Positions 1 to 64,000 of a stretch of 64,000 nt of DNA are shown piece by piece. Where the stretch lies: the NCBI GenBank assembly GCA_017541025.1, contig JAFXZY010000005.1:1-64000 (forward strand), given 5' to 3'. This DNA comes from Bacteroidaceae bacterium. GTDB lineage: Bacteria > Bacteroidota > Bacteroidia > Bacteroidales > Bacteroidaceae. The first letter of the stretch is position 1; each line of letters begins with the position of its first letter. Position numbers and translations under genes: made by a program. The notes beneath the pieces are model-generated. The model had not been told where the DNA came from. It made no database searches and was given only the letters and a program-made list of their open reading frames with translations.

Positions 1-196
1 CAATGTGTGGGGATGTCATGACTTGTGCGGGAACTTGTTCACAGGCACAAAGCCATGAGCCACCACAGAAGCTCGAAGAGCTAAGACAGCTGAAGAGGGG
101 TTTTCCTGGTTTTCTTTTATCAACAAAAGTGAAGAAGAACCATATGGTTTCACAGAGATAAATTCCTCAAAAGATGCAAATAGGTTAATATGGGAA

Positions 197-745
197 TTGG
201 CTTTCCGTAGAGTCTCTATAGACAAAAAAATAAAGAAAGCAGTACAGATTCTATCAAAAAGTTCAAGAATCTATGATTGGTTTATTATGTGTGCCGCTGA
301 ATATAACCGATCTTTGAACGCCAAGGCAGTTGACCCTCATTTTAAATTGGAAAAATTTGCTGTAGGTAAGATTAAGGAGCGTTATTCCATAGAAACAAGC
401 ATGGATTCCGATGAACTTAAGATAATTCAAAATAAGATAAAAAGAAATTTAACGGTAAAAAATAATGTGTATGGGAAAATGGCACATAAACTTATAAGCC
501 AGTTAAAAACTCCCAATTCCAGATTTCACTTATCCTATGATTTCACTAACGAGAAAGATATTGAGGAATTCATTTCGTGGTATAACGTAATTAAACGTCC
601 CATAAATAAACAGACAATAAATCAAATAAGTCGCGAAATTATCTCCAAGGGCGGCTCAGAAGAGTTGTTCCAGGATATGGTAGAATCATACAATTTCGAC
701 CTTATTGGGTCTGATGAAATAGATGAAGAAGATGATGAATTCTAA
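197..745 (+). CDS. Hypothetical protein, possibly 5'-truncated
   Basis: No family is recognised. The product is 182 residues with a lysine-rich N-terminal half and a strongly acidic tail (IDEEDDEF). No signal peptide or membrane segment is visible, so it is probably cytoplasmic. The start given is a TTG at 197. The same frame is open back to 59 and reads like ordinary protein (for example EEEPYGFTEINSSKDANRLI), yet it contains no ATG, and a stop lies at 56-58. The true start may therefore be a rare codon further upstream, or the gene may be the 3' part of a longer gene broken near the window edge. A terminator-like hairpin lies about 150 bases downstream. Confidence 0.5.
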   Translation: MAFRRVSIDKKIKKAVQILSKSSRIYDWFIMCAAEYNRSLNAKAVDPHFKLEKFAVGKIKERYSIETSMDSDELKIIQNKIKRNLTVKNNVYGKMAHKLISQLKTPNSRFHLSYDFTNEKDIEEFISWYNVIKRPINKQTINQISREIISKGGSEELFQDMVESYNFDLIGSDEIDEEDDEF

Positions 746-892
746 GAATATGTTTATATAAGAACCATTATAGTTATATCGCTTCCCCTCTCTAACGGTC
801 CGTGAGGATCATGAGGAATATCATTATTAAATATGGATATGTTAGTAAATTTTCATTAGGTTAATTTAAATGGTTGGTATTTACCAATCAAC

Positions 893-926
893 CTCCGCCG
901 TCTGCGACAGATAGCGGAGTTTTTTT
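893..926 (+). terminator. Intrinsic terminator
   Basis: CTCCGC at 893-898 pairs with GCGGAG at 914-919, with a nested TCTG/CAGA stem, and is followed directly by seven T (920-926). It would end transcription of the hypothetical gene upstream, and it sits just before the promoter of the ATPase gene. Confidence 0.7.
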
Positions 927-937
927 GAAGAAAAGTA

Positions 938-967
938 TTGTTTTTCAAAATATAATTTGTAATTTTG
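938..967 (+). promoter_or_regulatory. Bacteroidetes-type promoter of the ATPase gene
   Basis: A TTG at 938-940 is followed after 19 bases by TAATTTTG (960-967), which fits the phylum's TTTG-N19-21-TAnnTTTG pattern. The start codon at 1001 is 33 bases downstream. Confidence 0.5.
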
Positions 968-1000
968 CGGCATAAATTCAAAATGTCAGTTTGAAGATTA

Positions 1001-2275
1001 ATGAATAAGGCGGTTTTAAAACAGATATTGGCATCCAATCAGAAGGATGTAGAGAATTATCAGGTAGTACCTCGTGAGTTACCTTCCGACGAGTTCGAAA
1101 GGCGTGTGTTCATCGGCGTTCGCAGAGCAGGCAAATCATTCATGCTTTATCAGAAGATGCAACAGATGCTTGCCGAAGGACGCGGTTGGGACGGTATGCT
1201 CTATCTTAATTTTGAGGATGACCGTCTGGCAGATTTCACTGCTGAGGATTTTGAGCTGATTCTGGAGTGTCATGCCGAGATGTACGACCAGCGTCCCATG
1301 CTCTTCCTTGACGAGGTGCAGAACATCGACGGTTGGGAGAAGTTTGCGCGTCGTATGGCTGATGCAAAGTATCGGGTCTGGATTACTGGTAGCAACGCAA
1401 AGATGTTATCATCAGAGATTATGACCACCCTTGGAGGCCGTTATCTTACCACTGAGGTCTACCCATATAGCTTCCAGGAGTTCCTTAATGTCAAGGAGGT
1501 GCCCTTCAATGAACATGCCCTGTTGGCCACCGAATCACGTGCCAAGATGCTGCGCGCGTGGAGTGACTACCTGCATTGGGGAGGCCTGCCAGAGTCTGTT
1601 GGGCTCAGCGTAAAGCGTGACTACCTGACCAGTACCCTCCAGAAGATTTATCTGGGCGATATTGTCAGTCGCAATAAAATCTCCAATGCCAACCTCCTGC
1701 GTCTGCTGCTTAAGAAGCTGGCCGAGAGCGTTAAGCAGCCCGTTTCCTACAACCGGCTCTCCAACGTTCTGTCGTCGGTGAGCGGAAAGATTACCATGCC
1801 CACCGTCAGCAAGTACATCGAATATTGCGAGGACGCATGGCTACTCCTACGTCTGCGCAACGTGTCTGCCGCCTTTGCCGACAAGGAGACTTTGTGCAAA
1901 TACTACTTTGTAGACAACGGAGTACTCAACCTTTTCCTGCTTGATGGCGATACTTCGCTCCTTGAAAACCTCACCGCCTTGACCCTATTCCGCAAGTATG
2001 GTCATGACAAGGATAACGAGCGTGTGTTCTTCTACAATGACAAGGTCGAGGTGGATTTCTATGTTCCAGAAGATAAGTTGGCCGTACAGGCATCCTATAG
2101 CATCACCCAGGCAGAATCCACTTTTGACCGTGAACTTGAAGCCCTGAAAAAACTGCCAAAGGTTTTGCCTTGTGACCGTCGCGTCATCCTGACCTACGAT
2201 GAGTCGGACACTATCACCGATGAGTTTGGCACCATTGAGGTCATGCCACTTTGGAAGTGGATTCTATGTGGATAG
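1001..2275 (+). CDS. AAA_14/DUF4143-type ATPase
   Basis: A 424-residue soluble P-loop ATPase of the AAA_14 + DUF4143 class common in Bacteroidetes. The Walker A motif is GVRRAGKSF (about residues 39-47) and the Walker B is MLFLDEVQN (about 99-107). A sensor-like WITGSNAKML follows, then the GGRYLTTEVYPYSFQEFL segment typical of the family. The C-terminal DUF4143 part ends in a nuclease-like NDKVEVDFYV stretch. The cellular role of this family is not established; members are often found as lone accessory genes, as here. The gene has its own promoter upstream. G+C is visibly higher than in the genes that follow, which may reflect separate acquisition. Confidence 0.85.
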   Translation: MNKAVLKQILASNQKDVENYQVVPRELPSDEFERRVFIGVRRAGKSFMLYQKMQQMLAEGRGWDGMLYLNFEDDRLADFTAEDFELILECHAEMYDQRPMLFLDEVQNIDGWEKFARRMADAKYRVWITGSNAKMLSSEIMTTLGGRYLTTEVYPYSFQEFLNVKEVPFNEHALLATESRAKMLRAWSDYLHWGGLPESVGLSVKRDYLTSTLQKIYLGDIVSRNKISNANLLRLLLKKLAESVKQPVSYNRLSNVLSSVSGKITMPTVSKYIEYCEDAWLLLRLRNVSAAFADKETLCKYYFVDNGVLNLFLLDGDTSLLENLTALTLFRKYGHDKDNERVFFYNDKVEVDFYVPEDKLAVQASYSITQAESTFDRELEALKKLPKVLPCDRRVILTYDESDTITDEFGTIEVMPLWKWILCG

Positions 2276-2977
2276 TGTGCTTTCTGTTTCGTACCCATTG
2301 AAATCATTAATAACCATTAACCTTTCAACAGTCTAACGCCTTACGCCTAAAGTCTAATTAACGCTGTCTTTGTTTTTTTGTTTATGTTTTTGTCTTGAAC
2401 CCTTAATCGGTTAAGGTTATCGTTTTCGTTATCGTTATGGTTGAAATATGAGGCGTCTTCCTTCTACCATCGTTTACTTTTTTTCATTGCCTAACGCCTA
2501 TTTTAATCTCTCACTTGTTAGTCAAATGTTGATTTTATGTCAAATAGTGTCATCTTTTCTCGTTTTCCACATAAATAATGCTGTTTAATTGCTAAATAAC
2601 ATATCATTAACACTTTTTTGCTCCAAATTCAAATTTTCTTTAAAAAAATCTCCAAAATATTTGTTGGATATTTTTTTTTTCCCTATGTTTGCCTTTGAAA
2701 TCTCGTTGTGGATGTTATTTATGGCACAAAGGAAGCGTTCTTACCGCCATTGCATGCAAATGCAAATGTTCACATGACCACGCCGGACAAAAGAGCAGAA
2801 AACTCTGAAGTGGTAGGGTGGGTAATCGAGATAAAGATATAAGAAGGCGTTTACTTAGGCGCTCTGTTCTTGACGGACTGGAACTTCGCAAATTCTTAGG
2901 AATAGTCATGAACAAAGCAACGGTAGATGTCCATGGTGTGTATATAAGTTTCTTCTTGGAGAATTATATTCATATCG
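2276..2977. other. Long intergenic region without a convincing gene
   Basis: About 0.7 kb with no open frame that I trust. The left part (2300-2450) holds short GTTA-rich intergenic repeats, including a GTTATCG array near 2411-2440 and an AGTCTAA motif near 2330. The right part has a protein-like stretch from an ATG at 2751 (MHANANVHMTTPDKRAENSE) interrupted by a TAA, then continuing EGVYLGALFLTDWNFANS before another stop. This may be a decayed small gene or the 5' part of a repeated element that continues into the RNA hairpin downstream. Confidence 0.4.
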
Positions 2978-3069
2978 GCGTGGGCTCTAGCGTTGTCTGT
3001 TCAACTATTCCAGGCAATGCGAAGGCCTCAGTTCGTGGGACAGACAACAGACAGTTCCACGCTTTTTTT
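2978..3069 (+). ncRNA. Rod-like structured RNA or terminator element
   Basis: Three nested stems can be read directly: GCGTGG (2978-2983) with CCACGC (3057-3062), GTTGTCTGTTC (2992-3002) with GGGACAGACAAC (3037-3048), and AGGC (3012-3015) with GCCT (3025-3028). Seven T follow the outer stem (3063-3069). The shape is a long rod with internal loops closed by an intrinsic terminator. It could be the 3' end of a small RNA gene (a 6S-like rod is one possibility) or a large terminator. I cannot assign an Rfam family from sight. Confidence 0.5.
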
Positions 3070-3292
3070 GTCCCTGTGTGTAAAGCTAGTTTTAATTAGG
3101 ATTACTCGACCGTTAGTGTACATAATTATTTACAAACCATGATAATAATGTAATTGCATTTTTTTTAGTTTACTTAAAGGGGTTTAACTTACCAGTTCTA
3201 TTACTTATAAGTTGACAGAAATTCTATTCTTCTTTATCTGGTAACAATGAAATTATTTATACATATTTATTATTAACATAAAATAATTCAAA

Positions 3293-4684
3293 ATGAAAAG
3301 AAACTATTTTTTAAGCATTCTTGCAATGGCTTTATTCGTGTGCATTGGTTTTTCTTCATGTAGTAAAGAACCAACTCCAGAGTTGAAGGTTTCTCCCACG
3401 TCAATCAAGTTAGAATCTGTTGGAGGAAAGAGTGTAACTTTTGACATCTTTTGTAATACGAGCTGGAAAATAGAAGTGGATGAAGATTGGGTTGAAGTCT
3501 CACCATCTTATGGAACAGAGGATGGAACTATTGAAGTTACTGCAGAAGATAACCCAGATGACAGCAAACGCACTGCTACTATAAGCATAAAAGCGGGTGA
3601 ACTGGAAAAGAAAGTAAAAGTGACGCAGGAAGCAGGGCAAAGTTTAAGCGTATCCCCACAGAATCCCCAGCTTGCAGCCGACAAAGGAGCTACAGGAAAT
3701 TTCACTATTACTGCAAACACTAGTTGGAGTATAACGGGGGTTCCATCATGGCTTTCATTATCAGCAACACAAGGTAGTAATACTACAACCATTACAATGA
3801 CAACCACAGAGATGAATTTCAGTGATACTCCACTAACTGCCACACTTACCGTTACTGCAGGGGAAAAGACTGCAACAGTAACCGTAACACAAGAAGCAAA
3901 ATTTGATCCCACTATCAAAGTTTGGGCCGAAAATGAACTTATTATGAGTAATGGTTATTATACAGACCTCAAATTTAAGAATGTATTAGGCTATCACGAA
4001 GGCTATTATTATAAGTATGCTTTTGAGGTGAAGACGGAAGAGGATATTTATAATGAAATCATTCAAGGTGACGTATATGGGTCTGATGTCTATGACTATA
4101 CCATAATGTCGGGTCTAACCCCTAGTACAGATTTTGTCTATTGCTGTGTTCCTTATTCAGGCGACAGCAAATCACGTAAATATGGCAAAATGCTGATTCA
4201 GAATTTTAAAACCAAGTCGAATTCCACCTATTGCGATGCCGCAGTATCGGGATCATTTAATTCATCTTATTGGACCTATACAATTACTAAACAGCAGCGG
4301 TGTCACCATTATTATATGCTCTATACTTTTGATGGTAGTGCAGAAGCCTTATACAGTTCTGCTCAGATTGAGTTGGCATTGGTTATACGCAACAGGATAG
4401 AAGATAAAACCAATTATCCTAACTATGACTACTATCTAAACGACGGGACATCACGTATCGAAAGAACTGCAGGTGACTACGCATTCTTCCTTTGGACTTG
4501 GGGGGTTGATGATGCTGGTAATTTTTCCGGCAATATTTGTGGCACCTATGCAAATACTTCATCATCAGTACGACCCTTTAATGTTTTAGAGTCACCAGCA
4601 AATAGTGAATTAAAACCAATGAAGAAATTGACACGTCAACAGATGAATGAAAAAAACAAGGATTTGCGGATTGTTGTGAAATAA
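3293..4684 (+). CDS. BACON-domain surface lipoprotein
   Basis: A 463-residue predicted lipoprotein. The signal peptide ends in the lipobox FSSC with the lipidated Cys at residue 23. Two BACON domains follow (about 31-113 and 116-200), each with the typical TSWxIxxxxxWLxxSP-like core and a closing VTQEA. The rest (about 203-463) is a domain of unknown type rich in Tyr and Asn. BACON domains are Bacteroidetes Ig-like modules found on surface proteins that bind glycans or mucin and on some protease-linked proteins. The next gene, a C10 peptidase, starts 10 bases after the stop, so the two are probably cotranscribed. A role as surface partner or substrate receptor of that protease is inference. 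Confidence 0.8.
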   Translation: MKRNYFLSILAMALFVCIGFSSCSKEPTPELKVSPTSIKLESVGGKSVTFDIFCNTSWKIEVDEDWVEVSPSYGTEDGTIEVTAEDNPDDSKRTATISIKAGELEKKVKVTQEAGQSLSVSPQNPQLAADKGATGNFTITANTSWSITGVPSWLSLSATQGSNTTTITMTTTEMNFSDTPLTATLTVTAGEKTATVTVTQEAKFDPTIKVWAENELIMSNGYYTDLKFKNVLGYHEGYYYKYAFEVKTEEDIYNEIIQGDVYGSDVYDYTIMSGLTPSTDFVYCCVPYSGDSKSRKYGKMLIQNFKTKSNSTYCDAAVSGSFNSSYWTYTITKQQRCHHYYMLYTFDGSAEALYSSAQIELALVIRNRIEDKTNYPNYDYYLNDGTSRIERTAGDYAFFLWTWGVDDAGNFSGNICGTYANTSSSVRPFNVLESPANSELKPMKKLTRQQMNEKNKDLRIVVK

Positions 4685-4694
4685 ATTTACATTT

Positions 4695-6869
4695 ATGATC
4701 AAAAGCGAGAAAAGAATTTCTTCCTTCATGGCCATACTCCTAATTTGGGGGTATGGCCTCACTCTCCCGACATTATCTAATGCTGCTCAAAGAACCAAAC
4801 ATGTTACAGACAGCATAGCATACGCTATGATGAATCGTTCTGAGATGTTATCTAGAGGTAACAACAAAAAGTGTTTTTTACCAGAAATACGCTTGCGCTC
4901 CTCTGAACTTCATGATATGTCAAGGCAAAAACTTGGCAGTGACGAAGTTTTTTATGTCTATGGAGATTCAAGTGGTGGGAAAGGGTTTGTGATAGTGTCG
5001 GTTGATGACAGGATGCCAGAAATCCTCGCATACTCTCACGAAGAGTCTTTCCAGTCAGAAAGTATGCCTGCATCAACCCGCTATTGGTTAGAGTGTTATA
5101 TAGATGAGTATCTGAGTTTATATTCATTGAATGCACAGACTGATGAAGCTCTATCGCAATCTACAGATATCCGTCCAGATGGTGTTGAACCTATTTTAGG
5201 GAAATTACCTTGGGGGCAAAGTGACCCTTACAATGGACTCTGCCCTCTTTCTTTTGGAGGGAGATGTGTTGTTGGGTGTGTAGCAACAGCGATGTCTCAG
5301 GTAATGTGGACATATAAATGGCCAGCATGCGGAAAAGGAAATATAGAGTACGAAACCCGTACTCATCATATCCGAGTAAAGATGAATCTTGCCGACCATC
5401 CTATTCGCTGGGATATGATAAAGGAGGAATATCAAAGAGGGAAATATTCTGAGGAAGAGGCAAATGCTGTGGCAACATTAATGGCTATATGTGGTGCAGC
5501 AGTTCATATGGATTATGCACCTGATGGGAGTGGCGCTCGTCAGAGTGACATACTAAAAGCCTTGGTCAACAATTTCTATTATGATCCCGATGCAGCATTC
5601 TTACCCCGTGAGTATTTCACCTCTTCAGATTGGCATAGTTTGCTGCTTTCTGAACTAAACTCGGGGCGTGCTGTAAACTATGCGGGCCAAAGCCGAACTG
5701 ACGGAGGTCATTCTTTTGTTATTGATGGCTATGAAGCTGGCAGCAGTGCGACAAACCCCTATTATCATTTGAATTGGGGATGGAATGGTCACTGCAATGG
5801 ATATTATTCTTTGCCGAATTTACACCCATCTGAGGATGGGAGATACTATGTTAAAGAAGGATTTACGACAGGTCATCAAATGCTTATTGGGGTACATCCT
5901 GACGATGGAGAAACAGAGGCAAACAAAATGCTTAGGGCTGATGGTCTTAGAGTCATGCAGGCGCTTTTAAAACCAGGTGAATCTTCTGTCTTACGTGTGA
6001 ATGATATTAGTAATTTGTGCTATCGAACATTCCAGGGTCAGATTGCCTTACAACTACGTGACGAAGAGGGGAACTCCTTCATAGTAGGGAAAACGCCAAT
6101 AGATCCTATACCATTTCTAGAAAATATTTCAAATCAAAACTTTTCTTTTACCTTACCAGAGACTATCGAAGAGGGGAAGTACAATGTTAAATTGATAGGG
6201 ATTAATAACGACGGACAAATAACAGAAATGTATTCACGCTCTTCTCCTCAAATAACAGTTTCCCGGAATCCGTATGGAGATGAAGAATCGGATGGATTAA
6301 CTTTATTGTGCTCTTCCGAATTTGAAGTTTATAAGCAAACAGAATTAGATAGTATTCTCAATGTGAATATTTATGAATTGTATAATTATTCGGATGAAAT
6401 ATTAGAAGGCGATTTGCAACTGGAGATAGCATCAAAAGATGGCACGTCAATCATGACAATCGGAACATCTGTATGGCATCCGGCATTTGGTGCACAGGAG
6501 GCAGAGCAATTCCCTGTAACATTATATGGTTCTGTACCTGATTCATTAAGCAATGGAGAATATAGACTTTATGTTTTATTCTACCCTGTAGGGCAATCAT
6601 CTGCATGCAGAGTGAAGTTTTATGACCGAATAGACCCTACGAAAGTTCCTGTGGAATACTATCTCCCAATGATAATTAGTGACAAGGGAATCGTTGTCAA
6701 TAATGTCTCTTTTCCGAATACGACAAATATTCCTGCATTGTTGAATAAAACTCACGTACATCCTTATATTTGTTCTATTAATGGCATTTTGCAACAAAAC
6801 AAAAGAAAAGGAATCCACATCATCCGTATGAGTGACGGAACGTGCAAAAAGGTTTGGATTAGACAATAA
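4695..6869 (+). CDS. C10 family (streptopain-like) cysteine peptidase
   Basis: A 724-residue secreted cysteine protease of MEROPS family C10. A signal peptide ends near residue 30. An inhibitory Spi-type propeptide region follows (about 45-150), then the catalytic domain. The nucleophile is Cys195 in the motif GCVATAMSQ. The catalytic His is His339 in GGHSFVIDGY, followed by the NWGWNGHCNGYY segment that completes the active site. The C-terminal 300 residues form predicted beta-sandwich repeats, and the extreme C-terminus (IHIIRMSDGTCKKVWIRQ) resembles a short type IX secretion tail. It lies between a BACON lipoprotein and a cysteine-rich peptide precursor, all on one strand. Whether it processes that precursor is inference. 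The family includes streptococcal SpeB and Prevotella interpain A. Confidence 0.88.
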   Translation: MIKSEKRISSFMAILLIWGYGLTLPTLSNAAQRTKHVTDSIAYAMMNRSEMLSRGNNKKCFLPEIRLRSSELHDMSRQKLGSDEVFYVYGDSSGGKGFVIVSVDDRMPEILAYSHEESFQSESMPASTRYWLECYIDEYLSLYSLNAQTDEALSQSTDIRPDGVEPILGKLPWGQSDPYNGLCPLSFGGRCVVGCVATAMSQVMWTYKWPACGKGNIEYETRTHHIRVKMNLADHPIRWDMIKEEYQRGKYSEEEANAVATLMAICGAAVHMDYAPDGSGARQSDILKALVNNFYYDPDAAFLPREYFTSSDWHSLLLSELNSGRAVNYAGQSRTDGGHSFVIDGYEAGSSATNPYYHLNWGWNGHCNGYYSLPNLHPSEDGRYYVKEGFTTGHQMLIGVHPDDGETEANKMLRADGLRVMQALLKPGESSVLRVNDISNLCYRTFQGQIALQLRDEEGNSFIVGKTPIDPIPFLENISNQNFSFTLPETIEEGKYNVKLIGINNDGQITEMYSRSSPQITVSRNPYGDEESDGLTLLCSSEFEVYKQTELDSILNVNIYELYNYSDEILEGDLQLEIASKDGTSIMTIGTSVWHPAFGAQEAEQFPVTLYGSVPDSLSNGEYRLYVLFYPVGQSSACRVKFYDRIDPTKVPVEYYLPMIISDKGIVVNNVSFPNTTNIPALLNKTHVHPYICSINGILQQNKRKGIHIIRMSDGTCKKVWIRQ

Positions 6870-6943
6870 TAGTATTGATGCCATGGGGGTGTGTCAAAAT
6901 AGGCACATCTTCATAAAAAAAAATAATAATAACCAAAACAGTT

Positions 6944-7492
6944 ATGAAGGAAAACAAAAACGAAGAACTCCAGTCGCGAAGGGAGTTTTTCAAGAGATCA
7001 GCAAAAAAAGTTCTACCAATAATTGGTCTTGTAACTTTTACTCCTATGTTTTTTTCTGCATGTGATAAAGAAGATGATCTTCTTGGGAACTCGTCCTGTT
7101 CATGGTGCAGCAATGGTTGTGGATCTGCTTGTAGTAATAATTCAACATCATCATCTTGTTCTGATTGCAGTTCTGTTTGTTCCTCAGAATGTCAGGGGCA
7201 GACGAAGCAATCAGGTGGTGGCTGTACAGGTTCTTCATGTAGTAGCCAATGTGCCTCAGAATGTCAGGGGTATACAAAAAGTAGTGGTTGTACAGGCTCT
7301 TCATGTTCAGGTTCTTGCGTAGGCTATTGTAAAAATGGGTGTGGCGGAAAATGCAAAAATGAGTGTGGTGACGGATGTAAAGAATCATGCGCTAGAAAAG
7401 TGGCTGCATGTACCAGTTGCTCTTCTGCTTGCCGTTCTGGCTGTTATACAGGTTGTTCTAGTGGCTGTTATTATCATGCCAATCTAAGTTAA
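6944..7492 (+). CDS. CXXX-repeat radical SAM target peptide with Tat-lipoprotein leader
   Basis: A 182-residue precursor of a ribosomally made, radical-SAM-modified product, recognised from its repeat pattern and neighbours. After residue 40 there are 27 further cysteines, mostly spaced as C-x3-C (for example CVGYCKNGCGGKCKNECGDG). The other residues are mainly Gly, Ser, Lys, Asn and Thr. The N-terminus carries SRREFFKR (Arg12-Arg13), a textbook twin-arginine motif, then a hydrophobic stretch and a lipobox-like FFSAC with Cys40. The peptide is thus predicted to be exported folded or modified and then lipidated. The radical SAM maturase gene starts 12 bases after its stop. This matches the precursor class that NCBI calls Cys-Xaa-Xaa-Xaa repeat radical SAM target proteins. 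The actual modification is not visible from sequence. Confidence 0.85.
   Translation: MKENKNEELQSRREFFKRSAKKVLPIIGLVTFTPMFFSACDKEDDLLGNSSCSWCSNGCGSACSNNSTSSSCSDCSSVCSSECQGQTKQSGGGCTGSSCSSQCASECQGYTKSSGCTGSSCSGSCVGYCKNGCGGKCKNECGDGCKESCARKVAACTSCSSACRSGCYTGCSSGCYYHANLS
7183..7312 (+). repeat. Imperfect tandem duplication inside the cysteine-rich precursor
   Basis: CTCAGAATGTCAGGGG occurs at 7183-7198 and again at 7255-7270, and TGTACAGG occurs at 7223-7230 and 7289-7296. The unit is therefore about 66-72 bases with a small in-frame length difference. This points to growth of the precursor by duplication of a C-x4-C-x3-C-x3-C block. Confidence 0.75.
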
Positions 7493-7504
7493 TTGGTTCG
7501 GTAA

Positions 7505-8719
7505 ATGATAAAAATTAAGGAGAATAGTGGAATTTGGCAATCAGGTGTTGCTAAGACTATCACTTTCATTGTCACCAAAGACTGTCAGTTGGCATGTAAG
7601 TACTGCTACTTAGTTGGGAAAAATTCTAAAGAGCGGATGACATGGGAGATGGCAAAGAAAGTCATTGACTACATTTTGGATCATGAAAATGATTTTAAAG
7701 AAGAGAGTGTCATTTGGGACTTTATTGGCGGTGAGCCATTTCTGGAGATAGACCTTATAGAAAAGATTTGCGACTACTTAAAAATGGAAATGTATAGAAG
7801 GGACCATCATTGGTTTAATTCATATCGTTTTTCGTTTTCTACTAATGGTATCAACTATCATGAGGATAAGGTGCAGCAGTTTATCAAGAAGAATTATAGT
7901 CATCTAAGTATTGGTATCACAATTGACGGAACTGAGTTAAAACATGACTTGAACCGTGTGTATAAACATTCGGAGAAAGGTTCGTATAAAGATGTCGTTC
8001 GGAATATTCCTTTATGGCTTGAACAATTTCCAGAAGCAGCAACGAAAGTTACTATTTCCTCGCCAGATATTCCGTATATCAAGGAGAGTGTGCTCCATCT
8101 CTATGACTTGGGTATTAAAGAGGTGAACATCAATTGTGTATTCGAGGACGTATGGAAGGAGGGTGATGATGCACTCTTTGAGGCACAGTTAATAGGGCTG
8201 GCTGATGCCATTATTGATATGGGCCTCTACCGTGATCATGCTTGCTCCTTCTATGCTGATTTTTTAGGAAAGCCGATGGATCCGGAACGTGACAATCAGA
8301 ACTGGTGTGGTGCGGGCAAAATGTTAGCAGTTGATGCGGCTGGCAACTTCTATCCCTGTACGCGCTTTGCTGCTTACTCGCTTAGGTCTAAACCTGCTTG
8401 GATTATTGGCAATGTGAAAGATGGCATAGACCAGAATAAACTACGCCCGTTCCTGACGCTGGATCGCACGACCCAAAGCAAGCAGGAGTGTATTGACTGC
8501 GAGGTGGCTTCTGGCTGTGCGTGGTGTCAGGGTGAAAACTATGATGCTGCTGATACACATACTATCAATCAGCGAGCTATGGCTATATGCAAAATGCATA
8601 AGGCTCGCGTCCGTGCCAATAACTATTACTGGAACAAACTCTATCGTAAGTTAGAGATAGAAGGAGAACGAGAGGAGTTTGAGAAAAACAAGCGCGAAGT
8701 AAAACCCGAAATCTGTTGA
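7505..8719 (+). CDS. Radical SAM/SPASM peptide maturase, CXXX-repeat system
   Basis: A 404-residue iron-sulfur enzyme predicted to modify the cysteine-rich precursor encoded just upstream. The radical SAM cluster motif is CQLACKYC (Cys27, Cys31, Cys34). FIGGEPFLE is the usual SAM-binding GGE region, and FSFSTNGIN is the next conserved strand. The C-terminal SPASM domain begins at Cys268 (CGAGKMLAVDAAGNFYPC) and continues with CIDC, SGCAWC and a final Cys near residue 360, enough ligands for two auxiliary clusters. Domain order, length and neighbours match the radical SAM peptide maturases of the CXXX-repeat target family. The next gene overlaps or nearly abuts this one, so coupled translation is likely. 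Acting in the cytoplasm before Tat export is the simplest reading. Confidence 0.87.
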   Translation: MIKIKENSGIWQSGVAKTITFIVTKDCQLACKYCYLVGKNSKERMTWEMAKKVIDYILDHENDFKEESVIWDFIGGEPFLEIDLIEKICDYLKMEMYRRDHHWFNSYRFSFSTNGINYHEDKVQQFIKKNYSHLSIGITIDGTELKHDLNRVYKHSEKGSYKDVVRNIPLWLEQFPEAATKVTISSPDIPYIKESVLHLYDLGIKEVNINCVFEDVWKEGDDALFEAQLIGLADAIIDMGLYRDHACSFYADFLGKPMDPERDNQNWCGAGKMLAVDAAGNFYPCTRFAAYSLRSKPAWIIGNVKDGIDQNKLRPFLTLDRTTQSKQECIDCEVASGCAWCQGENYDAADTHTINQRAMAICKMHKARVRANNYYWNKLYRKLEIEGEREEFEKNKREVKPEIC

Positions 8720-8724
8720 TTACG

Positions 8725-9660
8725 ATGCTACAATACCTTATTATATTATTAGATAAAGGAAGTTCCTCGTTTTGTCATTACAGAGTTCCCTTGAAAAGCA
8801 AAGGGAATAGCTTAATCCCTATTGAGATGTTGAAGCAAGGCATTCGTTTTGGCATGACAGAGAACTTGATGATTCAATATGTATATCCAGATTATGTACT
8901 GCCAACGGAATATACAGAAGTCATCGAAAGCATTGACCACTCGAAGATAAAGCCTATGAAGGATGGTGCTGATGTATGGGTGACGGAAAGCATCAAGGAC
9001 ATCAATGCCAAAGTGCCTGTCGTTTGGCAGACAGACAAGAATACCCTCTTCAAGAGCGAAGCAGACATCATTAATTCTTTGAAAAATGTTCCAAGGCTTA
9101 ACATCGTGATGACGGATGTTGATTCCTTCACAAACGAGGACTTTGAAAAATATAAACAGCTACTAAACGCTCTTTCAGGGTATATTGAAAAGCTATACCT
9201 TGAAGAGAAAAATCCACAACTAAATTTGCTTACTGACCGCATAATGCTCTCGAAGATGAACAATTGTGGAGCTGGTGATACAACAATTACATTAGCACCC
9301 AATGGAAAGTTTTACGTTTGTCCTGCCTTCTACTATGAAGACGAAACAGACAGCATTGGCGAATTAGAGCATGTGCTTGACATCAAAAACAAGCAGTTAT
9401 ATAAGTTGGAATATGCCCCGATATGCCGTCATTGTGATGCGTATCAATGTAAACGCTGTATTTGGCTCAATCGTAAGACGACACTCGAAGTGAACACCCC
9501 ATCACATGAACAATGCGTTGTTGCTCACTTGGAACGCAATGCCAGTCGTAATCTGTTGAATTGCATCCGTAAGCACAACTCTTTCCTGCCTGAGCAGGAA
9601 GACATTAAGGAAATAGATTATTTAGACCCCTTTGACAAAAAAGAAGAATGGGGTTGGTAG
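8725..9660 (+). CDS. CXXX repeat peptide maturase, SPASM domain without radical SAM motif
   Basis: A 311-residue protein from the ATG at 8725; a TTG at 8716 that overlaps the previous stop is an alternative start. The N-terminal two thirds have the feel of a radical SAM barrel but contain no CxxxCxxC motif. The C-terminal part is a clear SPASM-type domain: Cys181 in NNCGAGDTTITLAPNG, a GKFYVC, then ICRHCDAYQCKRC and a last Cys in EQCVV. This fits the companion protein annotated elsewhere as CXXX repeat peptide maturase. It may act as a partner or carrier for the active radical SAM enzyme, like other pseudo-radical-SAM proteins in Bacteroidales peptide systems. Function in detail is inference. 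Confidence 0.75.
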   Translation: MLQYLIILLDKGSSSFCHYRVPLKSKGNSLIPIEMLKQGIRFGMTENLMIQYVYPDYVLPTEYTEVIESIDHSKIKPMKDGADVWVTESIKDINAKVPVVWQTDKNTLFKSEADIINSLKNVPRLNIVMTDVDSFTNEDFEKYKQLLNALSGYIEKLYLEEKNPQLNLLTDRIMLSKMNNCGAGDTTITLAPNGKFYVCPAFYYEDETDSIGELEHVLDIKNKQLYKLEYAPICRHCDAYQCKRCIWLNRKTTLEVNTPSHEQCVVAHLERNASRNLLNCIRKHNSFLPEQEDIKEIDYLDPFDKKEEWGW

Positions 9661-9684
9661 TATTTAACTAATTAGAAACAAAAT

Positions 9685-9969
9685 ATGGAAACAAAAAAAA
9701 TTGTGGGACAAGTAACCCCAGAAGAGATTGCAGAGATTCAAACACTCTTTGAGAGAAAAAATGGTTTGACAGAACTCGCAAAGGTCGTAACCGCAGATAA
9801 TAATGAATTGTATGAGAAACTTGTAAAAGATATGGGCGAAACAAGTACTAAGTTTCAGCAATGGTGGGAGCAAAAGTCAAAGCAATATGGATGGGAGAGC
9901 CATCCAAGAGGTAACTGGGAGATTAACTTCCAAAATGGAGACATCTCTTTGGTTGTTAAAGACGCGTAG
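9685..9969 (+). CDS. CXXX repeat peptide modification system small protein
   Basis: A 94-residue soluble protein with no signal peptide. The first part is helical and charged (ITPEEIAEIQ-like, residues 9-60). The second part has the Trp-rich stretch KFQQWWEQKSKQYGWES and a short beta-like ending. Size, sequence style and position behind the SPASM-only gene match the small accessory proteins annotated as CXXX repeat peptide modification system protein. A role as leader-binding or scaffold protein is possible but not shown by the sequence. It is 24 bases from the previous stop and 24 from the next start. Confidence 0.7.
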   Translation: METKKIVGQVTPEEIAEIQTLFERKNGLTELAKVVTADNNELYEKLVKDMGETSTKFQQWWEQKSKQYGWESHPRGNWEINFQNGDISLVVKDA

Positions 9970-9993
9970 CGATTTTTCTCTAAAAATTATACA

Positions 9994-10863
9994 ATGATGA
10001 AACGATATAGTAACATTATCTGTCTTTGTTTTATACTAAATATAACAACAATCCTTCTTACTGGTTGTACAGGAAATTCTGTCGATATTTCCAAACTTTT
10101 AGCAGAACGTGATTCGCTTAAAGAGAGTCTTTTGGCTAAACAAAGTGAGAATGATAACCTAAGTGGTTATTTGCAAGCTGTATCGGAAGGGCTTGATAGC
10201 ATCGCTATTCAGGAAAAGTTCATACGTGATGGAGGGCCAGAAGGTACAGGTATGAACAAAGAACAAATGAAAAGGTGTTTAAAAGAACTTGCCGAAATGC
10301 TTGCTCGGCAAAGAATTCGTATTGCTGCACTTGAGGATTCTCTTAATATGGGCGGCAATGGTTCACAGGAATTACATAGCATTGTAAGTTATCTGAATGA
10401 GCAATTGGCAGCAAAAGAGCATGAAATAAATGAATTACGTTCTGAAATAAAGCGTAAGGATTTAACTATTGCTCAAATAAACAAGAAAGTATCTATATTG
10501 TATGAGTCCGTTGATAGTTTAAATGATGTTAGCAATAAAAAAGATACTATTCTTGTAGTTCAAAGTGAAATGATGAATACGTGTTATTTCCAAATGGGAA
10601 AAGAAAATGAATTAAAGCAGGCAGGATTTCTTAAGAAGGGGAAATTAAATCCCAATGCATTAACACCCGATAAATGCCAGAAAATAAACATTACGGAGTT
10701 TGATGAAATTTTATTATATTCCAAGAAACCGAAGATTCTTACAACGCCGCCACCTCAGAATTCATATAGAATAGAGCGCAACCCTGATGGTACGTCAACA
10801 CTCTATATTGATGATGCAACTTCTTTTTGGAGCATTTCAAATTATCTTGTAATTCAACTATAA
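9994..10863 (+). CDS. Coiled-coil lipoprotein
   Basis: A 289-residue predicted lipoprotein. The signal peptide ends in LTGC. Residues 35-190 are strongly coiled coil, with repeated Leu/Glu/Lys heptads such as RDSLKESLLAKQSENDNL. The C-terminal 90 residues are a compact domain resembling other Bacteroidetes periplasmic lipoproteins of unknown function. No enzymatic motif is seen. It lies in a tight same-strand run with the peptide-modification genes upstream and LysM genes downstream, so an envelope-anchoring or spacer role fits the context. Confidence 0.7.
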   Translation: MMKRYSNIICLCFILNITTILLTGCTGNSVDISKLLAERDSLKESLLAKQSENDNLSGYLQAVSEGLDSIAIQEKFIRDGGPEGTGMNKEQMKRCLKELAEMLARQRIRIAALEDSLNMGGNGSQELHSIVSYLNEQLAAKEHEINELRSEIKRKDLTIAQINKKVSILYESVDSLNDVSNKKDTILVVQSEMMNTCYFQMGKENELKQAGFLKKGKLNPNALTPDKCQKINITEFDEILLYSKKPKILTTPPPQNSYRIERNPDGTSTLYIDDATSFWSISNYLVIQL

Positions 10864-10868
10864 TAAAC

Positions 10869-11354
10869 ATGATGAAATATATCTTTTTAATATTATTGTT
10901 GGTTATATCATCTGCAATGAGGGCTCAACAAACTATCGAGCATACGGTTAGTTCCGGTGAAACCCTAAAATCAATTGCTGACAAATATGGTATAACTGAA
11001 AGTGAGTTAAAAAAAAACAATTCTGGTTTAGGTAATTATTTACTTCCTGGAATGGTTTTAAATGTCCCATCAAATGTAGTAGTACAAGGGAAAGAGGAGC
11101 GAAACAATTTAGACTTAAATGGTGATTTAAAGGACGTTATTTTCATGAAAGATGGTAGCGAACTCGTCGCAAAGATCTCAAGCATAAGTGCTGATTCCAT
11201 TTTTTTTGAACAATATGATACAGATGAGTTGTTTTCTATCCCTATACCATTAGTTAATTCAATCACCTATGAGGATGGGAGCACTAAGAATTTCCCTGAG
11301 CCTAAGCCTAAAAAAACAAAGAGGACATCAGCAACAATAAAACGACATACATGA
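10869..11354 (+). CDS. LysM-domain exported protein
   Basis: A 162-residue exported protein. The start used is the ATG pair at 10869/10872, because it gives a clean signal peptide ending in AMRAQ; an upstream in-frame ATG would place 14 extra residues before it. One LysM domain (about residues 24-66) shows the typical pattern HTVSSGETLKSIADKYGI and LLPGMVLNVP, which binds peptidoglycan or related N-acetylglucosamine polymers. The C-terminal half contains FMKDGSELVAKISSI, a motif that also appears in the next protein. It overlaps the next gene by 4 bases. Confidence 0.78.
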   Translation: MMKYIFLILLLVISSAMRAQQTIEHTVSSGETLKSIADKYGITESELKKNNSGLGNYLLPGMVLNVPSNVVVQGKEERNNLDLNGDLKDVIFMKDGSELVAKISSISADSIFFEQYDTDELFSIPIPLVNSITYEDGSTKNFPEPKPKKTKRTSATIKRHT

Positions 11355-12076
11355 TGAAAAAAAGTTTTCTTATATTATCATATCTGTTTTTGTGGACAGC
11401 TATTGTTGAAGCGCAAGACCTAATTATCCTAAGAAATGGGGATGACATACAATGTAAGGTTGAAAAAAATGATAATGGAGTCATATCTTATCAGATTGAG
11501 GGGAAGTCAATGACTCTACCTGTTACACAAATATACCTTATTAAATATGAAAATCGAGGGAATGCTTTTTTCAATGAAATTGGTGAAACTACTTATAGCA
11601 CAAGAGTAACAACGAAGCCATCAAAGAAGGATATTCTTATTTATTTATGTAATGGTAATGAAATTAAAGCTACAGAATTGGAAATTACCGCTGAATATGT
11701 TAGGTATCTGGATTCAAAGATTAAACTTTCCAAGAAGTCATCAGATGAATGGACATCAATACCCAAGGAGGATGTGTTTCTTGTTAGGTATCCCGATGGC
11801 ACAAAAGACATTATAACTAACCTTCAGAAAACAGAAGAGGAAACACAAATAGAATCGTTGCCAAAGTGTAAGCGTCCCTTTATACCAATCAATAAAGAGG
11901 CAGGCTATCCTGTTATAGCAGAACTCACGCTTAATGATAACAAGGAAATTAATGTTATTATTTTTGATTCAGACAGATCTTATATATATTATAGAACTAA
12001 AGAATGGCAAGATGGTCCAATATACAGAATGAATCTAAATAATATTAGAATAATTACAACAATTACATTAAAATAA
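11351..12076 (+). CDS. Exported hypothetical protein
   Basis: A 241-residue protein with a signal peptide ending in VEAQ. Three similar segments (around residues 22-65, 95-140 and 190-240) each begin with a strand such as LIILRNGDDIQCKV followed by a YxxI/VRY element. This pattern is common in Bacteroidetes exported proteins of unknown function and resembles the C-terminal part of the preceding LysM protein. No catalytic residues are evident. It overlaps the upstream gene (ATGA) and is followed after 9 bases by another LysM gene. Confidence 0.65.
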   Translation: MMKKSFLILSYLFLWTAIVEAQDLIILRNGDDIQCKVEKNDNGVISYQIEGKSMTLPVTQIYLIKYENRGNAFFNEIGETTYSTRVTTKPSKKDILIYLCNGNEIKATELEITAEYVRYLDSKIKLSKKSSDEWTSIPKEDVFLVRYPDGTKDIITNLQKTEEETQIESLPKCKRPFIPINKEAGYPVIAELTLNDNKEINVIIFDSDRSYIYYRTKEWQDGPIYRMNLNNIRIITTITLK

Positions 12077-12085
12077 GAAGATATT

Positions 12086-12838
12086 ATGAAGAAGTTACTT
12101 TTTGTGATGTTGATGTGCTTTATATCCATCACACTTTATGCCCAAACAAAAGTCCATACTGTTCAACGTGGTGAAACAGTTGCGAGTGTTGCCAAAAAGT
12201 ATGGAGTAAGTGTTGATGATTTAAAGAAGGCAAACCCAAATATTAACAATTATTTTTATGTAGGGATGACGCTAACAATACCTGCAAACAGATCTACATT
12301 AGTTCAGTCGGAAGAAATAAAGACTTTGCGCCCGCAGTCTTCTCTCGTGAATAAGAATAGCAGTAAACAATTAAAAGATTCGAAGAGTGCTGAAAATCGC
12401 ACAAAATTTTATGCAAACAATGGTCTTGATGGCCGCGATTTTAGATCAGCAGGTATTACATTTGGTAGTGATTTCAGTGATCTCGTTGGTTTAACTTATG
12501 GAGTTCAAGGACAATATTTTCTGAAAAATAATTTTGGAGCGACATTAAACTTTGGATTGAATTATGGCATTGAAAAAGAATCTGATATGGTAATAAAAAT
12601 AGGTCCCAGTTATGTCTATCCAATAAATGATTGGCTCTATGTAATGGGAACAACCTGCTATACCCTTTCTTTTGCAAAAGGTAAAGGAGGGTCTGGAAAT
12701 GTAAGCGGTGCTAGTCTTATTCCTACAATTGGATTTGCCATTAAACAATTTAGAATAGGGCTTAATGGCGAAGTTCATTGGAGAAATGGTGGAAGTGTAG
12801 GGCCAGGTGCCTATATAAATGTTAGTTATGCGTTTTAA
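12086..12838 (+). CDS. LysM plus outer-membrane beta-barrel protein
   Basis: A 250-residue exported protein with a signal peptide ending in LYAQ. A LysM domain (about 23-66, HTVQRGETVASVAKKYGV to YVGMTLTIP) is followed by a linker and then a small outer-membrane beta-barrel of about 130 residues (from GITFGSDFSD onward). The barrel shows alternating strands and the aromatic C-terminal residue (VSYAF) that signals BAM-dependent insertion. The combination suggests an outer-membrane protein tethered to peptidoglycan from the inside. It belongs to the same gene run as the LysM proteins on either side. Confidence 0.75.
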   Translation: MKKLLFVMLMCFISITLYAQTKVHTVQRGETVASVAKKYGVSVDDLKKANPNINNYFYVGMTLTIPANRSTLVQSEEIKTLRPQSSLVNKNSSKQLKDSKSAENRTKFYANNGLDGRDFRSAGITFGSDFSDLVGLTYGVQGQYFLKNNFGATLNFGLNYGIEKESDMVIKIGPSYVYPINDWLYVMGTTCYTLSFAKGKGGSGNVSGASLIPTIGFAIKQFRIGLNGEVHWRNGGSVGPGAYINVSYAF

Positions 12839-12874
12839 AACTTGCTGATTTTGAATTAGTTTAAGCATAGTTGT

Positions 12875-14863
12875 ATGAGGTTTATTTTTTCTTTGTTTTC
12901 TTTATTTACATTCCTTTGTATATATGCAGGTCCTCATACTATACAAAGAGGTGAATCTTTCGCTTCATTGGCAAAATTGTATAATATTTCTCTTGATACT
13001 ATTGTAAAAAGCAATCCTAATACTGAATGTTATATTGGTTTAACAGTAGATATTCCTCATTCCTTTTTGGTATATGATTTAGGTAATAGTAAGTTGTTCC
13101 GAGATTTTCGTTTTAGGAAGTCATATAACTATAATAAAGGCAAATCGATATATCGTTCGGCTTATAAAAATCAACTTAAACTCTCAAAATTCACCGGTGA
13201 AAAGAAAAGGAGGTTGGAGGAAAAGATCGTTCATGACTATACACTAGCTATATCTTTTGGAAATCTTGACGCATTATTCCAATTAGGGAAAATAAAAGTT
13301 CATGGTAGTTTCAAATTATATAATGGAATGCCGTCATTTCAACAATCTATAAATGACAACTTAAAGGAGTTTACTGAAGGAATAGAATATTTGCAAATTG
13401 CTACGCTTTTAGGTAATAATTCTCATGCATTTGTTGAAATGGCTTTAGCTTGTGGATATGAATCTTCTCCTATTCGTAATCCTTATCTTTGCCTTAGTAT
13501 GTTAGAACAATGTAAAAGGGAACAATGTGCAAATGTTGATGGATTGATTTGTTATATGTATGAAAATGGTTATGGAATTAAACAAGATTTGTTGCAAGCA
13601 TATTTAAATTGTCCCACAAAAGAACTAACAGAAAACAAAGGAAAGACGCACAGGGAAAGAATATTAGAATTGATAGAGGCTATGCCTATTGGTTTTGAAA
13701 GTTCGAAATATGGGGTTGGTTTGAAATCAGATATGCTTCTTTCAATAGGTGCTTCAAAGTATCATGATGACATTCTTGATCCAGAAGGGCTTTTTTGGTT
13801 ACATCGTTCCGCTCGTTTAGATAATGCCGACGCTAATTGGATGCTTGCAAGTGTGATTCAAAATGATAATTGTATAGCTGCCCCAATGGGTAATTCGTAT
13901 AATAAGGAGCAACAGATTATGTTTTTTGTCAGAAAGGCGGCTAATTTGGGAAAACAGGAAGCAGAGGAGTATTTAGAGGCATACGAGAAACAACAAGAAG
14001 CAAAGAGAGAACATGAACGGCAGGAGAAATTGAAAAGACGTCGTGAAAAAGAAGAAAGGAAACAACGCAGGCAAGAGTTTTGGCTTAATTTTGCTGGTGC
14101 GGCAATTAATGTCGCTGCACAGACATATATGGCTGTTGCTGCGTCAAATGCTCAATCATATAGTAGCCCTAGATCTGCCCCTTCGATATCAGCAGGTCAT
14201 ATGTCAGAAGCACAGTGGCAGGCAAAGAATCAGTTGGCATTGCAACAGATTGCCCAATATACAATTAATAAAACATATGCAGATTGGACTGGAACCCCAA
14301 TGGTTCCTACTGATATGAGTGCAGTTGATTTAGGGACAGATTACTCTCCCGGCAGTCCCTTGTGGATGTGGGGACAACAACAAGAAATTAATCGAATGTC
14401 AACGCAAATAGCCCGTATGGAATGTGAACGAGTCGCATTCTACAAGAGGCAAGTAGATGAAATAACTCGTCAGCTTATTGAGAATCCACTCCAGCCGATA
14501 GCAGGTTATTATGATATAGATGGCAATTGGATTTCTCATGAAATGGTGGCTAATGGATATCTGGATGAGAATGTTAGTGGATATAAAGCAGAAAAACCTA
14601 TCTCAGGAGAACAGTCTAATAATACAGATAATCTTATCTCAAAGAATAAAAGCTATTGGTCTGAAAATTATGGGTATAAGGATTGCCCAAGTTGTATGGG
14701 AAGCGGAGTATGTAAAACATGTAACGGGAAAGGATATAATTATAATAGCTATGGAGCACAGGGAAGTCATGAATGTCCAAACTGTTTTAAACAAAATGGA
14801 CGTTCATGTGGAATATGTGGAAGGTGTCAAGGAAAGCGAAAAATTTTTGGTTTAAAAAGATAA
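12875..14863 (+). CDS. LysM, Sel1-like and zinc-finger multidomain exported protein
   Basis: A 662-residue protein with a signal peptide, then a LysM domain (about 20-65, HTIQRGESFASLAKLYNI). A helical repeat region (about 100-370) with Sel1-like units follows (ATLLGNNSHAFVEMALAC and AANLGKQEAEEYLEAYEK are repeat ends). Next are a charged coiled coil (about 370-400), a low-complexity region and a C-terminal DnaJ-type zinc-binding domain with CPSCMGSGVCKTCNGKGY and later CPNC and CGICGRCQG. Eight to ten cysteines could bind two zinc ions. This mix is unusual for a secreted protein. It ends the gene train that begins with the C10 protease and peptide-modification genes. Confidence 0.75.
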   Translation: MRFIFSLFSLFTFLCIYAGPHTIQRGESFASLAKLYNISLDTIVKSNPNTECYIGLTVDIPHSFLVYDLGNSKLFRDFRFRKSYNYNKGKSIYRSAYKNQLKLSKFTGEKKRRLEEKIVHDYTLAISFGNLDALFQLGKIKVHGSFKLYNGMPSFQQSINDNLKEFTEGIEYLQIATLLGNNSHAFVEMALACGYESSPIRNPYLCLSMLEQCKREQCANVDGLICYMYENGYGIKQDLLQAYLNCPTKELTENKGKTHRERILELIEAMPIGFESSKYGVGLKSDMLLSIGASKYHDDILDPEGLFWLHRSARLDNADANWMLASVIQNDNCIAAPMGNSYNKEQQIMFFVRKAANLGKQEAEEYLEAYEKQQEAKREHERQEKLKRRREKEERKQRRQEFWLNFAGAAINVAAQTYMAVAASNAQSYSSPRSAPSISAGHMSEAQWQAKNQLALQQIAQYTINKTYADWTGTPMVPTDMSAVDLGTDYSPGSPLWMWGQQQEINRMSTQIARMECERVAFYKRQVDEITRQLIENPLQPIAGYYDIDGNWISHEMVANGYLDENVSGYKAEKPISGEQSNNTDNLISKNKSYWSENYGYKDCPSCMGSGVCKTCNGKGYNYNSYGAQGSHECPNCFKQNGRSCGICGRCQGKRKIFGLKR

Positions 14864-15024
14864 TGTCGGAGTACGTTTTGATTCATAGTAGCCCTTCAAT
14901 TTTGCTGAAAAGATACAAGATTAAACCCGTTACATTTCTAAAACCTACTTAAATGACTATTTTTCAATGACAGATTTGCTAACTTTAATTGGGCAGAAGT
15001 ATTTATAATTTTAAAAAAAGAAGG

Positions 15025-15411
15025 ATGAAAAAGTTTTTATTTAGTCTGCTGGCCGTCATGATGGTCACAATCGTGAGTATTACTCTAACATCATGCAACA
15101 AGGATGATGAAGTTAATGACTCTATTTCTATTGTCGGAACATGGAAGTATAGTTGGGATGGTGGTTACCTTCTTGTTAATTTCGATAAAGATGGGATGTT
15201 AGAGTCCCAAGAATATGATGATGGTATACTGGAGCCAAAAGAAGGTTATTTCTATACGTATAATAGTAACATTTTAATAATATTTGATGTTAATGAAGAT
15301 GCAGAAAGAGGAGATATAATAGAAACGGCTGAAGTGATCAGTCTTACTAAGGACAAACTTGTTGTCAAAGATTGGCCAGATAGCGGGAATTGTACGTTTT
15401 ATAAACAATAA
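15025..15411 (+). CDS. Small lipoprotein, lipocalin-like
   Basis: A 128-residue predicted lipoprotein. The start at 15025 is preferred because MKKFLFSLLAVMM begins a proper signal peptide ending in the lipobox LTSC; an upstream ATG-like start would add a basic extension. The mature part (IVGTWKYSWDGG, then alternating strands to CTFYKQ) looks like the lipocalin-like or DUF5004/DUF4923-type beta-barrel lipoproteins of Bacteroidetes, which often carry the opening GTW motif. Function unknown. Confidence 0.7.
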   Translation: MKKFLFSLLAVMMVTIVSITLTSCNKDDEVNDSISIVGTWKYSWDGGYLLVNFDKDGMLESQEYDDGILEPKEGYFYTYNSNILIIFDVNEDAERGDIIETAEVISLTKDKLVVKDWPDSGNCTFYKQ

Positions 15412-15440
15412 ACTTGTGTGAATTATCTTAAAGGGGAATA

Positions 15441-16311
15441 ATGAGGAAGATACTTATTTCATTTGCGGTCATTCTGTGTTGCACCATTATGGTTTCGGCA
15501 CAGGAAGCAAGAAATCAGAGGTATTACATTGCCATGAGTAACTTTAAATATGTTCATAGTGGTAAAACGATGTCTACTGGGGAAACTGTAAATAAAATAA
15601 TTGCCGGTGTGGCAACTGGAAAGACCTCGGAGCAGTTGATACAATATGAATGATGCGAAGGGGGCAATTATTCATGGACTGGCAAGTGCACGTCGTTATC
15701 AATACAATGATGGCACATCAACATCTATTGACTCCATTTTGAGTGGAAACCTGATTGTAGAGGCTATCGTTACCAATATCCTAGGTAAAAGCAAAACAAC
15801 AACTAGTAAGGATAAGAATGGAAAAAATATCGTCAAAACTCATTATGAATGTAGTGTGGAAGCTGTGCTTTCCTTTAAGAATTACAACTCAGGAACCTTA
15901 TAAGGCAGTCAAACATTCAGTTGTAATACTCCTAGCTATTCTAAATTTACCACGCAATATGAAGCTGTCAGCGAAGCAATGGAACGCCTATCATACAGCA
16001 TCAAAAATTGGTTGAACAAGAAAACCCCACTAGAGGCAATAATCATTGAAGGTTCTTCTGTGAAGAACGATAAACAAAAAGAAGTTTATATTGACTTAGG
16101 TTGCAGTGAACATGCTGTAGCCGGCATTCACTTTGGTATTTATGTAATAAAGAATGTTGCAGGAGAGGAAGCCATGCAGCAAATCGGAAAACTGAAGGTT
16201 GAGGCTGTAGAGGGTGAAAATGTCAGCCGCTGCAAGGTGCAAAGTGGTGGAAAAGAAATAAAGGCCGCTATTGATTCTGGAACAGAACTGAAGGTGATTT
16301 CGATGGATTAA
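15441..16311 (+). pseudogene. Exported protein gene broken by a frameshift and a stop codon
   Basis: Three pieces read as one protein. The first (15441-15653) starts with a signal peptide ending in VSAQ and stops at TGA 15651-15653. The second begins in the next frame at 15646 and continues the sequence (DAKGAIIHGLASARRYQY). It is ended by TAA at 15901-15903, but the same frame reads on without another stop as GSQTFSCNTPSYSKF into the third piece, which ends at 16311. One frameshift and one nonsense change therefore explain everything. The intact product would be about 290 residues. The repeated NF..VNK..GV and final KVQSGGKEIKAAIDSG resemble CsgG/LpoB-like periplasmic proteins, but I hold that only loosely. 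Confidence 0.75.
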
Positions 16312-16339
16312 ACAATTGTTTACTTTTCCTGATATTTGG

Positions 16340-16592
16340 AGGTGATGCAACGTGTATCCGCAGTTCTAAACATAGCCTCTTGTGGGTTGATCTGAACTCA
16401 TAACGAAAAAAACTTCGGAAAGCCCAAAAAGTCTCAACAACTAAACTTGAGTGGAGGGGACACCGCAATTGTTAAACTGTCTTTACTACTTCAGAAATAG
16501 GAGATTACACTTTAGCTGTTGCTACAAACATGAAAGGATGTAATCCCATCTGTATTAGTCATCTAAAAATAGTTGAGTTAGAACTCCTATAA
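16340..16592 (+). pseudogene. Decayed fragment of an Ig-like surface protein
   Basis: Protein-like sequence is spread over several frames: GGDATCIRSSKHSLLWVDLN, then FGKPKKSQQLNLSGGDTAIV, then SEIGDYTLAVATNMKGCNP up to a stop at 16590-16592. Shifts between frames are needed to join them. The last piece has the look of an Ig- or PKD-like strand pair ending in a Gly-Cys motif as seen in Bacteroidetes adhesins. No start codon or complete domain remains. Confidence 0.35.
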
Positions 16593-16611
16593 TGATGGGA
16601 TAACTTTTTTT

Positions 16612-17079
16612 TCAGTCCTCTTCAAAGGTCTTGTTTTTGATGTATTGGCCTGTTATCTCCTCCAGATAGTCTGTTCGCATAACCATCAGGAGATTGCGGG
16701 TAAACTCCAGAAGAAGCCCTTTGTAGTAGGTTACATCATTGTGGTTTGTCTTGGTTATACGTTCCCATAGGGTTTGTTCCATGGCATCCTTGTATGCTGC
16801 TTCTATACCTTGCCAATCACTCTCTGTCATCAGCCTGCGCAGTAGTTGTTCCTCCAATACGAGAGGTTTCCCCTTTAATTCGTCTGGTGCAGCATCTTTC
16901 CAGAGTTCCTCTAAGAATGCCCTGTACTCGGCCTCTACCTTTAGGGGTAGGTCTTTAGTATATTCCCCGATAGTTTCCGGTTGCTCAATAGCAGCCTCAT
17001 GTACAAGGTTGCCAAAATACTTGTTGAGCAGTTCCTGTTCTTTCTCCTTACAGAGTTTGGTTATCTGTTCGTTTGTCAT
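16612..17079 (-). CDS. Hypothetical cytoplasmic protein
   Basis: No family is recognised. The 155-residue product is mostly helical and charged (MTNEQITKLCKEKEQELLNK at the start, ending NKTFEED). It has no signal peptide or membrane segment. A TATATTTG element on the minus strand (17124-17131) could be its promoter -7 box, although no clear -33 box was found. The gene stands alone, with decayed genes on one side and a small RNA-like unit on the other. Confidence 0.6.
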   Translation of the reverse strand: MTNEQITKLCKEKEQELLNKYFGNLVHEAAIEQPETIGEYTKDLPLKVEAEYRAFLEELWKDAAPDELKGKPLVLEEQLLRRLMTESDWQGIEAAYKDAMEQTLWERITKTNHNDVTYYKGLLLEFTRNLLMVMRTDYLEEITGQYIKNKTFEED

Positions 17080-17281
17080 AATCCGTCAGACAGGCTTTTT
17101 ATTCATAATTAATGTTTCGGGTGCAAATATACAAAAAACATTGAATATTGTGCATTGAACATGGAACATTTTTTTATCCTGAATAAAATGGCTTGAAATA
17201 TGCTGAAGAGGCCTTTTAGGACTTGACGGTTTTGATTTATGTCAATAAAGAGGAAGTTTTTTGTGATTTTCTTTTGGGAAA

Positions 17282-17314
17282 TTTGGCGCGTATATGAAAA
17301 CCGACGTACCTTTG
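17282..17314 (+). promoter_or_regulatory. Promoter of small-RNA-like unit, copy 1
   Basis: TTTG (17282-17285), 21 bases, then TACCTTTG (17307-17314). The same spacing and neighbouring bases occur in copy 2 at 24778-24810, and similarity extends about 60 bases upstream of the -33 box. Confidence 0.7.
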
Positions 17315-17320
17315 CACCAG

Positions 17321-17452
17321 AAAAAGAAAACATAGTGTTGTTAGTTTTAGTTTAAAGTTAAAGAAAAGTTTTTAGGTTAATTAGTTAAGGTAAAGATTTT
17401 TACTTTAAGAAGACGCAAGGTCTGCCGTGAGGTAGGCCTTAGTTGTTTTTTT
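17321..17452 (+). ncRNA. Putative small RNA, copy 1 of 2
   Basis: A transcript of about 130 nt is bounded by a Bacteroidetes promoter and an intrinsic terminator. The terminator stem is AAGGTCTGCC (17418-17427) with GGTAGGCCTT (17431-17440), followed by a T-rich tail to 17452. The region is nearly identical to 24817-24942, differing by one extra A near the 5' end, one extra T in the middle and a GTGA/GGGA loop change. It contains no credible reading frame. The body is A/T-rich with self-complementary AAAGT/ACTTT segments. It points toward the convergent carbohydrate gene at 17485-21084. Exact 5' end is assumed at seven bases after the -7 box. Confidence 0.6.
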
Positions 17453-17484
17453 ACAGATGTACCTTTGCCATGGTTGCACAAATA

Positions 17485-20400
17485 TTATTCTTTGTACAAC
17501 CTTAGCAAAGCTTCCAGGTAATAGTAGTCGGCATAGATGATGCTGGCATCAATCTCGCTGCCAGCCGGATGATGCCCCGTCGAATGCATGAGGAAGGAGA
17601 CATTCCTGTCACGACTCTGGTAGCGTTCGGAACTAAGGTCGCTGAGGATTTCAGCAGCAGCTTCGCGGTAGCCTTTAGAGGGCGCATACTTATTCAGTTC
17701 GAGTAGGGCAGAAGCTACGATACATGCGGCTGAGACATCCTTGGGACATTTCTCCTTCTCGGTCTTGATTCGAGGGTCGTCCATGTCCCAGAACGGGATA
17801 TGGTCATCACTGGTTTCCTTAAGTCGTTTCAGATAGCAGTCTGTTACTTTCTGAGCAAAGTCGAGGAAACGCTGATCCCTGGTGTATCTGTAGACCATCG
17901 TATAGCCGTAGACAGCCCACGCCTGTCCGCGGCTCCACATAGACTGGTCGCTATAGCCCTGATGGGTAACGCCCTTGATGAATTTGCCCGTCTGAGGATT
18001 ATAAACAGCTACGTGATAGCAGCTGCCGTCTTTGCGGAAGTGGTTCTTCATCGTTGTCTCGGCATGACGCACAGCTATATCATAGAGTTTTCTCCTTTTA
18101 TCCTCTTTGCTGTTGTCGTCGCTCTTAGCAGCGGTGTTGTCGACGAGGCTTGCCCAGAACAGCAGTTCAAGATTCATCATGTTGTCCATAATGGTATTGT
18201 GCCCGCCATAATCCTTGACGTGTCTGGGCCAGGAGAGGATTGTGCCGACGTTGGGGTTAAAGAGTGTTGCCAGAGAATCGGCAGCACGCAGTGCCAGTTC
18301 CTTGTACTGTTGGTTCTTGTTCTGCTCGTAGCCCTTCAGCAATGAGTTGATGGTGATGAATCCCAAGTCATGATCGAAGACAGGCTGACTGATGACGGGT
18401 ATGATAGCGTTGGTATATGCCTCGGCAACCTTACCCACGTATTCGCTCTTGTTGTAGCCGTATGTCATCCATAGAATACCGGGCCAGAAGCCACTGCACC
18501 ATTCCTGGGGTTTAGCATCGCGAAGATTCCAGGTGTGCTGCCCGTTAAGAATGTTTCTGGGCATCATGGTGTAATTATACGGTTGCAAGGTTTCCAGCGC
18601 ACGGTCGACCTGCGAAGAACAGTAGGCCAGGGACTGACTGGCAAGAGTGCTCCTGCTGTCCTTGCTGAAGACCACATTCCTGACGTGATTGCCCACGTAC
18701 ATCGGTACATAGTCGGCAGTAGAGTACCAAGTTGGTTTTCCTGGCATCTTCTCGTGCATAACTTGTCCGTTGATCTTCAGTCCCTCGAAGGTGATGTTAC
18801 GCACTTGCCGTTCCTCGTTGTAGCCATTGATGAGACTCAGGCTCTTGGGCAGCTCGCCATAGTAGCGTATATTACGGAAGGTGATGTCCTCGACACCTCG
18901 TCCTGGAGCAGCACAATATTTCTGGTTATAGCCCACCTTTACCTGTACGATGCTTCCCTGCTCGATTTGCCCGATGCGGATATTATCGAAGATGACATCG
19001 CGTACAAGGTTGTTATCGCCGCAGTTGATCGCAAGACACCCCTGATAGTCAACTTGCGGCTCAGCCTGTCCGAGTATGTCGATGTTCTCATAGCGCAGGT
19101 GTTCTACGGTGTCGCCGCGTTCAGCATTGCCGTGAATGCCGATGAAGATAGGGTGAGCCACGTCGGGCCAAAGGGTTGAGTTGCGCATTGTTACGTTGCG
19201 TGTGCTGCCCCTGAATCCCTTACGTGTGGCATACGCTGTGGTGCAGTCGTCGCTGTTGCGGCAGAATACACGGTCGAGGAGGATATCGGAGCAGCCGCCG
19301 AAGACATTCAGGCCGTCGCCCCAGGAGGGATGTGAGATGCTACGGACATCGTGCAGGGTGACGTTATGCGATTCGCCGATAGGACAGGTGTTCAGCACAA
19401 GTCCGTCTATGAGCACGTTACGTGAGCGGTATACATGAGCACCCTCGTAGCCTCTTCCGGGACGGGCTATACCACGACCAAGAATGCTTACATCATGGCT
19501 GTCCTCTATGGGCAGGGTTCCTTCTATATAAACGCCGCCGGCAAGATAGATTACAGTCCCGCTCTCTACTTTACCCGACTTCCATATTTTCTCCAGCTGT
19601 TCCATTCCCTCCGTATGAATGGCTGATGGGGAAGGAGTGGAACTATAATAGCCGGGCGGGATGTAGATGAACTTGCGTCCCTGAGTTTTTGCCTCTTGCT
19701 CAGTTTCTTCCTTGCTTACTGGCGGTTTGGAAGTAAAAACGAGAAGGTTGTCGGTGATGCATCCGTCGAGTTCTACACTCACATTCTCTGGTTGGAAGAG
19801 CAGGAACTGCACGGTAGAGTCGTTCAGCACATTGGCTATTGTTCCCCGATAGTCGGGACGTATGCGAGCTGTCCGGAACTTTCTCTTCTTGCTGATGACC
19901 TTTACAAAGACATCTCCCGAAAAATCAAACATACAGTAGGATATCTCGCTTACTTTGTGCTTGTTGCCTCCAATAGAAGCATTTACCTTCGCCATATAGG
20001 TATCTACCTTTGTCCATTCCTTACTTCCGCGTGACTGTACAAATACATCGTAGTCATCCTTGAGCGGTGCTCCCTGGGGCGCAGGGTAAGTGAAGAGCTG
20101 ATGCAAGCGTTTTCCTTCTGCCACGCCGGCTATCTGGAATGTCCGTCCTTCTGTATTCTCTTTCATTTCGCCCCGGCGTATTGCCTTGGATTGCAGACTT
20201 AGCAGCTTCTTTGTGTAGGGCATCTTCTGTTGCTTTACTTTTGTATAATGGTCGAAGGGCTTGCGGTAGATATCCCAGATGCGTCCCCGTCCCATAGAAC
20301 CGGGTTCCGTCCAGTCGTTGTAGAGTCCTGTACAATCCTTCCATGTCGTGAAGGGTACATCGTATCCGAGGTTGTAGCGGGCTGCGTATTCGATGCCTTT

Positions 20401-21084
20401 CATCAGTCGGTTATCAAGTGCACCCCACAAGTCATCGCCTTGTTCCCATGCCATCTCGCAAATATCGCACATCATCCCAAGACCAAGCTGCGCATGTCCC
20501 TGGTCACGTCCTGTCTCCTGACACTGTCCGGACTCGCTGATGTATCTGGGTAGAGCTCCATTGTCATTGGCATACAGGAAATAATCGACGGCAGACTTGT
20601 ACATCACGCTATCTTTCAGGAATATGGCACATGCCATACGTAGCCGGTTCACGATAGCACCCCAGTTTCCGTTGGCGTAAGGACTGTCCGCCTCGAATTT
20701 GCTGATGGTGGGAATCATAGCCCGGCGTATCATGTCGCTCCACTCGGCCGTAGCATGTGAACGCAGCAAGGTCATTGCACGCACCAGTTGAAAACCTTGG
20801 ATAGCACAGAGTGGTGCATCATGCCCGTCGAATCGCTGAAGTGTTGTGGCATAGGCATTGATTATTTCCAGCGCCTTCTGTGTATGGCCCCTTTTGGCAC
20901 ACTCATAAGCCGTCCACATGTCCTTTTCGCATCCACCTTTGGAAGCGCGGAACTGTCCGTCGCGCGCAACAACTTCGTATGGTCCGGCCATTTTATAATC
21001 GCTGAGATTACTTTGTGCTGAAACGGGCAAGATAACGTACGATAAACAATAAATGATAAGGATTAAACGACTATAGGTTGGCAT
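17485..21084 (-). CDS. Tri-modular polysaccharide degradation protein: lyase-like, beta-helix, GH88
   Basis: A 1199-residue exported protein with a signal peptide ending in VSAQ. Residues about 40-290 form an alginate-lyase-type helical toroid; GQCQETGRDQGHAQLGLG matches the same motif in the neighbouring lyase gene. About 300-470 is a beta-sandwich. About 470-810 is a right-handed beta-helix with GVYIEGTLPIEDSHDV, CRNSDDCTTA and DVAHPIFIGIHGN, recalling GH28/GH49 enzymes. About 820-1199 is a GH88 unsaturated glucuronyl hydrolase: CSGFWPGILW, FDHDLGF, IMDNMMNLELL, and SDQSMWSRGQAWAVYG are all typical. The three activities would suit stepwise breakdown of a uronic-acid-containing glycan, with GH88 removing the unsaturated end left by a lyase. 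It is the last gene of the minus-strand locus. No frameshift or linker damage is seen, so I read it as a genuine fusion. Confidence 0.85.
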   Translation of the reverse strand: MPTYSRLILIIYCLSYVILPVSAQSNLSDYKMAGPYEVVARDGQFRASKGGCEKDMWTAYECAKRGHTQKALEIINAYATTLQRFDGHDAPLCAIQGFQLVRAMTLLRSHATAEWSDMIRRAMIPTISKFEADSPYANGNWGAIVNRLRMACAIFLKDSVMYKSAVDYFLYANDNGALPRYISESGQCQETGRDQGHAQLGLGMMCDICEMAWEQGDDLWGALDNRLMKGIEYAARYNLGYDVPFTTWKDCTGLYNDWTEPGSMGRGRIWDIYRKPFDHYTKVKQQKMPYTKKLLSLQSKAIRRGEMKENTEGRTFQIAGVAEGKRLHQLFTYPAPQGAPLKDDYDVFVQSRGSKEWTKVDTYMAKVNASIGGNKHKVSEISYCMFDFSGDVFVKVISKKRKFRTARIRPDYRGTIANVLNDSTVQFLLFQPENVSVELDGCITDNLLVFTSKPPVSKEETEQEAKTQGRKFIYIPPGYYSSTPSPSAIHTEGMEQLEKIWKSGKVESGTVIYLAGGVYIEGTLPIEDSHDVSILGRGIARPGRGYEGAHVYRSRNVLIDGLVLNTCPIGESHNVTLHDVRSISHPSWGDGLNVFGGCSDILLDRVFCRNSDDCTTAYATRKGFRGSTRNVTMRNSTLWPDVAHPIFIGIHGNAERGDTVEHLRYENIDILGQAEPQVDYQGCLAINCGDNNLVRDVIFDNIRIGQIEQGSIVQVKVGYNQKYCAAPGRGVEDITFRNIRYYGELPKSLSLINGYNEERQVRNITFEGLKINGQVMHEKMPGKPTWYSTADYVPMYVGNHVRNVVFSKDSRSTLASQSLAYCSSQVDRALETLQPYNYTMMPRNILNGQHTWNLRDAKPQEWCSGFWPGILWMTYGYNKSEYVGKVAEAYTNAIIPVISQPVFDHDLGFITINSLLKGYEQNKNQQYKELALRAADSLATLFNPNVGTILSWPRHVKDYGGHNTIMDNMMNLELLFWASLVDNTAAKSDDNSKEDKRRKLYDIAVRHAETTMKNHFRKDGSCYHVAVYNPQTGKFIKGVTHQGYSDQSMWSRGQAWAVYGYTMVYRYTRDQRFLDFAQKVTDCYLKRLKETSDDHIPFWDMDDPRIKTEKEKCPKDVSAACIVASALLELNKYAPSKGYREAAAEILSDLSSERYQSRDRNVSFLMHSTGHHPAGSEIDASIIYADYYYLEALLRLYKE

Positions 21085-21133
21085 AAGGCAAAATTAAATT
21101 ATGATTCTGTATTATTTTTACTTAGTACATGTA

Positions 21134-22762
21134 TCACTTAGTGACTCTAACCCAATCCACATCCATCCATCCTCGGGAAGTTATCAGGCTGTCACATGCG
21201 GCGATAAAGCCATACTTGGCTCCAATCCATTTTCCCTGTCGCATCGTAAAGGGCAGACCAGCAGCCAGGAAATGTCTGTTGTCCAGGCTATAAGAGAACC
21301 GGACTTCACATTCTTTTACCTCGAGACGCAGGTACAAATCCAGATATATGGCCGGTGCATAGGGAATGGTATCTCGGGCGGTAGGCTGTAAAGTAGCCAG
21401 AATTTCCCGTTTCTCCTCCTTTCCTTCGTCCGCTTCCATACAAGTATGGCGCTGAAGCTGGAAGCAATCACCCTTGCGACAGACCACCAGTGCACTGTAG
21501 TCACGGCCCATCATTACAAGTCCGCCATATTGGGTTTCTTCTTTGGAGGCTATACGCACTTTTGCTGTAGCCGTGAAACGAGGTGCTGTCGGTTTTTGAA
21601 GCAGGAGGTTGGCCATGTCCCACAGACTTCGGAATGATTCCGGCTGTTCCATTGTATAAAGACGATAGCAGCCATTGGCCGTTGGCTGCCCCCAGAACTG
21701 GTGGTAGTTGGCATGCCATTGCCACTGAAGTCCCATGCCATCGGCAAACTCGTCGCTCTCTTGTGGGTTAGTTACTATCGTTGAAGATGATTGGGGCTTT
21801 CTGTATTTTGCATAAGGCTCTCCATTATTTCCCATTATAGGCCATCCGCTTTTCCAGTCAACGGGCTGCAGATAGACTACGCGCCCATAGGCTCCCTTGT
21901 CGTTGAAATGCAAAAACCAGTCCTCGTCGAAGGCTGTGTGAACCCAGGCTCCTTGGTGTGGACCGTTAATATCAGTCTTGCCTTGCCACATTACCCGTTT
22001 GCATTCGTAAGGACCGAACACCGAACGGGAACGCATGGCCAGCTGCCATCCTTGTTCTACGCCTCCTGCAGGGCACATTATCCAATACCATCCGTCGCGT
22101 TTATAGAACTTGGGTCCCTCGACCGTGTGATTCTCCTCCCCGCCGTCGAAAACAATGCGAGGTAAACCAACTGCTTTTGTCCCGTCTGCAGTAAGTTCGC
22201 GCACAGACAACACAGAGTTGAAACCCGAACGTGATTTTGCCCATCCGTTTACCAAATAGCAACGTCCGTTATCGTCCCACAATGGACAGGGGTCTATCAT
22301 TCCTTTACCTGGAATCACACATGTAGGGACAGACCATGTGGATCCGGGATCTTTGGTCTGCACCATGAATATACCATGGTCCGGATCACCCCAATAGATA
22401 TAAAAGGTATCATTATGATAGCGTATAGATGGAGCCCAAACGCCTTTTCCGTGCTGTACTTTATCGAACAGCTCACGAGGTTCCAACTCTTTTAGCGCAT
22501 GACCCACAATATCCCAGTTTACCAAGTCTCGGGAATGCAGAACAGGTAATCCCGGAATACAGTTGAAAGATGAGGCTGTAAGATAGTAGTCTTTGCCACA
22601 CACACATACATCTGGATCACTGTAGTCTGCATAAAGAACAGGATTCGTGTATGTTCCGTCGCCATTGTCGGGAGTCCAAACCCCAGAGCGGTACTGTGCA
22701 TCAACACACAGTGGACACAGGAACAGGAGCAGCTTAAAGTGCCGGAATGTATTCATAATCAT
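21134..22762 (-). CDS. GH43 family glycoside hydrolase with C-terminal beta-sandwich
   Basis: A 542-residue exported enzyme with a signal peptide ending near VDAQ. The five-bladed GH43 propeller spans about residues 25-330. Expected catalytic acids are the Asp in YADYSDPDV (base), the Asp in GMIDPCPLW (pKa modulator) and the Glu in TVEGPKFYK (acid). A C-terminal concanavalin-like GH43_C2 domain (about 345-540, FADGMGLQWQWHANYHQFW onward) is as in beta-xylosidase/arabinofuranosidase subfamilies. Likely substrates are terminal xylose or arabinose units. It lies between two lyase-family genes, 15 bases from the upstream gene, so one transcript is likely. Confidence 0.88.
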   Translation of the reverse strand: MIMNTFRHFKLLLFLCPLCVDAQYRSGVWTPDNGDGTYTNPVLYADYSDPDVCVCGKDYYLTASSFNCIPGLPVLHSRDLVNWDIVGHALKELEPRELFDKVQHGKGVWAPSIRYHNDTFYIYWGDPDHGIFMVQTKDPGSTWSVPTCVIPGKGMIDPCPLWDDNGRCYLVNGWAKSRSGFNSVLSVRELTADGTKAVGLPRIVFDGGEENHTVEGPKFYKRDGWYWIMCPAGGVEQGWQLAMRSRSVFGPYECKRVMWQGKTDINGPHQGAWVHTAFDEDWFLHFNDKGAYGRVVYLQPVDWKSGWPIMGNNGEPYAKYRKPQSSSTIVTNPQESDEFADGMGLQWQWHANYHQFWGQPTANGCYRLYTMEQPESFRSLWDMANLLLQKPTAPRFTATAKVRIASKEETQYGGLVMMGRDYSALVVCRKGDCFQLQRHTCMEADEGKEEKREILATLQPTARDTIPYAPAIYLDLYLRLEVKECEVRFSYSLDNRHFLAAGLPFTMRQGKWIGAKYGFIAACDSLITSRGWMDVDWVRVTK

Positions 22763-22777
22763 ATTTGTCGTGGGTTA

Positions 22778-24655
22778 TTATCGCACTACTTTCTTGCCAT
22801 TGACGATATAGACTCCTTTGGGTTGAGCAGGGATAGGGACTGATGTCAAACTTACGCAACGCCCTTGCAGGTCGTATGCAGTGCCCATCTCTTTTCCCTT
22901 TTTTGCTCCTTCGCCTCTTGTTCCTTTGATCCCCACCGGTTCACCCTCGTCGGTTGTAGAGATAAAGAATGCCAGCCGGCTTTCAACACCCCGTGAGTTG
23001 ATGTAGCTGATACGATAAACGTAACTCCAGTCTGTATTGACAATAATCTCGCGTGTCGTCTGGCCCGTGTTCCATTGCCATAGCCCGGTGTCCTCTTCTC
23101 CTTCCGGCAACTGTGGTATGAGGCGTAAGGTCTTTCCTTTGGGCAGAGGAGTACTCTTTGTCGTGGTGTACGTATTGACGAGAGCCCCGAGCTCGTTGTG
23201 ATTCGTTATCTTACCGTTTACAAGTCCACGCTTTTTCTCATTTGCAATACTGGGAATCAGCGATGCGGAAAGTGTGTTACTGTATTCTATTTGTCCCATA
23301 AGCTCTGTAGGCACCTTTTCTGCCGGACAAAGCTGTGGTTCACGTGTATTCATCAAAACAGAATAGCCCAGATGGTCGTATCCGCCGCTGGTGGAGCCCT
23401 TGCCACCTCCGTCTATTCCCATTTGCGCATAGGCTATCTTTGAAAATGGCATTTCAACCCCCTTCACACCCTCGTATAGTCCGATGACCGAACCCCAGTA
23501 GGGACGCATCTGTGCACCAAGGGCCGGTTCCGTCATTACCAACGTACGGCCGTCGGTATAGTAAAGTCCGTTGGTGCCATAATGGTAATTGGTCCATGGC
23601 AGTCCCTGAACACTCTGGGTCTGTGCTGCCACGTATTCGATACCGGCGGCCAAGCGATGATTCATATATGCGAAGAGATCGTCTCCCTGATTATTGGCCA
23701 CCTTGGCAATATCCAATGCTAAGCCCAGCGCCATTGCCGAATGTCCCGTATCCCTGCCGCTTTCGTTCATCTGTCCCAACTCGCCATAGGCCCCAGTTTC
23801 CAGTTCACTCTTCGAGGCAGTTACAATCAGATTGCCCCAGAATTCCGTCAGCCCGTCGTTCCAGATGGCTTTTCCGGTAATGCCGTCGTGCCCCGTTATG
23901 TCGTGCAATGTGGGAGGTTCGGTGTAGTTGCCTGCCTGGTCGTATTTAATAAAGGAAATACCTTCGTTGTAGATTCGCACGTTATCGCACAGGATACCTA
24001 TCGATATCACACACAGCGCGTTACAAAGGCCCCAGTTGGACCAATAATGTCCAGGTGCCTTCCACCATTTGCCGCTGTTTTCCCATGTGCCATTGCGAGA
24101 ACGCAGAAAACCAATGGCTTTTGGATACCACAACGTGAGCATCCATTGCTGAAACTTCTCGAAGTCCTCTTGGTTCCATCCCTCGTAGTCGCGCATCAGT
24201 TCCGCGGCTTGCGCAAACTGATAGCCGTAAATGCCCACGGCTAGGCACTGGTCGCTGTTGCCGCTTATTTCCTTCGTTGTATTACACCAATCCATGAGAA
24301 TGCGAACAGCCGCTCTTGCATGGGCTGTCGTACCTGCAATCTTCCATCGTAATGCATTCTGGTAAGCCATAGCAGCACCTCGGGCGGCATTCATGTAATT
24401 CTCTCCACTACCGCCTCCTCGTACAATCGTCTCGACAGGGTTTGTCTGGACATTACTTTGGGCATACTCGGCAGTTCTCAGTACGCTCCAAGCTTTCGCC
24501 ACAGTCAGGTTCTTGGCAGCTAGCTGAGCTTTCACCCTATCAAAATCAGCTTGAGTGTATAAGCCTCCCGGATGGATAAATCCGCGGTCGGATGTCTCTT
24601 GAGCTAACAGTGTATGAGCAAACAGAAATAAACAAATAATTAATATTATGCGCAT
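22778..24655 (-). CDS. Alginate-lyase-family (PL38-like) exported protein
   Basis: A 625-residue exported protein with a signal peptide ending in LLAQ. HPGGLYTQADFDRVKAQL opens the alginate-lyase superfamily domain, a helical toroid spanning about 25-420; conserved spots are NWGLCNALC and GQMNESGRDTGHSAMALGL. The middle (about 430-575) is a beta-rich region. The end, AYDLQGRCVSLTS through GVYIVNGKKVVR, resembles a type IX secretion sorting tail. Substrate cannot be fixed from sequence; PL38 members act on glucuronic-acid-containing polymers. It is the first gene of the three-gene minus-strand locus. The intergenic region upstream also contains the second small-RNA-like unit, on the opposite strand. 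Confidence 0.82.
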   Translation of the reverse strand: MRIILIICLFLFAHTLLAQETSDRGFIHPGGLYTQADFDRVKAQLAAKNLTVAKAWSVLRTAEYAQSNVQTNPVETIVRGGGSGENYMNAARGAAMAYQNALRWKIAGTTAHARAAVRILMDWCNTTKEISGNSDQCLAVGIYGYQFAQAAELMRDYEGWNQEDFEKFQQWMLTLWYPKAIGFLRSRNGTWENSGKWWKAPGHYWSNWGLCNALCVISIGILCDNVRIYNEGISFIKYDQAGNYTEPPTLHDITGHDGITGKAIWNDGLTEFWGNLIVTASKSELETGAYGELGQMNESGRDTGHSAMALGLALDIAKVANNQGDDLFAYMNHRLAAGIEYVAAQTQSVQGLPWTNYHYGTNGLYYTDGRTLVMTEPALGAQMRPYWGSVIGLYEGVKGVEMPFSKIAYAQMGIDGGGKGSTSGGYDHLGYSVLMNTREPQLCPAEKVPTELMGQIEYSNTLSASLIPSIANEKKRGLVNGKITNHNELGALVNTYTTTKSTPLPKGKTLRLIPQLPEGEEDTGLWQWNTGQTTREIIVNTDWSYVYRISYINSRGVESRLAFFISTTDEGEPVGIKGTRGEGAKKGKEMGTAYDLQGRCVSLTSVPIPAQPKGVYIVNGKKVVR

Positions 24656-24777
24656 GTGACTTGAAGAATTAATGCGTACAAATATAGTTTAAATTTGGGA
24701 TATTCCCTGTTAAAGGCCCGGAAGATTTTGATTTAAGTCAACAAAAGAGGAGATTTTTGTCTTTTCGTGCCGGTAAA

Positions 24778-24810
24778 TTTGGCACATAAAGAAAAACCGG
24801 CGTACCTTTG
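24778..24810 (+). promoter_or_regulatory. Promoter of small-RNA-like unit, copy 2
   Basis: TTTG (24778-24781), 21 bases, TACCTTTG (24803-24810). Same arrangement as copy 1 at 17282-17314. Confidence 0.7.
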
Positions 24811-24816
24811 CACCAG

Positions 24817-24942
24817 AAAAAGAAACATAGTGTTGTTAGTTTTAGTTTAAAGTTAAAGAAAAGTTTTTAGGTTAATTAGTTAAGGTAAAGATTTTACTTT
24901 AAGAAGACGCAAGGTCTGCCGGGAGGTAGGCCTTAGTTTTTT
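24817..24942 (+). ncRNA. Putative small RNA, copy 2 of 2
   Basis: Near-identical to 17321-17452. The terminator stem is AAGGTCTGCC (24911-24920) with GGTAGGCCTT (24925-24934), then a T-rich run. hisG has its own promoter downstream (25000-25030), so this unit is more likely an independent RNA gene than a his leader. Having both copies on the same strand at the two ends of the carbohydrate locus means recombination between them could delete or duplicate that locus. Confidence 0.6.
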
Positions 24943-24999
24943 ATATAGACCGCTAACTGCTACTTTCGTATGGGAATTTAAATAAAAAAAAGATTTTGT

Positions 25000-25030
25000 T
25001 TTGTATTCCGCTCACTTATTCGTATCTTTG
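25000..25030 (+). promoter_or_regulatory. Promoter of the hisGDCB operon
   Basis: TTTG (25000-25003), 19 bases, then TATCTTTG (25023-25030). The hisG start codon is 58 bases downstream. No his-type leader peptide with repeated His codons is seen between. Confidence 0.65.
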
Positions 25031-25088
25031 CAGCCAATTTATATATTATAGGTAGAAAGGTTTAATTAAATAGGTAAATAAACTAAAT

Positions 25089-25940
25089 ATGTTACGAATA
25101 GCAGTACAGTCGAAAGGCCGACTTTTTGAAGATACAATGGCTCTGCTTGCAGAAGCAGGCATTAAGGTGACCAGCAGCAAGCGTACCTTGTTGGTGCAGA
25201 GCAGTAATTTCCCTGTGGAAATCCTTTATCTTCGCGACGATGATATCCCACAGAGTGTGGCAACAGGCGTTGCCGACTTGGGCATTGTAGGGCAGAATGA
25301 GTTTGAGGAACGTCAGGAAGATGCTGAGGTAATCCGTCCGTTGGGTTTCAGCAAATGCCGTCTTTCGCTGGCTATCCCCAAGGCTGTTAATTACACTGGC
25401 CTGAAGTGGTTTGAGGGTAAGAAAATAGCTACTTCTTATCCTGGTATTTTGCGTAGGTTCATGCAGAAGAACCATATTGCTGCTGATATTCACGTGATTA
25501 CCGGTTCTGTTGAGATAAGCCCTGGTATTGGCCTGTCTGATGCCATCTTTGATATTGTAAGCAGCGGAAGCACGTTGGTAAGCAACAATCTGGCTGAGGT
25601 TGAGGTGGTGATGAAGAGCGAGGCGCTGCTAATCGGTAACAAGCAGATGAACGGCGAGAAGAAGGCTGTATTGGATGAATTGCTTTTCCGTATTGAGGCT
25701 GTAAAGAACGCTGAGGACAAGAAATATGTGCTGATGAACGTTCCTACCGAGAAGGTGAAAGAGGTGGTGGATATCCTGCCTGGTGCCAAGAGTCCTACTG
25801 TAATGCCGCTGGCTACAGAGGGGTGGAGTAGTGTTCATACGGTAATCGACGAGAAGCGTTTCTGGGAGATTATCCGCCAGTTGAAAGACTTGGGGGCTCA
25901 GGGTATTCTTGTGGTACCTATTGAGAAGATGATTCTTTAG
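25089..25940 (+). CDS. hisG: ATP phosphoribosyltransferase HisG (long form)
   Basis: First enzyme of histidine synthesis, joining PRPP and ATP to phosphoribosyl-ATP. At 283 residues it is the long form that carries its own C-terminal regulatory domain (about 210-283, VPTEKVKEVVDILPGAKSPT), so no HisZ partner is needed and feedback inhibition by histidine is expected. The catalytic part begins MLRIAVQSKGRLFEDTM and includes DIVSSGSTLVSNNL, the PRPP-binding loop region. It opens a plus-strand operon continuing into hisD, hisC and hisB. Confidence 0.95.
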   Translation: MLRIAVQSKGRLFEDTMALLAEAGIKVTSSKRTLLVQSSNFPVEILYLRDDDIPQSVATGVADLGIVGQNEFEERQEDAEVIRPLGFSKCRLSLAIPKAVNYTGLKWFEGKKIATSYPGILRRFMQKNHIAADIHVITGSVEISPGIGLSDAIFDIVSSGSTLVSNNLAEVEVVMKSEALLIGNKQMNGEKKAVLDELLFRIEAVKNAEDKKYVLMNVPTEKVKEVVDILPGAKSPTVMPLATEGWSSVHTVIDEKRFWEIIRQLKDLGAQGILVVPIEKMIL

Positions 25941-26006
25941 ACCCCCTAACCCCCTTTAGGGGGAATGATAGAGTTAATCAACGATAACGTTAACGTTAAC
26001 GATAAC
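25939..26006. repeat. C-rich palindrome and GTTAAC array between hisG and hisD
   Basis: CCCCCTTTAGGGGG lies just after the hisG stop, preceded by another CCCCCTAA unit. Then ACGATAACGTTAACGTTAACGATAAC forms a symmetrical array of six-base units at about 25981-26006. The C-rich part resembles the element at the end of hisD; the GTTAAC part resembles 34161-34186 upstream of murB. These look like small dispersed repeats; neither has a T run that would make it a terminator. Confidence 0.7.
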
Positions 26007-26019
26007 AAAATAAAGGTTA

Positions 26020-27330
26020 ATGAAATTATATAAATACCCCACTCAAGAGGAACTGAAAGATTTGCTGAAAAGGCCTGTGCGTGATGCCAGCCAGTTGAAT
26101 GCCACGGTGGCTGCTGTCCTTGCTGATATTAAGACTCAGGGGGATGCGGCTGTAAGGATGTATGAAGAGAAGTTCGACCATGTGGCACTGCAGGATCTGG
26201 CTGTTACTGAGGTTGAGATGCAGGAGGCTGAGACACTGGTTAACTCAGAGCTGAAAGCTGCCTTACAGCAGGCACATGATAATATTGAGAAGTTTCATGC
26301 TTCACAGAAGTTCCTGCCTGAACACGTTCAGGTAACTGATGGGGTGGAATGCTGGCAACAGTCGGTTCCCATACAGAAAGTAGGTCTTTATATCCCTGGT
26401 GGCACAGCGCCTCTGTTTAGTACTGTGTTGATGCTGGCTACTCCAGCTAAGATAGCAGGTTGTGAGGAGATAGTGCTTTGTACGCCTCCTGCTAAGGACG
26501 GTAAGGTGAATCCTGCCATCCTGGTGGCTGCCCGCATAGCAGGTGTAAGCAAAATCTTTAAGATTGGTGGTGTGCAGGCTATTGGTGCTATGGCTTACGG
26601 AACAGAGTCTGTGCCTAAGGTCTATAAGATTTTCGGTCCCGGCAATCAGTTTGTGATGTGTGCCAAGCAGCAGGTGAGCCTGCATGATGTGGCCATAGAT
26701 ATGCCTGCCGGACCTAGTGAGGTGGAGGTGCTGGCTGATGAAACGTCAAACCCCACCTTTGTTGCTGCCGACTTGCTGAGCCAGGCTGAGCATGGCGTGG
26801 ACAGTCAGGTGCTGCTGGTTACCAAGAGCGAAGAGATGATAGATAAGGTGCAGCAGGAAGTGGATCGCCAATTGGCACTCTTGCCACGTAACGAGATTGC
26901 TGCCCAGGCTTTGGAACACAGTAAAATCCTGCTGGTACATAACGATGAAGAGATGATGGCTATTACCAACCTATATGCGCCTGAACACCTGATTATTGAG
27001 ACCAAGAATTATATGGAACTGGCTCAGAAGGTGATAAATGCCGGAAGTGTATTCTTAGGCAGCCTAACACCCGAGAGTGCAGGTGATTATGCCAGCGGAA
27101 CCAATCATACGCTACCTACAAACGGCTATGCTGTGGCCTATAACGGTGTAAATCTGGATAGCTATAACCGCAAAATTACCTTCCAGCATATTACGGCAGA
27201 GGGCATTCAGCGTATAGGCAAAACGGTTGAGCTGATGGCAGAAGCTGAGGGATTGGATGCGCATAAGAATGCAATGAGTGTGAGAATTAGGCCCCTCTCC
27301 GACTCCCCCAAAGGGGAGAGAGAAGAATAA
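26020..27330 (+). CDS. hisD: Histidinol dehydrogenase HisD
   Basis: Catalyses the last two steps, oxidising histidinol to histidine with NAD. The 436-residue product shows GLYIPGGTAPLFSTVLMLA, the KIGGVQAIGAMAYGTE motif, VDMPAGPSEV-type segment (AIDMPAGPSEVEVLADE) with the zinc ligand region SQAEHGVDSQ, and APEHLII. The last 13 residues (PLSDSPKGEREE region) are not part of the normal family end, which falls near MSVRI. They are encoded by a C-rich palindromic element. The start is the ATG at 26020. Confidence 0.95.
   Translation: MKLYKYPTQEELKDLLKRPVRDASQLNATVAAVLADIKTQGDAAVRMYEEKFDHVALQDLAVTEVEMQEAETLVNSELKAALQQAHDNIEKFHASQKFLPEHVQVTDGVECWQQSVPIQKVGLYIPGGTAPLFSTVLMLATPAKIAGCEEIVLCTPPAKDGKVNPAILVAARIAGVSKIFKIGGVQAIGAMAYGTESVPKVYKIFGPGNQFVMCAKQQVSLHDVAIDMPAGPSEVEVLADETSNPTFVAADLLSQAEHGVDSQVLLVTKSEEMIDKVQQEVDRQLALLPRNEIAAQALEHSKILLVHNDEEMMAITNLYAPEHLIIETKNYMELAQKVINAGSVFLGSLTPESAGDYASGTNHTLPTNGYAVAYNGVNLDSYNRKITFQHITAEGIQRIGKTVELMAEAEGLDAHKNAMSVRIRPLSDSPKGEREE
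27292..27320. repeat. Palindromic element forming the hisD C-terminus
   Basis: CTCCCC (27303-27308) pairs with GGGGAG (27313-27318), with a further CCCCTCTCC arm at 27292-27300 that can pair with GGGGAGAG. The element lies inside the reading frame and supplies the last residues of HisD. Confidence 0.65.
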
Positions 27331-27364
27331 ATACTCTTCATGACACAATTTTAGATTTTGAATT

Positions 27365-28405
27365 ATGGATTTAGAATTAGAAAAACTGGTCAGACCTAAT
27401 ATATGGGCATTGGAACCCTATAGCTGTGCACGTGATGAGTTTAAGGGAATGGATGCACATGTGTTTCTGGACGCTAATGAGAGTCCTTACAACGACCCTG
27501 TAAACCGCTACCCTGATCCTTTACAGGAGAAGGTAAAGCAGAGGCTGTCGCCCATCAAGCAGGTTAGACCATCGCAGATATTTCTGGGTAACGGAAGTGA
27601 TGAAGCCATAGACCTTGTTTACAGGATCTTCTGTGAGCCTGGTAAGGATAACGTAGTGGCTATTGCCCCTACGTATGGTATGTATAAGGTATGTGCCGAC
27701 ATCAATAATGTTGAATACCGTCCTGTTCTCCTGGATGAGCATTATCAGTTGCAGGCACAAAAGATATTAGATGCTACAGATGCCAATACCAAGGTTATCT
27801 GGCTATGCTCGCCTAATAATCCGACTGGTAATGAGTTGGACAAAAAGGAAATGCAGCGCCTATTGCTGGAATTCCCAGGCATTGTGGTGATAGATGAGGC
27901 ATACTCGGATTTCTCAGGACAGCAGCCATTCCGCCACTTCTTGGACCGATTCCCTAACCTGATAGTCCTGAACACCTTTAGCAAGGCTTGGGGCTGTGCC
28001 AGTATCAGATTGGGTATGGCTTTTGCCAGCGAAGAGATAATAAGCCTCTTTAACAAGGTGAAATATCCCTATAACATAAATAAGCTGACTCAGGACAAAG
28101 CCCTACAGATGATGGATGACTGGATGAAGGTTGATCAGTGGGTAAGGCAGATTAAACGTGAACGCGAACATGTAATGCCAGCCCTAGGCGAACTGCCTAT
28201 CTGCAAGAAGATTCATCCCAGCGAAGCTAACTTTGTTCTGGTTGAAGTTACAGATGCAAATGCTATATATAACTACCTGATTCATAATGGAATAGTTGTC
28301 CGTAACAGGAATAAGGTTCAGTTATGCGGCAACTGCCTGCGTATCACTATCGGTACACAGCAGGAGAACAACGAACTGTTGAGCGCATTGCGTCAGTTTA
28401 AGTAA
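27365..28405 (+). CDS. hisC: Histidinol-phosphate aminotransferase HisC
   Basis: PLP enzyme of 346 residues that converts imidazole-acetol phosphate to histidinol phosphate, using glutamate. Key features: [13 protein letters not shown] at the N-terminus, [33 protein letters not shown], and the PLP lysine in [18 protein letters not shown]. The C-terminal [12 protein letters not shown] closes the active site. It is 34 bases after hisD and 7 bases before hisB. Confidence 0.95.
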
Positions 28406-28412
28406 GAAGAAA

Positions 28413-29477
28413 ATGAAAAGAGCGTTGTTTATTGACCGTGACGGTACCATATTGGTAGAACCTGCTGACGAACAGATTGACAGCTTTGAGAAGTTTAAGT
28501 TTGTCCCTGGTGTAATAAGCGCACTGAAATTCCTCCGTCAGCATACGGATTATGAATTCGTGATGGTAAGCAATCAGGATGGACTGGGTACCGACAGCTA
28601 TCCCGAAAAGGATTTCTGGCCTACTCAGAATCTGATGCTGGACATTCTGAAGGGTGAGGGTGTGGAGTTTGATGCCATACATATTGACAGAAGTTTCCCT
28701 GCCGATAACCTTCCTACCCGTAAACCTGGTACAGGTATGCTCAAACAATATATGACTGGTGAGTACGACCTTTCTGCTTCTTGGGTGATTGGCGACCGTG
28801 AGACGGATGCTAAACTGTCTCAGAACCTTGGTTGTAAGAGTCTTATCTTAGGCCAAGATATGAACTGGCAAAAGATTACAGAACTGCTTTTTGCAGGTGA
28901 ACGTACTGCAGAGGTGGTACGCACAACCAAGGAGACGGATATAACTGTTCGAATGAACCTTGACGGAAATGGCAAGAGTGACATTCAGACGGGCCTTGGT
29001 TTCTTTGACCACATGCTGGAACAGATTGCCAAACATGGCATGGTTGACTTGTATATCCGTTGTAACGGAGATTTGCAGGTAGATGAACATCATACTATAG
29101 AAGATACCGCATTGGCCTTGGGTGAATGTATCCTAAAAGCCTTGGGTGACAAGCGTGGCATAGAACGCTACGGATACTGTCTGCCTATGGATGATTGCCT
29201 GTGTCAGGTGGCACTGGACTTTGGAGGACGTCCCTGGTTGGTTTGGGATGCTGAGTTTAAGAGAGAAAAAGTGGGTGAGATGCCTACAGAGATGTTCCTG
29301 CACTTCTTTAAAAGCTTGTCTGACAGTGCCCGAATGAACCTGAACATTAAGGCTGAGGGTGATAATGAACACCATAAGATAGAGGGTATCTTTAAGGCTT
29401 TGGCCCGTAGCTTGCGTATGGCAGTAAGAAGAGACGTGAGTCACTTTTATCTGCCTTCCAGCAAAGGAGTACTGTAA
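28413..29477 (+). CDS. hisB: Bifunctional HisB: histidinol phosphatase and imidazoleglycerol-phosphate dehydratase
   Basis: A 354-residue fusion for two non-consecutive steps. The N-terminal HAD phosphatase has DRDGT (residues 8-12) and KPGTGM; residues to about 165. The C-terminal dehydratase (about 170-354) has [30 protein letters not shown] and ALDFGGRPW, with the manganese-binding His clusters, and ends with the usual [16 protein letters not shown]. This removes the need for a separate histidinol phosphatase gene. Last his gene of the plus-strand group. Confidence 0.95.
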
Positions 29478-29508
29478 TAGGTTATAGGTTATAGGTTATA
29501 GGTTAGAG
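29478..29508. repeat. Short tandem repeat upstream of recR
   Basis: An 8-base unit, GGTTATAG, is repeated about three times after the hisB stop, followed by GGTTAGAGAATAGAG. A similar string (ATAGGTTAGAGGTTAGAGAATAGAG) lies at about 30168-30194 after recR. It is one of a family of GTTA-containing intergenic repeats in this window. Confidence 0.7.
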
Positions 29509-29544
29509 AATAGAGTGAAGAATTAGATATAGAATTCTAAGAAC

Positions 29545-30162
29545 ATGAACCAGAGCCAACAATATCCTTCAACGTTGCTGCAGAAAGCCGTTACTGAGAT
29601 TAGCCGTCTCCCAGGCATAGGTTCCAGAACGGCATTACGTCTGGCCTTACATCTGCTGAAGCAGGATGTTGTGGAGGTTGATGCTTTGGCTGACAGCATA
29701 AAGGAGATGCGTCACAACATTGGCTACTGCAAAGTATGCCATAATATCAGCGATACGGATGTGTGTGAAATCTGTGGCAATGAGTCACGCAACAAGGCTA
29801 CCGTATGTGTTGTGGAGAATGTTCGTGACGTAATGGCGATAGAGGGAACCCTGCAATATAAAGGTGTTTACCACGTGCTGGGCGGTGTTATCAGCCCGAT
29901 GGACGGAATTGGGCCTGCCGATTTGCAGATAGATTCTTTAGTGGAGCGTGTCAACAAGGGTGGAATAGAGGAGGTGATTCTGGCATTAAGTCCAACTATG
30001 GAAGGTGATACTACCAATTTCTATATCTACAGGAAACTGCAGGACTCTGGTGTGAAGGTAACGGTTATTGCCAGAGGAGTGGCGCAGAATGATGAATTGC
30101 AGTACACTGATGAGGTGACATTAGGCAGAGCTTTAGCTGGGAGAGTTCCTTTTAAAAGTTGA
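29545..30162 (+). CDS. recR: Recombination protein RecR
   Basis: A 205-residue recombinational repair protein that loads RecA with RecF and RecO. The helix-hairpin-helix is in [20 protein letters not shown]. The zinc finger is [17 protein letters not shown] with four Cys. The Toprim domain follows ([39 protein letters not shown]). Length and order are standard. It lies 67 bases after hisB on the same strand. Confidence 0.96.
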
Positions 30163-30204
30163 GAGACTATAGGTTAGAGGTTAGAGAATAGAGTTTAGAG
30201 AGAT

Positions 30205-30549
30205 ATGAACAAGAGGAAGATTTGGTTTTTTTTATTCATTGTGATTGAGATGCTGGTGGCGTTGCTACTGGAGTATTTGACAGATAAGAAAGGACCTCTG
30301 TTGGATGGAGTGGGCGATGCACAGTTCCAATATGTATTCAGTTTGGTATGTGCGCTGTCGGCTATCGTTGCGGCTTTCCTTGCTATCAAGAAGAAGCAGC
30401 TTCATCCTCTTATTAGAATGGCTACCGTGATGAGCGGTGTGAACATGATTCTAATGGATTACTATTTCTTCTACGATGCCAACCTTCTTTATTTCCTACC
30501 CTTGTTGGCAATAGCATATATGTTTATCTGGCCTGCAACAGAAGATTAA
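30205..30549 (+). CDS. Small membrane protein
   Basis: A 114-residue protein with four predicted membrane helices (FFLFIVIEMLVALLLEYL, FSLVCALSAIVAAFLAI, and two at the C-terminal half). No characterised family is recognised, though similar small proteins follow recR in Prevotella-like genomes. It is 20 bases before a glycosyltransferase gene. Confidence 0.75.
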   Translation: MNKRKIWFFLFIVIEMLVALLLEYLTDKKGPLLDGVGDAQFQYVFSLVCALSAIVAAFLAIKKKQLHPLIRMATVMSGVNMILMDYYFFYDANLLYFLPLLAIAYMFIWPATED

Positions 30550-30569
30550 GGAGCTGAAAATAATAAAGA

Positions 30570-31616
30570 ATGAAGTTAAGCGTTATCATAGTCAACTATA
30601 ATGTAAAGTACCATCTGGAGCAATGCATCAGAAGTGTACAGAAGGCTTCTGAGGGTATGAACGCTGATATCTGGGTGGTGGATAACGCTTCGTCGGACGG
30701 AAGTGTAGGTTATCTGCAACCCCTCTTCCCGGATGTTCATTTTTTCTGTAATACAGAGAACGTTGGATATTCCAAAGCCAATAATCAGGCTATTCGTGAA
30801 AGCAAGGGTGAATATGTATTGTTGCTGAACCCCGATACTATTGTCGCGGAAGATACGCTGAAGGGCTGTGTTGATTTCTTAGATGCTCATCCCAAAGTCG
30901 GGGCAACAGGTGTGAGGATGCTGAATGCTGACGGAACTTTTGCTCCCGAGAGCAGACGTGGCTTGCCTACACCCTTTACCAGTTTCTGTAAAATGACAGG
31001 ACTTTCGGCTCTTTTCCCTATGAGCAGGACCTTTGGCAAGTACTACATGAAGTATCTGGATGCAGATGAGGCCAATCCCATAGAAGTGATATCAGGAGCT
31101 TTTAATATGCTCAGACGAAAGGCCTTGGATGAGGTTGGACTTCTGGATGAGAAGTTCTTTATGTATGGCGAGGATATAGATCTCAGCTATCGTATGCTCT
31201 TAGGAGGATGGCAGAATTATTATATACCTTATAATATATTGCATTACAAGGGGGAAAGTACCCAGAAGAGCAGTTTCCGTTATGTGCATGTATTCTATAA
31301 TGCCATGCTCATCTTTTTCAACAAACACTTTGGAAAGAAATATTACTTGATAGGATACCTTATCCAACTGGCAGTTGTTTTCCGAGCCTTGTTGGATATG
31401 CTTATCAGGCTATTAGACAGAATACTTCCGGAAAGGAAGCCGGCAGAGATACCATATATGCGTTTCGATTTGCGGAAAACCTCGGTTACTGATATGCTTT
31501 CTGCCTTACGTAATCAGGAGGTTAACAAGAAGAAAAAGCGTTCAATGGTGGAAACCGTATCATTTGACGGTACCATGCTGATAAGACATAACCAAGTATT
31601 ACCACTAAATGACTGA
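30570..31616 (+). CDS. Family 2 glycosyltransferase (rhamnosyltransferase-like)
   Basis: A 348-residue GT2 enzyme. The nucleotide-binding region begins SVIIVNYNVKYHLEQCI and VVDNASSDGS. The DxD-type motif is LLNPDTI, and the acceptor region has ISGAFNMLRRKALDEVG and FFMYGEDIDLSYR. Hydrophobic sequence near 260-285 suggests membrane association. It probably adds a sugar in surface polysaccharide or lipopolysaccharide assembly; donor and acceptor are unknown. It is followed after 3 bases by an acetyltransferase gene. Confidence 0.88.
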   Translation: MKLSVIIVNYNVKYHLEQCIRSVQKASEGMNADIWVVDNASSDGSVGYLQPLFPDVHFFCNTENVGYSKANNQAIRESKGEYVLLLNPDTIVAEDTLKGCVDFLDAHPKVGATGVRMLNADGTFAPESRRGLPTPFTSFCKMTGLSALFPMSRTFGKYYMKYLDADEANPIEVISGAFNMLRRKALDEVGLLDEKFFMYGEDIDLSYRMLLGGWQNYYIPYNILHYKGESTQKSSFRYVHVFYNAMLIFFNKHFGKKYYLIGYLIQLAVVFRALLDMLIRLLDRILPERKPAEIPYMRFDLRKTSVTDMLSALRNQEVNKKKKRSMVETVSFDGTMLIRHNQVLPLND

Positions 31617-31619
31617 GCT

Positions 31620-32135
31620 ATGCTGAGTGGAAAGAGAATAATGTTACGTGCTGCAGAACCGGAGGATTTAGATTTGATGTATCTGGTTGAGAATGATACA
31701 GCCTTGTGGACTGTAGGAAGTTCTAATGTTCCTTACTCCAGATATGCCTTACGCCAGTTTATTGAGCAGACAAGTAACGATATTAACTCAGACGGGCAAG
31801 TTAGACTGGTGATAGCACTTAACGAGAACCGTAATGCGATAGGCTTTGTTGATCTGCAGAATTACGATGTAAGACACAGACGGGCAGAGGTTGGTATTGT
31901 TCTTCTTCCTGAATGGCAACATCAGGGGTATGCAAATGAGGTACTTGGGATTCTGACCATATATGCCTCGAAACATTTGTATATTCACCAACTTTATGCA
32001 ATAGTCTCTGTAGGTAATGCGGCAGCTCAGTCTTTATTTAACAATGCAGGGTATAAAAAAACTGCCACCCTTCAGCATTGGCTTTTCAACGGTGAAGAGT
32101 GGCAGGATGCTATGGTGTATCAGAAAATCCTTTAG
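31620..32135 (+). CDS. GNAT family N-acetyltransferase
   Basis: A 171-residue acetyltransferase of the RimJ/RimL-like GNAT type. It has the opening LRAAEPEDLDLMYLVENDT, the acetyl-CoA site VGIVLLPEWQHQGYANEVL (Q/R-x-x-G-x-A pattern), and VGNAAAQSLFNNAGYKK. Substrate unknown. It is almost joined to the glycosyltransferase upstream. Its stop overlaps the stop of the convergent pheS by 4 bases, leaving no room for a separate terminator. Confidence 0.88.
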   Translation: MLSGKRIMLRAAEPEDLDLMYLVENDTALWTVGSSNVPYSRYALRQFIEQTSNDINSDGQVRLVIALNENRNAIGFVDLQNYDVRHRRAEVGIVLLPEWQHQGYANEVLGILTIYASKHLYIHQLYAIVSVGNAAAQSLFNNAGYKKTATLQHWLFNGEEWQDAMVYQKIL

Positions 32136-33151
32136 TTGGCGCTGGTAAACTCATCGAGGAATCTGATATCATTCTCGCTGAACATACGCAAATCCTTAAC
32201 CTGATATTTTAGGTTAGCAATACGTTCTATACCCATACCGAAGGCGTAGCCTGTATAAACGCTGCTGTCAATACCGTTTGCTTCCAAGACTGCGGGGTCA
32301 ACCATTCCGCAGCCAAGAATCTCGAGCCAGCCAGAACCCTTACACATAGAGCAACCTTTACCACCGCAGATAGTACAACTGACGTCCATCTCAGCTGAAG
32401 GCTCCGTAAAGGGGAAGTAGCTGGGACGCAGGCGAATCTTGGTGTCGGGACCGAAAAGCTCCTGAGCAAAGAGCAGAAGAACCTGTTTGAGGTCTGTGAA
32501 GCTGACATTCTTATCGATATACAAACCTTCTATCTGATGGAAGAAGCAGTGTGCACGGGCACTCACAGCTTCGTTACGATAAACACGGCCAGGGCACAAA
32601 ATGCGGATTGGCGGCTGAGTTTTCTCCATAACACGAGACTGTACGCTGCTGGTGTGGCTGCGCAGAATGATGTCAGGATGTGATTCGACGAAGAATGTAT
32701 CCTGCATATCACGAGCAGGATGATCATCGGCAAAGTTCAGGCTACTATATACGTGCCAGTCATCCTCCACCTCGGGACCTTCTGCCAAGGTAAAGCCCAA
32801 ACGGCTGAAGATATCTACAATCTCGTTCTTAACAATGGTCAACGGATGACGTGTACCCAATGAAATGGGGTAGGGCGTTCTGGTAAGGTCTATGGAAGAT
32901 CCGGCATTCTGCTGAACTTCGGCGGCTTCCTTAAGTTCGTTAATCTTGTCCTGAATGGCTGTTTTCAGCACATTCAACTTCTGCCCGATCTCACGTTTCT
33001 GTTCTGCGGGAACATTGCGGAAATCGTTCATGAGGGCGGTTAACTCTCCTTTTTTACCAAGATATTTAATTCGCAGAGCTTCTGCCTCATCAGCATTCTT
33101 AGCAACTAATGATGCTACCTCCGACATCAATTTTTCTATCTTTTCTGTCAT
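32132..33151 (-). CDS. pheS: Phenylalanyl-tRNA synthetase alpha subunit
   Basis: The 339-residue alpha subunit that charges tRNA-Phe together with PheT (not in this window). It has the N-terminal coiled coil (KYLGKKGELTALMNDFRNV), class II motif regions HPLTIVKNEI, EDDWHVYSSLNFADDHPARD, FHQIEGLYI, and a motif 3 ending GYAFGMGIERI. A Cys cluster CTICGGKGCSMC is present, as in Bacteroidetes PheS. A TACCTTTG element on the minus strand lies upstream. Confidence 0.95.
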   Translation of the reverse strand: MTEKIEKLMSEVASLVAKNADEAEALRIKYLGKKGELTALMNDFRNVPAEQKREIGQKLNVLKTAIQDKINELKEAAEVQQNAGSSIDLTRTPYPISLGTRHPLTIVKNEIVDIFSRLGFTLAEGPEVEDDWHVYSSLNFADDHPARDMQDTFFVESHPDIILRSHTSSVQSRVMEKTQPPIRILCPGRVYRNEAVSARAHCFFHQIEGLYIDKNVSFTDLKQVLLLFAQELFGPDTKIRLRPSYFPFTEPSAEMDVSCTICGGKGCSMCKGSGWLEILGCGMVDPAVLEANGIDSSVYTGYAFGMGIERIANLKYQVKDLRMFSENDIRFLDEFTSAN

Positions 33152-33180
33152 AATTACTTTCCTTTTCTGAAAATTCCATG

Positions 33181-33188
33181 CAAAGGTA
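33181..33188 (-). promoter_or_regulatory. -7 box of the pheS promoter
   Basis: The plus strand reads CAAAGGTA, which is TACCTTTG on the minus strand, 30 bases upstream of pheS. The -33 box is not clear. On the plus strand TACTTTTG (33233-33240) may serve the divergent lipoprotein gene. Confidence 0.5.
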
Positions 33189-33267
33189 CATAATAATTAT
33201 GGAAAAGTGAAGGTAATGTGAAAAAATAAGTGTACTTTTGTGCAATTTTTAGACATGTGTCTTTAAG

Positions 33268-34122
33268 ATGAACAGAATAGTTAAGGTAATATTACCTTTG
33301 TTTGGTGTGATTACGCTCTTTTCATGCAGTTATGGAAGGAATTCAGAGTCTTCAATGGAGTCCGATTCTACGTCAGTAGAAATATCTGTTGATCCTGACA
33401 CACTAAGTGATGTTGACGAGGAAATAGAGGAAGCAGATGTGTCTGACAGGTTAGACACCTCTTTTGACGACTTTTTGTTTGCTTTTACCCACAGCGACCG
33501 CCTGCAAAGTAAACGAATAGTCTGGCCGCTTGCCTATACGGATGCAGACGGTGAAACAAAGAAAATCAGTTCTCTAAATTGCGTATCGGAATTCCGTTTC
33601 CTTAAAGGTGATTCCTATACTGTAATGTATGGCGACAGAAAACAGATTGAGATGCAGAAATCTGATTCCCAGGACTCTATGGTTATTGTGGAACGTATCG
33701 ACCTCACGGATGAAAAACTTCGTTCCTTTGAATTCAGGCTATTGGCAGGAAAGTGGAAGTTGACCTCTATGCGTGATATAGTATTCCATGAGAGTGACAT
33801 CTATGACTTCCTTACTTTCTATGCCCGTTTCTGTTCGGATACCCTGTATCAGCAGGCTCATGTGGAACAGCCTCTGAGAGTAATGGTGCTTGACCCCGAA
33901 GAAGATGATACCTACATAGAAGGAACCATAAATGCCGAGCAATGGAGGTCCTTCTGTCCTGATGTTCCTCAAGGCATCATTTCCAACATCCGGTATGGAG
34001 TTCAGATATATAACTCAAGGCAGATGATCTTACAGAAGTCTGGTTCTTCAAACGGTCTTCAAGAGTTATTCTTCTTTACAAAAGAAGATAATGAGTGGTA
34101 TCTGGTAAGGTATGAAAATTGA
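33268..34122 (+). CDS. DUF4348 lipoprotein
   Basis: A 284-residue predicted lipoprotein, with lipobox LFSC at residue 20. After an acidic linker (about 22-62, rich in Asp, Glu and Ser) comes a domain beginning DTSFDDFLFAFTHSDRLQ and continuing with IVWPL and FLTFYARFCSD, typical of the DUF4348 family of Bacteroidetes. Function unknown; the protein is expected in the periplasm or on the outer membrane. It precedes murB by 73 bases that contain a repeat array. Confidence 0.82.
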   Translation: MNRIVKVILPLFGVITLFSCSYGRNSESSMESDSTSVEISVDPDTLSDVDEEIEEADVSDRLDTSFDDFLFAFTHSDRLQSKRIVWPLAYTDADGETKKISSLNCVSEFRFLKGDSYTVMYGDRKQIEMQKSDSQDSMVIVERIDLTDEKLRSFEFRLLAGKWKLTSMRDIVFHESDIYDFLTFYARFCSDTLYQQAHVEQPLRVMVLDPEEDDTYIEGTINAEQWRSFCPDVPQGIISNIRYGVQIYNSRQMILQKSGSSNGLQELFFFTKEDNEWYLVRYEN

Positions 34123-34160
34123 TTGGGAGTGAAAAGTGAAAAATTAAAAGGAAAAAAATG

Positions 34161-34186
34161 GTTAACGTTATCGTTAACGTTATCGT
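34161..34186. repeat. GTTAAC/GTTATC hexamer array before murB
   Basis: GTTAAC GTTATC GTTAAC GTTATC is read in sequence, then TTTTAAAAATATG leads to the murB start 10 bases later. Equivalent arrays precede hisD (25981-26006) and occur near 2411-2440 and 42188-42212. Confidence 0.75.
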
Positions 34187-34195
34187 TTTAAAAAT

Positions 34196-35236
34196 ATGGA
34201 AATTCTTAAGAATTGTTCATTAAAGGAATACAATACATTTGGCATTGATGCTACTGCTAATATTCTGGTGAAATATAGTAGTGAGGAGGAACTGTTGATT
34301 TTCTTGGAACAATATCACCGAGAAATGAGCCGCCTGCCTCTTTTGCATATCGGCGGTGGCAGTAATCTTCTTTTCTTGTCTGACTTCCCGGGTGTAATCC
34401 TTTTCTCAGAGATAAAAGATATTACTATTTTGTCTGAAGATGAAGACTCCGTACTTATAAGTGTTGGTGCCGGTATTACGCATGACGATTTTGTTGTTTA
34501 TGCCATTCAACATGGTTGGTACGGTTTAGAGAATCTTTCTCTTATTCCAGGTCAGGTTGGCTCTTCGGCAGTTCAGAATATAGGAGCTTACGGCGTTGAA
34601 GTGGGCGATTTGATTCAGACAGTCCATACAATATCCCTGGAGGATGGTAGCAGCAAAGTCTGGAATCACGCGGAACTTTCTTATTCATATCGGCACAGTA
34701 TTTTCAAGGACGAGGGTTACAGAGGTAAATATGCAATCTGTCATGTGGTATTCCAACTGAAGAAACACTTCACCCCTTGTCTTCATTACGGTGGTTTACT
34801 GGCATCTGTACAGGCTAAGCAGATACTGCCAGAAAACTTTTCTGCCGAGCAGTTACGCGATATTATCATTGAGACCCGCCAGAAGAAACTCCCAGACCCT
34901 AAAGTCACAGGAAATGCAGGAAGTTTCTTTATGAATCCCATAGTTGGTCTGGATGTTTTTCACCGGATACAAGAGCAATATCCCAATGTCCCTTTCTACG
35001 AGGTTGATACCAATCATGTGAAGGTGCCTGCAGGATGGATGATAGAACAATGCGGCTGGAAAGGTAAAGCTGTAGGTCCTGCTGCTGTTCATGACAAGCA
35101 GGCTCTGGTGCTGCTAAACAAAGGCGGTGCTACGGGGAATGATATCCTTATATTATGCAGAGCCGTACAGCAATCTGTTTTTGAGAGATTCGGTATTCTG
35201 TTATCTCCTGAAGTAAACTTTATTGGCGAGGTATGA
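34196..35236 (+). CDS. murB: UDP-N-acetylenolpyruvoylglucosamine reductase MurB
   Basis: FAD enzyme of 346 residues that reduces enolpyruvyl-UDP-GlcNAc to UDP-MurNAc in peptidoglycan synthesis. The FAD-binding signature LHIGGGSNLLF and SLIPGQVGSSAVQNIGAYGVE are present; YSYRHSIFKD and GNAGSFFMNPI carry the active-site residues, ending LSPEVNFIG. The length fits the type I (E. coli-like) enzyme. It overlaps the next gene by 4 bases (ATGA). Confidence 0.95.
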   Translation: MEILKNCSLKEYNTFGIDATANILVKYSSEEELLIFLEQYHREMSRLPLLHIGGGSNLLFLSDFPGVILFSEIKDITILSEDEDSVLISVGAGITHDDFVVYAIQHGWYGLENLSLIPGQVGSSAVQNIGAYGVEVGDLIQTVHTISLEDGSSKVWNHAELSYSYRHSIFKDEGYRGKYAICHVVFQLKKHFTPCLHYGGLLASVQAKQILPENFSAEQLRDIIIETRQKKLPDPKVTGNAGSFFMNPIVGLDVFHRIQEQYPNVPFYEVDTNHVKVPAGWMIEQCGWKGKAVGPAAVHDKQALVLLNKGGATGNDILILCRAVQQSVFERFGILLSPEVNFIGEV

Positions 35237-35997
35237 AGATAACATTTTTAGGCACGGGAACCAGTTGCGGTATTCCTCAGATGGGATGTCATTGTACTGT
35301 TTGTACAAGCAGAGACCCTAAGGATAAAAGGTTGCGCTGTTCTGCTCTGGTTCAGGACGATAAGACTAATTTACTAGTTGACTGTAGTCCTGATTTCCGT
35401 GAACAGATGTTACGTATTGATTTCTGCGAGCAAATAGATGCTCTTCTTGTAACGCACGAACATTACGACCATGTAGGTGGAATAGATGATTTGCGTCCTT
35501 TTACCTACTTACATGATTTACCCATCTATGCCGATGCTTATTCTTGCAAACATCTTCGTGAACGTTTGCCTTATTGTTTTGTGGAGAACAAATATCCCGG
35601 TGTGCCCCGGCTTCAACTTTGTGAGATGAAAGAGGGGGATAAGGTGATGTTTGGCAATATTCCCGTTACAGCTCTACAGGTAATTCACGGCAAGTTGCCA
35701 ATACTTGGTTTCAGAATAGGAGATTTAGGGTATATAACAGATATGACCGGCATAACACCGCGTAGTATGGAACTGTTGAATGGAATAAAAATGCTGGTGG
35801 TAAACGGGTTGCGACACGAACCACATGCTACCCACCAGACAGTAGAAGATGCTATTGCATTTTCCAGAAGTCTGTCACCAGATATTCCTACATATCTTAT
35901 CCACATGAGCCATCATCTGGGGCTTCACGCTGTAGAAGATGCTTTTTTGCCAGAAAACATTCATCTGGCTTATGATGGTCTTGTTTTAGAATTCTAA
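35233..35997 (+). CDS. Metallo-beta-lactamase fold hydrolase, PhnP-like
   Basis: A 254-residue hydrolase whose N-terminus FLGTGTSCGIPQMGCHC carries the Cys-rich start seen in PhnP-type phosphodiesterases. The metal motif is THEHYDHVGGIDDLR (HxHxDH). Later ligands include VIHGKLPILGFRIG and LIHMSHHLG. It may hydrolyse cyclic phosphodiesters; the true substrate is unknown. Translation is coupled to murB by the ATGA overlap. It ends directly at the convergent outer-membrane gene. Confidence 0.88.
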   Translation: MKITFLGTGTSCGIPQMGCHCTVCTSRDPKDKRLRCSALVQDDKTNLLVDCSPDFREQMLRIDFCEQIDALLVTHEHYDHVGGIDDLRPFTYLHDLPIYADAYSCKHLRERLPYCFVENKYPGVPRLQLCEMKEGDKVMFGNIPVTALQVIHGKLPILGFRIGDLGYITDMTGITPRSMELLNGIKMLVVNGLRHEPHATHQTVEDAIAFSRSLSPDIPTYLIHMSHHLGLHAVEDAFLPENIHLAYDGLVLEF

Positions 35998-37188
35998 TCA
36001 CCACTTCTTAATTAAGAAGTTGGGGTTGACCCTAAGGTAAATTCCAAAGTTGAAATTCAGTTCACTGTGTTTAGGAAGCCAAGTCTGGTAGGCTTCTGCC
36101 TGAGCACCTACCACATAATGTTTGGCTATGACGTAATGATAGCTGACTCTTGCAGAAATGGTGTTGTTCCCGTCAAAGTCAGTTTGGTCTATCTGACTAA
36201 CAGTATTATATAATGGATTTCCGTACAGGCTTATAAAATGCTTAGGTGCATACAGATAGTTTGCTTTTATACCAAGATGGTTCCACAGATTAAGATTCAC
36301 GCCGGTATGCAAGGCAAGCCCTGACTTAAAGGGCCACAGTTCACCACTTTGCTGATAAGCTGCCAGCATATTCACTTCTGCTCCCAAGTGCTTCAGGGCC
36401 TTGCGGTTGGCATTCCACTTCATTCCTACTCCCACGCCAGCATTACAGATAGTCTGAACGCCACGCATGGCAATATTCTGCTCTCCGCCTCTGTGTTGGA
36501 TAACTAATTGTACAGGAGAAAACCAATTAATCTTTTTTCCTGGCTTGTTGTATTTAATCATCCAGTTCATTCCTACGGTGAAGGCTTCCTGATGCGTGTC
36601 CAGTTCAAAGATGTAACTTTGCCAGTTCAACCAAATGTCTGCATGAAGATGTGGCCTGTCCCATAACAACTGAACACCCATCTCGGGATCTTGGGAGATA
36701 TTTAGCTCTGGATTAAAAAGCGGCTCAATCAGTTGGTGGTTCTGACCTCCGTATATATCTCCCAAAACGATTGTCAGGTATTTGAATTGAGCTTTAGCCC
36801 TAACCCATGGAAGAAGATGGGCACCTGACTGATATTGGTTGCCTTTCCAAGTGCCTATATCGTGATAGGCGTAGCATGGGTATTTGTTGGCACCATTAAA
36901 GATGAGAGCATGCAGACCCACCTCCAAACCAATCTGCTTGATAGGATTGAAAGTGAGTTTGGGTTGTATCCATAAGCCTGGAAGAGAATATCCTTTTACT
37001 AGTTTTCCGCTATACTCATTATCGTGGAAGAAGCTTAGATTGTCAATCTCAACGCGTAATGCCTTAATGTCTGTGCTGTCGATACGGTATTCAGAGGTTG
37101 CCAGTTCATCCCACATCTCTTGCGCCATACTGTTATAACAAGCACATGATAAGGAAAGTATAAAGAACAGATATCTACCCATTTTCAC
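35998..37188 (-). CDS. Outer-membrane beta-barrel protein
   Basis: A 396-residue exported protein with a signal peptide ending in SMAQ. The mature sequence alternates amphipathic strands and ends with an aromatic/basic tail (PNFLIKKW), as expected for an outer-membrane barrel. Stretches such as KLTFNPIKQIGLEVGLHAL and WVRAKAQFKYLTIVLGD resemble capsule assembly or DUF-type barrels of Bacteroidetes. No catalytic motif. It is the last gene of a long minus-strand block, 10 bases after the DedA gene. A perfect 18-base palindrome (ACTTCTTAATTAAGAAGT, 36003-36020) lies in its 3' end. Confidence 0.7.
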   Translation of the reverse strand: MKMGRYLFFILSLSCACYNSMAQEMWDELATSEYRIDSTDIKALRVEIDNLSFFHDNEYSGKLVKGYSLPGLWIQPKLTFNPIKQIGLEVGLHALIFNGANKYPCYAYHDIGTWKGNQYQSGAHLLPWVRAKAQFKYLTIVLGDIYGGQNHQLIEPLFNPELNISQDPEMGVQLLWDRPHLHADIWLNWQSYIFELDTHQEAFTVGMNWMIKYNKPGKKINWFSPVQLVIQHRGGEQNIAMRGVQTICNAGVGVGMKWNANRKALKHLGAEVNMLAAYQQSGELWPFKSGLALHTGVNLNLWNHLGIKANYLYAPKHFISLYGNPLYNTVSQIDQTDFDGNNTISARVSYHYVIAKHYVVGAQAEAYQTWLPKHSELNFNFGIYLRVNPNFLIKKW

Positions 37189-37198
37189 TTTTTATTTT

Positions 37199-37825
37199 TC
37201 ACTTCCTAAACCCCTTATATGCCAGATATATAACCACAAAGGCACCTAAGGCAATCATTGCGATTTTTACTTCGTTGCTGTATTCTGCAACTTTGGCATC
37301 CAACTGGTCGTACGGAACCACACTTGCCATATAGTAGCCTATTGCAGCCAAGATGCTGTTCCATGCAGCAGCTCCTAAGCATGTATATAGGATAAACTTG
37401 TTCAACTTCATCTTAGCCAATCCTGCAGGGATGCTGATGAGTTGCCTAACGGCAGGTACCAGTCGGCCTACCAATGTTCCTATAGCTCCGTGGTCATTAA
37501 AATATTTCTCAGCCTTCTCCACTTTAGTCTGGTCTATCAGGCACATGTTGCCCAATCTGCTATTAGCAAACTTATATACCAGCGGGCGTCCCAGTGTGTA
37601 AGCCAGCCCGTAATTGATGAGTGCACCTATGAGAGCACCCAGAGTGGCACAAACAACTACCAGAAACACATTCATCTCCCCATTGGTGGCGGCAAGATAA
37701 GCTGCTGGCGGAACCACTACTTCGCTGGGGAAGGGAATGAAACTGCTCTCTATGGCCATCAGTAGGGTGATAACCCAATAATTAAGGTGCTCCAAGCACC
37801 ATGCTATGAAAGGTATACTCTCCAT
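37199..37825 (-). CDS. DedA family membrane protein
   Basis: A 208-residue inner-membrane protein of the DedA/VTT family, now linked to lipid (undecaprenyl phosphate or phospholipid) flipping. Conserved stretches are ESSFIPFPSEVVVPPAAYLA, GALIGALINYGLAYTLGRPL, and FNDHGAIGTLVGRLVPAVRQLISIPAGLAKMKL, with four to five membrane helices. It is 9 bases from the glycosyltransferase gene upstream in the block. Confidence 0.9.
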   Translation of the reverse strand: MESIPFIAWCLEHLNYWVITLLMAIESSFIPFPSEVVVPPAAYLAATNGEMNVFLVVVCATLGALIGALINYGLAYTLGRPLVYKFANSRLGNMCLIDQTKVEKAEKYFNDHGAIGTLVGRLVPAVRQLISIPAGLAKMKLNKFILYTCLGAAAWNSILAAIGYYMASVVPYDQLDAKVAEYSNEVKIAMIALGAFVVIYLAYKGFRK

Positions 37826-37834
37826 TTCGAATGT

Positions 37835-38989
37835 TTATACAAATTTTTTCCTGAATTCTCTTTTATTTGTAAAGCGCCACTTTAACCATGCCTGAATGTC
37901 CCATAATGGAATCATGGAACAGAAATAGGGTAGTGTCAGGTGGTAGCTTTTAATATCGAATTGCTTGGTGGTTTTGCGGAAATAAATGTCTCGGATGATA
38001 TAAATACTAATCCAAAGGGCAGTCAAGATGCCCAAGACTATTTCATTCTGAAGCCAAAGTAAACAACAAACGATGGTTGATAAAGTGAAAAGTAAGGGAA
38101 GGAATACCTTTATGGCATACCATGTTCTGTAAAGACACTTGTATGTGGTATGTCTTCGCGTTTCCATAAAGAAGACCTCTTCCTGTGGCCACGTGTGGGG
38201 CAAGGGATTGTCTTGCAGGAGTATTGCTTTCCTGCCTATGGAAACAGCACATTGCTGGCGTGAGATGTTTTTGTTGACAAGCAGTGTTGCCGCCCCAACT
38301 TGCAACTTTGAATCAGAAGCAAATCCGTTATGTTCAAAGAAGTAATCTTTGCGGTATGCTAATATGGTATCATCTGCTCTGTAAGGATGGTGATTAGTGG
38401 CAAACGGAAGCCACAGCATCTGTTGCCACAGGCGGAAGAATTGGCGCTTCTTCATCATCCAACTGTTGCCTTGGACATATTTGGTGAATCCTATGATGGC
38501 ATTCTTGCCTTGTAGCTCAGTATTCATGAAATTTAGTAGCCATTCTCCTGTTTCAGGGTAACAGTCGGCCTGAGTAAATACTACCCATTCGTTACAGGCC
38601 GTCTTCATGCCCAACGTCATGGCCAAACGTTGCATACTGATATCTCTGGCCGATGCAGGAATGGATGAATGACTGAGATGCAGGTATGCTGCCTCCATTT
38701 CCTCTAACAGTTTTAGCGTATCATCAGAACTATGTATGTCAACAACGATTACCTGATAATCAGCTGGATAATGCTGTTCGAGGAATAGGGGGAGATGCTT
38801 GCGTAACTTGTCGGCTTCTTCCTGCGCTACAATAACAACAGCTACACTGGGGAGTGATGTATTCTTAATGCTTTCTGTGCTCTGTATGCGACCAATCTTA
38901 CCCAACCTGGCATAATGGAGCATTAGTATTATGGAGATTATCCACAATACGGCATTTACACATAGCATTATGACTGCTGTTCCTAACAT
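37835..38989 (-). CDS. Membrane-bound family 2 glycosyltransferase
   Basis: A 384-residue protein with an N-terminal membrane helix (VIMLCVNAVLWIISIILML), a GT2 domain (about 45-270: PSVAVVIVAQEEADKLRKHL, VIVVDIHSSDDTL, VVFTQADCYP as the DxD-like site) and two or more C-terminal helices (LLFTLSTIVCCLLWL). It probably works in envelope polysaccharide assembly. Start codon is 6 bases after the lysA stop, so it is cotranscribed with the amino-acid genes. Confidence 0.85.
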   Translation of the reverse strand: MLGTAVIMLCVNAVLWIISIILMLHYARLGKIGRIQSTESIKNTSLPSVAVVIVAQEEADKLRKHLPLFLEQHYPADYQVIVVDIHSSDDTLKLLEEMEAAYLHLSHSSIPASARDISMQRLAMTLGMKTACNEWVVFTQADCYPETGEWLLNFMNTELQGKNAIIGFTKYVQGNSWMMKKRQFFRLWQQMLWLPFATNHHPYRADDTILAYRKDYFFEHNGFASDSKLQVGAATLLVNKNISRQQCAVSIGRKAILLQDNPLPHTWPQEEVFFMETRRHTTYKCLYRTWYAIKVFLPLLFTLSTIVCCLLWLQNEIVLGILTALWISIYIIRDIYFRKTTKQFDIKSYHLTLPYFCSMIPLWDIQAWLKWRFTNKREFRKKFV

Positions 38990-38995
38990 TATTTA

Positions 38996-40171
38996 TTATA
39001 TATCCTCTGTGGTATATCCTACGGGAAGACTTCTGCAGTTGTACTGGCTTGCCATAATTTCTCCGTATGCACCGGCAGAGCGCAAGGCCAGTAAATCTCC
39101 ACGTTTGGTGGCATTCATACTATAATCCTTTACAAATACATCGCTACTCTCGCAGATTGGACCTACCACATCATAGGTTTCTTCTGCTTCATTACTGGTA
39201 AGGTTGTCAATCTTGTGGAACGCATCGTACAGAGCGGGGCGGATAAGATCGGTCATACCTGCATCCACAATGGCAAACTGCTTGGTGGCTGCCTTCTTGA
39301 CATACAGACATTTGGTGATAAGAGAACCACACTGAGCTACTACGGCACGTCCCAATTCGAAGTGCAGATGCTGGCCAGGACGTAGTTTCAGATATTTTGC
39401 ATAAGTGTCGAAGTATGCCTTGAAATTGGGAATGGGCTGTCCGTCTGGGTCCTGATAGGAGATACCCAGTCCGCCTCCCACATTAATATTCCTGACGTTA
39501 CGGATGCCATTCTGTTCCAGACGGTCCTGTAGTTCGTTTATTCTGTTGGAGAGTACTATAAAGTTATCCATCTCCAATATCTGGCTTCCGATGTGGAAGT
39601 GCAGACCTACAAACTCCACGTTCTTCATCTCATTAGCCAGCGTGATTACTTTCTCCATATCCTCCATGGCAATGCCAAACTTGTTTTCAGCCAGGCCTGT
39701 GGTGATGTTGGCGTGTGTGTCAGCTCCTACATTGGGATTGATGCGGAAGCTCACCTTAGCCACTTTCTGCATTCCAGCGGCAATCTCGTTGATAACCTCC
39801 AACTCAGGAATACTTTCCACATTGAAGTACTGAATGCCAACCTTCAGACCCAGTTCTATCTCCCAGTCACTTTTCCCGACACCAGCGAAAACAATTTCTG
39901 AGGCAGGGAATCCGGCATTCAGACAAGCCTGAATCTCACCGCCACTTACGCAGTCGGCTCCAAAGCCAGCCTTTGTGATATGACTAAGCACTTTGGGATT
40001 AGTACAAGCCTTTACTGCATAATGCAGGTGATAGCCCTCGTGCTGTTCGGTCTCTTTTTTAATTGCTTGCAAAGTTTTGTCAAGCAGTTCCGTATCATAA
40101 TAGTAGAATGGTGTCCTAATAGAACGGAACTTCTCTACCAGGACGGTGTTATCCTTTAATAAATTTTTCAT
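38996..40171 (-). CDS. lysA: Diaminopimelate decarboxylase LysA
   Basis: PLP enzyme of 391 residues making lysine from meso-diaminopimelate. The PLP lysine is in HYAVKACTNPKVL. Other family marks are GADCVSGGEIQACL, FRINPNVGADTHANITTG, GLHFHIGSQI, NVGGGLGISY, ELGRAVVAQCG, and the C-terminal VGPICESSDVFVKDY. It follows lysC by 25 bases and belongs to the minus-strand lys pair. Confidence 0.95.
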   Translation of the reverse strand: MKNLLKDNTVLVEKFRSIRTPFYYYDTELLDKTLQAIKKETEQHEGYHLHYAVKACTNPKVLSHITKAGFGADCVSGGEIQACLNAGFPASEIVFAGVGKSDWEIELGLKVGIQYFNVESIPELEVINEIAAGMQKVAKVSFRINPNVGADTHANITTGLAENKFGIAMEDMEKVITLANEMKNVEFVGLHFHIGSQILEMDNFIVLSNRINELQDRLEQNGIRNVRNINVGGGLGISYQDPDGQPIPNFKAYFDTYAKYLKLRPGQHLHFELGRAVVAQCGSLITKCLYVKKAATKQFAIVDAGMTDLIRPALYDAFHKIDNLTSNEAEETYDVVGPICESSDVFVKDYSMNATKRGDLLALRSAGAYGEIMASQYNCRSLPVGYTTEDI

Positions 40172-40196
40172 TATGGTCTTAATTATGAATTGAGAA

Positions 40197-41516
40197 TCAT
40201 GAATTAAACAAGGTTTTACTCAATGCCTGCAGTGTACGCTTTTTGTCCTCAGCCTTGACCAGGAAAGAAATGTTGTGGTTAGAGCCACCATAGCTGATCA
40301 TACGTACAGGAATATCTTTCAGAGCCTCGCAAGCTATTGTCTCAAATCCTACATTGTCAGAATCCAGGTCGCCCACCACGCATACAATGGTCATGTTCTT
40401 ATCTATGCTTACCGTGCCATATTTCCTTAGGTTGTCAAGGATATCTGTAAGATGTGTTGAATTATCAATGGTTACAGATACTCCCACCTCGCTGGTACAA
40501 ATCATATCCACGCTGGTTTTGTAGGTCTCGAATATCTCAAATACCTTTCTCAGGAAACCATAGGCCAAAAGCATGCGGCTACTGGTAATCTGAATGCAGA
40601 TATTGTTGTCTCGTGCAGCTACTGCCTTAATCTTTCCTTTTTGGAACTCATTGTTGATGATGGTACCTGGAGCCTCTGGAGCCATTGTGTTCAACAGGCG
40701 AACGGGAACACCGGCAAATTTGGCTGGTTGAATACAAGTGGGGTGAAGAATCTTGGCACCGAAATAAGCTAATTCGGCTGCTTCCTCAAAGTGCAACTGG
40801 CGTACAGGCTCTGTATTCTCCACAACACGGGGGTCGTTGTTGTGCATGCCGTCAATATCTGTCCAAATCTGAATCTCTTCAGCTTGGATGGCAGCACCTA
40901 AGAGGCAGGCAGTGTAGTCAGAACCTCCTCTGAGCAGATTGTCTATTTCTCCGTAAGCGTTACGGCAAATATACCCTTGTGTGATGTATATCTGATATCC
41001 GTTATTCTCCTTCAGTAGGGCATTGCTCTTTTCTTTAATATACAGGAAGTCTGGTTCGGCATTCTTGTCGGTCCTTACCATATCCAATGCATTCAGCAGT
41101 ATAGCCTTTATTCCACATTCTTTCAGGTAGTTGGTAATCATATTGGTACTTATGATTTCACCCTGAGCCAGAATCACCTTTTCCTCGAAGGAGGTAAAGT
41201 GAACTTTGGTAAAGGAACGCAAATAGTTGAATTCTTCACGAATGAAGGTTTCTGTTAGCTGCTTGAACTCATCAGTTTTGTATAAATCCTGAATATGCTG
41301 AATATACTTCTGTTCCAGTCTGTTGATGAGTGTGTTGGCACCTTCGGGGTTTTTCTTATAAAGATAGTCTGATATTTCAACGAGCGTATTTGTAGTGCCT
41401 GACATAGCAGACAATACTACCAGTTTAGATTCACCATCAGCTGTAATCAGCTTAGAAACTTCTTGCATTCTTTGTGGGGTACCTACGGATGTACCACCAA
41501 ATTTCAGTACTTTCAT
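40197..41516 (-). CDS. lysC: Aspartate kinase LysC (monofunctional)
   Basis: A 439-residue aspartate kinase, first enzyme of the lysine, threonine, methionine and diaminopimelate pathway. The kinase domain begins MKVLKFGGTSVGTPQRMQEV and includes LLRGGSDYTACLLGAAIQAEEI and WTDIDGMHNNDPRVV. Two C-terminal ACT domains (about 300-439, ICTSEVGVSVTIDNSTHL) imply feedback control by lysine. No homoserine dehydrogenase is fused. Adjacent lysA supports a lysine/peptidoglycan role. Confidence 0.95.
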   Translation of the reverse strand: MKVLKFGGTSVGTPQRMQEVSKLITADGESKLVVLSAMSGTTNTLVEISDYLYKKNPEGANTLINRLEQKYIQHIQDLYKTDEFKQLTETFIREEFNYLRSFTKVHFTSFEEKVILAQGEIISTNMITNYLKECGIKAILLNALDMVRTDKNAEPDFLYIKEKSNALLKENNGYQIYITQGYICRNAYGEIDNLLRGGSDYTACLLGAAIQAEEIQIWTDIDGMHNNDPRVVENTEPVRQLHFEEAAELAYFGAKILHPTCIQPAKFAGVPVRLLNTMAPEAPGTIINNEFQKGKIKAVAARDNNICIQITSSRMLLAYGFLRKVFEIFETYKTSVDMICTSEVGVSVTIDNSTHLTDILDNLRKYGTVSIDKNMTIVCVVGDLDSDNVGFETIACEALKDIPVRMISYGGSNHNISFLVKAEDKKRTLQALSKTLFNS

Positions 41517-41530
41517 TTTGTATATGGTCT

Positions 41531-42190
41531 TTATTTTATAAGTTCGTTATTTTGACATTTGTATACTGTCCCAGGGAAGTAATCTATCCATTGCCAGTTG
41601 TGGGTACTCATCACGATGGCTGTATTCTTCTGTCTTCTGATTTCATCCAATAGAGCCAGAATAAGTTCACCGTTATCTGCATCAAGGTTACCCGTTGGCT
41701 CATCGGCAAGAATTACTTTGGGGTTGTTCAGCAGTGCACGCGCAATACCTATACGCTGTTGTTCTCCACCGCTTAGTTCAAAGATGAAGTTGTCTATTTT
41801 ATCCTCCATTCTCACTTGCTTCAGTACCTCCTGGATTCTTTCTACGCGTTCTGCTTTCTTTTTCCAACCTGTGGCTTTCAGTACGAAGTTCAGGTTCTCA
41901 AATACGGTGCGGTCTGTAAGCAGTTGGAAGTCCTGAAAGACAATGCCCATCTCCCTACGTAAAGCAGGTTGCTGTGAGGTCTTGAACTTGAGCATATTAT
42001 AGCCCAGCACAGTGGCCTCTTCTCCTTGGCAGGGAAGCTGTGCATAGAAGGTCTTCAGGAGTGAAGACTTACCGCTTCCTACCTGTCCTACAAGATACAC
42101 CATCTCACCCTCCTCAACAGTTAGGTTCACGTTTCTGAGAACTTGGTGTTCGCCCTGGAATACGTTTATGTTCTTATAGTTTATTATCAT
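41531..42190 (-). CDS. ftsE: FtsE-like ABC transporter ATP-binding protein
   Basis: A 219-residue ATPase. Walker A is GQVGSGKSS, the Q-loop is VFQDFQLL, the signature is LSGGEQQRIGIARAL, Walker B is VILADEPTGNLD, and the switch His is MSTHNW. This profile is of FtsE/LolD-type ATPases; the annotation FtsE is the usual one in Bacteroidetes. No permease (FtsX) gene is adjacent; it must be elsewhere. The gene is placed between hisIE and lysC, 14 bases from lysC. A short GTTATCG-type repeat precedes it. Confidence 0.75.
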   Translation of the reverse strand: MIINYKNINVFQGEHQVLRNVNLTVEEGEMVYLVGQVGSGKSSLLKTFYAQLPCQGEEATVLGYNMLKFKTSQQPALRREMGIVFQDFQLLTDRTVFENLNFVLKATGWKKKAERVERIQEVLKQVRMEDKIDNFIFELSGGEQQRIGIARALLNNPKVILADEPTGNLDADNGELILALLDEIRRQKNTAIVMSTHNWQWIDYFPGTVYKCQNNELIK

Positions 42191-42225
42191 CGGTTATCGG
42201 TTAGGGGTTATCGTGGTGGGGCTTT

Positions 42226-42840
42226 TTAATGTTTCTTCCACCCCGGGTTATGTCGTTCTGCCAGTTCGGCAGCCATATCCTCTATGCGCAAGCCTTTGCT
42301 GGTAAGTAATACTATCAGGTGGTACAGCATATCAGAGCCTTCGTAGATGAGCCGGTCGTTGGTGCCGTTGGTAGCCTCAATTACTAATTCCAGTGCTTCT
42401 TCGCCCACCTTCTGCGCCATGCGGTTCAGGCCATCTTTAAACAGACTGGTGGTATAGCTTCCTTCAGGCATTTCCTTGTAGCGAGTTTCTATGAAGTCGC
42501 TCAGCTCCGAGAGGAAGAGTAGAGGATTCTTCTCGTTCTTCTCGCCCCAGCAAGTATCTGTTCCGGTATGGCAGGTAGGGCCGTCAGGATGAACGGTTAT
42601 GAGAAGTGTATCCTCGTCGCAGTCGTTCTTAATATCCACTACATGCAGATAGTTACCGCTTGTTTCGCCCTTTGTCCACAGGCATTGTCTTGAACGACTG
42701 TAGAAAGTTACCAGTCCTGATTCCTTTGTCTTGTCAAAGGCCTCTTGGTTCATGTAACCAAGCATCAGCACATTCTTTGTGGTTGCATCCTGAATGATGG
42801 CAGGTACCAATCCTCCACATTTCTGATAGTCAATCTTCAT
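42226..42840 (-). CDS. hisIE: Bifunctional HisIE: phosphoribosyl-AMP cyclohydrolase and phosphoribosyl-ATP pyrophosphatase
   Basis: A 204-residue fusion for the second and third steps of the pathway. The start at 42840 ([10 protein letters not shown]) is preferred over upstream starts because it overlaps the hisF stop by 4 bases (ATGA) and matches the family N-terminus. HisI has [34 protein letters not shown] and the zinc/metal site [13 protein letters not shown]. HisE (about 110-204) has [20 protein letters not shown] and [10 protein letters not shown]. Confidence 0.94.
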
Positions 42841-43592
42841 AATCTTACGTTTATCTTTTCTGCTCTTAAATATTCTTTTAACTCGGGTATTCCTATCTCG
42901 CCAAAATGGAACACGCTGGCAGCCAGTGCTGCATCTGCATGTCCTATGGCAAAGGCATCGCGGAAATGTTCCATGCACCCTGCACCGCCGCTGGCTATGA
43001 CAGGAATGGAAAGTTCTTCTGCCAATCTTGCTAATGCTTCGTTGGCAAAGCCTGCCTTCACCCCATCGTGGTTCATGCTGGTAAACAGAATCTCCCCGGC
43101 TCCTCGCTGGTTGGCCTCACGTGCCCAGTCAAACAGGTTGTGTTCTGTAGGAATACGGCCACCGTTCAAATAGCACGTCCATCCGTTTTCGTCGAGCCGT
43201 GCATCAATGGCAACCACACAAACCTGACTGCCAAAGTTGTATGCTATCTCATCTATGAGGTTTGGATTACGGATAGCTGCACTGTTGATGCTCACCTTAT
43301 CTGCTCCAGCTGAAAGCATCTTTTCTACGTCGTGCAGTTCGCTGATTCCCCCACCTACGGTAAAGGGTATACTTATCTCAGCAGCAACACGTTGTACCAT
43401 GTCAGTGAAAGTCTTTCTTCCCTCATGACTGGCTGTAATATCCAGGAACACCAACTCGTCAGCTCCTTGTTCGCTGTAGGCGCGTCCCAACTCTACGGGG
43501 TCGCCGGCCTGTCTCAAGTTCACAAAGTTTGTTCCCTTTACGGTCTGCCCGTCTTTAACGTCCAAACAAGGTATGATTCGTTTCGCTAACAT
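42837..43592 (-). CDS. hisF: Imidazole glycerol phosphate synthase cyclase subunit HisF
   Basis: TIM-barrel subunit of 251 residues that, with HisH, forms imidazoleglycerol phosphate and AICAR. Catalytic Asp residues are in [15 protein letters not shown] (Asp11) and [13 protein letters not shown] (second Asp). VGGGI and [12 protein letters not shown] bind phosphate. It overlaps hisA by 7 bases and hisIE by 4. Confidence 0.96.
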
Positions 43593-44314
43593 GTCTGAGG
43601 ATACTTTTTAATCAGTTCTTTTAAGTCGATACGTCCTTCGTATATCGCTTTCCCAAATACTACGGCTGGGATTCCAACTTCTTGTAGTGCCTCAATATCT
43701 TCTATGCAACTTACGCCTCCGCTGGCAATAAGGTGGCAAGAAGGGTGGGCCTTCATCACCTGCTTGTACAAGTCTATGGCTGGTCCTTGCAGCATGCCGT
43801 CCTTGCTAATCTCTGTGCAAAGCACATTACGTGTGCCTGCCTGCATGTAGCGGGTCAGAAAATCGGGGAGTTCTACGTTGCTGTCTTCTTTCCATCCGTT
43901 TATGCTTACCTTTCCGTTCCTGACATCAGCACCTAAGATCAGGTGTTCGGCTCCGTATTTCTGCAACCATTCCAGATAGAGTTCGGGGTTGGTTACGGCT
44001 ATGCTGCCAGCTGTTACCAAAGTGGCACCAGCCTCGTATGCTTTTTTCAGGTCGTCTTCTGTCTTCACGCCACCACCGAAGTCAATGGTGAGACTCGTTG
44101 CTTGTGTAATGGCTCTCAGTGTGGCATCGTTTACCACATGCTTGCTCTTGGCTCCGTCCAAGTCAACCACATGCAGACGCTTAAAGCCCAGTTGTTCAAA
44201 TTCCTTAGCCATGCTCACAGGGTCGCCATACTCTTTCTTGGTAGCGTAGTCACCCTTGGTCAGGCGTACACACTTACCGTCAATTATGTCTATGGCAGGA
44301 ATCAGTTCTATCAT
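43586..44314 (-). CDS. hisA: ProFAR isomerase HisA
   Basis: TIM-barrel isomerase of 242 residues, converting ProFAR to PRFAR. It opens [19 protein letters not shown], with the general base Asp in PAIDI, and has the second Asp in [13 protein letters not shown]. Phosphate loops are [11 protein letters not shown] and [12 protein letters not shown]. It lies between hisH and hisF with overlaps on both sides. Confidence 0.96.
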
Positions 44315-44946
44315 AGTTCCAGAAAGTTCTTAATGATACGTTCTCCTACGCTTCCGCTTTTTTCCGGATGGAATTGGGTAGCATAGAAATTATCCTTGTG
44401 CAAGGCTGCACTGAAGGGCAGAATGTAATGCGTGGTAGCAATGGTCTGAGTGCATACGGGAACATAAAAGCTGTGTACGAAGTAAACAAATTCACCTTCT
44501 GCGAATCCCTTAAATAGCCCGCTATCTAAAAGATGGGATTCTTCATTCTTCACTTTTAATTCTTCATTTTTCGCAAAGTGCAACTGGTTCCATCCCATGT
44601 GAGGTACCTTGTCCTCATGTTTCTGAGGCTGAAAGCGCAGTACATCGGCATCAAAGATGCCCAGGCATTCGGTATTTCCCTCCTCACTATGCTTGCACAT
44701 CAATTGCTGACCGATGCAAATGCCAAGGATAGGGTTCTTAAGGTCGGTGATAACCTTATCCAACCCATGCTCCCTAAGGTATCTCATAGCGTTGCTTGCC
44801 TCTCCCTGACCAGGGAACAGCACTTTGTCAGCTCGCTGCAGTTCCTCAGGATTGTCTGTAAGAATGGGGTTTACGCCAAGCCTTTGAAGAGCGTGGATAA
44901 CAGAATATATGTTTCCTGCGTTGTATTTAACTACTGCAACATTCAT
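44311..44946 (-). CDS. hisH: Imidazole glycerol phosphate synthase amidotransferase subunit HisH
   Basis: A 211-residue class I glutamine amidotransferase that feeds ammonia to HisF. The nucleophile is in PILGICIGQQLM; the His and Glu are in FYATQFHPEKSGSVG. First gene of the minus-strand his block. An insertion between GWNQLHFA and LFKGF (roughly KNEELKVKNEESHLLDSG) is longer than usual, and its DNA matches the A/G-rich repeats found between genes here. The reading frame is kept, and the active site is away from it. Confidence 0.94.
   Translation of the reverse strand: MNVAVVKYNAGNIYSVIHALQRLGVNPILTDNPEELQRADKVLFPGQGEASNAMRYLREHGLDKVITDLKNPILGICIGQQLMCKHSEEGNTECLGIFDADVLRFQPQKHEDKVPHMGWNQLHFAKNEELKVKNEESHLLDSGLFKGFAEGEFVYFVHSFYVPVCTQTIATTHYILPFSAALHKDNFYATQFHPEKSGSVGERIIKNFLEL
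44538..44572. repeat. A/G-rich dispersed repeat inside hisH
   Basis: On the coding strand this reads about AAAAATGAAGAATTAAAAG then TGAAGAATGAAGAAT. It resembles the intergenic strings at 34131-34153 (AAAAGTGAAAAATTAAAAGG) and 37183-37202. It encodes the extra segment of HisH described in the hisH entry. Confidence 0.55.
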
Positions 44947-44966
44947 CTTTTTACACTTTGAGTTTG

Positions 44967-44997
44967 CAAAGGTACGAATAAACGAGCGGATAGCAAA
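44967..44997 (-). promoter_or_regulatory. Promoter of the hisH operon
   Basis: On the minus strand TTTG (44997-44994), 19 bases, TACCTTTG (44974-44967). The start codon of hisH is 20 bases downstream. It probably drives the whole block to 35998. Confidence 0.65.
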
Positions 44998-45091
44998 AAG
45001 AAATGCTAATTTATTTTTCTTTCCCTAGTGAAAGTTCTTTCGAATGCAATTCAAAGGTTCGTATAATTGTGAGATTATCAAAATAAAATGC

Positions 45092-45123
45092 AAAAAAAAA
45101 CCACCGTTGTTTTGTTGCGGTGG
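45092..45123 (-). terminator. Intrinsic terminator after the nucleotidyltransferase gene
   Basis: On the minus strand CCACCG (45123-45118), a loop of 11 bases and CGGTGG (45106-45101) are followed by nine T (45100-45092). It lies 25 bases after the stop of the gene at 45149-46063. Confidence 0.8.
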
Positions 45124-45148
45124 TTTCGGTTAAAAAAAATGTAATATG

Positions 45149-46063
45149 TTAGAACATCTGGTCGGGGTACTGACCATCTGCGTGCAACTTGGCAAGTTTG
45201 GCTACTACTTCGGGACGATCCTCGGGGTAGGTTACACCAAACCATTTGCTGGTGGTGGGTAAAACCTCGCAGGTTGCCTCGTCTCTCTTAATCAGGTTGT
45301 CTACCATCAGAGGAATGAAGAACTCGGCCTTCAGGTTCTCCTGATTCTTGGGATCGGAGAGGAACTGCTTGAAGTACTCCTCGCTGTAGGTGAAGTAGTC
45401 GGGGGTGAAGCCCCAGAAGTTCATACTGCAGGGAGTGTTGTCGGGAATGGATACCCACTTGTCGTTCTCGTCGAGATATTGAACAACTCCATCGTGGCGC
45501 TCTATCTTAGTACGCTCAACAACGCTGGTGAGGAAGTGAGTCTTCTCGTCGTTCTCGCAGATACCACGACTAACAGTACCGCTTTCGCTCAACGTGTTAC
45601 TTACACTGAATCCTACCATAGCATACTTGCCCTTGCTGCCATCAGGAAGTTCAGAGAGGAATTTACCCATTACCATGAAGGCGTCGCGATCATAGAAGTC
45701 GTCGCAGTTCAGAACGGCAAATGGCTCCTTAATGATGTCCTTACCCATGAGAACGGCGTGGTTGGTTCCCCAAGGCTTTTGGCGTCCTTCGGGTACAGTA
45801 AAACCTTCAGGCAGTGCATCAAGGCTCTGGAAGCAGAGCTCGCAGGGTACATGCCCTTCATATTTGGCAAGAATCTGGGTGCGGAACTGCTCCTCAAAGT
45901 CCTTGCGGATTACCCATACAATCTTACCAAATCCAGCCTGAATAGCATCATAGATGCTGTAGTCCATAATACTTTGTCCCTGAGGACCTAATGTGTCTAA
46001 TTGCTTTAGACCACCGTATCGGCTTCCCATTCCGGCAGCCAGAAGAAACAATGTGGGTTTCAT
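45149..46063 (-). CDS. Sugar-phosphate nucleotidyltransferase
   Basis: A 304-residue enzyme of the NTP-transferase superfamily that activates a sugar 1-phosphate. The start at 46063 (MKPTLFLLAAGMGSRYGGLK) gives the family N-terminus with its LAAGMGSRxGG nucleotide-binding loop. FAVLNCDDFYDRDAF carries the metal-binding Asp pair. The later WGFTPDYF and FFIPLMVD segments match a Bacteroidetes subgroup whose sugar is not established. It is monocistronic, with its own terminator. Confidence 0.85.
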   Translation of the reverse strand: MKPTLFLLAAGMGSRYGGLKQLDTLGPQGQSIMDYSIYDAIQAGFGKIVWVIRKDFEEQFRTQILAKYEGHVPCELCFQSLDALPEGFTVPEGRQKPWGTNHAVLMGKDIIKEPFAVLNCDDFYDRDAFMVMGKFLSELPDGSKGKYAMVGFSVSNTLSESGTVSRGICENDEKTHFLTSVVERTKIERHDGVVQYLDENDKWVSIPDNTPCSMNFWGFTPDYFTYSEEYFKQFLSDPKNQENLKAEFFIPLMVDNLIKRDEATCEVLPTTSKWFGVTYPEDRPEVVAKLAKLHADGQYPDQMF

Positions 46064-46177
46064 GTTTATTTTTGTATTTGTTAATGTTAATAAATTTATT
46101 ATCGGCAAAAGTACAATAAATTTATGAATTTCAGTCTATTTGGATTAAAAAATGTTCCTTCTTTTATCCGTTTTGGC

Positions 46178-48634
46178 TTAGAACGGATAGCCAATGGCTA
46201 AATGATAGCCTAACGACTTGCCAAAACTGGGCATGTTGTAATATCCCGACTTTCCTGTGTCGTAGGGCGCGTGTATGCCGATGCCCAAATCGAAGCGGAT
46301 AACCAGAAAGTCCAAATCGTAGCGTAGTCCGACACCGGTGCCCAGTGCTATGGTCTTGCCGAATTCTGACATGTTGATCTTTCCGCCTGGCTGTTTGTCG
46401 TTCTCGCGTATCAGCCATACGTTACCGGCATCTATGAAGGCTGCTCCGTACAGGTTGGCAATAATAGGGAAACGGTATTCCAGATTGGCTTCCAGTTTTA
46501 AGTCACCCGTCTCATCAATATAAGAATAGGTGCTCTTGGCGGGATGATAGGAACCGGGTCCAATGCTTCTGATAGCGAATGCTCTGATGCTATTGGCTCC
46601 ACCAATTGAGAAAAGGTCGTTATAGGGGGCTGTCAGAGCGTTGCCGTAGCTATATATTATGCCGGCATAAAAGCGTGTTGCCAGACAGGTACGGGTGGTA
46701 AGCGGGAACTGACGGGTGTATTGAACAGAACTCTTAATAAACTGGGCAAACGGTACACCAAATAGTTCCTTGCCCTGTTGGTTGAATCCCTTTCCGAAAA
46801 TAGCATAAATGCCTGATGTTACATTACCAGCCTCTTTTACGTTTATCTTCAGCGTCTGTTGCTGCCTGTTCTTTTCTTTTTTCCAAGTGAAAGTGTATTC
46901 CATGCTGGGTATGAACTGGTCTCGCATAGATACGTACAGTGCAGGGTTGGCCCGTGTGATAGAATCGAACTTCTCCGTACTGCTCAGCATAAGGTCATAG
47001 GTTAGACTAAAGGGGGTAAACTCGTGCTTTATGTTTTTCTTCCGCTGCAGGGTGTAGGAGACAGAGGCACCAAACGAAACCCGACTAAAATACCGGGCTC
47101 TGTTCACCCATCGGGCGTTCAGCTCGAAATGGGTACTGGAGATAGATCTGCGCCATAGTTTCTTTCCTAATCCAAAGAACAATAGTCTGGGGTAGGTCAG
47201 TGATGCAGAAGTCCCGATCTCAAAGGAGTTGATGAGGGAACCTTTATCCTCCAGGTGGGCTCCGGTTTGCCATTCGTACGAGCCCCATACGTTCAGGCCT
47301 AATGTCTCAGCTCCACGGAAGGCATTGCGCTTACGCATACCGAAACTCAAACCCGGACCTACGTAGTTGTTGCTCTTGTTGGTAACTTTCCCCTCGAATT
47401 CTGCATCGAAGGGCTTGTCCAACATAGCAGAAACCACTACATCCAGTGTGTCGTTGTTTAATGTAGTATCTCTGGGCACGTAATTCACGCGTACAGACGA
47501 AAACACATCCATATCGGAAAGTTTCTGTAGTGTTACATCATTATTTCTCTGTTGGTACAACTCACCTTTCTTCAAAAAGAGATTAGGCAGAATGGCACGT
47601 AATTTCAGAGGAGGCTTCTGTTCTGTGTTGCTATAGGCGTATTTCTGGCCCCTGAATGTCATACTGTCTGTAAGCTGGAACATGTTATACTTATAGATGT
47701 TGATACGGGTATTACCCAGATAATACGGATGCTTAGCCTGTGTCGGTGTTTCTGGCAGTGGAGTTATCTGTAGCTGCACCTTCTGCGGAATCATTAAGGT
47801 ATCTGCCCTGAACGATATATAGTTAGGCCTATAGTAAAAGTATCCGTTATTGCGGAATTCCTTATGTAGGCGGTTACGCTCTGCTTCGAGGTTAGCTGTG
47901 CTGAAGGGCTCGCCCTGCTTGAGCTTACTTCCATTCATGGTGGCCTGAATAATGCTGTCGGCTTGCGGATAGAAGGGAAGGTACTTGATGGTATCAAGAT
48001 GGAACACAGGACCGGGCATTACATGATAGGAAATCTTTGCCTTTTTAGGGTTGGGAAGCGGAATGGTGTCGTATGTCACCTTGTTGCGGAAATATCCATA
48101 GTTCCTAAGCGCGTTATGTGCAACGGCACTTCTGACCTTTGGATTAACGCTGCTTACATATACGGGTGTGGCAGCAAAGTGATTCATCATCCAATGTCCG
48201 AACTTGCTGGTGCTGTTAACGTATTTATTGTATATCCAAAGTCTTATAGGGAAGGGGTGTGTATAATAACTGCTTCCCATAATGGCACCGTTAGGCGAGT
48301 AGGCAAGTGCAGCCTTTATCTCTTCCTTGGCAGTCTCATAGTTTGCGGCATCTATTTTGTCAACTTTCTTCAGACTGTCTTTTACCTCATCCTTATCTTC
48401 CTCTTCACTCCTTAGCATGCTGGCATCTCCTGAAAGCAACCCCTCAACAGTATTATATGCAACTGCTAAAGCTGTTATTACGCCCTCTTGTTGTGAGGGA
48501 GTACGTTTAGGCTGTGCATCGTAGTCAAGTTTCTTGATGCCTCGGTACAACACCTCATTTTCTGGCAGATTCTTTGTTGTATAACATGCTGTCAGTAAGA
48601 TTGATACAGGTATGAATATAAAGAGTTTTCTCAT
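46178..48634 (-). CDS. tamL: TamL: lipoprotein Omp85-family outer-membrane assembly protein
   Basis: An 818-residue BamA/TamA-type protein. The signal ends in the lipobox LLTAC, so unlike TamA it is a lipoprotein, the form called TamL in Bacteroidetes. POTRA-like domains cover about 190-400 (LEAERNRLHKEFRNNGYFYY is typical). The C-terminal barrel (about 430-818) ends with DLGIGIHAPY and a final F. FSIGGANSIRAFAIRSIGPGSY holds the RGF-like loop of the superfamily. The next gene, tamB, overlaps it by 4 bases. Together they are expected to insert or transport proteins or lipids in the outer membrane. Confidence 0.88.
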   Translation of the reverse strand: MRKLFIFIPVSILLTACYTTKNLPENEVLYRGIKKLDYDAQPKRTPSQQEGVITALAVAYNTVEGLLSGDASMLRSEEEDKDEVKDSLKKVDKIDAANYETAKEEIKAALAYSPNGAIMGSSYYTHPFPIRLWIYNKYVNSTSKFGHWMMNHFAATPVYVSSVNPKVRSAVAHNALRNYGYFRNKVTYDTIPLPNPKKAKISYHVMPGPVFHLDTIKYLPFYPQADSIIQATMNGSKLKQGEPFSTANLEAERNRLHKEFRNNGYFYYRPNYISFRADTLMIPQKVQLQITPLPETPTQAKHPYYLGNTRINIYKYNMFQLTDSMTFRGQKYAYSNTEQKPPLKLRAILPNLFLKKGELYQQRNNDVTLQKLSDMDVFSSVRVNYVPRDTTLNNDTLDVVVSAMLDKPFDAEFEGKVTNKSNNYVGPGLSFGMRKRNAFRGAETLGLNVWGSYEWQTGAHLEDKGSLINSFEIGTSASLTYPRLLFFGLGKKLWRRSISSTHFELNARWVNRARYFSRVSFGASVSYTLQRKKNIKHEFTPFSLTYDLMLSSTEKFDSITRANPALYVSMRDQFIPSMEYTFTWKKEKNRQQQTLKINVKEAGNVTSGIYAIFGKGFNQQGKELFGVPFAQFIKSSVQYTRQFPLTTRTCLATRFYAGIIYSYGNALTAPYNDLFSIGGANSIRAFAIRSIGPGSYHPAKSTYSYIDETGDLKLEANLEYRFPIIANLYGAAFIDAGNVWLIRENDKQPGGKINMSEFGKTIALGTGVGLRYDLDFLVIRFDLGIGIHAPYDTGKSGYYNMPSFGKSLGYHLAIGYPF

Positions 48635-51600
48635 TTTGCCTTTTCTTTCTTCCTATTACGGAATATGAACAAATCGCGTAAATGTTCAGCCCGCTTTTTT
48701 AATACGAGTCCAGCCCCCATTTCTGTGATTTCTCCATCCAACAACGACTCATAGTTCCTGTTATAGAACAAACGAACATATCTGGATGAGTTTTTGTCCA
48801 ACCTATATTCCATTGCCACATTGTCAATAATTGTTTCGCCAGAATTGACGGCATTCTTTCCTGTACTTATCTTTCCTCCGATGATAATGCTGACCCTGTT
48901 ACCCCAGAATCGTTTCCTGAAACTGAAGCTGTAGTCTGTTGTCTGCTCACCACCTTGACGAGTACTGTTTTCTATGCCGAAGTTTAGGTCGACCGTATTG
49001 CTTAGGGCCTGACCGGCCAGATTGTTGATAGCTCCTTGCAGATAGGCATTCATGGTGTTGGATGCGTTGAATCCCCCCTGCATATCGCTGTTATCGTTCA
49101 GGTACATACCTGTTACCAGCATGGTGATGGCAATACGTCCGCGCTCTTCTTCGGACATAGCCGTGAGCTCGTTTTGAACCGTTATATCTTCAGGTGCGTC
49201 CAAAGTAAATTGCAATCCCATATTATCCAGTGTCTGAGTTATCTTCAGCCCGACATCAAAGGCTACGTTCTTGGGCACGCTGTTTTCCGTAACACTTGCC
49301 TTAACACGTTCGCTGGCAGCTATATTAAGTCGCGGATTCATGATGTTACCAACAAACTCTACGTAGCTTCCGCCTGCAATCTTAAAGTCGTTCAGCGGAA
49401 TGGCCATCAGAGAGTATCGCATGGTTCCTTCGTCGATGGTGTATCGGCCGAACATTTGCAGTTCATTCTCTAAATCGTAGGTCATGGTTATATTGCCGCC
49501 ACCTTGTAGTTCTATTCGGTCACGACCATCGTCGCTCAGCAGACAATGTACCTTTACGGTAGGGTCTATGGTAACATTCATCTGAACATCCATGTGTTTT
49601 TCGGCTGTCACCACTGGTTCTACGGCTATTGTGTCAGTAAAGTCGCAGAAGGTTACCAACTCCGACAGATGGTCCTCCACTGTGAGAGGAGAATCTTTGA
49701 GCACATAAGTTACGTCGGTGTTCCCCAGTACGGTAAGGCCCCCCCTAACTTTCAGATCGTCCAATGTACCCCAAATTCTGCTGTTGACATTTACAAATAC
49801 TTTGCCGTAAGCCAACGCATCGCGAGTTTTGGTCGCGTTTATCAGTTGGTAGTTCTTGGTAGCCATATTCAGGTTCAGTTGTATCTTGTCCAGATTGCAG
49901 AAATCTATGCTGCCGTCCAGCGTCAACGGATTATTACCAGCAGCATATGCCTTTATCTGCTGTAGGTCGATATGACTTTGGTTGATGTAAAGCGTATCAT
50001 TGGGGATTCGAAGGTTTATGTTGTAGTCCCCGGCTGTTATGAAGAGCGAGTCGGTAGTTACGATTCCCGTTAGGATGGGATTGCTCGCAGCCCCTGTAAC
50101 CTCGAGATTTCCTAACGCATAACCTGCCATCTGAATTGTCCCAGGTGGCATGAATGCGTTGGCCAGACTAAAGGGGAGTCGGCTCAGCTTGGCTGTTGCG
50201 TCTATCTGTCCCTCTTGACCCTTCTCCCAGTATTTACCGTTAAGATACGCGATGTCACGCTCGTTCTGAGTTATAATACCATCAACATAATGACTGCCGT
50301 CAGCATTAGGCAGGTATATTAGATTCATGCCTATATCGCCCATCCCTGTACCCTCATACTTCATGCCCTTCACTGTCATATCTGTAGAGATAGTGATGGT
50401 GCTGTCGGCTTGCATATAGTGGAGGTCACCATGCAGGAAGCCTTCTATCATGGGCATGAAGGGGATAACCGACGAGAGTTCGCCCAAGTTAAGTCTGTTT
50501 ATGCTTAACGAAAGGTCTTGCTGTGCCTCTTCGTTATCTGTAGAGTATAGTTTCAGTCCTGTTCCGTCATCTGCTAACAGATCGATTAAGGCGTTAACTT
50601 TATTGCCCTTTATCAACCTGATATAGTTGTCCTGGTTCAACTTAAAGTTTCTGTATGCAATGACTGGGTTCAAGGGTTTGAAGTGAACATTCAGCGCTTC
50701 TGGGGCCACGTCGGCTTGCAGACCAAGGTCTATTCCCTTCAGTCCTTTTGCATCCAAGAATAACAGATGGGCGGAGGCTCCGTTAGAGGTTAGGTTGGCA
50801 TTTATTGTACTCTCAAAGCACGCCACTTTGTTCTTGGGTCCGTTCTTCACCTTGCTCATCATGCTGATGCCCTCTTCCTGTTGTCTGATGTTCCATGTTA
50901 TAGTATCAAGCTGAATGGCTCCTGTATTCAAATGGTGCATGTATCCGTCACCCTTCAGACCATTTTCAGGGTTACTGGTAAGGTCTAGGTGGAATTCTTT
51001 GTATTGGTATCCAACCACGTGGTTAAGAATATTAAAAACAGGGTTCTTCTGTCCACTGTGTAGATGGACGTCTACGTAGGGAAGTAGCAGTCTTAGTGTA
51101 TCTTGATTTAGGCGCAGGCTGTCTATTTCTCTGCCCAGTTCAGTCATAAAGTTATTGCTACGGGCGAGAAGCGAATCCAATCCTTGCGTCGATAGCATAT
51201 TGAACTTCAAATCACCGGTTGAAGCTTTAGCATTTATGCTGGAGGGCGTGAGATGCGCAGAAACGTCCGTATCTTCGGGATGGAATACGGTATCATTGAC
51301 CACCATTTCCAGAGCCCGTATGCTGCCTGTTAAATTATGTGTCTGCTCAAAGTCTGAGTCGCCTTCCATGTGCAGAACCATGCTGGCCTTTACCCTTTTC
51401 TTTGCCAACCCTAAAGCGTAGAGGTTGATATGGTTCAGGTCGAGGTAAAAGCTGGATGCTTTCATCTTCCTTTCTTGAATGCAGGTCTCGGCGCAAGCTT
51501 GCAGTCGTAACAGATCATTGTTGCTGTTCATTTCCAGTTTGCCTTCACCACGTTTCAGCTTTGCCAATACCTGAACGCTGTCCAAATCCCAACTGGCATA

Positions 51601-53214
51601 TTTTAGGTGTTCAATGTCGGCTCTTGTCTCAAAACTTGTATAAGGCGATAGCGGGTCGGTTCCCACACCTTGTACGTCTGCTTTAGCGATTAGGTTATAA
51701 ATACTGTCATGAGGCAGGAAATCATGTATCTGCAGGTTGTTGATGTGCATCTTCGCCTGGTATGCCATTCGGCTAAGGTCTATATTTCCCTTTAGATGAA
51801 TGTTGCCTTTTCCTTCCTGTAGTAGCGCATCAGCCGTCACTTTCTTGCAATCTTTCAATTTGATGTCGGCATTCAGCGTCATGGGTGGAAGGTTTACGTC
51901 ATGTAGTCCCAGATATTGCTTCACAAAGTTCAGGTTCATGGTCTTGATGTCCCACTTCATGTTGGCAGAAAGGTACAAGCTGTCTGTCAGGTTGGTTGCA
52001 TTACCATTGGTACGGATATCGATGACCGTAGGAATAGTTATCCGGCTCTCGGCAATATTTAAGCTGTCGATGTTACCGTATGCGGCAATGTCCAGTTCCA
52101 AGGGTTGTGCTGGATAGACACGCTTCAGGTCGGATGGAAGATAGTTGCCTGCCAATGCCAGGATGTCTTCATGCCCTATGCGCGCTCTCAAGGCAGTTGA
52201 AAGTTCTCTTCTGGGATGTGAGGGTTGAGGGCTGAGTGCATTCCAGTGGATGTCAGCATTGCCACTGACCCGGCTGTGTATAGTAGCCAGTTTTAAGCCT
52301 TGAACCATCAGGCTGGTGCTGTCCATAATTACATTCGCCTGTAGCGTATCAATACTTAGACCGCATCTTTCCTTCAGTTGGAGTTGTTTTAGATTCACAG
52401 ATAGGTAATTCTCCTCCTGCTTGAATGTGGCGTTCTCAAGGTCTGTACTGAAATTATACAAGGATATATGAGATGGATCGAAACCTTTTGTCTGGATGGG
52501 CCGATAGGGTAGGTCGTAATGCAAGGAATCAGCCACAACCTGTAGTTTCTTTACCCTATAAATACCTTTTTCCAAATCTATATCACCATCCTCCAAAAGC
52601 GCCTCCTTAAGTCCCGTTTGTAGAATCATACTGTCGGAGGGCATATGCAGCATAATACGACTTTCCTTGATGGCCACTTTTTCTATGTCAAAGCCCCACG
52701 TTACAACGCTTTCTGTGGTGTCAATAATGGTGGTGTCTTTTAGGGCAATGTCGAGGTCGCACCCTGTTATATTGGCTCCGTTCAAAATGATGCTGTTGTG
52801 TTTGAGGTCGACATTGTCAGCCCTCAGGTTAAAGTCTTTTAACTTTCCTTTTAGACGGAGTGTAGCTATCAGTTCTCGGGTGTCAACGTTTCCGTTCTGC
52901 AGTTCAACAGCTTCAACGCCTATTTTAAGGGCGAGAATGCGCCATAGATTCAGGTCTACCACAGCCTTTTCTACGTTCAGCACGTCCTTCCCATGGTCAC
53001 TGACATTCAGGTTGTGTAAATCTAAATCCAACAGGAAAGATATGGTGGCCTTTTCCATTGTTATGTCGAGGCCGCTCTGTTCACTTGCATATTCACTAAT
53101 TTCTTTTACTACCCAACGTTGCACAGGTGGAATATAGAAGACAGCCATCAGTATTACAATTAGCAATACTGGTGTCAGAATAAGGGCACTTGCCCATTTT
53201 AGTGCACGTTTCAT
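48631..53214 (-). CDS. tamB: TamB: translocation and assembly module, AsmA/VPS13-like
   Basis: A 1527-residue periplasm-spanning protein anchored by one N-terminal helix (LILTPVLLIVILMAVFYI). The long beta-taco body has many repeated strands of the AsmA/DUF490 type. The C-terminal DUF490 domain (about 1150-1500) includes SPLTVEDHLSELVTFCDFTD and LDAPEDITVQNELTAMSEEE. Similar proteins in proteobacteria carry lipids toward the outer membrane. It comes first in the minus-strand pair with tamL. A short stretch near residues 335-350 (ALSPQPSHPRRELS) looks like repeat-derived insertion. Confidence 0.88.
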   Translation of the reverse strand: MKRALKWASALILTPVLLIVILMAVFYIPPVQRWVVKEISEYASEQSGLDITMEKATISFLLDLDLHNLNVSDHGKDVLNVEKAVVDLNLWRILALKIGVEAVELQNGNVDTRELIATLRLKGKLKDFNLRADNVDLKHNSIILNGANITGCDLDIALKDTTIIDTTESVVTWGFDIEKVAIKESRIMLHMPSDSMILQTGLKEALLEDGDIDLEKGIYRVKKLQVVADSLHYDLPYRPIQTKGFDPSHISLYNFSTDLENATFKQEENYLSVNLKQLQLKERCGLSIDTLQANVIMDSTSLMVQGLKLATIHSRVSGNADIHWNALSPQPSHPRRELSTALRARIGHEDILALAGNYLPSDLKRVYPAQPLELDIAAYGNIDSLNIAESRITIPTVIDIRTNGNATNLTDSLYLSANMKWDIKTMNLNFVKQYLGLHDVNLPPMTLNADIKLKDCKKVTADALLQEGKGNIHLKGNIDLSRMAYQAKMHINNLQIHDFLPHDSIYNLIAKADVQGVGTDPLSPYTSFETRADIEHLKYASWDLDSVQVLAKLKRGEGKLEMNSNNDLLRLQACAETCIQERKMKASSFYLDLNHINLYALGLAKKRVKASMVLHMEGDSDFEQTHNLTGSIRALEMVVNDTVFHPEDTDVSAHLTPSSINAKASTGDLKFNMLSTQGLDSLLARSNNFMTELGREIDSLRLNQDTLRLLLPYVDVHLHSGQKNPVFNILNHVVGYQYKEFHLDLTSNPENGLKGDGYMHHLNTGAIQLDTITWNIRQQEEGISMMSKVKNGPKNKVACFESTINANLTSNGASAHLLFLDAKGLKGIDLGLQADVAPEALNVHFKPLNPVIAYRNFKLNQDNYIRLIKGNKVNALIDLLADDGTGLKLYSTDNEEAQQDLSLSINRLNLGELSSVIPFMPMIEGFLHGDLHYMQADSTITISTDMTVKGMKYEGTGMGDIGMNLIYLPNADGSHYVDGIITQNERDIAYLNGKYWEKGQEGQIDATAKLSRLPFSLANAFMPPGTIQMAGYALGNLEVTGAASNPILTGIVTTDSLFITAGDYNINLRIPNDTLYINQSHIDLQQIKAYAAGNNPLTLDGSIDFCNLDKIQLNLNMATKNYQLINATKTRDALAYGKVFVNVNSRIWGTLDDLKVRGGLTVLGNTDVTYVLKDSPLTVEDHLSELVTFCDFTDTIAVEPVVTAEKHMDVQMNVTIDPTVKVHCLLSDDGRDRIELQGGGNITMTYDLENELQMFGRYTIDEGTMRYSLMAIPLNDFKIAGGSYVEFVGNIMNPRLNIAASERVKASVTENSVPKNVAFDVGLKITQTLDNMGLQFTLDAPEDITVQNELTAMSEEERGRIAITMLVTGMYLNDNSDMQGGFNASNTMNAYLQGAINNLAGQALSNTVDLNFGIENSTRQGGEQTTDYSFSFRKRFWGNRVSIIIGGKISTGKNAVNSGETIIDNVAMEYRLDKNSSRYVRLFYNRNYESLLDGEITEMGAGLVLKKRAEHLRDLFIFRNRKKEKAK

Positions 53215-53239
53215 AAATGAAGCCTCTATATTTCAAATA

Positions 53240-53277
53240 CAAAGGTAGTGAAAAGTTGCTACATAGAGGTCTCTATG
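53240..53277 (-). promoter_or_regulatory. Promoter region of tamB-tamL with inverted repeat
   Basis: TACCTTTG on the minus strand (53247-53240) lies 26 bases before tamB. Just upstream is the inverted repeat CATAGAG-GT-CTCTATG (53262-53277), in the position of the -33 region, where a clear TTTG is missing. A regulator binding there is possible. Confidence 0.45.
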
Positions 53278-53291
53278 AGCGAAAAAAAATG

Positions 53292-53966
53292 TTAATCTTG
53301 GCAGAACGCTCTCCATAATGTGTTTTGCGGAACGGGAGCTGTAATGATTAGAGTCTCATGTGTTACAGGATGTTCCAATTCCAGTCTTCTGGCATGCAGA
53401 CAGATACTGCCGTCGGGATTGCTACGTGGAGCACCATACTTCAGGTCGCCCTTTATGGGATAGCCCATTTTTGCCAGCTGGCACCTGATCTGGTGATGTC
53501 TGCCTGTATGCAGTTGTATTTCCAAAAGGAAATATCGTTCGCTGGCGGCTATAAGTTGGTAGTCCAGTACTGCTTTCTTTGAGTTGAGTACCTCTCGGTC
53601 GTAGGCTTTGGCGGTATTGGTTTTTTCGTTGCGTGTCAGCCAATGTGTTAGTGTGCCGCTCTCCTTTGGCGGTTTGTTGCCCACAATGGCCCAGTATGTT
53701 TTCTTTACTCTCTCATGTTCTGCAAAGAGTTTGTTCAGGCGGGGAAGGGCCTTGCTGGTTTTGGCAAAAAGCACGACACCGGTTACTGGCCTGTCCAATC
53801 GATGAACCACACCTAAATAGACATTCCCAGGCTTGTTGTATTTCTCCTTCAGATATGCCTTCAGAATATCAGAGAGGGGAATATCGCCAGTCTTGTCTCC
53901 CTGGACGATTTCCCCGCTCTGTTTATTTACAGCAATGATATGATTATCTTCGTATAATACGTTCAA
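53292..53966 (-). CDS. RluA-family pseudouridine synthase
   Basis: A 224-residue RNA-modifying enzyme. The catalytic Asp is in GVVHRLDRPVTGVVLFAKT (HRLDxxxxG motif). Others are LRHxxR-like TGRHHQIRCQLAKMG, and the start VLYEDNHIIAVNKQSG. It has no N-terminal S4 domain, so it is of the short RluA/RluC-like type. Target (rRNA or tRNA uridine) cannot be fixed. It is 42 bases from fabG upstream. Confidence 0.9.
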   Translation of the reverse strand: MNVLYEDNHIIAVNKQSGEIVQGDKTGDIPLSDILKAYLKEKYNKPGNVYLGVVHRLDRPVTGVVLFAKTSKALPRLNKLFAEHERVKKTYWAIVGNKPPKESGTLTHWLTRNEKTNTAKAYDREVLNSKKAVLDYQLIAASERYFLLEIQLHTGRHHQIRCQLAKMGYPIKGDLKYGAPRSNPDGSICLHARRLELEHPVTHETLIITAPVPQNTLWRAFCQD

Positions 53967-54008
53967 GTCTTAATTATGAATTAATAATTATGAATTGAGA
54001 ATTTTCTT

Positions 54009-54767
54009 TTACATATTCATGCCGCCATCAACCTGAATAACCTGACCGCTAACGTAGCTTGACAGGTCGCTTGCCAAATATAGAGCTGTGTTGGCAATGT
54101 CTTCTACCTGACCTGCCCGACGCAGAGGAATCTTCTTGGCCCACTCCTGACGAACCTCCTCAGGTAAAGCTGCAGTCATGGCGGTCTCTATAAAGCCGGG
54201 AGCAATAGCATTTGCACGAATACCCTTGGGGCCCATCTCCTGGCCAACACTCTTGGCCAATGCAATCAAACCCGCCTTGCTGGCAGCATAGTTAGCCTGA
54301 CCTGCATTACCATGTACGCCAACCACAGAGGCCATATTGATGATGGAGCCACCACGCTGACGCATCATAACGGGGATACAAGCATGGATGAAGTTGAATG
54401 CACTTTTCAGGTTTACATTAATGACAGCATCCCATTGCTGCTCAGTCATGCGTAGCATCAAACCGTCCTTGGTGATACCTGCATTGTTCACCAATATATC
54501 TATGGTGCCAAAGTCCTCCTTAATCTTCTTGACAACTTCTTCTGTCTCAGCGAAATCTGCAGCATTGCCGGCATAAGCAAGACATTTAACGCCCACAGCC
54601 TCTATCTCTTTGCGGGTGGCTTCCATTCCGGCTGCCATCTCATCGTTCAATACTAAATCAGTAAATGCTATGTTTGCACCTTCCTGTGCGAACTTTAATG
54701 CTATAGCTTTACCAATACCACGTGCCGCACCAGTTACAATTGCGGTCTTTCCTTCTAATAATCCCAT
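54009..54767 (-). CDS. fabG: 3-oxoacyl-[acyl-carrier-protein] reductase FabG
   Basis: Short-chain dehydrogenase of 252 residues in fatty acid elongation, reducing 3-oxoacyl-ACP with NADPH. The start at 54767 (MGLLEGKTAIVTGAARGIGK) is preferred over one five codons upstream. The cofactor loop TGAARGIG, NNAG (LVNNAGIT), the catalytic Ser/Tyr/Lys in INMASVVGVHGNAGQANYAASKAGL, and the C-terminal GGMNM are all intact. The TetR gene is directly upstream on the same strand, 62 bases away. Confidence 0.93.
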   Translation of the reverse strand: MGLLEGKTAIVTGAARGIGKAIALKFAQEGANIAFTDLVLNDEMAAGMEATRKEIEAVGVKCLAYAGNAADFAETEEVVKKIKEDFGTIDILVNNAGITKDGLMLRMTEQQWDAVINVNLKSAFNFIHACIPVMMRQRGGSIINMASVVGVHGNAGQANYAASKAGLIALAKSVGQEMGPKGIRANAIAPGFIETAMTAALPEEVRQEWAKKIPLRRAGQVEDIANTALYLASDLSSYVSGQVIQVDGGMNM

Positions 54768-54829
54768 TTTGTTATAATTCAAAAGTTAAAATTCGTAATT
54801 CATAATGTCTAAAGTCTAGTGTCTGAAGT

Positions 54830-55438
54830 CTACAAATAATAGTTCACATGTCTGTCGTTTCTGGCTAGAGCTTTATGCAGAATCTTCTGCACAATACCTC
54901 GACTCACACCACTTGGCAAACCTTTTGACAGACGGTCATAAATGTACGGAATCTCCAGACCCTTAATACAGTAATGTAGTATATCCACCACTAAAGGAAT
55001 GCTTTCCACCACAAATCGGCCGCTTTGTACCCCCTCCATCATAATGCTGGAAAATAGGTTTCTTTCGTTTCGGTCGAAGTTCTTCCTAACCTTAGAAACC
55101 ATAACAATATTACGGAAGAATTCAGCTCTAAGGTTACCGTTACGTTGTACAGCTTCCTTAATACAATCAAGATGAGTATAGATCAACTCAACAAGTTTGT
55201 CTTCAGGCTCCATCTTTTGGCTGGCTACCGCGTTCATGCGTTCCGACATAATGTCCAATTCTTCCTCAATTACAGCCCAATAAATATCCTCTTTACTTTT
55301 AAAATAGGTATATAATGTCCGCCTTCCCTTACCTGAAGCTTGGGCAATGTCGTTCATTGTGGTATTCTCCAGACCATTCTTTGCAAACAATTGTCTGGCT
55401 ACATCAACCAATTTCTTTCTTGTTTTTATTACTGCCAT
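54830..55438 (-). CDS. TetR family transcriptional regulator
   Basis: A 202-residue repressor. The helix-turn-helix (about residues 22-45) reads NTTMNDIAQASGKGRRTLYTYF, and the C-terminal ligand-binding domain (about 55-202) has no recognised ligand motif. It lies before fabG and an RluA gene on the same strand, which suggests control of lipid metabolism, like FabR or FadR-type TetR proteins. Two matching inverted repeats overlap or flank its promoter, pointing to autorepression. Confidence 0.88.
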   Translation of the reverse strand: MAVIKTRKKLVDVARQLFAKNGLENTTMNDIAQASGKGRRTLYTYFKSKEDIYWAVIEEELDIMSERMNAVASQKMEPEDKLVELIYTHLDCIKEAVQRNGNLRAEFFRNIVMVSKVRKNFDRNERNLFSSIMMEGVQSGRFVVESIPLVVDILHYCIKGLEIPYIYDRLSKGLPSGVSRGIVQKILHKALARNDRHVNYYL

Positions 55439-55446
55439 ATCGTTTG

Positions 55447-55476
55447 CAAAGTTAGCACAATTCTGTGATATTGTGC
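55447..55476 (-). promoter_or_regulatory. tetR promoter with operator 1
   Basis: On the minus strand TTTG (55479-55476), then 21 bases, then TAACTTTG (55454-55447). The spacer is an inverted repeat, GCACAAT-N8-ATTGTGC (55455-55476), with 7-base perfect arms. A protein bound there would block RNA polymerase, so this is the likely operator of the TetR protein itself. Confidence 0.7.
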
Positions 55477-55496
55477 AAAAAAACGGCTAACTTTTT

Positions 55497-55518
55497 GCAC
55501 AAATTTAACACTTTGTGC
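55497..55518. promoter_or_regulatory. Second operator-like inverted repeat
   Basis: GCACAAA-N8-TTTGTGC, with the same arm length and spacer length as the repeat at 55455-55476, and starting 42 bases from it (about four helical turns). It is 50 bases before the -33 box of the divergent initiator tRNA promoter. Confidence 0.65.
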
Positions 55519-55567
55519 CGTTTGCGCCTCTGTTTTATATGATAAAGAAGATTTTTTAAGTTAAACA

Positions 55568-55599
55568 TTTGGCCATTCCAAGAAATATATGTACCTTTG
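55568..55599 (+). promoter_or_regulatory. Promoter of the initiator tRNA gene
   Basis: TTTG (55568-55571), 20 bases, TACCTTTG (55592-55599). The tRNA begins 21 bases later. Confidence 0.7.
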
Positions 55600-55619
55600 C
55601 ACTCGCAAAACAGAAATAT

Positions 55620-55695
55620 CGCGGGGTGGAGCAGTTGGTAGCTCGCCAGGCTCATAACCTGGAGGTCGTTCGTTCGAGTCGGACTCCCGCAACCA
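55620..55695 (+). tRNA. Initiator tRNA-fMet (CAT anticodon)
   Basis: 76 bases with encoded CCA. C1 faces A72, an unpaired acceptor end that marks bacterial initiator tRNAs. The acceptor pairs are GCGGGG/TCCCGC. The anticodon loop is CTCATAA within stem CCAGG/CCTGG, so the usual three G-C pairs above the loop are G-C, G-C, A-T here. The T arm GTTCG-TTCGAGT-CGGAC is regular. A promoter precedes it and a terminator follows it, so it is a single-gene unit. Confidence 0.93.
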
Positions 55696-55696
55696 G

Positions 55697-55723
55697 AAAG
55701 AAGCCTAAGGGTTTCTTTTTTTT
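55697..55723 (+). terminator. Terminator of the tRNA gene
   Basis: AAAGAAGCC (55697-55705) pairs with GGTTTCTTT (55710-55718), then the T run extends to 55723. It directly follows the tRNA 3' end. Confidence 0.75.
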
Positions 55724-55772
55724 GTATTATATTTACATTATTCATATATTAAAACATGTTTTTTGATTTTTA

Positions 55773-55804
55773 TTTGGATAATCGGTTACTTAATTATAAC
55801 TTTG
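55773..55804 (+). promoter_or_regulatory. Promoter of the fasciclin lipoprotein gene
   Basis: TTTG (55773-55776), 20 bases, TAACTTTG (55797-55804). The start codon is 46 bases downstream. Confidence 0.65.
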
Positions 55805-55850
55805 TCCCCATGTAAACCTAAAATCATTACGAGTCCAACTATACTAACAT

Positions 55851-58028
55851 ATGAAACGTTCTCTTATAGTTTTATTGTCTGTCGCAATTTTAGTGGGTTG
55901 TACGGAGGATATAGATACATCATCCCGCTATGTTTTCAAAGATAAAACCATTACACAATATCTTGAAGGCAAAGATTACTATAGCGAATACTTGAATTTG
56001 CTGGGTGAGGTACCCGTGAGTGATTTCTCAAAAACCACACTGAAGCAGCTACTCTCGGCACGCGGTCATTATACGGTGTTTGCTCCAACGAATGATGCTG
56101 TACAGGCATATTTGGACTCGCTTTGCAATCAGGGACTTATTACAGAACCGTCATGGGATGGTTTTACCAGTCAGAAGGATAAGGACAGTATATGCCGTGT
56201 AATTGTATTTAACAGCATTCTGGACAGTGGAGACCAGCAGGCATTTGACATTCTGGATTTTCCAGACCATGAGCATGAGTTTGGGCAGGCTAATATGAAC
56301 GACCGAAAACTTCGGGTTTTCTATGGTACTGAAGATCCTGACAGCATTAGTATAAACGGAACGGCCTTGGTGAATAAGAAGAATAGGGGTATAACGCTTA
56401 CTAATGGATATATACATCAGGTGGAGGCTGTAATCGCTCCCAGCAACGATCGGTTGGGCGAGTTCATTACCCAATGGTCTCGAACACCAAAAAGCGGTTA
56501 CAGTGTGATGGCAAAGTTGGTTATGGCCTGTGGACTGGTTGATACATTGAATGCCTTCCGTGATGATACATGGGAACGTTTATATCTGACGGGCGGTGTC
56601 TTAGATTTACCTAAACATACATCTGTAGGACAAGTCGGAACCATTCCTCAACATCGTTACTATGGTTTTACACTGTTTGCTGAGACTGATCATTTCTGGG
56701 AGAAAACGTTGGGGAAATCGGCTTCTGAGATTGAAGTTAAGGATGTATGTGATTATCTGAAGCAAAGCGGACTCTTTGACCATGTAGAAGGTACAACATT
56801 CGATGATGACCATACTGTTCAGATGAACTACCTAAACCAGTTTGTTACGTACCATCTTATACCTCAGCGCATAGGTCGTGAGAAGCTGGTGATACATTAT
56901 AACGAGTTAGGTTATAACTATACGCAGAACAGTGCTCCAACGGTTCCCATCTGTGATTTTTATCAGACTATGGGCCTGCCTCGTTTAATCAAAACGTATG
57001 AGAGTCATGAGAGCAAGGGCATCTACCTGAACCGTTTTCCCGTGCTGAGAAATGGAGTGGGACGGTTCAGTAAGTCAAGGGAGAATCAGAACGACTATCA
57101 TGAGAGCGGTGACTTTATGAATCTAAGCGGCTTAGCCACGGCTTCTGATGAAAATCAAGGTGTTAAAGTGCTTACCTATTCGGAGACCGGAACCGATAAT
57201 AGCAGCGTGGCTAACGGTATCGTATACCCGATTGAACATTTGCTTTGCTGGTCGGAGAACGTGGTGAATCAGATGGCTAACCAACGCATCCGAATAGATG
57301 CCGGCTGTATGATGCCAGAGTTGATGAACAACGATGTGCGGTCTCATCGTGCCTACTACTCATATGGCGCTACTAACTGCCGTGGTATTCCTACCAACTA
57401 TCCATACATAGAGAATATAGAGATTAAAGATGGTACACTCTTCTATTATCTTCCTGGCTATTTGAGCAGCTGGCACAATCTTCAGGGCGATGAATACAAT
57501 ATCATCGGCAGGTATGATTTTACCATGAAGTTGCCTCCTGTGCCTCGTGCCGGTCAGTACGAGATTCGCTTTGGTGTGGCAACGGGTTCCCGTGTCCGCT
57601 CCATGGCTCAGGTTTACTTCGGTTCTGATCCCAGCATGATGCCTGCTGCAGGTATTCCTATGGACCTTCGTTTGGGCGGAAAGGAAAAACGTGACGGTTC
57701 TATTACCACCGATTCCGGTGTAGGTTGGGAAGAGGATACCGACGATCAGGAACACAATGACGAGGTTGCTAAGCGCATGAGGGCTAAAGGATTCATGAAA
57801 GCCCCCAACTTATGGACCAACTCAATGGGTAGCAGTACATCTATCCGTACCTTCCACTACATGACGCGCCGTATTGTGGTTAATACATACATGACTCCTT
57901 ATCAGAATTATTACATCAGGTTTAAGTCGGTGCTTGACTTGGAAGACCGTGAGTTCTATATGGACTATTTCGAGTATGTGGCTAAGGAAGTATATGATAA
58001 CCCTAACGAACCAGAAGATATTTGGTAA
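55851..58028 (+). CDS. Fasciclin-domain surface lipoprotein
   Basis: A 725-residue predicted lipoprotein with lipobox LVGC (Cys17). A first fasciclin domain is at about 35-195 (TTLKQLLSARGHYTVFAPTNDAVQ, and GITLTNGYIHQVEAVIAP); a second, more divergent one follows at about 205-400. The C-terminal part (about 400-725) is beta-rich, without known motif. Such fasciclin lipoproteins are common in Bacteroidetes surface glycan loci, where they may bind a polysaccharide or host surface. The next gene, a DUF3472 protein, starts 16 bases after the stop. Confidence 0.82.
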   Translation: MKRSLIVLLSVAILVGCTEDIDTSSRYVFKDKTITQYLEGKDYYSEYLNLLGEVPVSDFSKTTLKQLLSARGHYTVFAPTNDAVQAYLDSLCNQGLITEPSWDGFTSQKDKDSICRVIVFNSILDSGDQQAFDILDFPDHEHEFGQANMNDRKLRVFYGTEDPDSISINGTALVNKKNRGITLTNGYIHQVEAVIAPSNDRLGEFITQWSRTPKSGYSVMAKLVMACGLVDTLNAFRDDTWERLYLTGGVLDLPKHTSVGQVGTIPQHRYYGFTLFAETDHFWEKTLGKSASEIEVKDVCDYLKQSGLFDHVEGTTFDDDHTVQMNYLNQFVTYHLIPQRIGREKLVIHYNELGYNYTQNSAPTVPICDFYQTMGLPRLIKTYESHESKGIYLNRFPVLRNGVGRFSKSRENQNDYHESGDFMNLSGLATASDENQGVKVLTYSETGTDNSSVANGIVYPIEHLLCWSENVVNQMANQRIRIDAGCMMPELMNNDVRSHRAYYSYGATNCRGIPTNYPYIENIEIKDGTLFYYLPGYLSSWHNLQGDEYNIIGRYDFTMKLPPVPRAGQYEIRFGVATGSRVRSMAQVYFGSDPSMMPAAGIPMDLRLGGKEKRDGSITTDSGVGWEEDTDDQEHNDEVAKRMRAKGFMKAPNLWTNSMGSSTSIRTFHYMTRRIVVNTYMTPYQNYYIRFKSVLDLEDREFYMDYFEYVAKEVYDNPNEPEDIW

Positions 58029-58044
58029 TAAAGAAGAAAAAGAT

Positions 58045-60663
58045 ATGAAAAGGATTTCATTGTTTACCCTTCTGTGGGGATTCACTTTTTTATTGTTTGC
58101 TCAAGACGTAACGTATAATAAAACGGTTGATGAAATTTGGGGAGGCCGTGTGTTTATGGAACTGAATGGCAGATATGCAGGCGTATCACGAAATGATGCT
58201 GGTATATCTTGGCCAACCAACGACAAAACGGTGATGGTTTATTGCCTACGAGTGCCCAGGGGACACGTAAGGGCAGACGCTATTTTTACCCCAAGAGCAG
58301 GTAGAACTGTGACATTTAACCTGAGAGTGGTTCTGGCCAGCACTGGCGAGGTAATAACCGAACATACGTGCTCACTGGCATGTAAGACCGCTACCGAAGA
58401 GACGCTTGAGATTCTTCCCGACGTTTCTTTCCCCTCAGATACATGGTACCGTTTTGAGATTACAAGTCCCAGGGGGAATACCTGTATTTCTCAGTTTACG
58501 AAACTAAGATTCCAACGCAAATCTACTCTTGCTGTAGGTGATTCTCCCATCTTTATGGCACCAAGTGTTCATCTGCATTCATATGCTACAACAGACAAGG
58601 ACGCTCCTTCTGGCGAATCCTACGACTGGATTTATCAGGAAGGAATGATGCCACCCGAATTTGAACGCCCAAGTACATACGCAATGGTAATTGGAATTGA
58701 TGGCGGGTATTCGGGCTTCCAGTCAATTTATAATAGCAACGGCACTTGGGAACGTCCTATTCTTTTTTCAATCTGGGATAATGGCGACTTGGACAAAGAC
58801 CCTGCCATGCCAGAATATCTGAAATCTGGTGTTATAGATAAAGGTCAGGATGTTGTAGGTGTCAGATTTGGGTCAGAAGGAACCGGTAGCAGTGCCCGTC
58901 TCGTTAACGGCAGCTGGTGGACACCAGGCAAGTGGGTACAGTTCTTGTGGAATGCTCGTCCCGAGCAGATACAGGTAACGCTAAAGGATCATGAGGGAAA
59001 TGATTCGGTTGTCAATTATCAGAATACCTTGGTGAGCTGTTGGTATAAGAATGAGGACGACCCTCAATGGCACTACATGGCTACACTCCGCGAGAGTGGT
59101 CGTAGCCATTACTTCACAGGCTTGTACTCCTTTCTGGAGAACTTTTACGATGTGGGCGGCGAATTGATTCATCGTGCTTATTTCCGTAATTGTGCTATGC
59201 GTTCGTTGGCATCAGGTAAATGGTATGCAAGAAATTCGGTCGATTTCGGCCATACTCAAAACGACGGCACTCGCTTTTCGCGCAAGGACTATGGGCATGG
59301 ACTGACTAAGCTTTATGACAACTGTTTCTTTCTACAGACTGGAGGCTTTGGCAATATCCAAGACAGTGCCAAGGTGCTACCTTTGCCAAAAGAAATGCCT
59401 TGGGTTGACACCATAAATATCAAGGCACTTATTGCACGTGTGGATGAAGCCATCCGTGTGGATGAAGCAGCACAAGCTGCCTCGCGTCTTGACTCATACA
59501 GGAAAATTGACATGACAAAATGGACATTGGTTAAGTTCTCTGACGAGGAAACGGAGGGAGAGGGTGACAATGGCAGGGCTGCTCAAGCAATAGACGGGCT
59601 CAGCTCTACGTATTGGCATTCTCAATGGAAACCAACTAAGGCCGCTTTCCCTCATTATCTTATTATGGATGCAGGAGAGGAAACCACAGTCACAGGTATC
59701 TCGCTATATCAGTCCAGGGAATCGGGGTACAGGGCCAGAATGTACCGTCTTTATACCTCGGAAGACGGAAAAACATGGAGAAGCCGTAAATCTGGCTATT
59801 TTGCCGATTCCAACAGCCCTGAGGTTGACTTTGGTATGGAGATAACAAGTCGCTATTTTAAGTTGGACATTTTGTCAAGTTACGGAGGCGATGTGCTTGC
59901 CATTAACGAGGTAACGTTTGTCTGTCCTTATAATCTGGATAAGATGAAGAACGGTGCCTGTGAGATTATAAATAATGCAGATAGATTAGGTGGTTACAGG
60001 TCGGCTGATTTGCAACAACTGATTGATGTGTATGACGATGGTAATTGCACAGATGTGGATGCCTTGAAGTCAGCCTTTGAAGGATTAATAAATGTAGAAC
60101 CATTGAAGTATGGTGTAGTAAATAAGTTACAGAATATCAGTACGACACGCTGTTATCAGTTACACAATATTTCAAAAAAATCTGTGCTCTATGCTTCGAT
60201 GCATGGTACAGAAACCCAGATAGTCAAAGATGGAGAAGAGAATGCAATGGATTCTTGTGCTAATTGGCTTATCTTGCGTTCGGAGGCATACAACCAATAT
60301 TATATATATAATGTAGGTACCGGTCTTTACCTGAAGGTTGAGGGTGGTAAACTTGTGCAAACAGCACAGCCGAAAGCTATCAGTATTTCTTCCGTTGGAA
60401 GCGGATACAGGTTTGGTACGTTGTCAGATTCTTATCAGTTGCTGGACAACTACTCAATGGCCCCGGATATAGATGAAGCATATAATCTGCTTCTTGAGAG
60501 TGAGATCTCTCTGCATCCTGAATTACAAACCATCGTAAATACACCTTTAAAACAAGACTTCGATACCTTTTACGATTTGGAAGGTCGAAGACTTATGGTT
60601 CCCCGTGGATTAGTGATTGTTAAAAGTAGAGATGGTAAAGTTAAGAAAATGTTGGTAAAATAA
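58045..60663 (+). CDS. DUF5077/DUF3472 protein with F5/8 type C domain
   Basis: An 872-residue exported protein; the ATG at 58045 gives a signal peptide ending in LFAQ, whereas a longer in-frame start overlaps the upstream gene. Domains in order are DUF5077 (about 20-160, GGRVFMELNGRYAGVSRND onward), DUF3472 (about 180-450, YAMVIGIDGGYSGFQS, WWTPGKWVQFLWN), and a discoidin-like F5/8 type C domain (about 490-640, AAQAIDGLSSTYWHSQWKP). The C-terminus YDLEGRRLMVPRGLVIVKSR resembles a type IX secretion tail. DUF3472 proteins are found with carbohydrate-active genes; function unproven. Confidence 0.83.
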   Translation: MKRISLFTLLWGFTFLLFAQDVTYNKTVDEIWGGRVFMELNGRYAGVSRNDAGISWPTNDKTVMVYCLRVPRGHVRADAIFTPRAGRTVTFNLRVVLASTGEVITEHTCSLACKTATEETLEILPDVSFPSDTWYRFEITSPRGNTCISQFTKLRFQRKSTLAVGDSPIFMAPSVHLHSYATTDKDAPSGESYDWIYQEGMMPPEFERPSTYAMVIGIDGGYSGFQSIYNSNGTWERPILFSIWDNGDLDKDPAMPEYLKSGVIDKGQDVVGVRFGSEGTGSSARLVNGSWWTPGKWVQFLWNARPEQIQVTLKDHEGNDSVVNYQNTLVSCWYKNEDDPQWHYMATLRESGRSHYFTGLYSFLENFYDVGGELIHRAYFRNCAMRSLASGKWYARNSVDFGHTQNDGTRFSRKDYGHGLTKLYDNCFFLQTGGFGNIQDSAKVLPLPKEMPWVDTINIKALIARVDEAIRVDEAAQAASRLDSYRKIDMTKWTLVKFSDEETEGEGDNGRAAQAIDGLSSTYWHSQWKPTKAAFPHYLIMDAGEETTVTGISLYQSRESGYRARMYRLYTSEDGKTWRSRKSGYFADSNSPEVDFGMEITSRYFKLDILSSYGGDVLAINEVTFVCPYNLDKMKNGACEIINNADRLGGYRSADLQQLIDVYDDGNCTDVDALKSAFEGLINVEPLKYGVVNKLQNISTTRCYQLHNISKKSVLYASMHGTETQIVKDGEENAMDSCANWLILRSEAYNQYYIYNVGTGLYLKVEGGKLVQTAQPKAISISSVGSGYRFGTLSDSYQLLDNYSMAPDIDEAYNLLLESEISLHPELQTIVNTPLKQDFDTFYDLEGRRLMVPRGLVIVKSRDGKVKKMLVK

Positions 60664-60733
60664 ACTATTTGTACCTTTTTCATCTCGGATTTATTAACTA
60701 GTATCAATAAAGTTTGAAAAAAAAAACACTTTT

Positions 60734-60765
60734 TTTGGGTGAATAAAATGTTTTGTATAATTTTG
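60734..60765 (+). promoter_or_regulatory. Promoter of the polysaccharide synthesis cluster
   Basis: TTTG (60734-60737), 20 bases, TAATTTTG (60758-60765). The start at 60821 is 55 bases further on. Confidence 0.65.
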
Positions 60766-60820
60766 CAGCCGTTTTCAAAATAATTATATATTTTTATCTG
60801 TTCAGATTAATATTTAGAAA

Positions 60821-62107
60821 GTGAATAGTGTCTCTATATTAAAATACTATGTTAACTTAATTGCGGCATATGTCACATATTATTTTAAGTATGGGATAAG
60901 TTTGTTTGCTGACTATCCTGCTGAAATTAAAGTCGCTGTTTCTGTTTCGGTATTTAGTATTATTCTGATCATTATTATGATCACGACAATATTCTACTTA
61001 TCATATCAGAAAAAAAGAAGAAGAAAACTTGACCGACGTATTGAGAAAAGATTTGGCAGTGGAATTGATTTTATGCTTTCGGAAGGTTCTCAAAAACGTA
61101 TGTCAAGATATGAAATAGCAGATGTTTTTGAAATAGACCGAGAAAATGTTGGTAAGGATCTATTAAAGAATAATCGTGAAAAGGAAGCGTTCGTTAATTA
61201 TTTTTATCAACTCTTCATAACGAAAAGATCTAAGTTAGCAAACAGAGATAATATTACCACTTTCCTATTCTTGTTTGGAATTCCTGAATTTTTGGAGAAA
61301 GAAGTAAGCTTGAGAAGTATGGAGAAGAAAGTAAGATATATGAGTATGATTCGTACGTTCAAGTTACCTGTCAGCCCTTGGGTTATCAATAAACTTCTCA
61401 GTTCCAAATACATACGTGTTCAACGTTTGGCTATGTATTCTAATATCATGCTTAGCTCAGATAGTGACCTTGATTACTTTGAAACAGACTTCTTTGATAA
61501 GTATTGTTGTATCAAGGATGAGATAGAGTTGGCATACTCATTGCAGCGTAGGCGTAAAGCGGGTCGTAAACTACCTAATCTTGCAAGGTGGGCTAATTTA
61601 CAGAAGAACGAGCGCTCACAGTGTATGTTTGTGCGTTTGATGAGAAGATTTGATCAGTTGCAATATTGTGACCAATTGACGGAACTGTACAAGACTCAGC
61701 CGCGAAAGAAAAAACTGATAGAGGAAATCTCACGAACTTGGGGATATCTTAATTATACAGACGGAGAGGATTTGTTAGTAGATGCTTTGTTGATTCAACC
61801 TGATGATACAAAAGTGGCAATTATGCATGCGTTAACTCGTTTTGCTACTGGTAGAAGTCTGGGTGCTTTGTTGGAAGGATATTATAATACTACTAATCCG
61901 CATGTCCGTTTTGAAGCAATCAGATGTCTTTATAACTATGGTGATGAAGGACGTGCAAAGTTCAACGAATTGAAACAGAATGCGATGGAAACAGAACAGA
62001 AATTGTTTGAATTCTTTGATAATCCCATCACACTTGAGAAGATACGTCTTGACAAGGAGCAGGCCTACCATTCCTCAGTAGAGACTGTGTATAACAGTTA
62101 TATATAG
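60821..62107 (+). CDS. Membrane protein with HEAT-like repeats
   Basis: A 428-residue protein that begins at a GTG codon. One membrane helix is at about 40-65 (VSVFSIILIIIMITTIFYL), followed by a basic stretch KKRRRKLDRR. The soluble C-terminal part is made of helical HEAT-like units, the clearest being DALLIQPDDTKVAIMHALTRF and TTNPHVRFEAIRCLYNYGD. It is 13 bases before a processive glycosyltransferase gene, so a scaffold role in polysaccharide synthesis is likely by context. No catalytic motif is seen. Confidence 0.75.
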   Translation: MNSVSILKYYVNLIAAYVTYYFKYGISLFADYPAEIKVAVSVSVFSIILIIIMITTIFYLSYQKKRRRKLDRRIEKRFGSGIDFMLSEGSQKRMSRYEIADVFEIDRENVGKDLLKNNREKEAFVNYFYQLFITKRSKLANRDNITTFLFLFGIPEFLEKEVSLRSMEKKVRYMSMIRTFKLPVSPWVINKLLSSKYIRVQRLAMYSNIMLSSDSDLDYFETDFFDKYCCIKDEIELAYSLQRRRKAGRKLPNLARWANLQKNERSQCMFVRLMRRFDQLQYCDQLTELYKTQPRKKKLIEEISRTWGYLNYTDGEDLLVDALLIQPDDTKVAIMHALTRFATGRSLGALLEGYYNTTNPHVRFEAIRCLYNYGDEGRAKFNELKQNAMETEQKLFEFFDNPITLEKIRLDKEQAYHSSVETVYNSYI

Positions 62108-62120
62108 AATTAATACGCCT

Positions 62121-63554
62121 ATGTGGATAGCAATTTATTACATCTTCTGTTATCTGGTATTCGGATATACGATGCTGCTTATGCTCAGTTATCTGTATTT
62201 GGTATATATGAGTCGCCTTTCGCAAAAACATATCACCGTTAATCTCCCTGATGACGATACCATAAAATATTTCTTACAAGGTTCACCGCTTACACCGGCC
62301 GTGTCTATTATAGCACCTGCTTTCAATGAGGAGGTAACTATTTTGGACAACGTGAATTCGATGATGCAGATTGATTATCCCAACTTTGAAATTATTATTG
62401 TCAACGATGCCAGTACCGACCGTACCATGGAGTTACTAATCAACGAATACAAATTGGTTGAGGTTCCTTATGATATTGCCATGAAGGTACAGTCTAAACC
62501 CATTAAGCGAGTGTTGAAGTCTACAGATCCAAAATACAGCAAACTGGTCGTTGTGGACAAAGAACATGGAGGAAAGAAAGCTGACGGTTCTAATGCCGGT
62601 ATCAACGTTTGCAACAATAAATATTTTGTCTGTACCGACGTGGATTGCATCATTGAACCGATGGCCTTAAATCGTATGATGTGGTTGGTAGTAAACAGCC
62701 ACAGACCTATGATAGGTGTAGGAGCTACAATGTTGATGAGTAACGGTTGTATTGTGGAAGATGGTAGAGTTGTGGAGGCTGCCGTACCTAACACATTAAT
62801 TCCTATGTTTCAGCAAATGGAATATTTACGTTCTTTCCTTATTAGTAAATTGGGATGGTCTGGGATTAATGCTTTGCCCAATATTTCCGGTGGATTCGGA
62901 CTTTTCGATACAGACGTTGCTGTAAAGTCCGGCGGATATGACCCTACCAGTATGGCAGAGGATGTTGACATGATGCTTAGAATGGTTACATATATGAAGA
63001 ATACCGGCCAGGACTTCCGTTTGGCTCAAGTTCCACAGGTGTGTTGCTGGACGGAGGGGCCTAGTACGATAAAAACTTTGTGCCGCCAGCGTATCAGATG
63101 GGCTCGTGGCCTATTTGAGATTGTCTCTAATCACAGAAAGATGTTCTTTAATCCGCACTTTGGACCTATTGGGGCTTTTGTATTACCATACATTTTTATT
63201 TTCGAGTTCATTGCTCCAGTGTTGGAGATGACGGGTTTCCTGTTTATGATATGGCTGATATTTACTGGAGGTGTTAACTGGGATTCTGCAATTCTGCTCT
63301 TTGGCATGATTTATGTTTTTTCTGTATTCATGGCTATCTTTGTTTTATTCTGCGATTATTCAACTAAGGCGGTCAATTGGAGAAATACTAAGATAAGCTA
63401 TCTTAAATTACTTCTTGTAACTCTGTTGGAACCGTTTATTTATCATCCTATTATTACATATTGCTCAAATTTGGGTTATTGGCAGTTTATTAGCAATCAG
63501 ACATCTGTATGGAAACCCATTCAGCGTCGAGGAGTTAAAAAGAAAAAATCATGA
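62121..63554 (+). CDS. Processive family 2 glycosyltransferase (PgaC/BcsA-like)
   Basis: A 477-residue inner-membrane enzyme that likely polymerises and exports a polysaccharide. The N-terminal helix (YIFCYLVFGYTMLLMLSYLY) is followed by the GT2 domain: SIIAPAFNEEVTILDNVNS, VNDASTDRT (first Asp), VCTDVDCII (DxD), GGFGLFDTDVA, and the RQRIRWARG motif (QxxRW) typical of processive enzymes. Three or four C-terminal helices follow (FVLPYIFIFEFIAPVLEM on). The stop overlaps the start of the next gene (ATGA), so they are made together. Confidence 0.9.
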   Translation: MWIAIYYIFCYLVFGYTMLLMLSYLYLVYMSRLSQKHITVNLPDDDTIKYFLQGSPLTPAVSIIAPAFNEEVTILDNVNSMMQIDYPNFEIIIVNDASTDRTMELLINEYKLVEVPYDIAMKVQSKPIKRVLKSTDPKYSKLVVVDKEHGGKKADGSNAGINVCNNKYFVCTDVDCIIEPMALNRMMWLVVNSHRPMIGVGATMLMSNGCIVEDGRVVEAAVPNTLIPMFQQMEYLRSFLISKLGWSGINALPNISGGFGLFDTDVAVKSGGYDPTSMAEDVDMMLRMVTYMKNTGQDFRLAQVPQVCCWTEGPSTIKTLCRQRIRWARGLFEIVSNHRKMFFNPHFGPIGAFVLPYIFIFEFIAPVLEMTGFLFMIWLIFTGGVNWDSAILLFGMIYVFSVFMAIFVLFCDYSTKAVNWRNTKISYLKLLLVTLLEPFIYHPIITYCSNLGYWQFISNQTSVWKPIQRRGVKKKKS

Positions 63555-64000
63555 AAATCAGGTTCTGTATTATACTTTTATCAATTCTTTCCATGTCGTA
63601 TTCCCTGTCATATGCTCAGGAAATACCGCATACACCTCGATATTATATTCATCGTGCCGAGGGTTATGTAAGTTCCAATGCATGGAATACTGCAAAGCGC
63701 GAGATTGATGCAGGATTGAAAGAATATCCGGACGACCCAGATTTGCGTTATCTCAACGGACATTATTATTATATCATTGGGGATATGAAAGAGGCTCGTT
63801 ACAATTTGGTACGAGCTACTCAGACTAATGATTTACATTTTAAGGCCAAACGTATATTGGTTGACGTTGAGGACAAACTGGAACACTATTCCAGTGCAAT
63901 CTGTTACATTAATGAGTTGCTTGAATTTCAGCCATACGATCGTGATCTTTGGCGACGGAAAATCGGCTTGTACAGAAAACTAAAAAACGATGTTGAAGCT
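63551..64000 (+). CDS. TPR-type exported protein, 3'-partial
   Basis: The gene starts at an ATG overlapping the glycosyltransferase stop and runs off the window edge. A signal peptide ends near SYAQ (residue about 23). The rest reads as helical tetratricopeptide-like units (YPDDPDLRYLNGHYYYIIGD, KAKRILVDVEDKLEHYSSAI). Together with the two genes upstream it resembles polysaccharide export modules in which a TPR protein with a C-terminal barrel (YaiO-like) passes the polymer through the outer membrane. The barrel part, if any, lies outside the window. Confidence 0.75.
   Translation, partial: MKIRFCIILLSILSMSYSLSYAQEIPHTPRYYIHRAEGYVSSNAWNTAKREIDAGLKEYPDDPDLRYLNGHYYYIIGDMKEARYNLVRATQTNDLHFKAKRILVDVEDKLEHYSSAICYINELLEFQPYDRDLWRRKIGLYRKLKNDVEA

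Follow-up and report, generated by a model that had tools for sequence, protein, structure and literature searches.

How the product of a cysteine-rich radical SAM peptide system leaves the cell, and where it is finally placed, is the question raised by a four-gene locus of a Bacteroidaceae bacterium. We analysed this locus within a window of 64,000 nucleotides (contig JAFXZY010000005.1, positions 1 to 64,000, forward strand; GCA_017541025.1) and compared it with related loci. Our reading of the sequences, to which we assign a probability of roughly 0.7, is that the precursor would be modified by radical SAM chemistry in the cytosol, and that the folded, cross-linked product would then leave through the twin-arginine (Tat) pathway and, in this bacterium, be lipidated and displayed on the surface.

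The CXXX-repeat locus

Four open reading frames lie in strict order at 6944-9969 (Table 1), as the preliminary description had stated, and the gaps between them, given there as 5-25 bases, measure 12, 5 and 24 bases. The best start of the SPASM partner is the ATG at 8725, while the mechanical ORF list uses a TTG at 8716. Comparison with the NCBIfam families bears out the assignment to the CXXX-repeat radical SAM type for three of the four genes: the radical SAM enzyme (635.6 bits, cut-off 350), the partner (244.2, cut-off 150) and the accessory protein (84.1, cut-off 50) pass their cut-offs. The precursor is CXXX-repetitive and stays below the cut-offs of the target families (TIGR04114, TIGR04117, TIGR04118), with no TIGR04114 match at all; the precursor of a second cluster (L001) passes those of TIGR04117 and TIGR04114 (68.9 and 30.2). 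The names and descriptions of these families are silent on Tat, tatA/tatC, a lipobox or an ABC alternative, and the system, in its proposed Tat-exported form, is a variant of a CXXX-repeat system otherwise found only as family names. In line with the earlier statement that neither product structure nor role has been described, our search of open-licence papers gave none on either.

Table 1. Features of the locus in window coordinates.
Feature	Position	Strand	Basis
CXXX-repeat precursor, 182 aa, 28 Cys	6944..7492	+	ORF list; TIGR04117 weak match, 25.4 bits (cut-off 50)
Twin-arginine (Tat) motif SRREFFK, residues 11-17	6974..6994	+	sequence
Leu-Pro in h-region, residues 24-25, candidate enzyme-recognition motif	7013..7018	+	Pro conservation
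Lipobox-like site FSAC, residues 37-40; Cys40 predicted lipidation site	7052..7063	+	sequence
Candidate surface lipoprotein export signal C-D-K-E-D-D	7061..7078	+	fits C-X-K-(D/E)2-X
Cys-repeat core, 27 Cys, residues 51-182	7094..7489	+	Cys count and spacing
Radical SAM/SPASM maturase, 404 aa	7505..8719	+	TIGR04115
Radical SAM motif CX3CX2C	7583-7606	+	Cys invariant in 13 aligned sequences
SPASM Cys of radical SAM enzyme	between 8306 and 8590	+	invariant in 13 aligned sequences
SPASM-only partner, without CX3CX2C	8725..9660	+	TIGR04119
Accessory protein, 94 aa	9685..9969	+	TIGR04116

The profile scan of the flanking genes recognised a C10 peptidase (4695-6869), a BACON protein and a Cbp1-like protein. 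A tie of these genes to the system was rejected: among 69 other loci, the C10 peptidase matches two, the BACON protein one and the Cbp1-like protein one.

A period-four cysteine array

The count of 28 cysteines in the precursor proved exact. Successive cysteines are four residues apart in 17 of 27 intervals, a number reached by none of 20000 shuffles of core residues 51-182 (mean 2.7, highest 11). The core had been called unusually long and internally duplicated. Duplication is borne out by direct repeats whose copies measure 26 nt (88% alike) and 29 nt (86% alike), whereas the length is ordinary among the 97 twin-Arg precursors, the window's included: 72 of them are shorter than 182 residues (range 80-434, median 119) and 69 have fewer than 28 cysteines (range 8-74, median 17). 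The longest unbroken period-four run comprises eight cysteines here, compared with a family maximum of 41. A Pfam scan of ten precursors gave no match, and a suspected Fib_succ_major insert in two of the related loci (L059 and L025) was discarded, as Pfam finds none at E 0.01.

An array of this kind might also consist of free thiols that bind metal or clusters, in which case the radical SAM pair would have some lesser or other task and the product would use Tat as a metalloprotein. Cofactor-loaded proteins are frequent Tat cargo. Bufferins, which are cysteine-containing RiPPs with signal peptides, are described as chelating copper (PMC12452194). Against this, if weakly, no metal-handling family was recognised among the neighbour families common to at least 6 of 66 loci, which were the operon genes and a small HTH-like gene in 17 loci (read by eye). 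We regard a purely metal-binding array as improbable.

Maturation enzymes and the likely chemistry

The families that score best on the window enzyme include makers of ranthipeptides or of Cys-to-Asp/Glu thioethers (PapB, the best of the other families, at 197, SCIFF at 120 and QhpD at 109 bits), and the RumMC sactipeptide family scores 86 bits. PapB, CcpM, SCIFF, nif11 and QhpD are its nearest named enzyme families and 5wgg is the nearest solved chain. The enzyme, its partner and the accessory protein would act in the cytosol, binding the leader and placing cross-links along the core; by analogy with the closest enzymes of known activity, these would most likely be cysteine thioethers. Thioethers beyond the alpha carbon are, however, open to a substantial, though less probable, alternative, namely that the core is modified otherwise, by sactionine (S-C-alpha) formation, epimerisation or other SPASM chemistry. 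The X positions of the CXXX units are mixed (S, G, T, K), no X position prefers one acceptor type and no single acceptor residue was found in these units; the mixture and the frequent Gly at X2 (38.0%) and X3 (23.2%) would suit a C-alpha over a C-beta linkage. PapB, according to its published description, works on Cys-X3 spacing with Asp or Glu at Cys+4 as the known acceptor (PMC9413430). That acceptor is absent from the window family, in which position +4 is Cys within the arrays; the window enzyme also stays under the PapB cut-off (340, NF047865), and its system adds a SPASM partner, an accessory protein and a Tat signal. It is the ranking of the thioether families that keeps us with thioethers.

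The SPASM partner has eight cysteines that are invariant across 56 aligned sequences. It is fused to the radical SAM enzyme in three loci (L056, L080 and L109) and to the accessory protein in two (L104, L105). A barrel common to partner and radical SAM enzyme was considered and dropped, since the 115 columns that align when their profiles are compared lie around the SPASM part (probability 82%, E 1e-5) and do not show it. For the accessory protein, no match to a solved structure was credited (best E 0.069). Similarity searches with this protein found no counterpart in L106-L108 or in the Tat-signal locus L051; the accessory protein is therefore not cleanly tied to either export route described below.

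A leader with the features of a Tat substrate

By motif, the precursor has the twin Arg, h-region and cleavage site of a Tat substrate. Of 100 CX3-rich precursor frames, taken from the window and from related loci, 99 carry the twin Arg; a pattern search finds 97 of these, and L078 and L079 were added by reading. SRR.FFK occurs in 58 of the 97. Counting from the first Arg, a Pro lies at +13 in 91/97 precursors and at +12 to +15 in 96/97. Two leaders of the non-Tat kind, those of L107 and L108, also contain KTLP, and because the Leu-Pro part thus recurs in ABC-type leaders without a twin Arg, it would probably serve enzyme recognition. On a rival reading, SRREFFK...LP would be only a RiPP leader for the enzymes, its likeness to Tat coincidental and its export route a different one. 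The lack of tat genes in the window would agree with such a reading. We consider it very unlikely, given an AxA-type or lipobox-like site after the h-region in 98/99 precursors (heuristic), the tat genes that adjoin the set in most related loci, and the ABC exporters found in the four loci whose leaders lack the twin Arg; the last two points are taken up below.

Behind the h-region, the window precursor has the motifs of a Bacteroidota surface lipoprotein, FSAC-DKEDD, with an imperfect lipobox: the classic lipobox has Leu at -3, from which the Phe of FSAC departs. We placed 29 of the 99 precursors in the lipobox class by heuristic calls, about three of which are doubtful (L016, L031, L056). 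Seven of these 29, the window's among them, show the surface-export pattern (with K or R), for which C-X-K-(D/E)2-X is the motif given for Bacteroidetes (PMC5080379). The Tat signal, the lipobox-like site and the surface-export motif, which are the features most telling on the product's route, were absent from the preliminary description.

Bufferins and the RiPP-lipoprotein DybA are described as having cysteine-containing RiPP precursors whose signal peptides are genuine and in some cases of lipoprotein type (PMC12452194, PMC12636315). They differ from the window system, as far as these accounts go, in their MNIO enzymes and, for bufferins, in the use of Sec; the terms 'Tat' and 'twin-arginine' do not occur in the main texts of the two papers.

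Linkage with tatA and tatC

Of the 53 loci whose downstream sequence extends for 3 kb or more, 42 have both tatA and tatC closely behind the set in the same orientation; tatA occurs alone in 4 of the 53, and no tatC is in reach in 11. In Pfam scans, four TatA proteins taken as examples match PF02416 and one TatC matches PF00902, and both matches recur in L111. Neither gene stands beside the window copy, so that the system, earlier called complete, is not so by the standard of its family, and the use of Tat is read here from the signal alone. Both genes are present in a near relative (L006), and a tatC/tatA pair lies on another contig of the window's genome. Most simply, the window copy has lost its own pair, and the one on the other contig would therefore have to export the product.

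TatC presence as such was dropped as evidence, since 101 of 119 genomes of the order have TatC; we therefore rely on linkage. The TIGR04115 cut-off was passed by 10 of the 392 genomes sampled from the order. A tatC is close to the TIGR04115 gene in seven of these ten, and a further tatC lies elsewhere in five, compared with two TatC matches in 5 of 115 other sampled genomes, one of them a fragment (hand count). As a control, none of the 34 sub-cut-off radical SAM matches among those listed for TatC-positive genomes sits on a tatC contig (hand count).

The TatC tree (n=65) places 31 operon TatC in one clade (support 100/99) and eight in another. These two clades hold 39/44 operon TatC and no other TatC, and 5/44 fall outside; label changes number 5, against 17.9 by shuffling. 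Operon TatC do not form one clade, and at least four changes are forced.

ABC exporters in place of Tat

In four loci (L080, L106, L107, L108), the leader lacks the twin Arg and the radical SAM gene is adjoined by an ABC transporter, and the same pattern, an ABC exporter instead of tatA/tatC, is found on a plasmid of Anaerococcus (A. prevotii). None of 61 twin-Arg loci, some of which have less than 4 kb on a side, matches these ABC genes within 4 kb; L056, which has a Tat signal, has a match at 4.1 kb, just past the limit. The window's radical SAM gene likewise has no match to the four queries within 4 kb. As the queries were the ABC genes of those four loci themselves, their 4/4 is no test, and since L106-L108 belong to one genus, the swap rests on about three lineages, L080 and L109 included. 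The radical SAM tree comprises 30 of 32 chosen sequences (L011 and L078 left out); L080 and L109 are long branches in it, and the label of L027, whose contig ends 2.4 kb downstream, is uncertain.

L080 resembles the Qhp system (QhpC/QhpD/QhpE/QhpF): beside its ABC transporter it carries a QhpE-like protease (111 bits, below the cut-off of 165). For Qhp, a radical SAM enzyme is described to form thioethers in a cytoplasmic polypeptide that is translocated afterwards (PMC7876137). In the window type, a Tat signal takes the place of leader protease and ABC exporter; neither the four ABC queries nor the scan of the flanking genes showed such an arrangement there, and the window enzyme lies under the QhpD cut-off of 453.

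Proposed route and its significance

Tat passes folded proteins. The modified product would fold, could not thread through Sec and would leave via Tat; because Tat carries folded cargo, we propose that modification has to precede export. In the next step, signal peptidase II would lipidate Cys40, and C-D-K-E-D-D would route the ladder to the cell surface, while family members with an AxA-type site would be released in soluble form into the periplasm. As to its final role, our guess is a displayed structural or metal- or thiol-active surface polymer. A wider claim seems to us evenly balanced: that these are the first class of Tat-exported RiPP-type proteins with a dedicated TatAC, in which dozens of radical SAM cross-links make a rigid ladder that is folded in the cytosol, the requirement of Tat for a folded substrate serves as a checkpoint for complete modification, and lipidation and surface display of the ladder follow.

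Sec signal peptides are described as a rare feature of bacterial RiPPs, and RiPPs that have them as needing a means to avoid export before modification; the same account asks how premature export is prevented (PMC12452194). Tat, which takes folded cargo, would supply such a means, with the translocase genes placed beside the modifying enzymes. A natural comparison is offered by those relatives whose leaders are ordinary and which have an ABC exporter in place of Tat. The route proposed here would link radical SAM chemistry to the surface of gut Bacteroidales.

Gene set and relatives

We found the four genes of the CXXX-repeat set where the preliminary description had placed them, the gaps being 12, 5 and 24 bases when the start of the partner is put at the ATG at 8725, whose Met is nearly invariant among aligned partner sequences. 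The precursor does contain exactly 28 cysteines, as had been claimed, and their spacing is exactly 4 in 17 of 27 successive intervals, which none of 20,000 core shuffles reached. The maturase (TIGR04115), the partner (TIGR04119) and the accessory protein (TIGR04116) exceed their NCBIfam cut-offs; the precursor lies below those of both target models, TIGR04117 and TIGR04114. Both models are passed by a 42-cysteine precursor in a second CXXX cluster of the same genome, on contig C94. A leader-profile search of this genome, whose completeness of 83.85% means that absences count weakly, returned the two precursors and, within the second cluster, one short, cysteine-poor frame with such a leader.

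Scanning genome contigs, we obtained 56 related loci with maturase identities of 57-86% (best segment), by record titles mostly from gut Bacteroidales MAGs, many ruminant, with one planctomycete. Of 392 genomes from the order, 10 exceeded the TIGR04115 cut-off, as did 6 of 395 sampled phylum-wide, the genome studied here being counted in both. Loci fetched up to the tat-gene count were reduced to 62 with different maturase ends; four duplicates (L020, L047, L073, L077) were removed from the locus set. Among 69 other loci, the BACON protein upstream of the window precursor was matched once and the C10 peptidase twice. A small HTH-like gene recurs, at 17 of 66 loci; when one example was scanned, no Pfam model exceeded its cut-off.

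Coordinates of features in the window and in related loci (L numbers)
Locus	Position	Feature
Window	3293-6869	BACON-domain protein and C10 peptidase with Spi inhibitor domain, upstream of precursor
Window	6944-7492 (+)	Precursor
Window	7505-8719 (+)	Radical SAM/SPASM maturase
Window	8725-9660 (+)	SPASM-only partner
Window	9685-9969 (+)	Accessory protein, 94 residues
Window	9994-10863	Next gene after the set; Cbp1 family collagen-binding adhesin model, 199.7 against a cut-off of 90
L071 (same genome, C94)	9633 onward	Short few-Cys frame with twin-Arg leader, between partner and accessory genes
L021	4029-5255	Long precursor, insert by eye; weak Fib_succ_major match (21.8 bits, cut-off 33.9)
L059	1223-2557	Long precursor, insert by eye; no Pfam match at E 0.01
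L025	517-1821	Long precursor, insert judged by length; no Pfam match at E 0.01
L073	12506-12745	Small HTH-like gene (HTH reading by eye)
L109 (NC_013164.1)	44-4287	ABC-type CXXX cluster adjoining class III lanthipeptide genes; plasmid of Anaerococcus prevotii DSM 20548, typed conjugative
L109	2511-2648	Second accessory match
L111 (MT837480.1)	2222-6270	Precursor, maturase, partner, accessory, tatA, tatC, in that order

Twin-arginine signals of the precursors

We took all frames with five or more CX3C spacings on the maturase strand, whatever their start and the window's among them, which gave 100 complete frames and one cut by a contig end. The pattern RRx[FL][FLM] is present in 97 of the complete frames (SRREFFK in the window precursor), and a twin Arg can be read in two more, L078 (RRQFI) and L079 (RREFI), leaving L080 as the one complete frame that lacks it. 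A heuristic assigns an AxA-type site at the end of the signal to 69 of 99 precursors and a lipobox-like site to 29, leaving one unassigned. The window precursor falls into the lipobox class, and its continuation C-D-K-E-D-D fits C-X-K-(D/E)2-X, the published optimum for surface export in Capnocytophaga (PMC5080379). Within this heuristic class, 7 of 29 precursors carry the surface-export pattern with K or R, and 14 of 29 have at least two acidic residues at +2 to +6. The lipobox-class precursor of L037 (Hoylesella loescheii strain An865; 40 Cys, C-D-R-E-D-D) occurs with tatA and tatC; L037 further has genes related to the Cbp1-like gene (52% identity) and the LysM gene (48%) of the window. In 91 of 97 twin-Arg precursors a Pro stands at +13, counted from the first Arg; together with KTLP in the leaders of L107 and L108, this suggests an enzyme-recognition motif that would overlap the Tat signal.

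Linkage to tatA and tatC

Neighbour clustering of 66 loci brought out a gene of about 76 codons (56 loci) and tatC (51 loci), each invariably downstream of the maturase gene and on the same strand; among examples submitted to Pfam, four of the small proteins are TatA_B_E (PF02416) and one TatC is PF00902. Where at least 3 kb of downstream sequence was available (53 non-duplicate loci), both genes are present in 42, tatA alone in four (L021, L025, L039, L055) and neither in seven (L005, L010, L051, L057, L071, L078, L080). Although TatC is present in every one of the 10 genomes of the order with TIGR04115, its presence alone says little, as 101 of 119 genomes of the order have it; tatC lies close to the TIGR04115 gene in 7 of the 10, and another tatC lies elsewhere in 5. 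As a control, a hand count of the sub-cut-off radical SAM matches listed in TatC-positive genomes placed 0 of 34 on a tatC contig. In a tree of 65 TatC sequences, 31 operon copies form one clade (support 100/99) and 8 another, with none of 21 other TatC inside either; those of L014, L016, L072 and L074 group with one housekeeping copy and that of L079 falls elsewhere. Operon TatC thus form lineages of their own for the most part, though not entirely. The human faecal contig of L111, deposited as 'Bacteriophage sp.', looks bacterial to us.

In a similarity search of the 64-kb window, tatC gave no match and the best hit for tatA (E 0.46) was not credible. In the maturase tree, the window groups weakly (87/27) with L005, which has no tat genes, and L006, which has both, adjoins this pair (98/91). 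The window lies inside a clade of 21 sampled rows, 15 of them with both tat genes; loss from the window copy is the simplest reading. One tatC and one tatA match lie elsewhere in the genome, about 3.6 kb apart on contig C39.

Loci with an ABC transporter

An ABC transporter lies beside the maturase set in L080 and in L106-L108, which belong to one genus; their precursors are short and without twin Arg, those of L106-L108, found later, having fewer CX3C spacings. The four transporters were used as queries against 68 loci (61 with a twin-Arg precursor in view, the query loci themselves and three cut off upstream). Matches in the query loci (4/4) arise by construction, and none of the 61 twin-Arg loci matches within 4 kb, a count that includes some flanks shorter than 4 kb and ignores kinship; L056, a locus with Tat signals, matches at a distance of 4.1 kb. 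A further lineage, on Anaerococcus prevotii plasmid pAPRE01, combines a short four-Cys precursor without twin Arg, a fused maturase-partner and an ABC transporter. The accessory gene of L109 is in pieces, one of them a 41-residue frame that matches the beginning of TIGR04116 (32.9 bits against a cut-off of 50). Across the loci inspected, a change of leader type thus goes with a change of exporter. A subtilase of L080 matches the QhpE model below cut-off (111 bits against 165). In the Qhp system, QhpE cuts the cross-linked polypeptide before translocation through the ABC transporter QhpF (PMC7876137).

Enzymes and core chemistry

The maturase has CX3CX2C and seven SPASM cysteines, invariant in 13 aligned sequences drawn from 57 matched ones and the window. 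Its best other families among NCBIfam profiles are PapB, CcpM, SCIFF, nif11 and QhpD, and the only solved structure strongly related to it is 5wgg (E 8.5e-31), the SCIFF maturase CteB. Eight cysteines are invariant in the partner, which lacks CX3CX2C. Fusions of maturase with partner (L056, L080, L109) and of partner with accessory protein (L104, L105) argue for a single complex. Similarity search with the accessory protein gave nothing in L051 or in L106-L108 (in L040 the contig is cut off), so that this protein may be dispensable or replaced.

Across 1791 CXXX units from 95 precursors, the most frequent residues are S, K or T at X1, G at X2 and S, G or T at X3; Pro is almost absent, and no single acceptor residue stands out. 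PapB links Cys to Asp or Glu at Cys+4 (PMC9413430), whereas in CXXX arrays this position is another Cys. Some long precursors have a Cys-poor insert between Cys arrays.

Discussion

Sec signal peptides are already known in RiPPs, where they are called rare (PMC12452194), and one RiPP-lipoprotein has been described (PMC12636315); neither 'Tat' nor 'twin-arginine' occurs in the main texts of these two articles. The CXXX-repeat radical SAM system itself is named in NCBI protein families; judged by titles and abstracts of the hits, we found no paper in the open-licence literature tying Tat to a radical-SAM peptide. Gene content, motifs, linkage and the exporter swap make up, at the level of sequence, the demonstrated part of our case. 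The Cys-repeat precursor would be cross-linked in the cytosol, and its product may then be exported in a folded state, lipidated and displayed on the cell surface.
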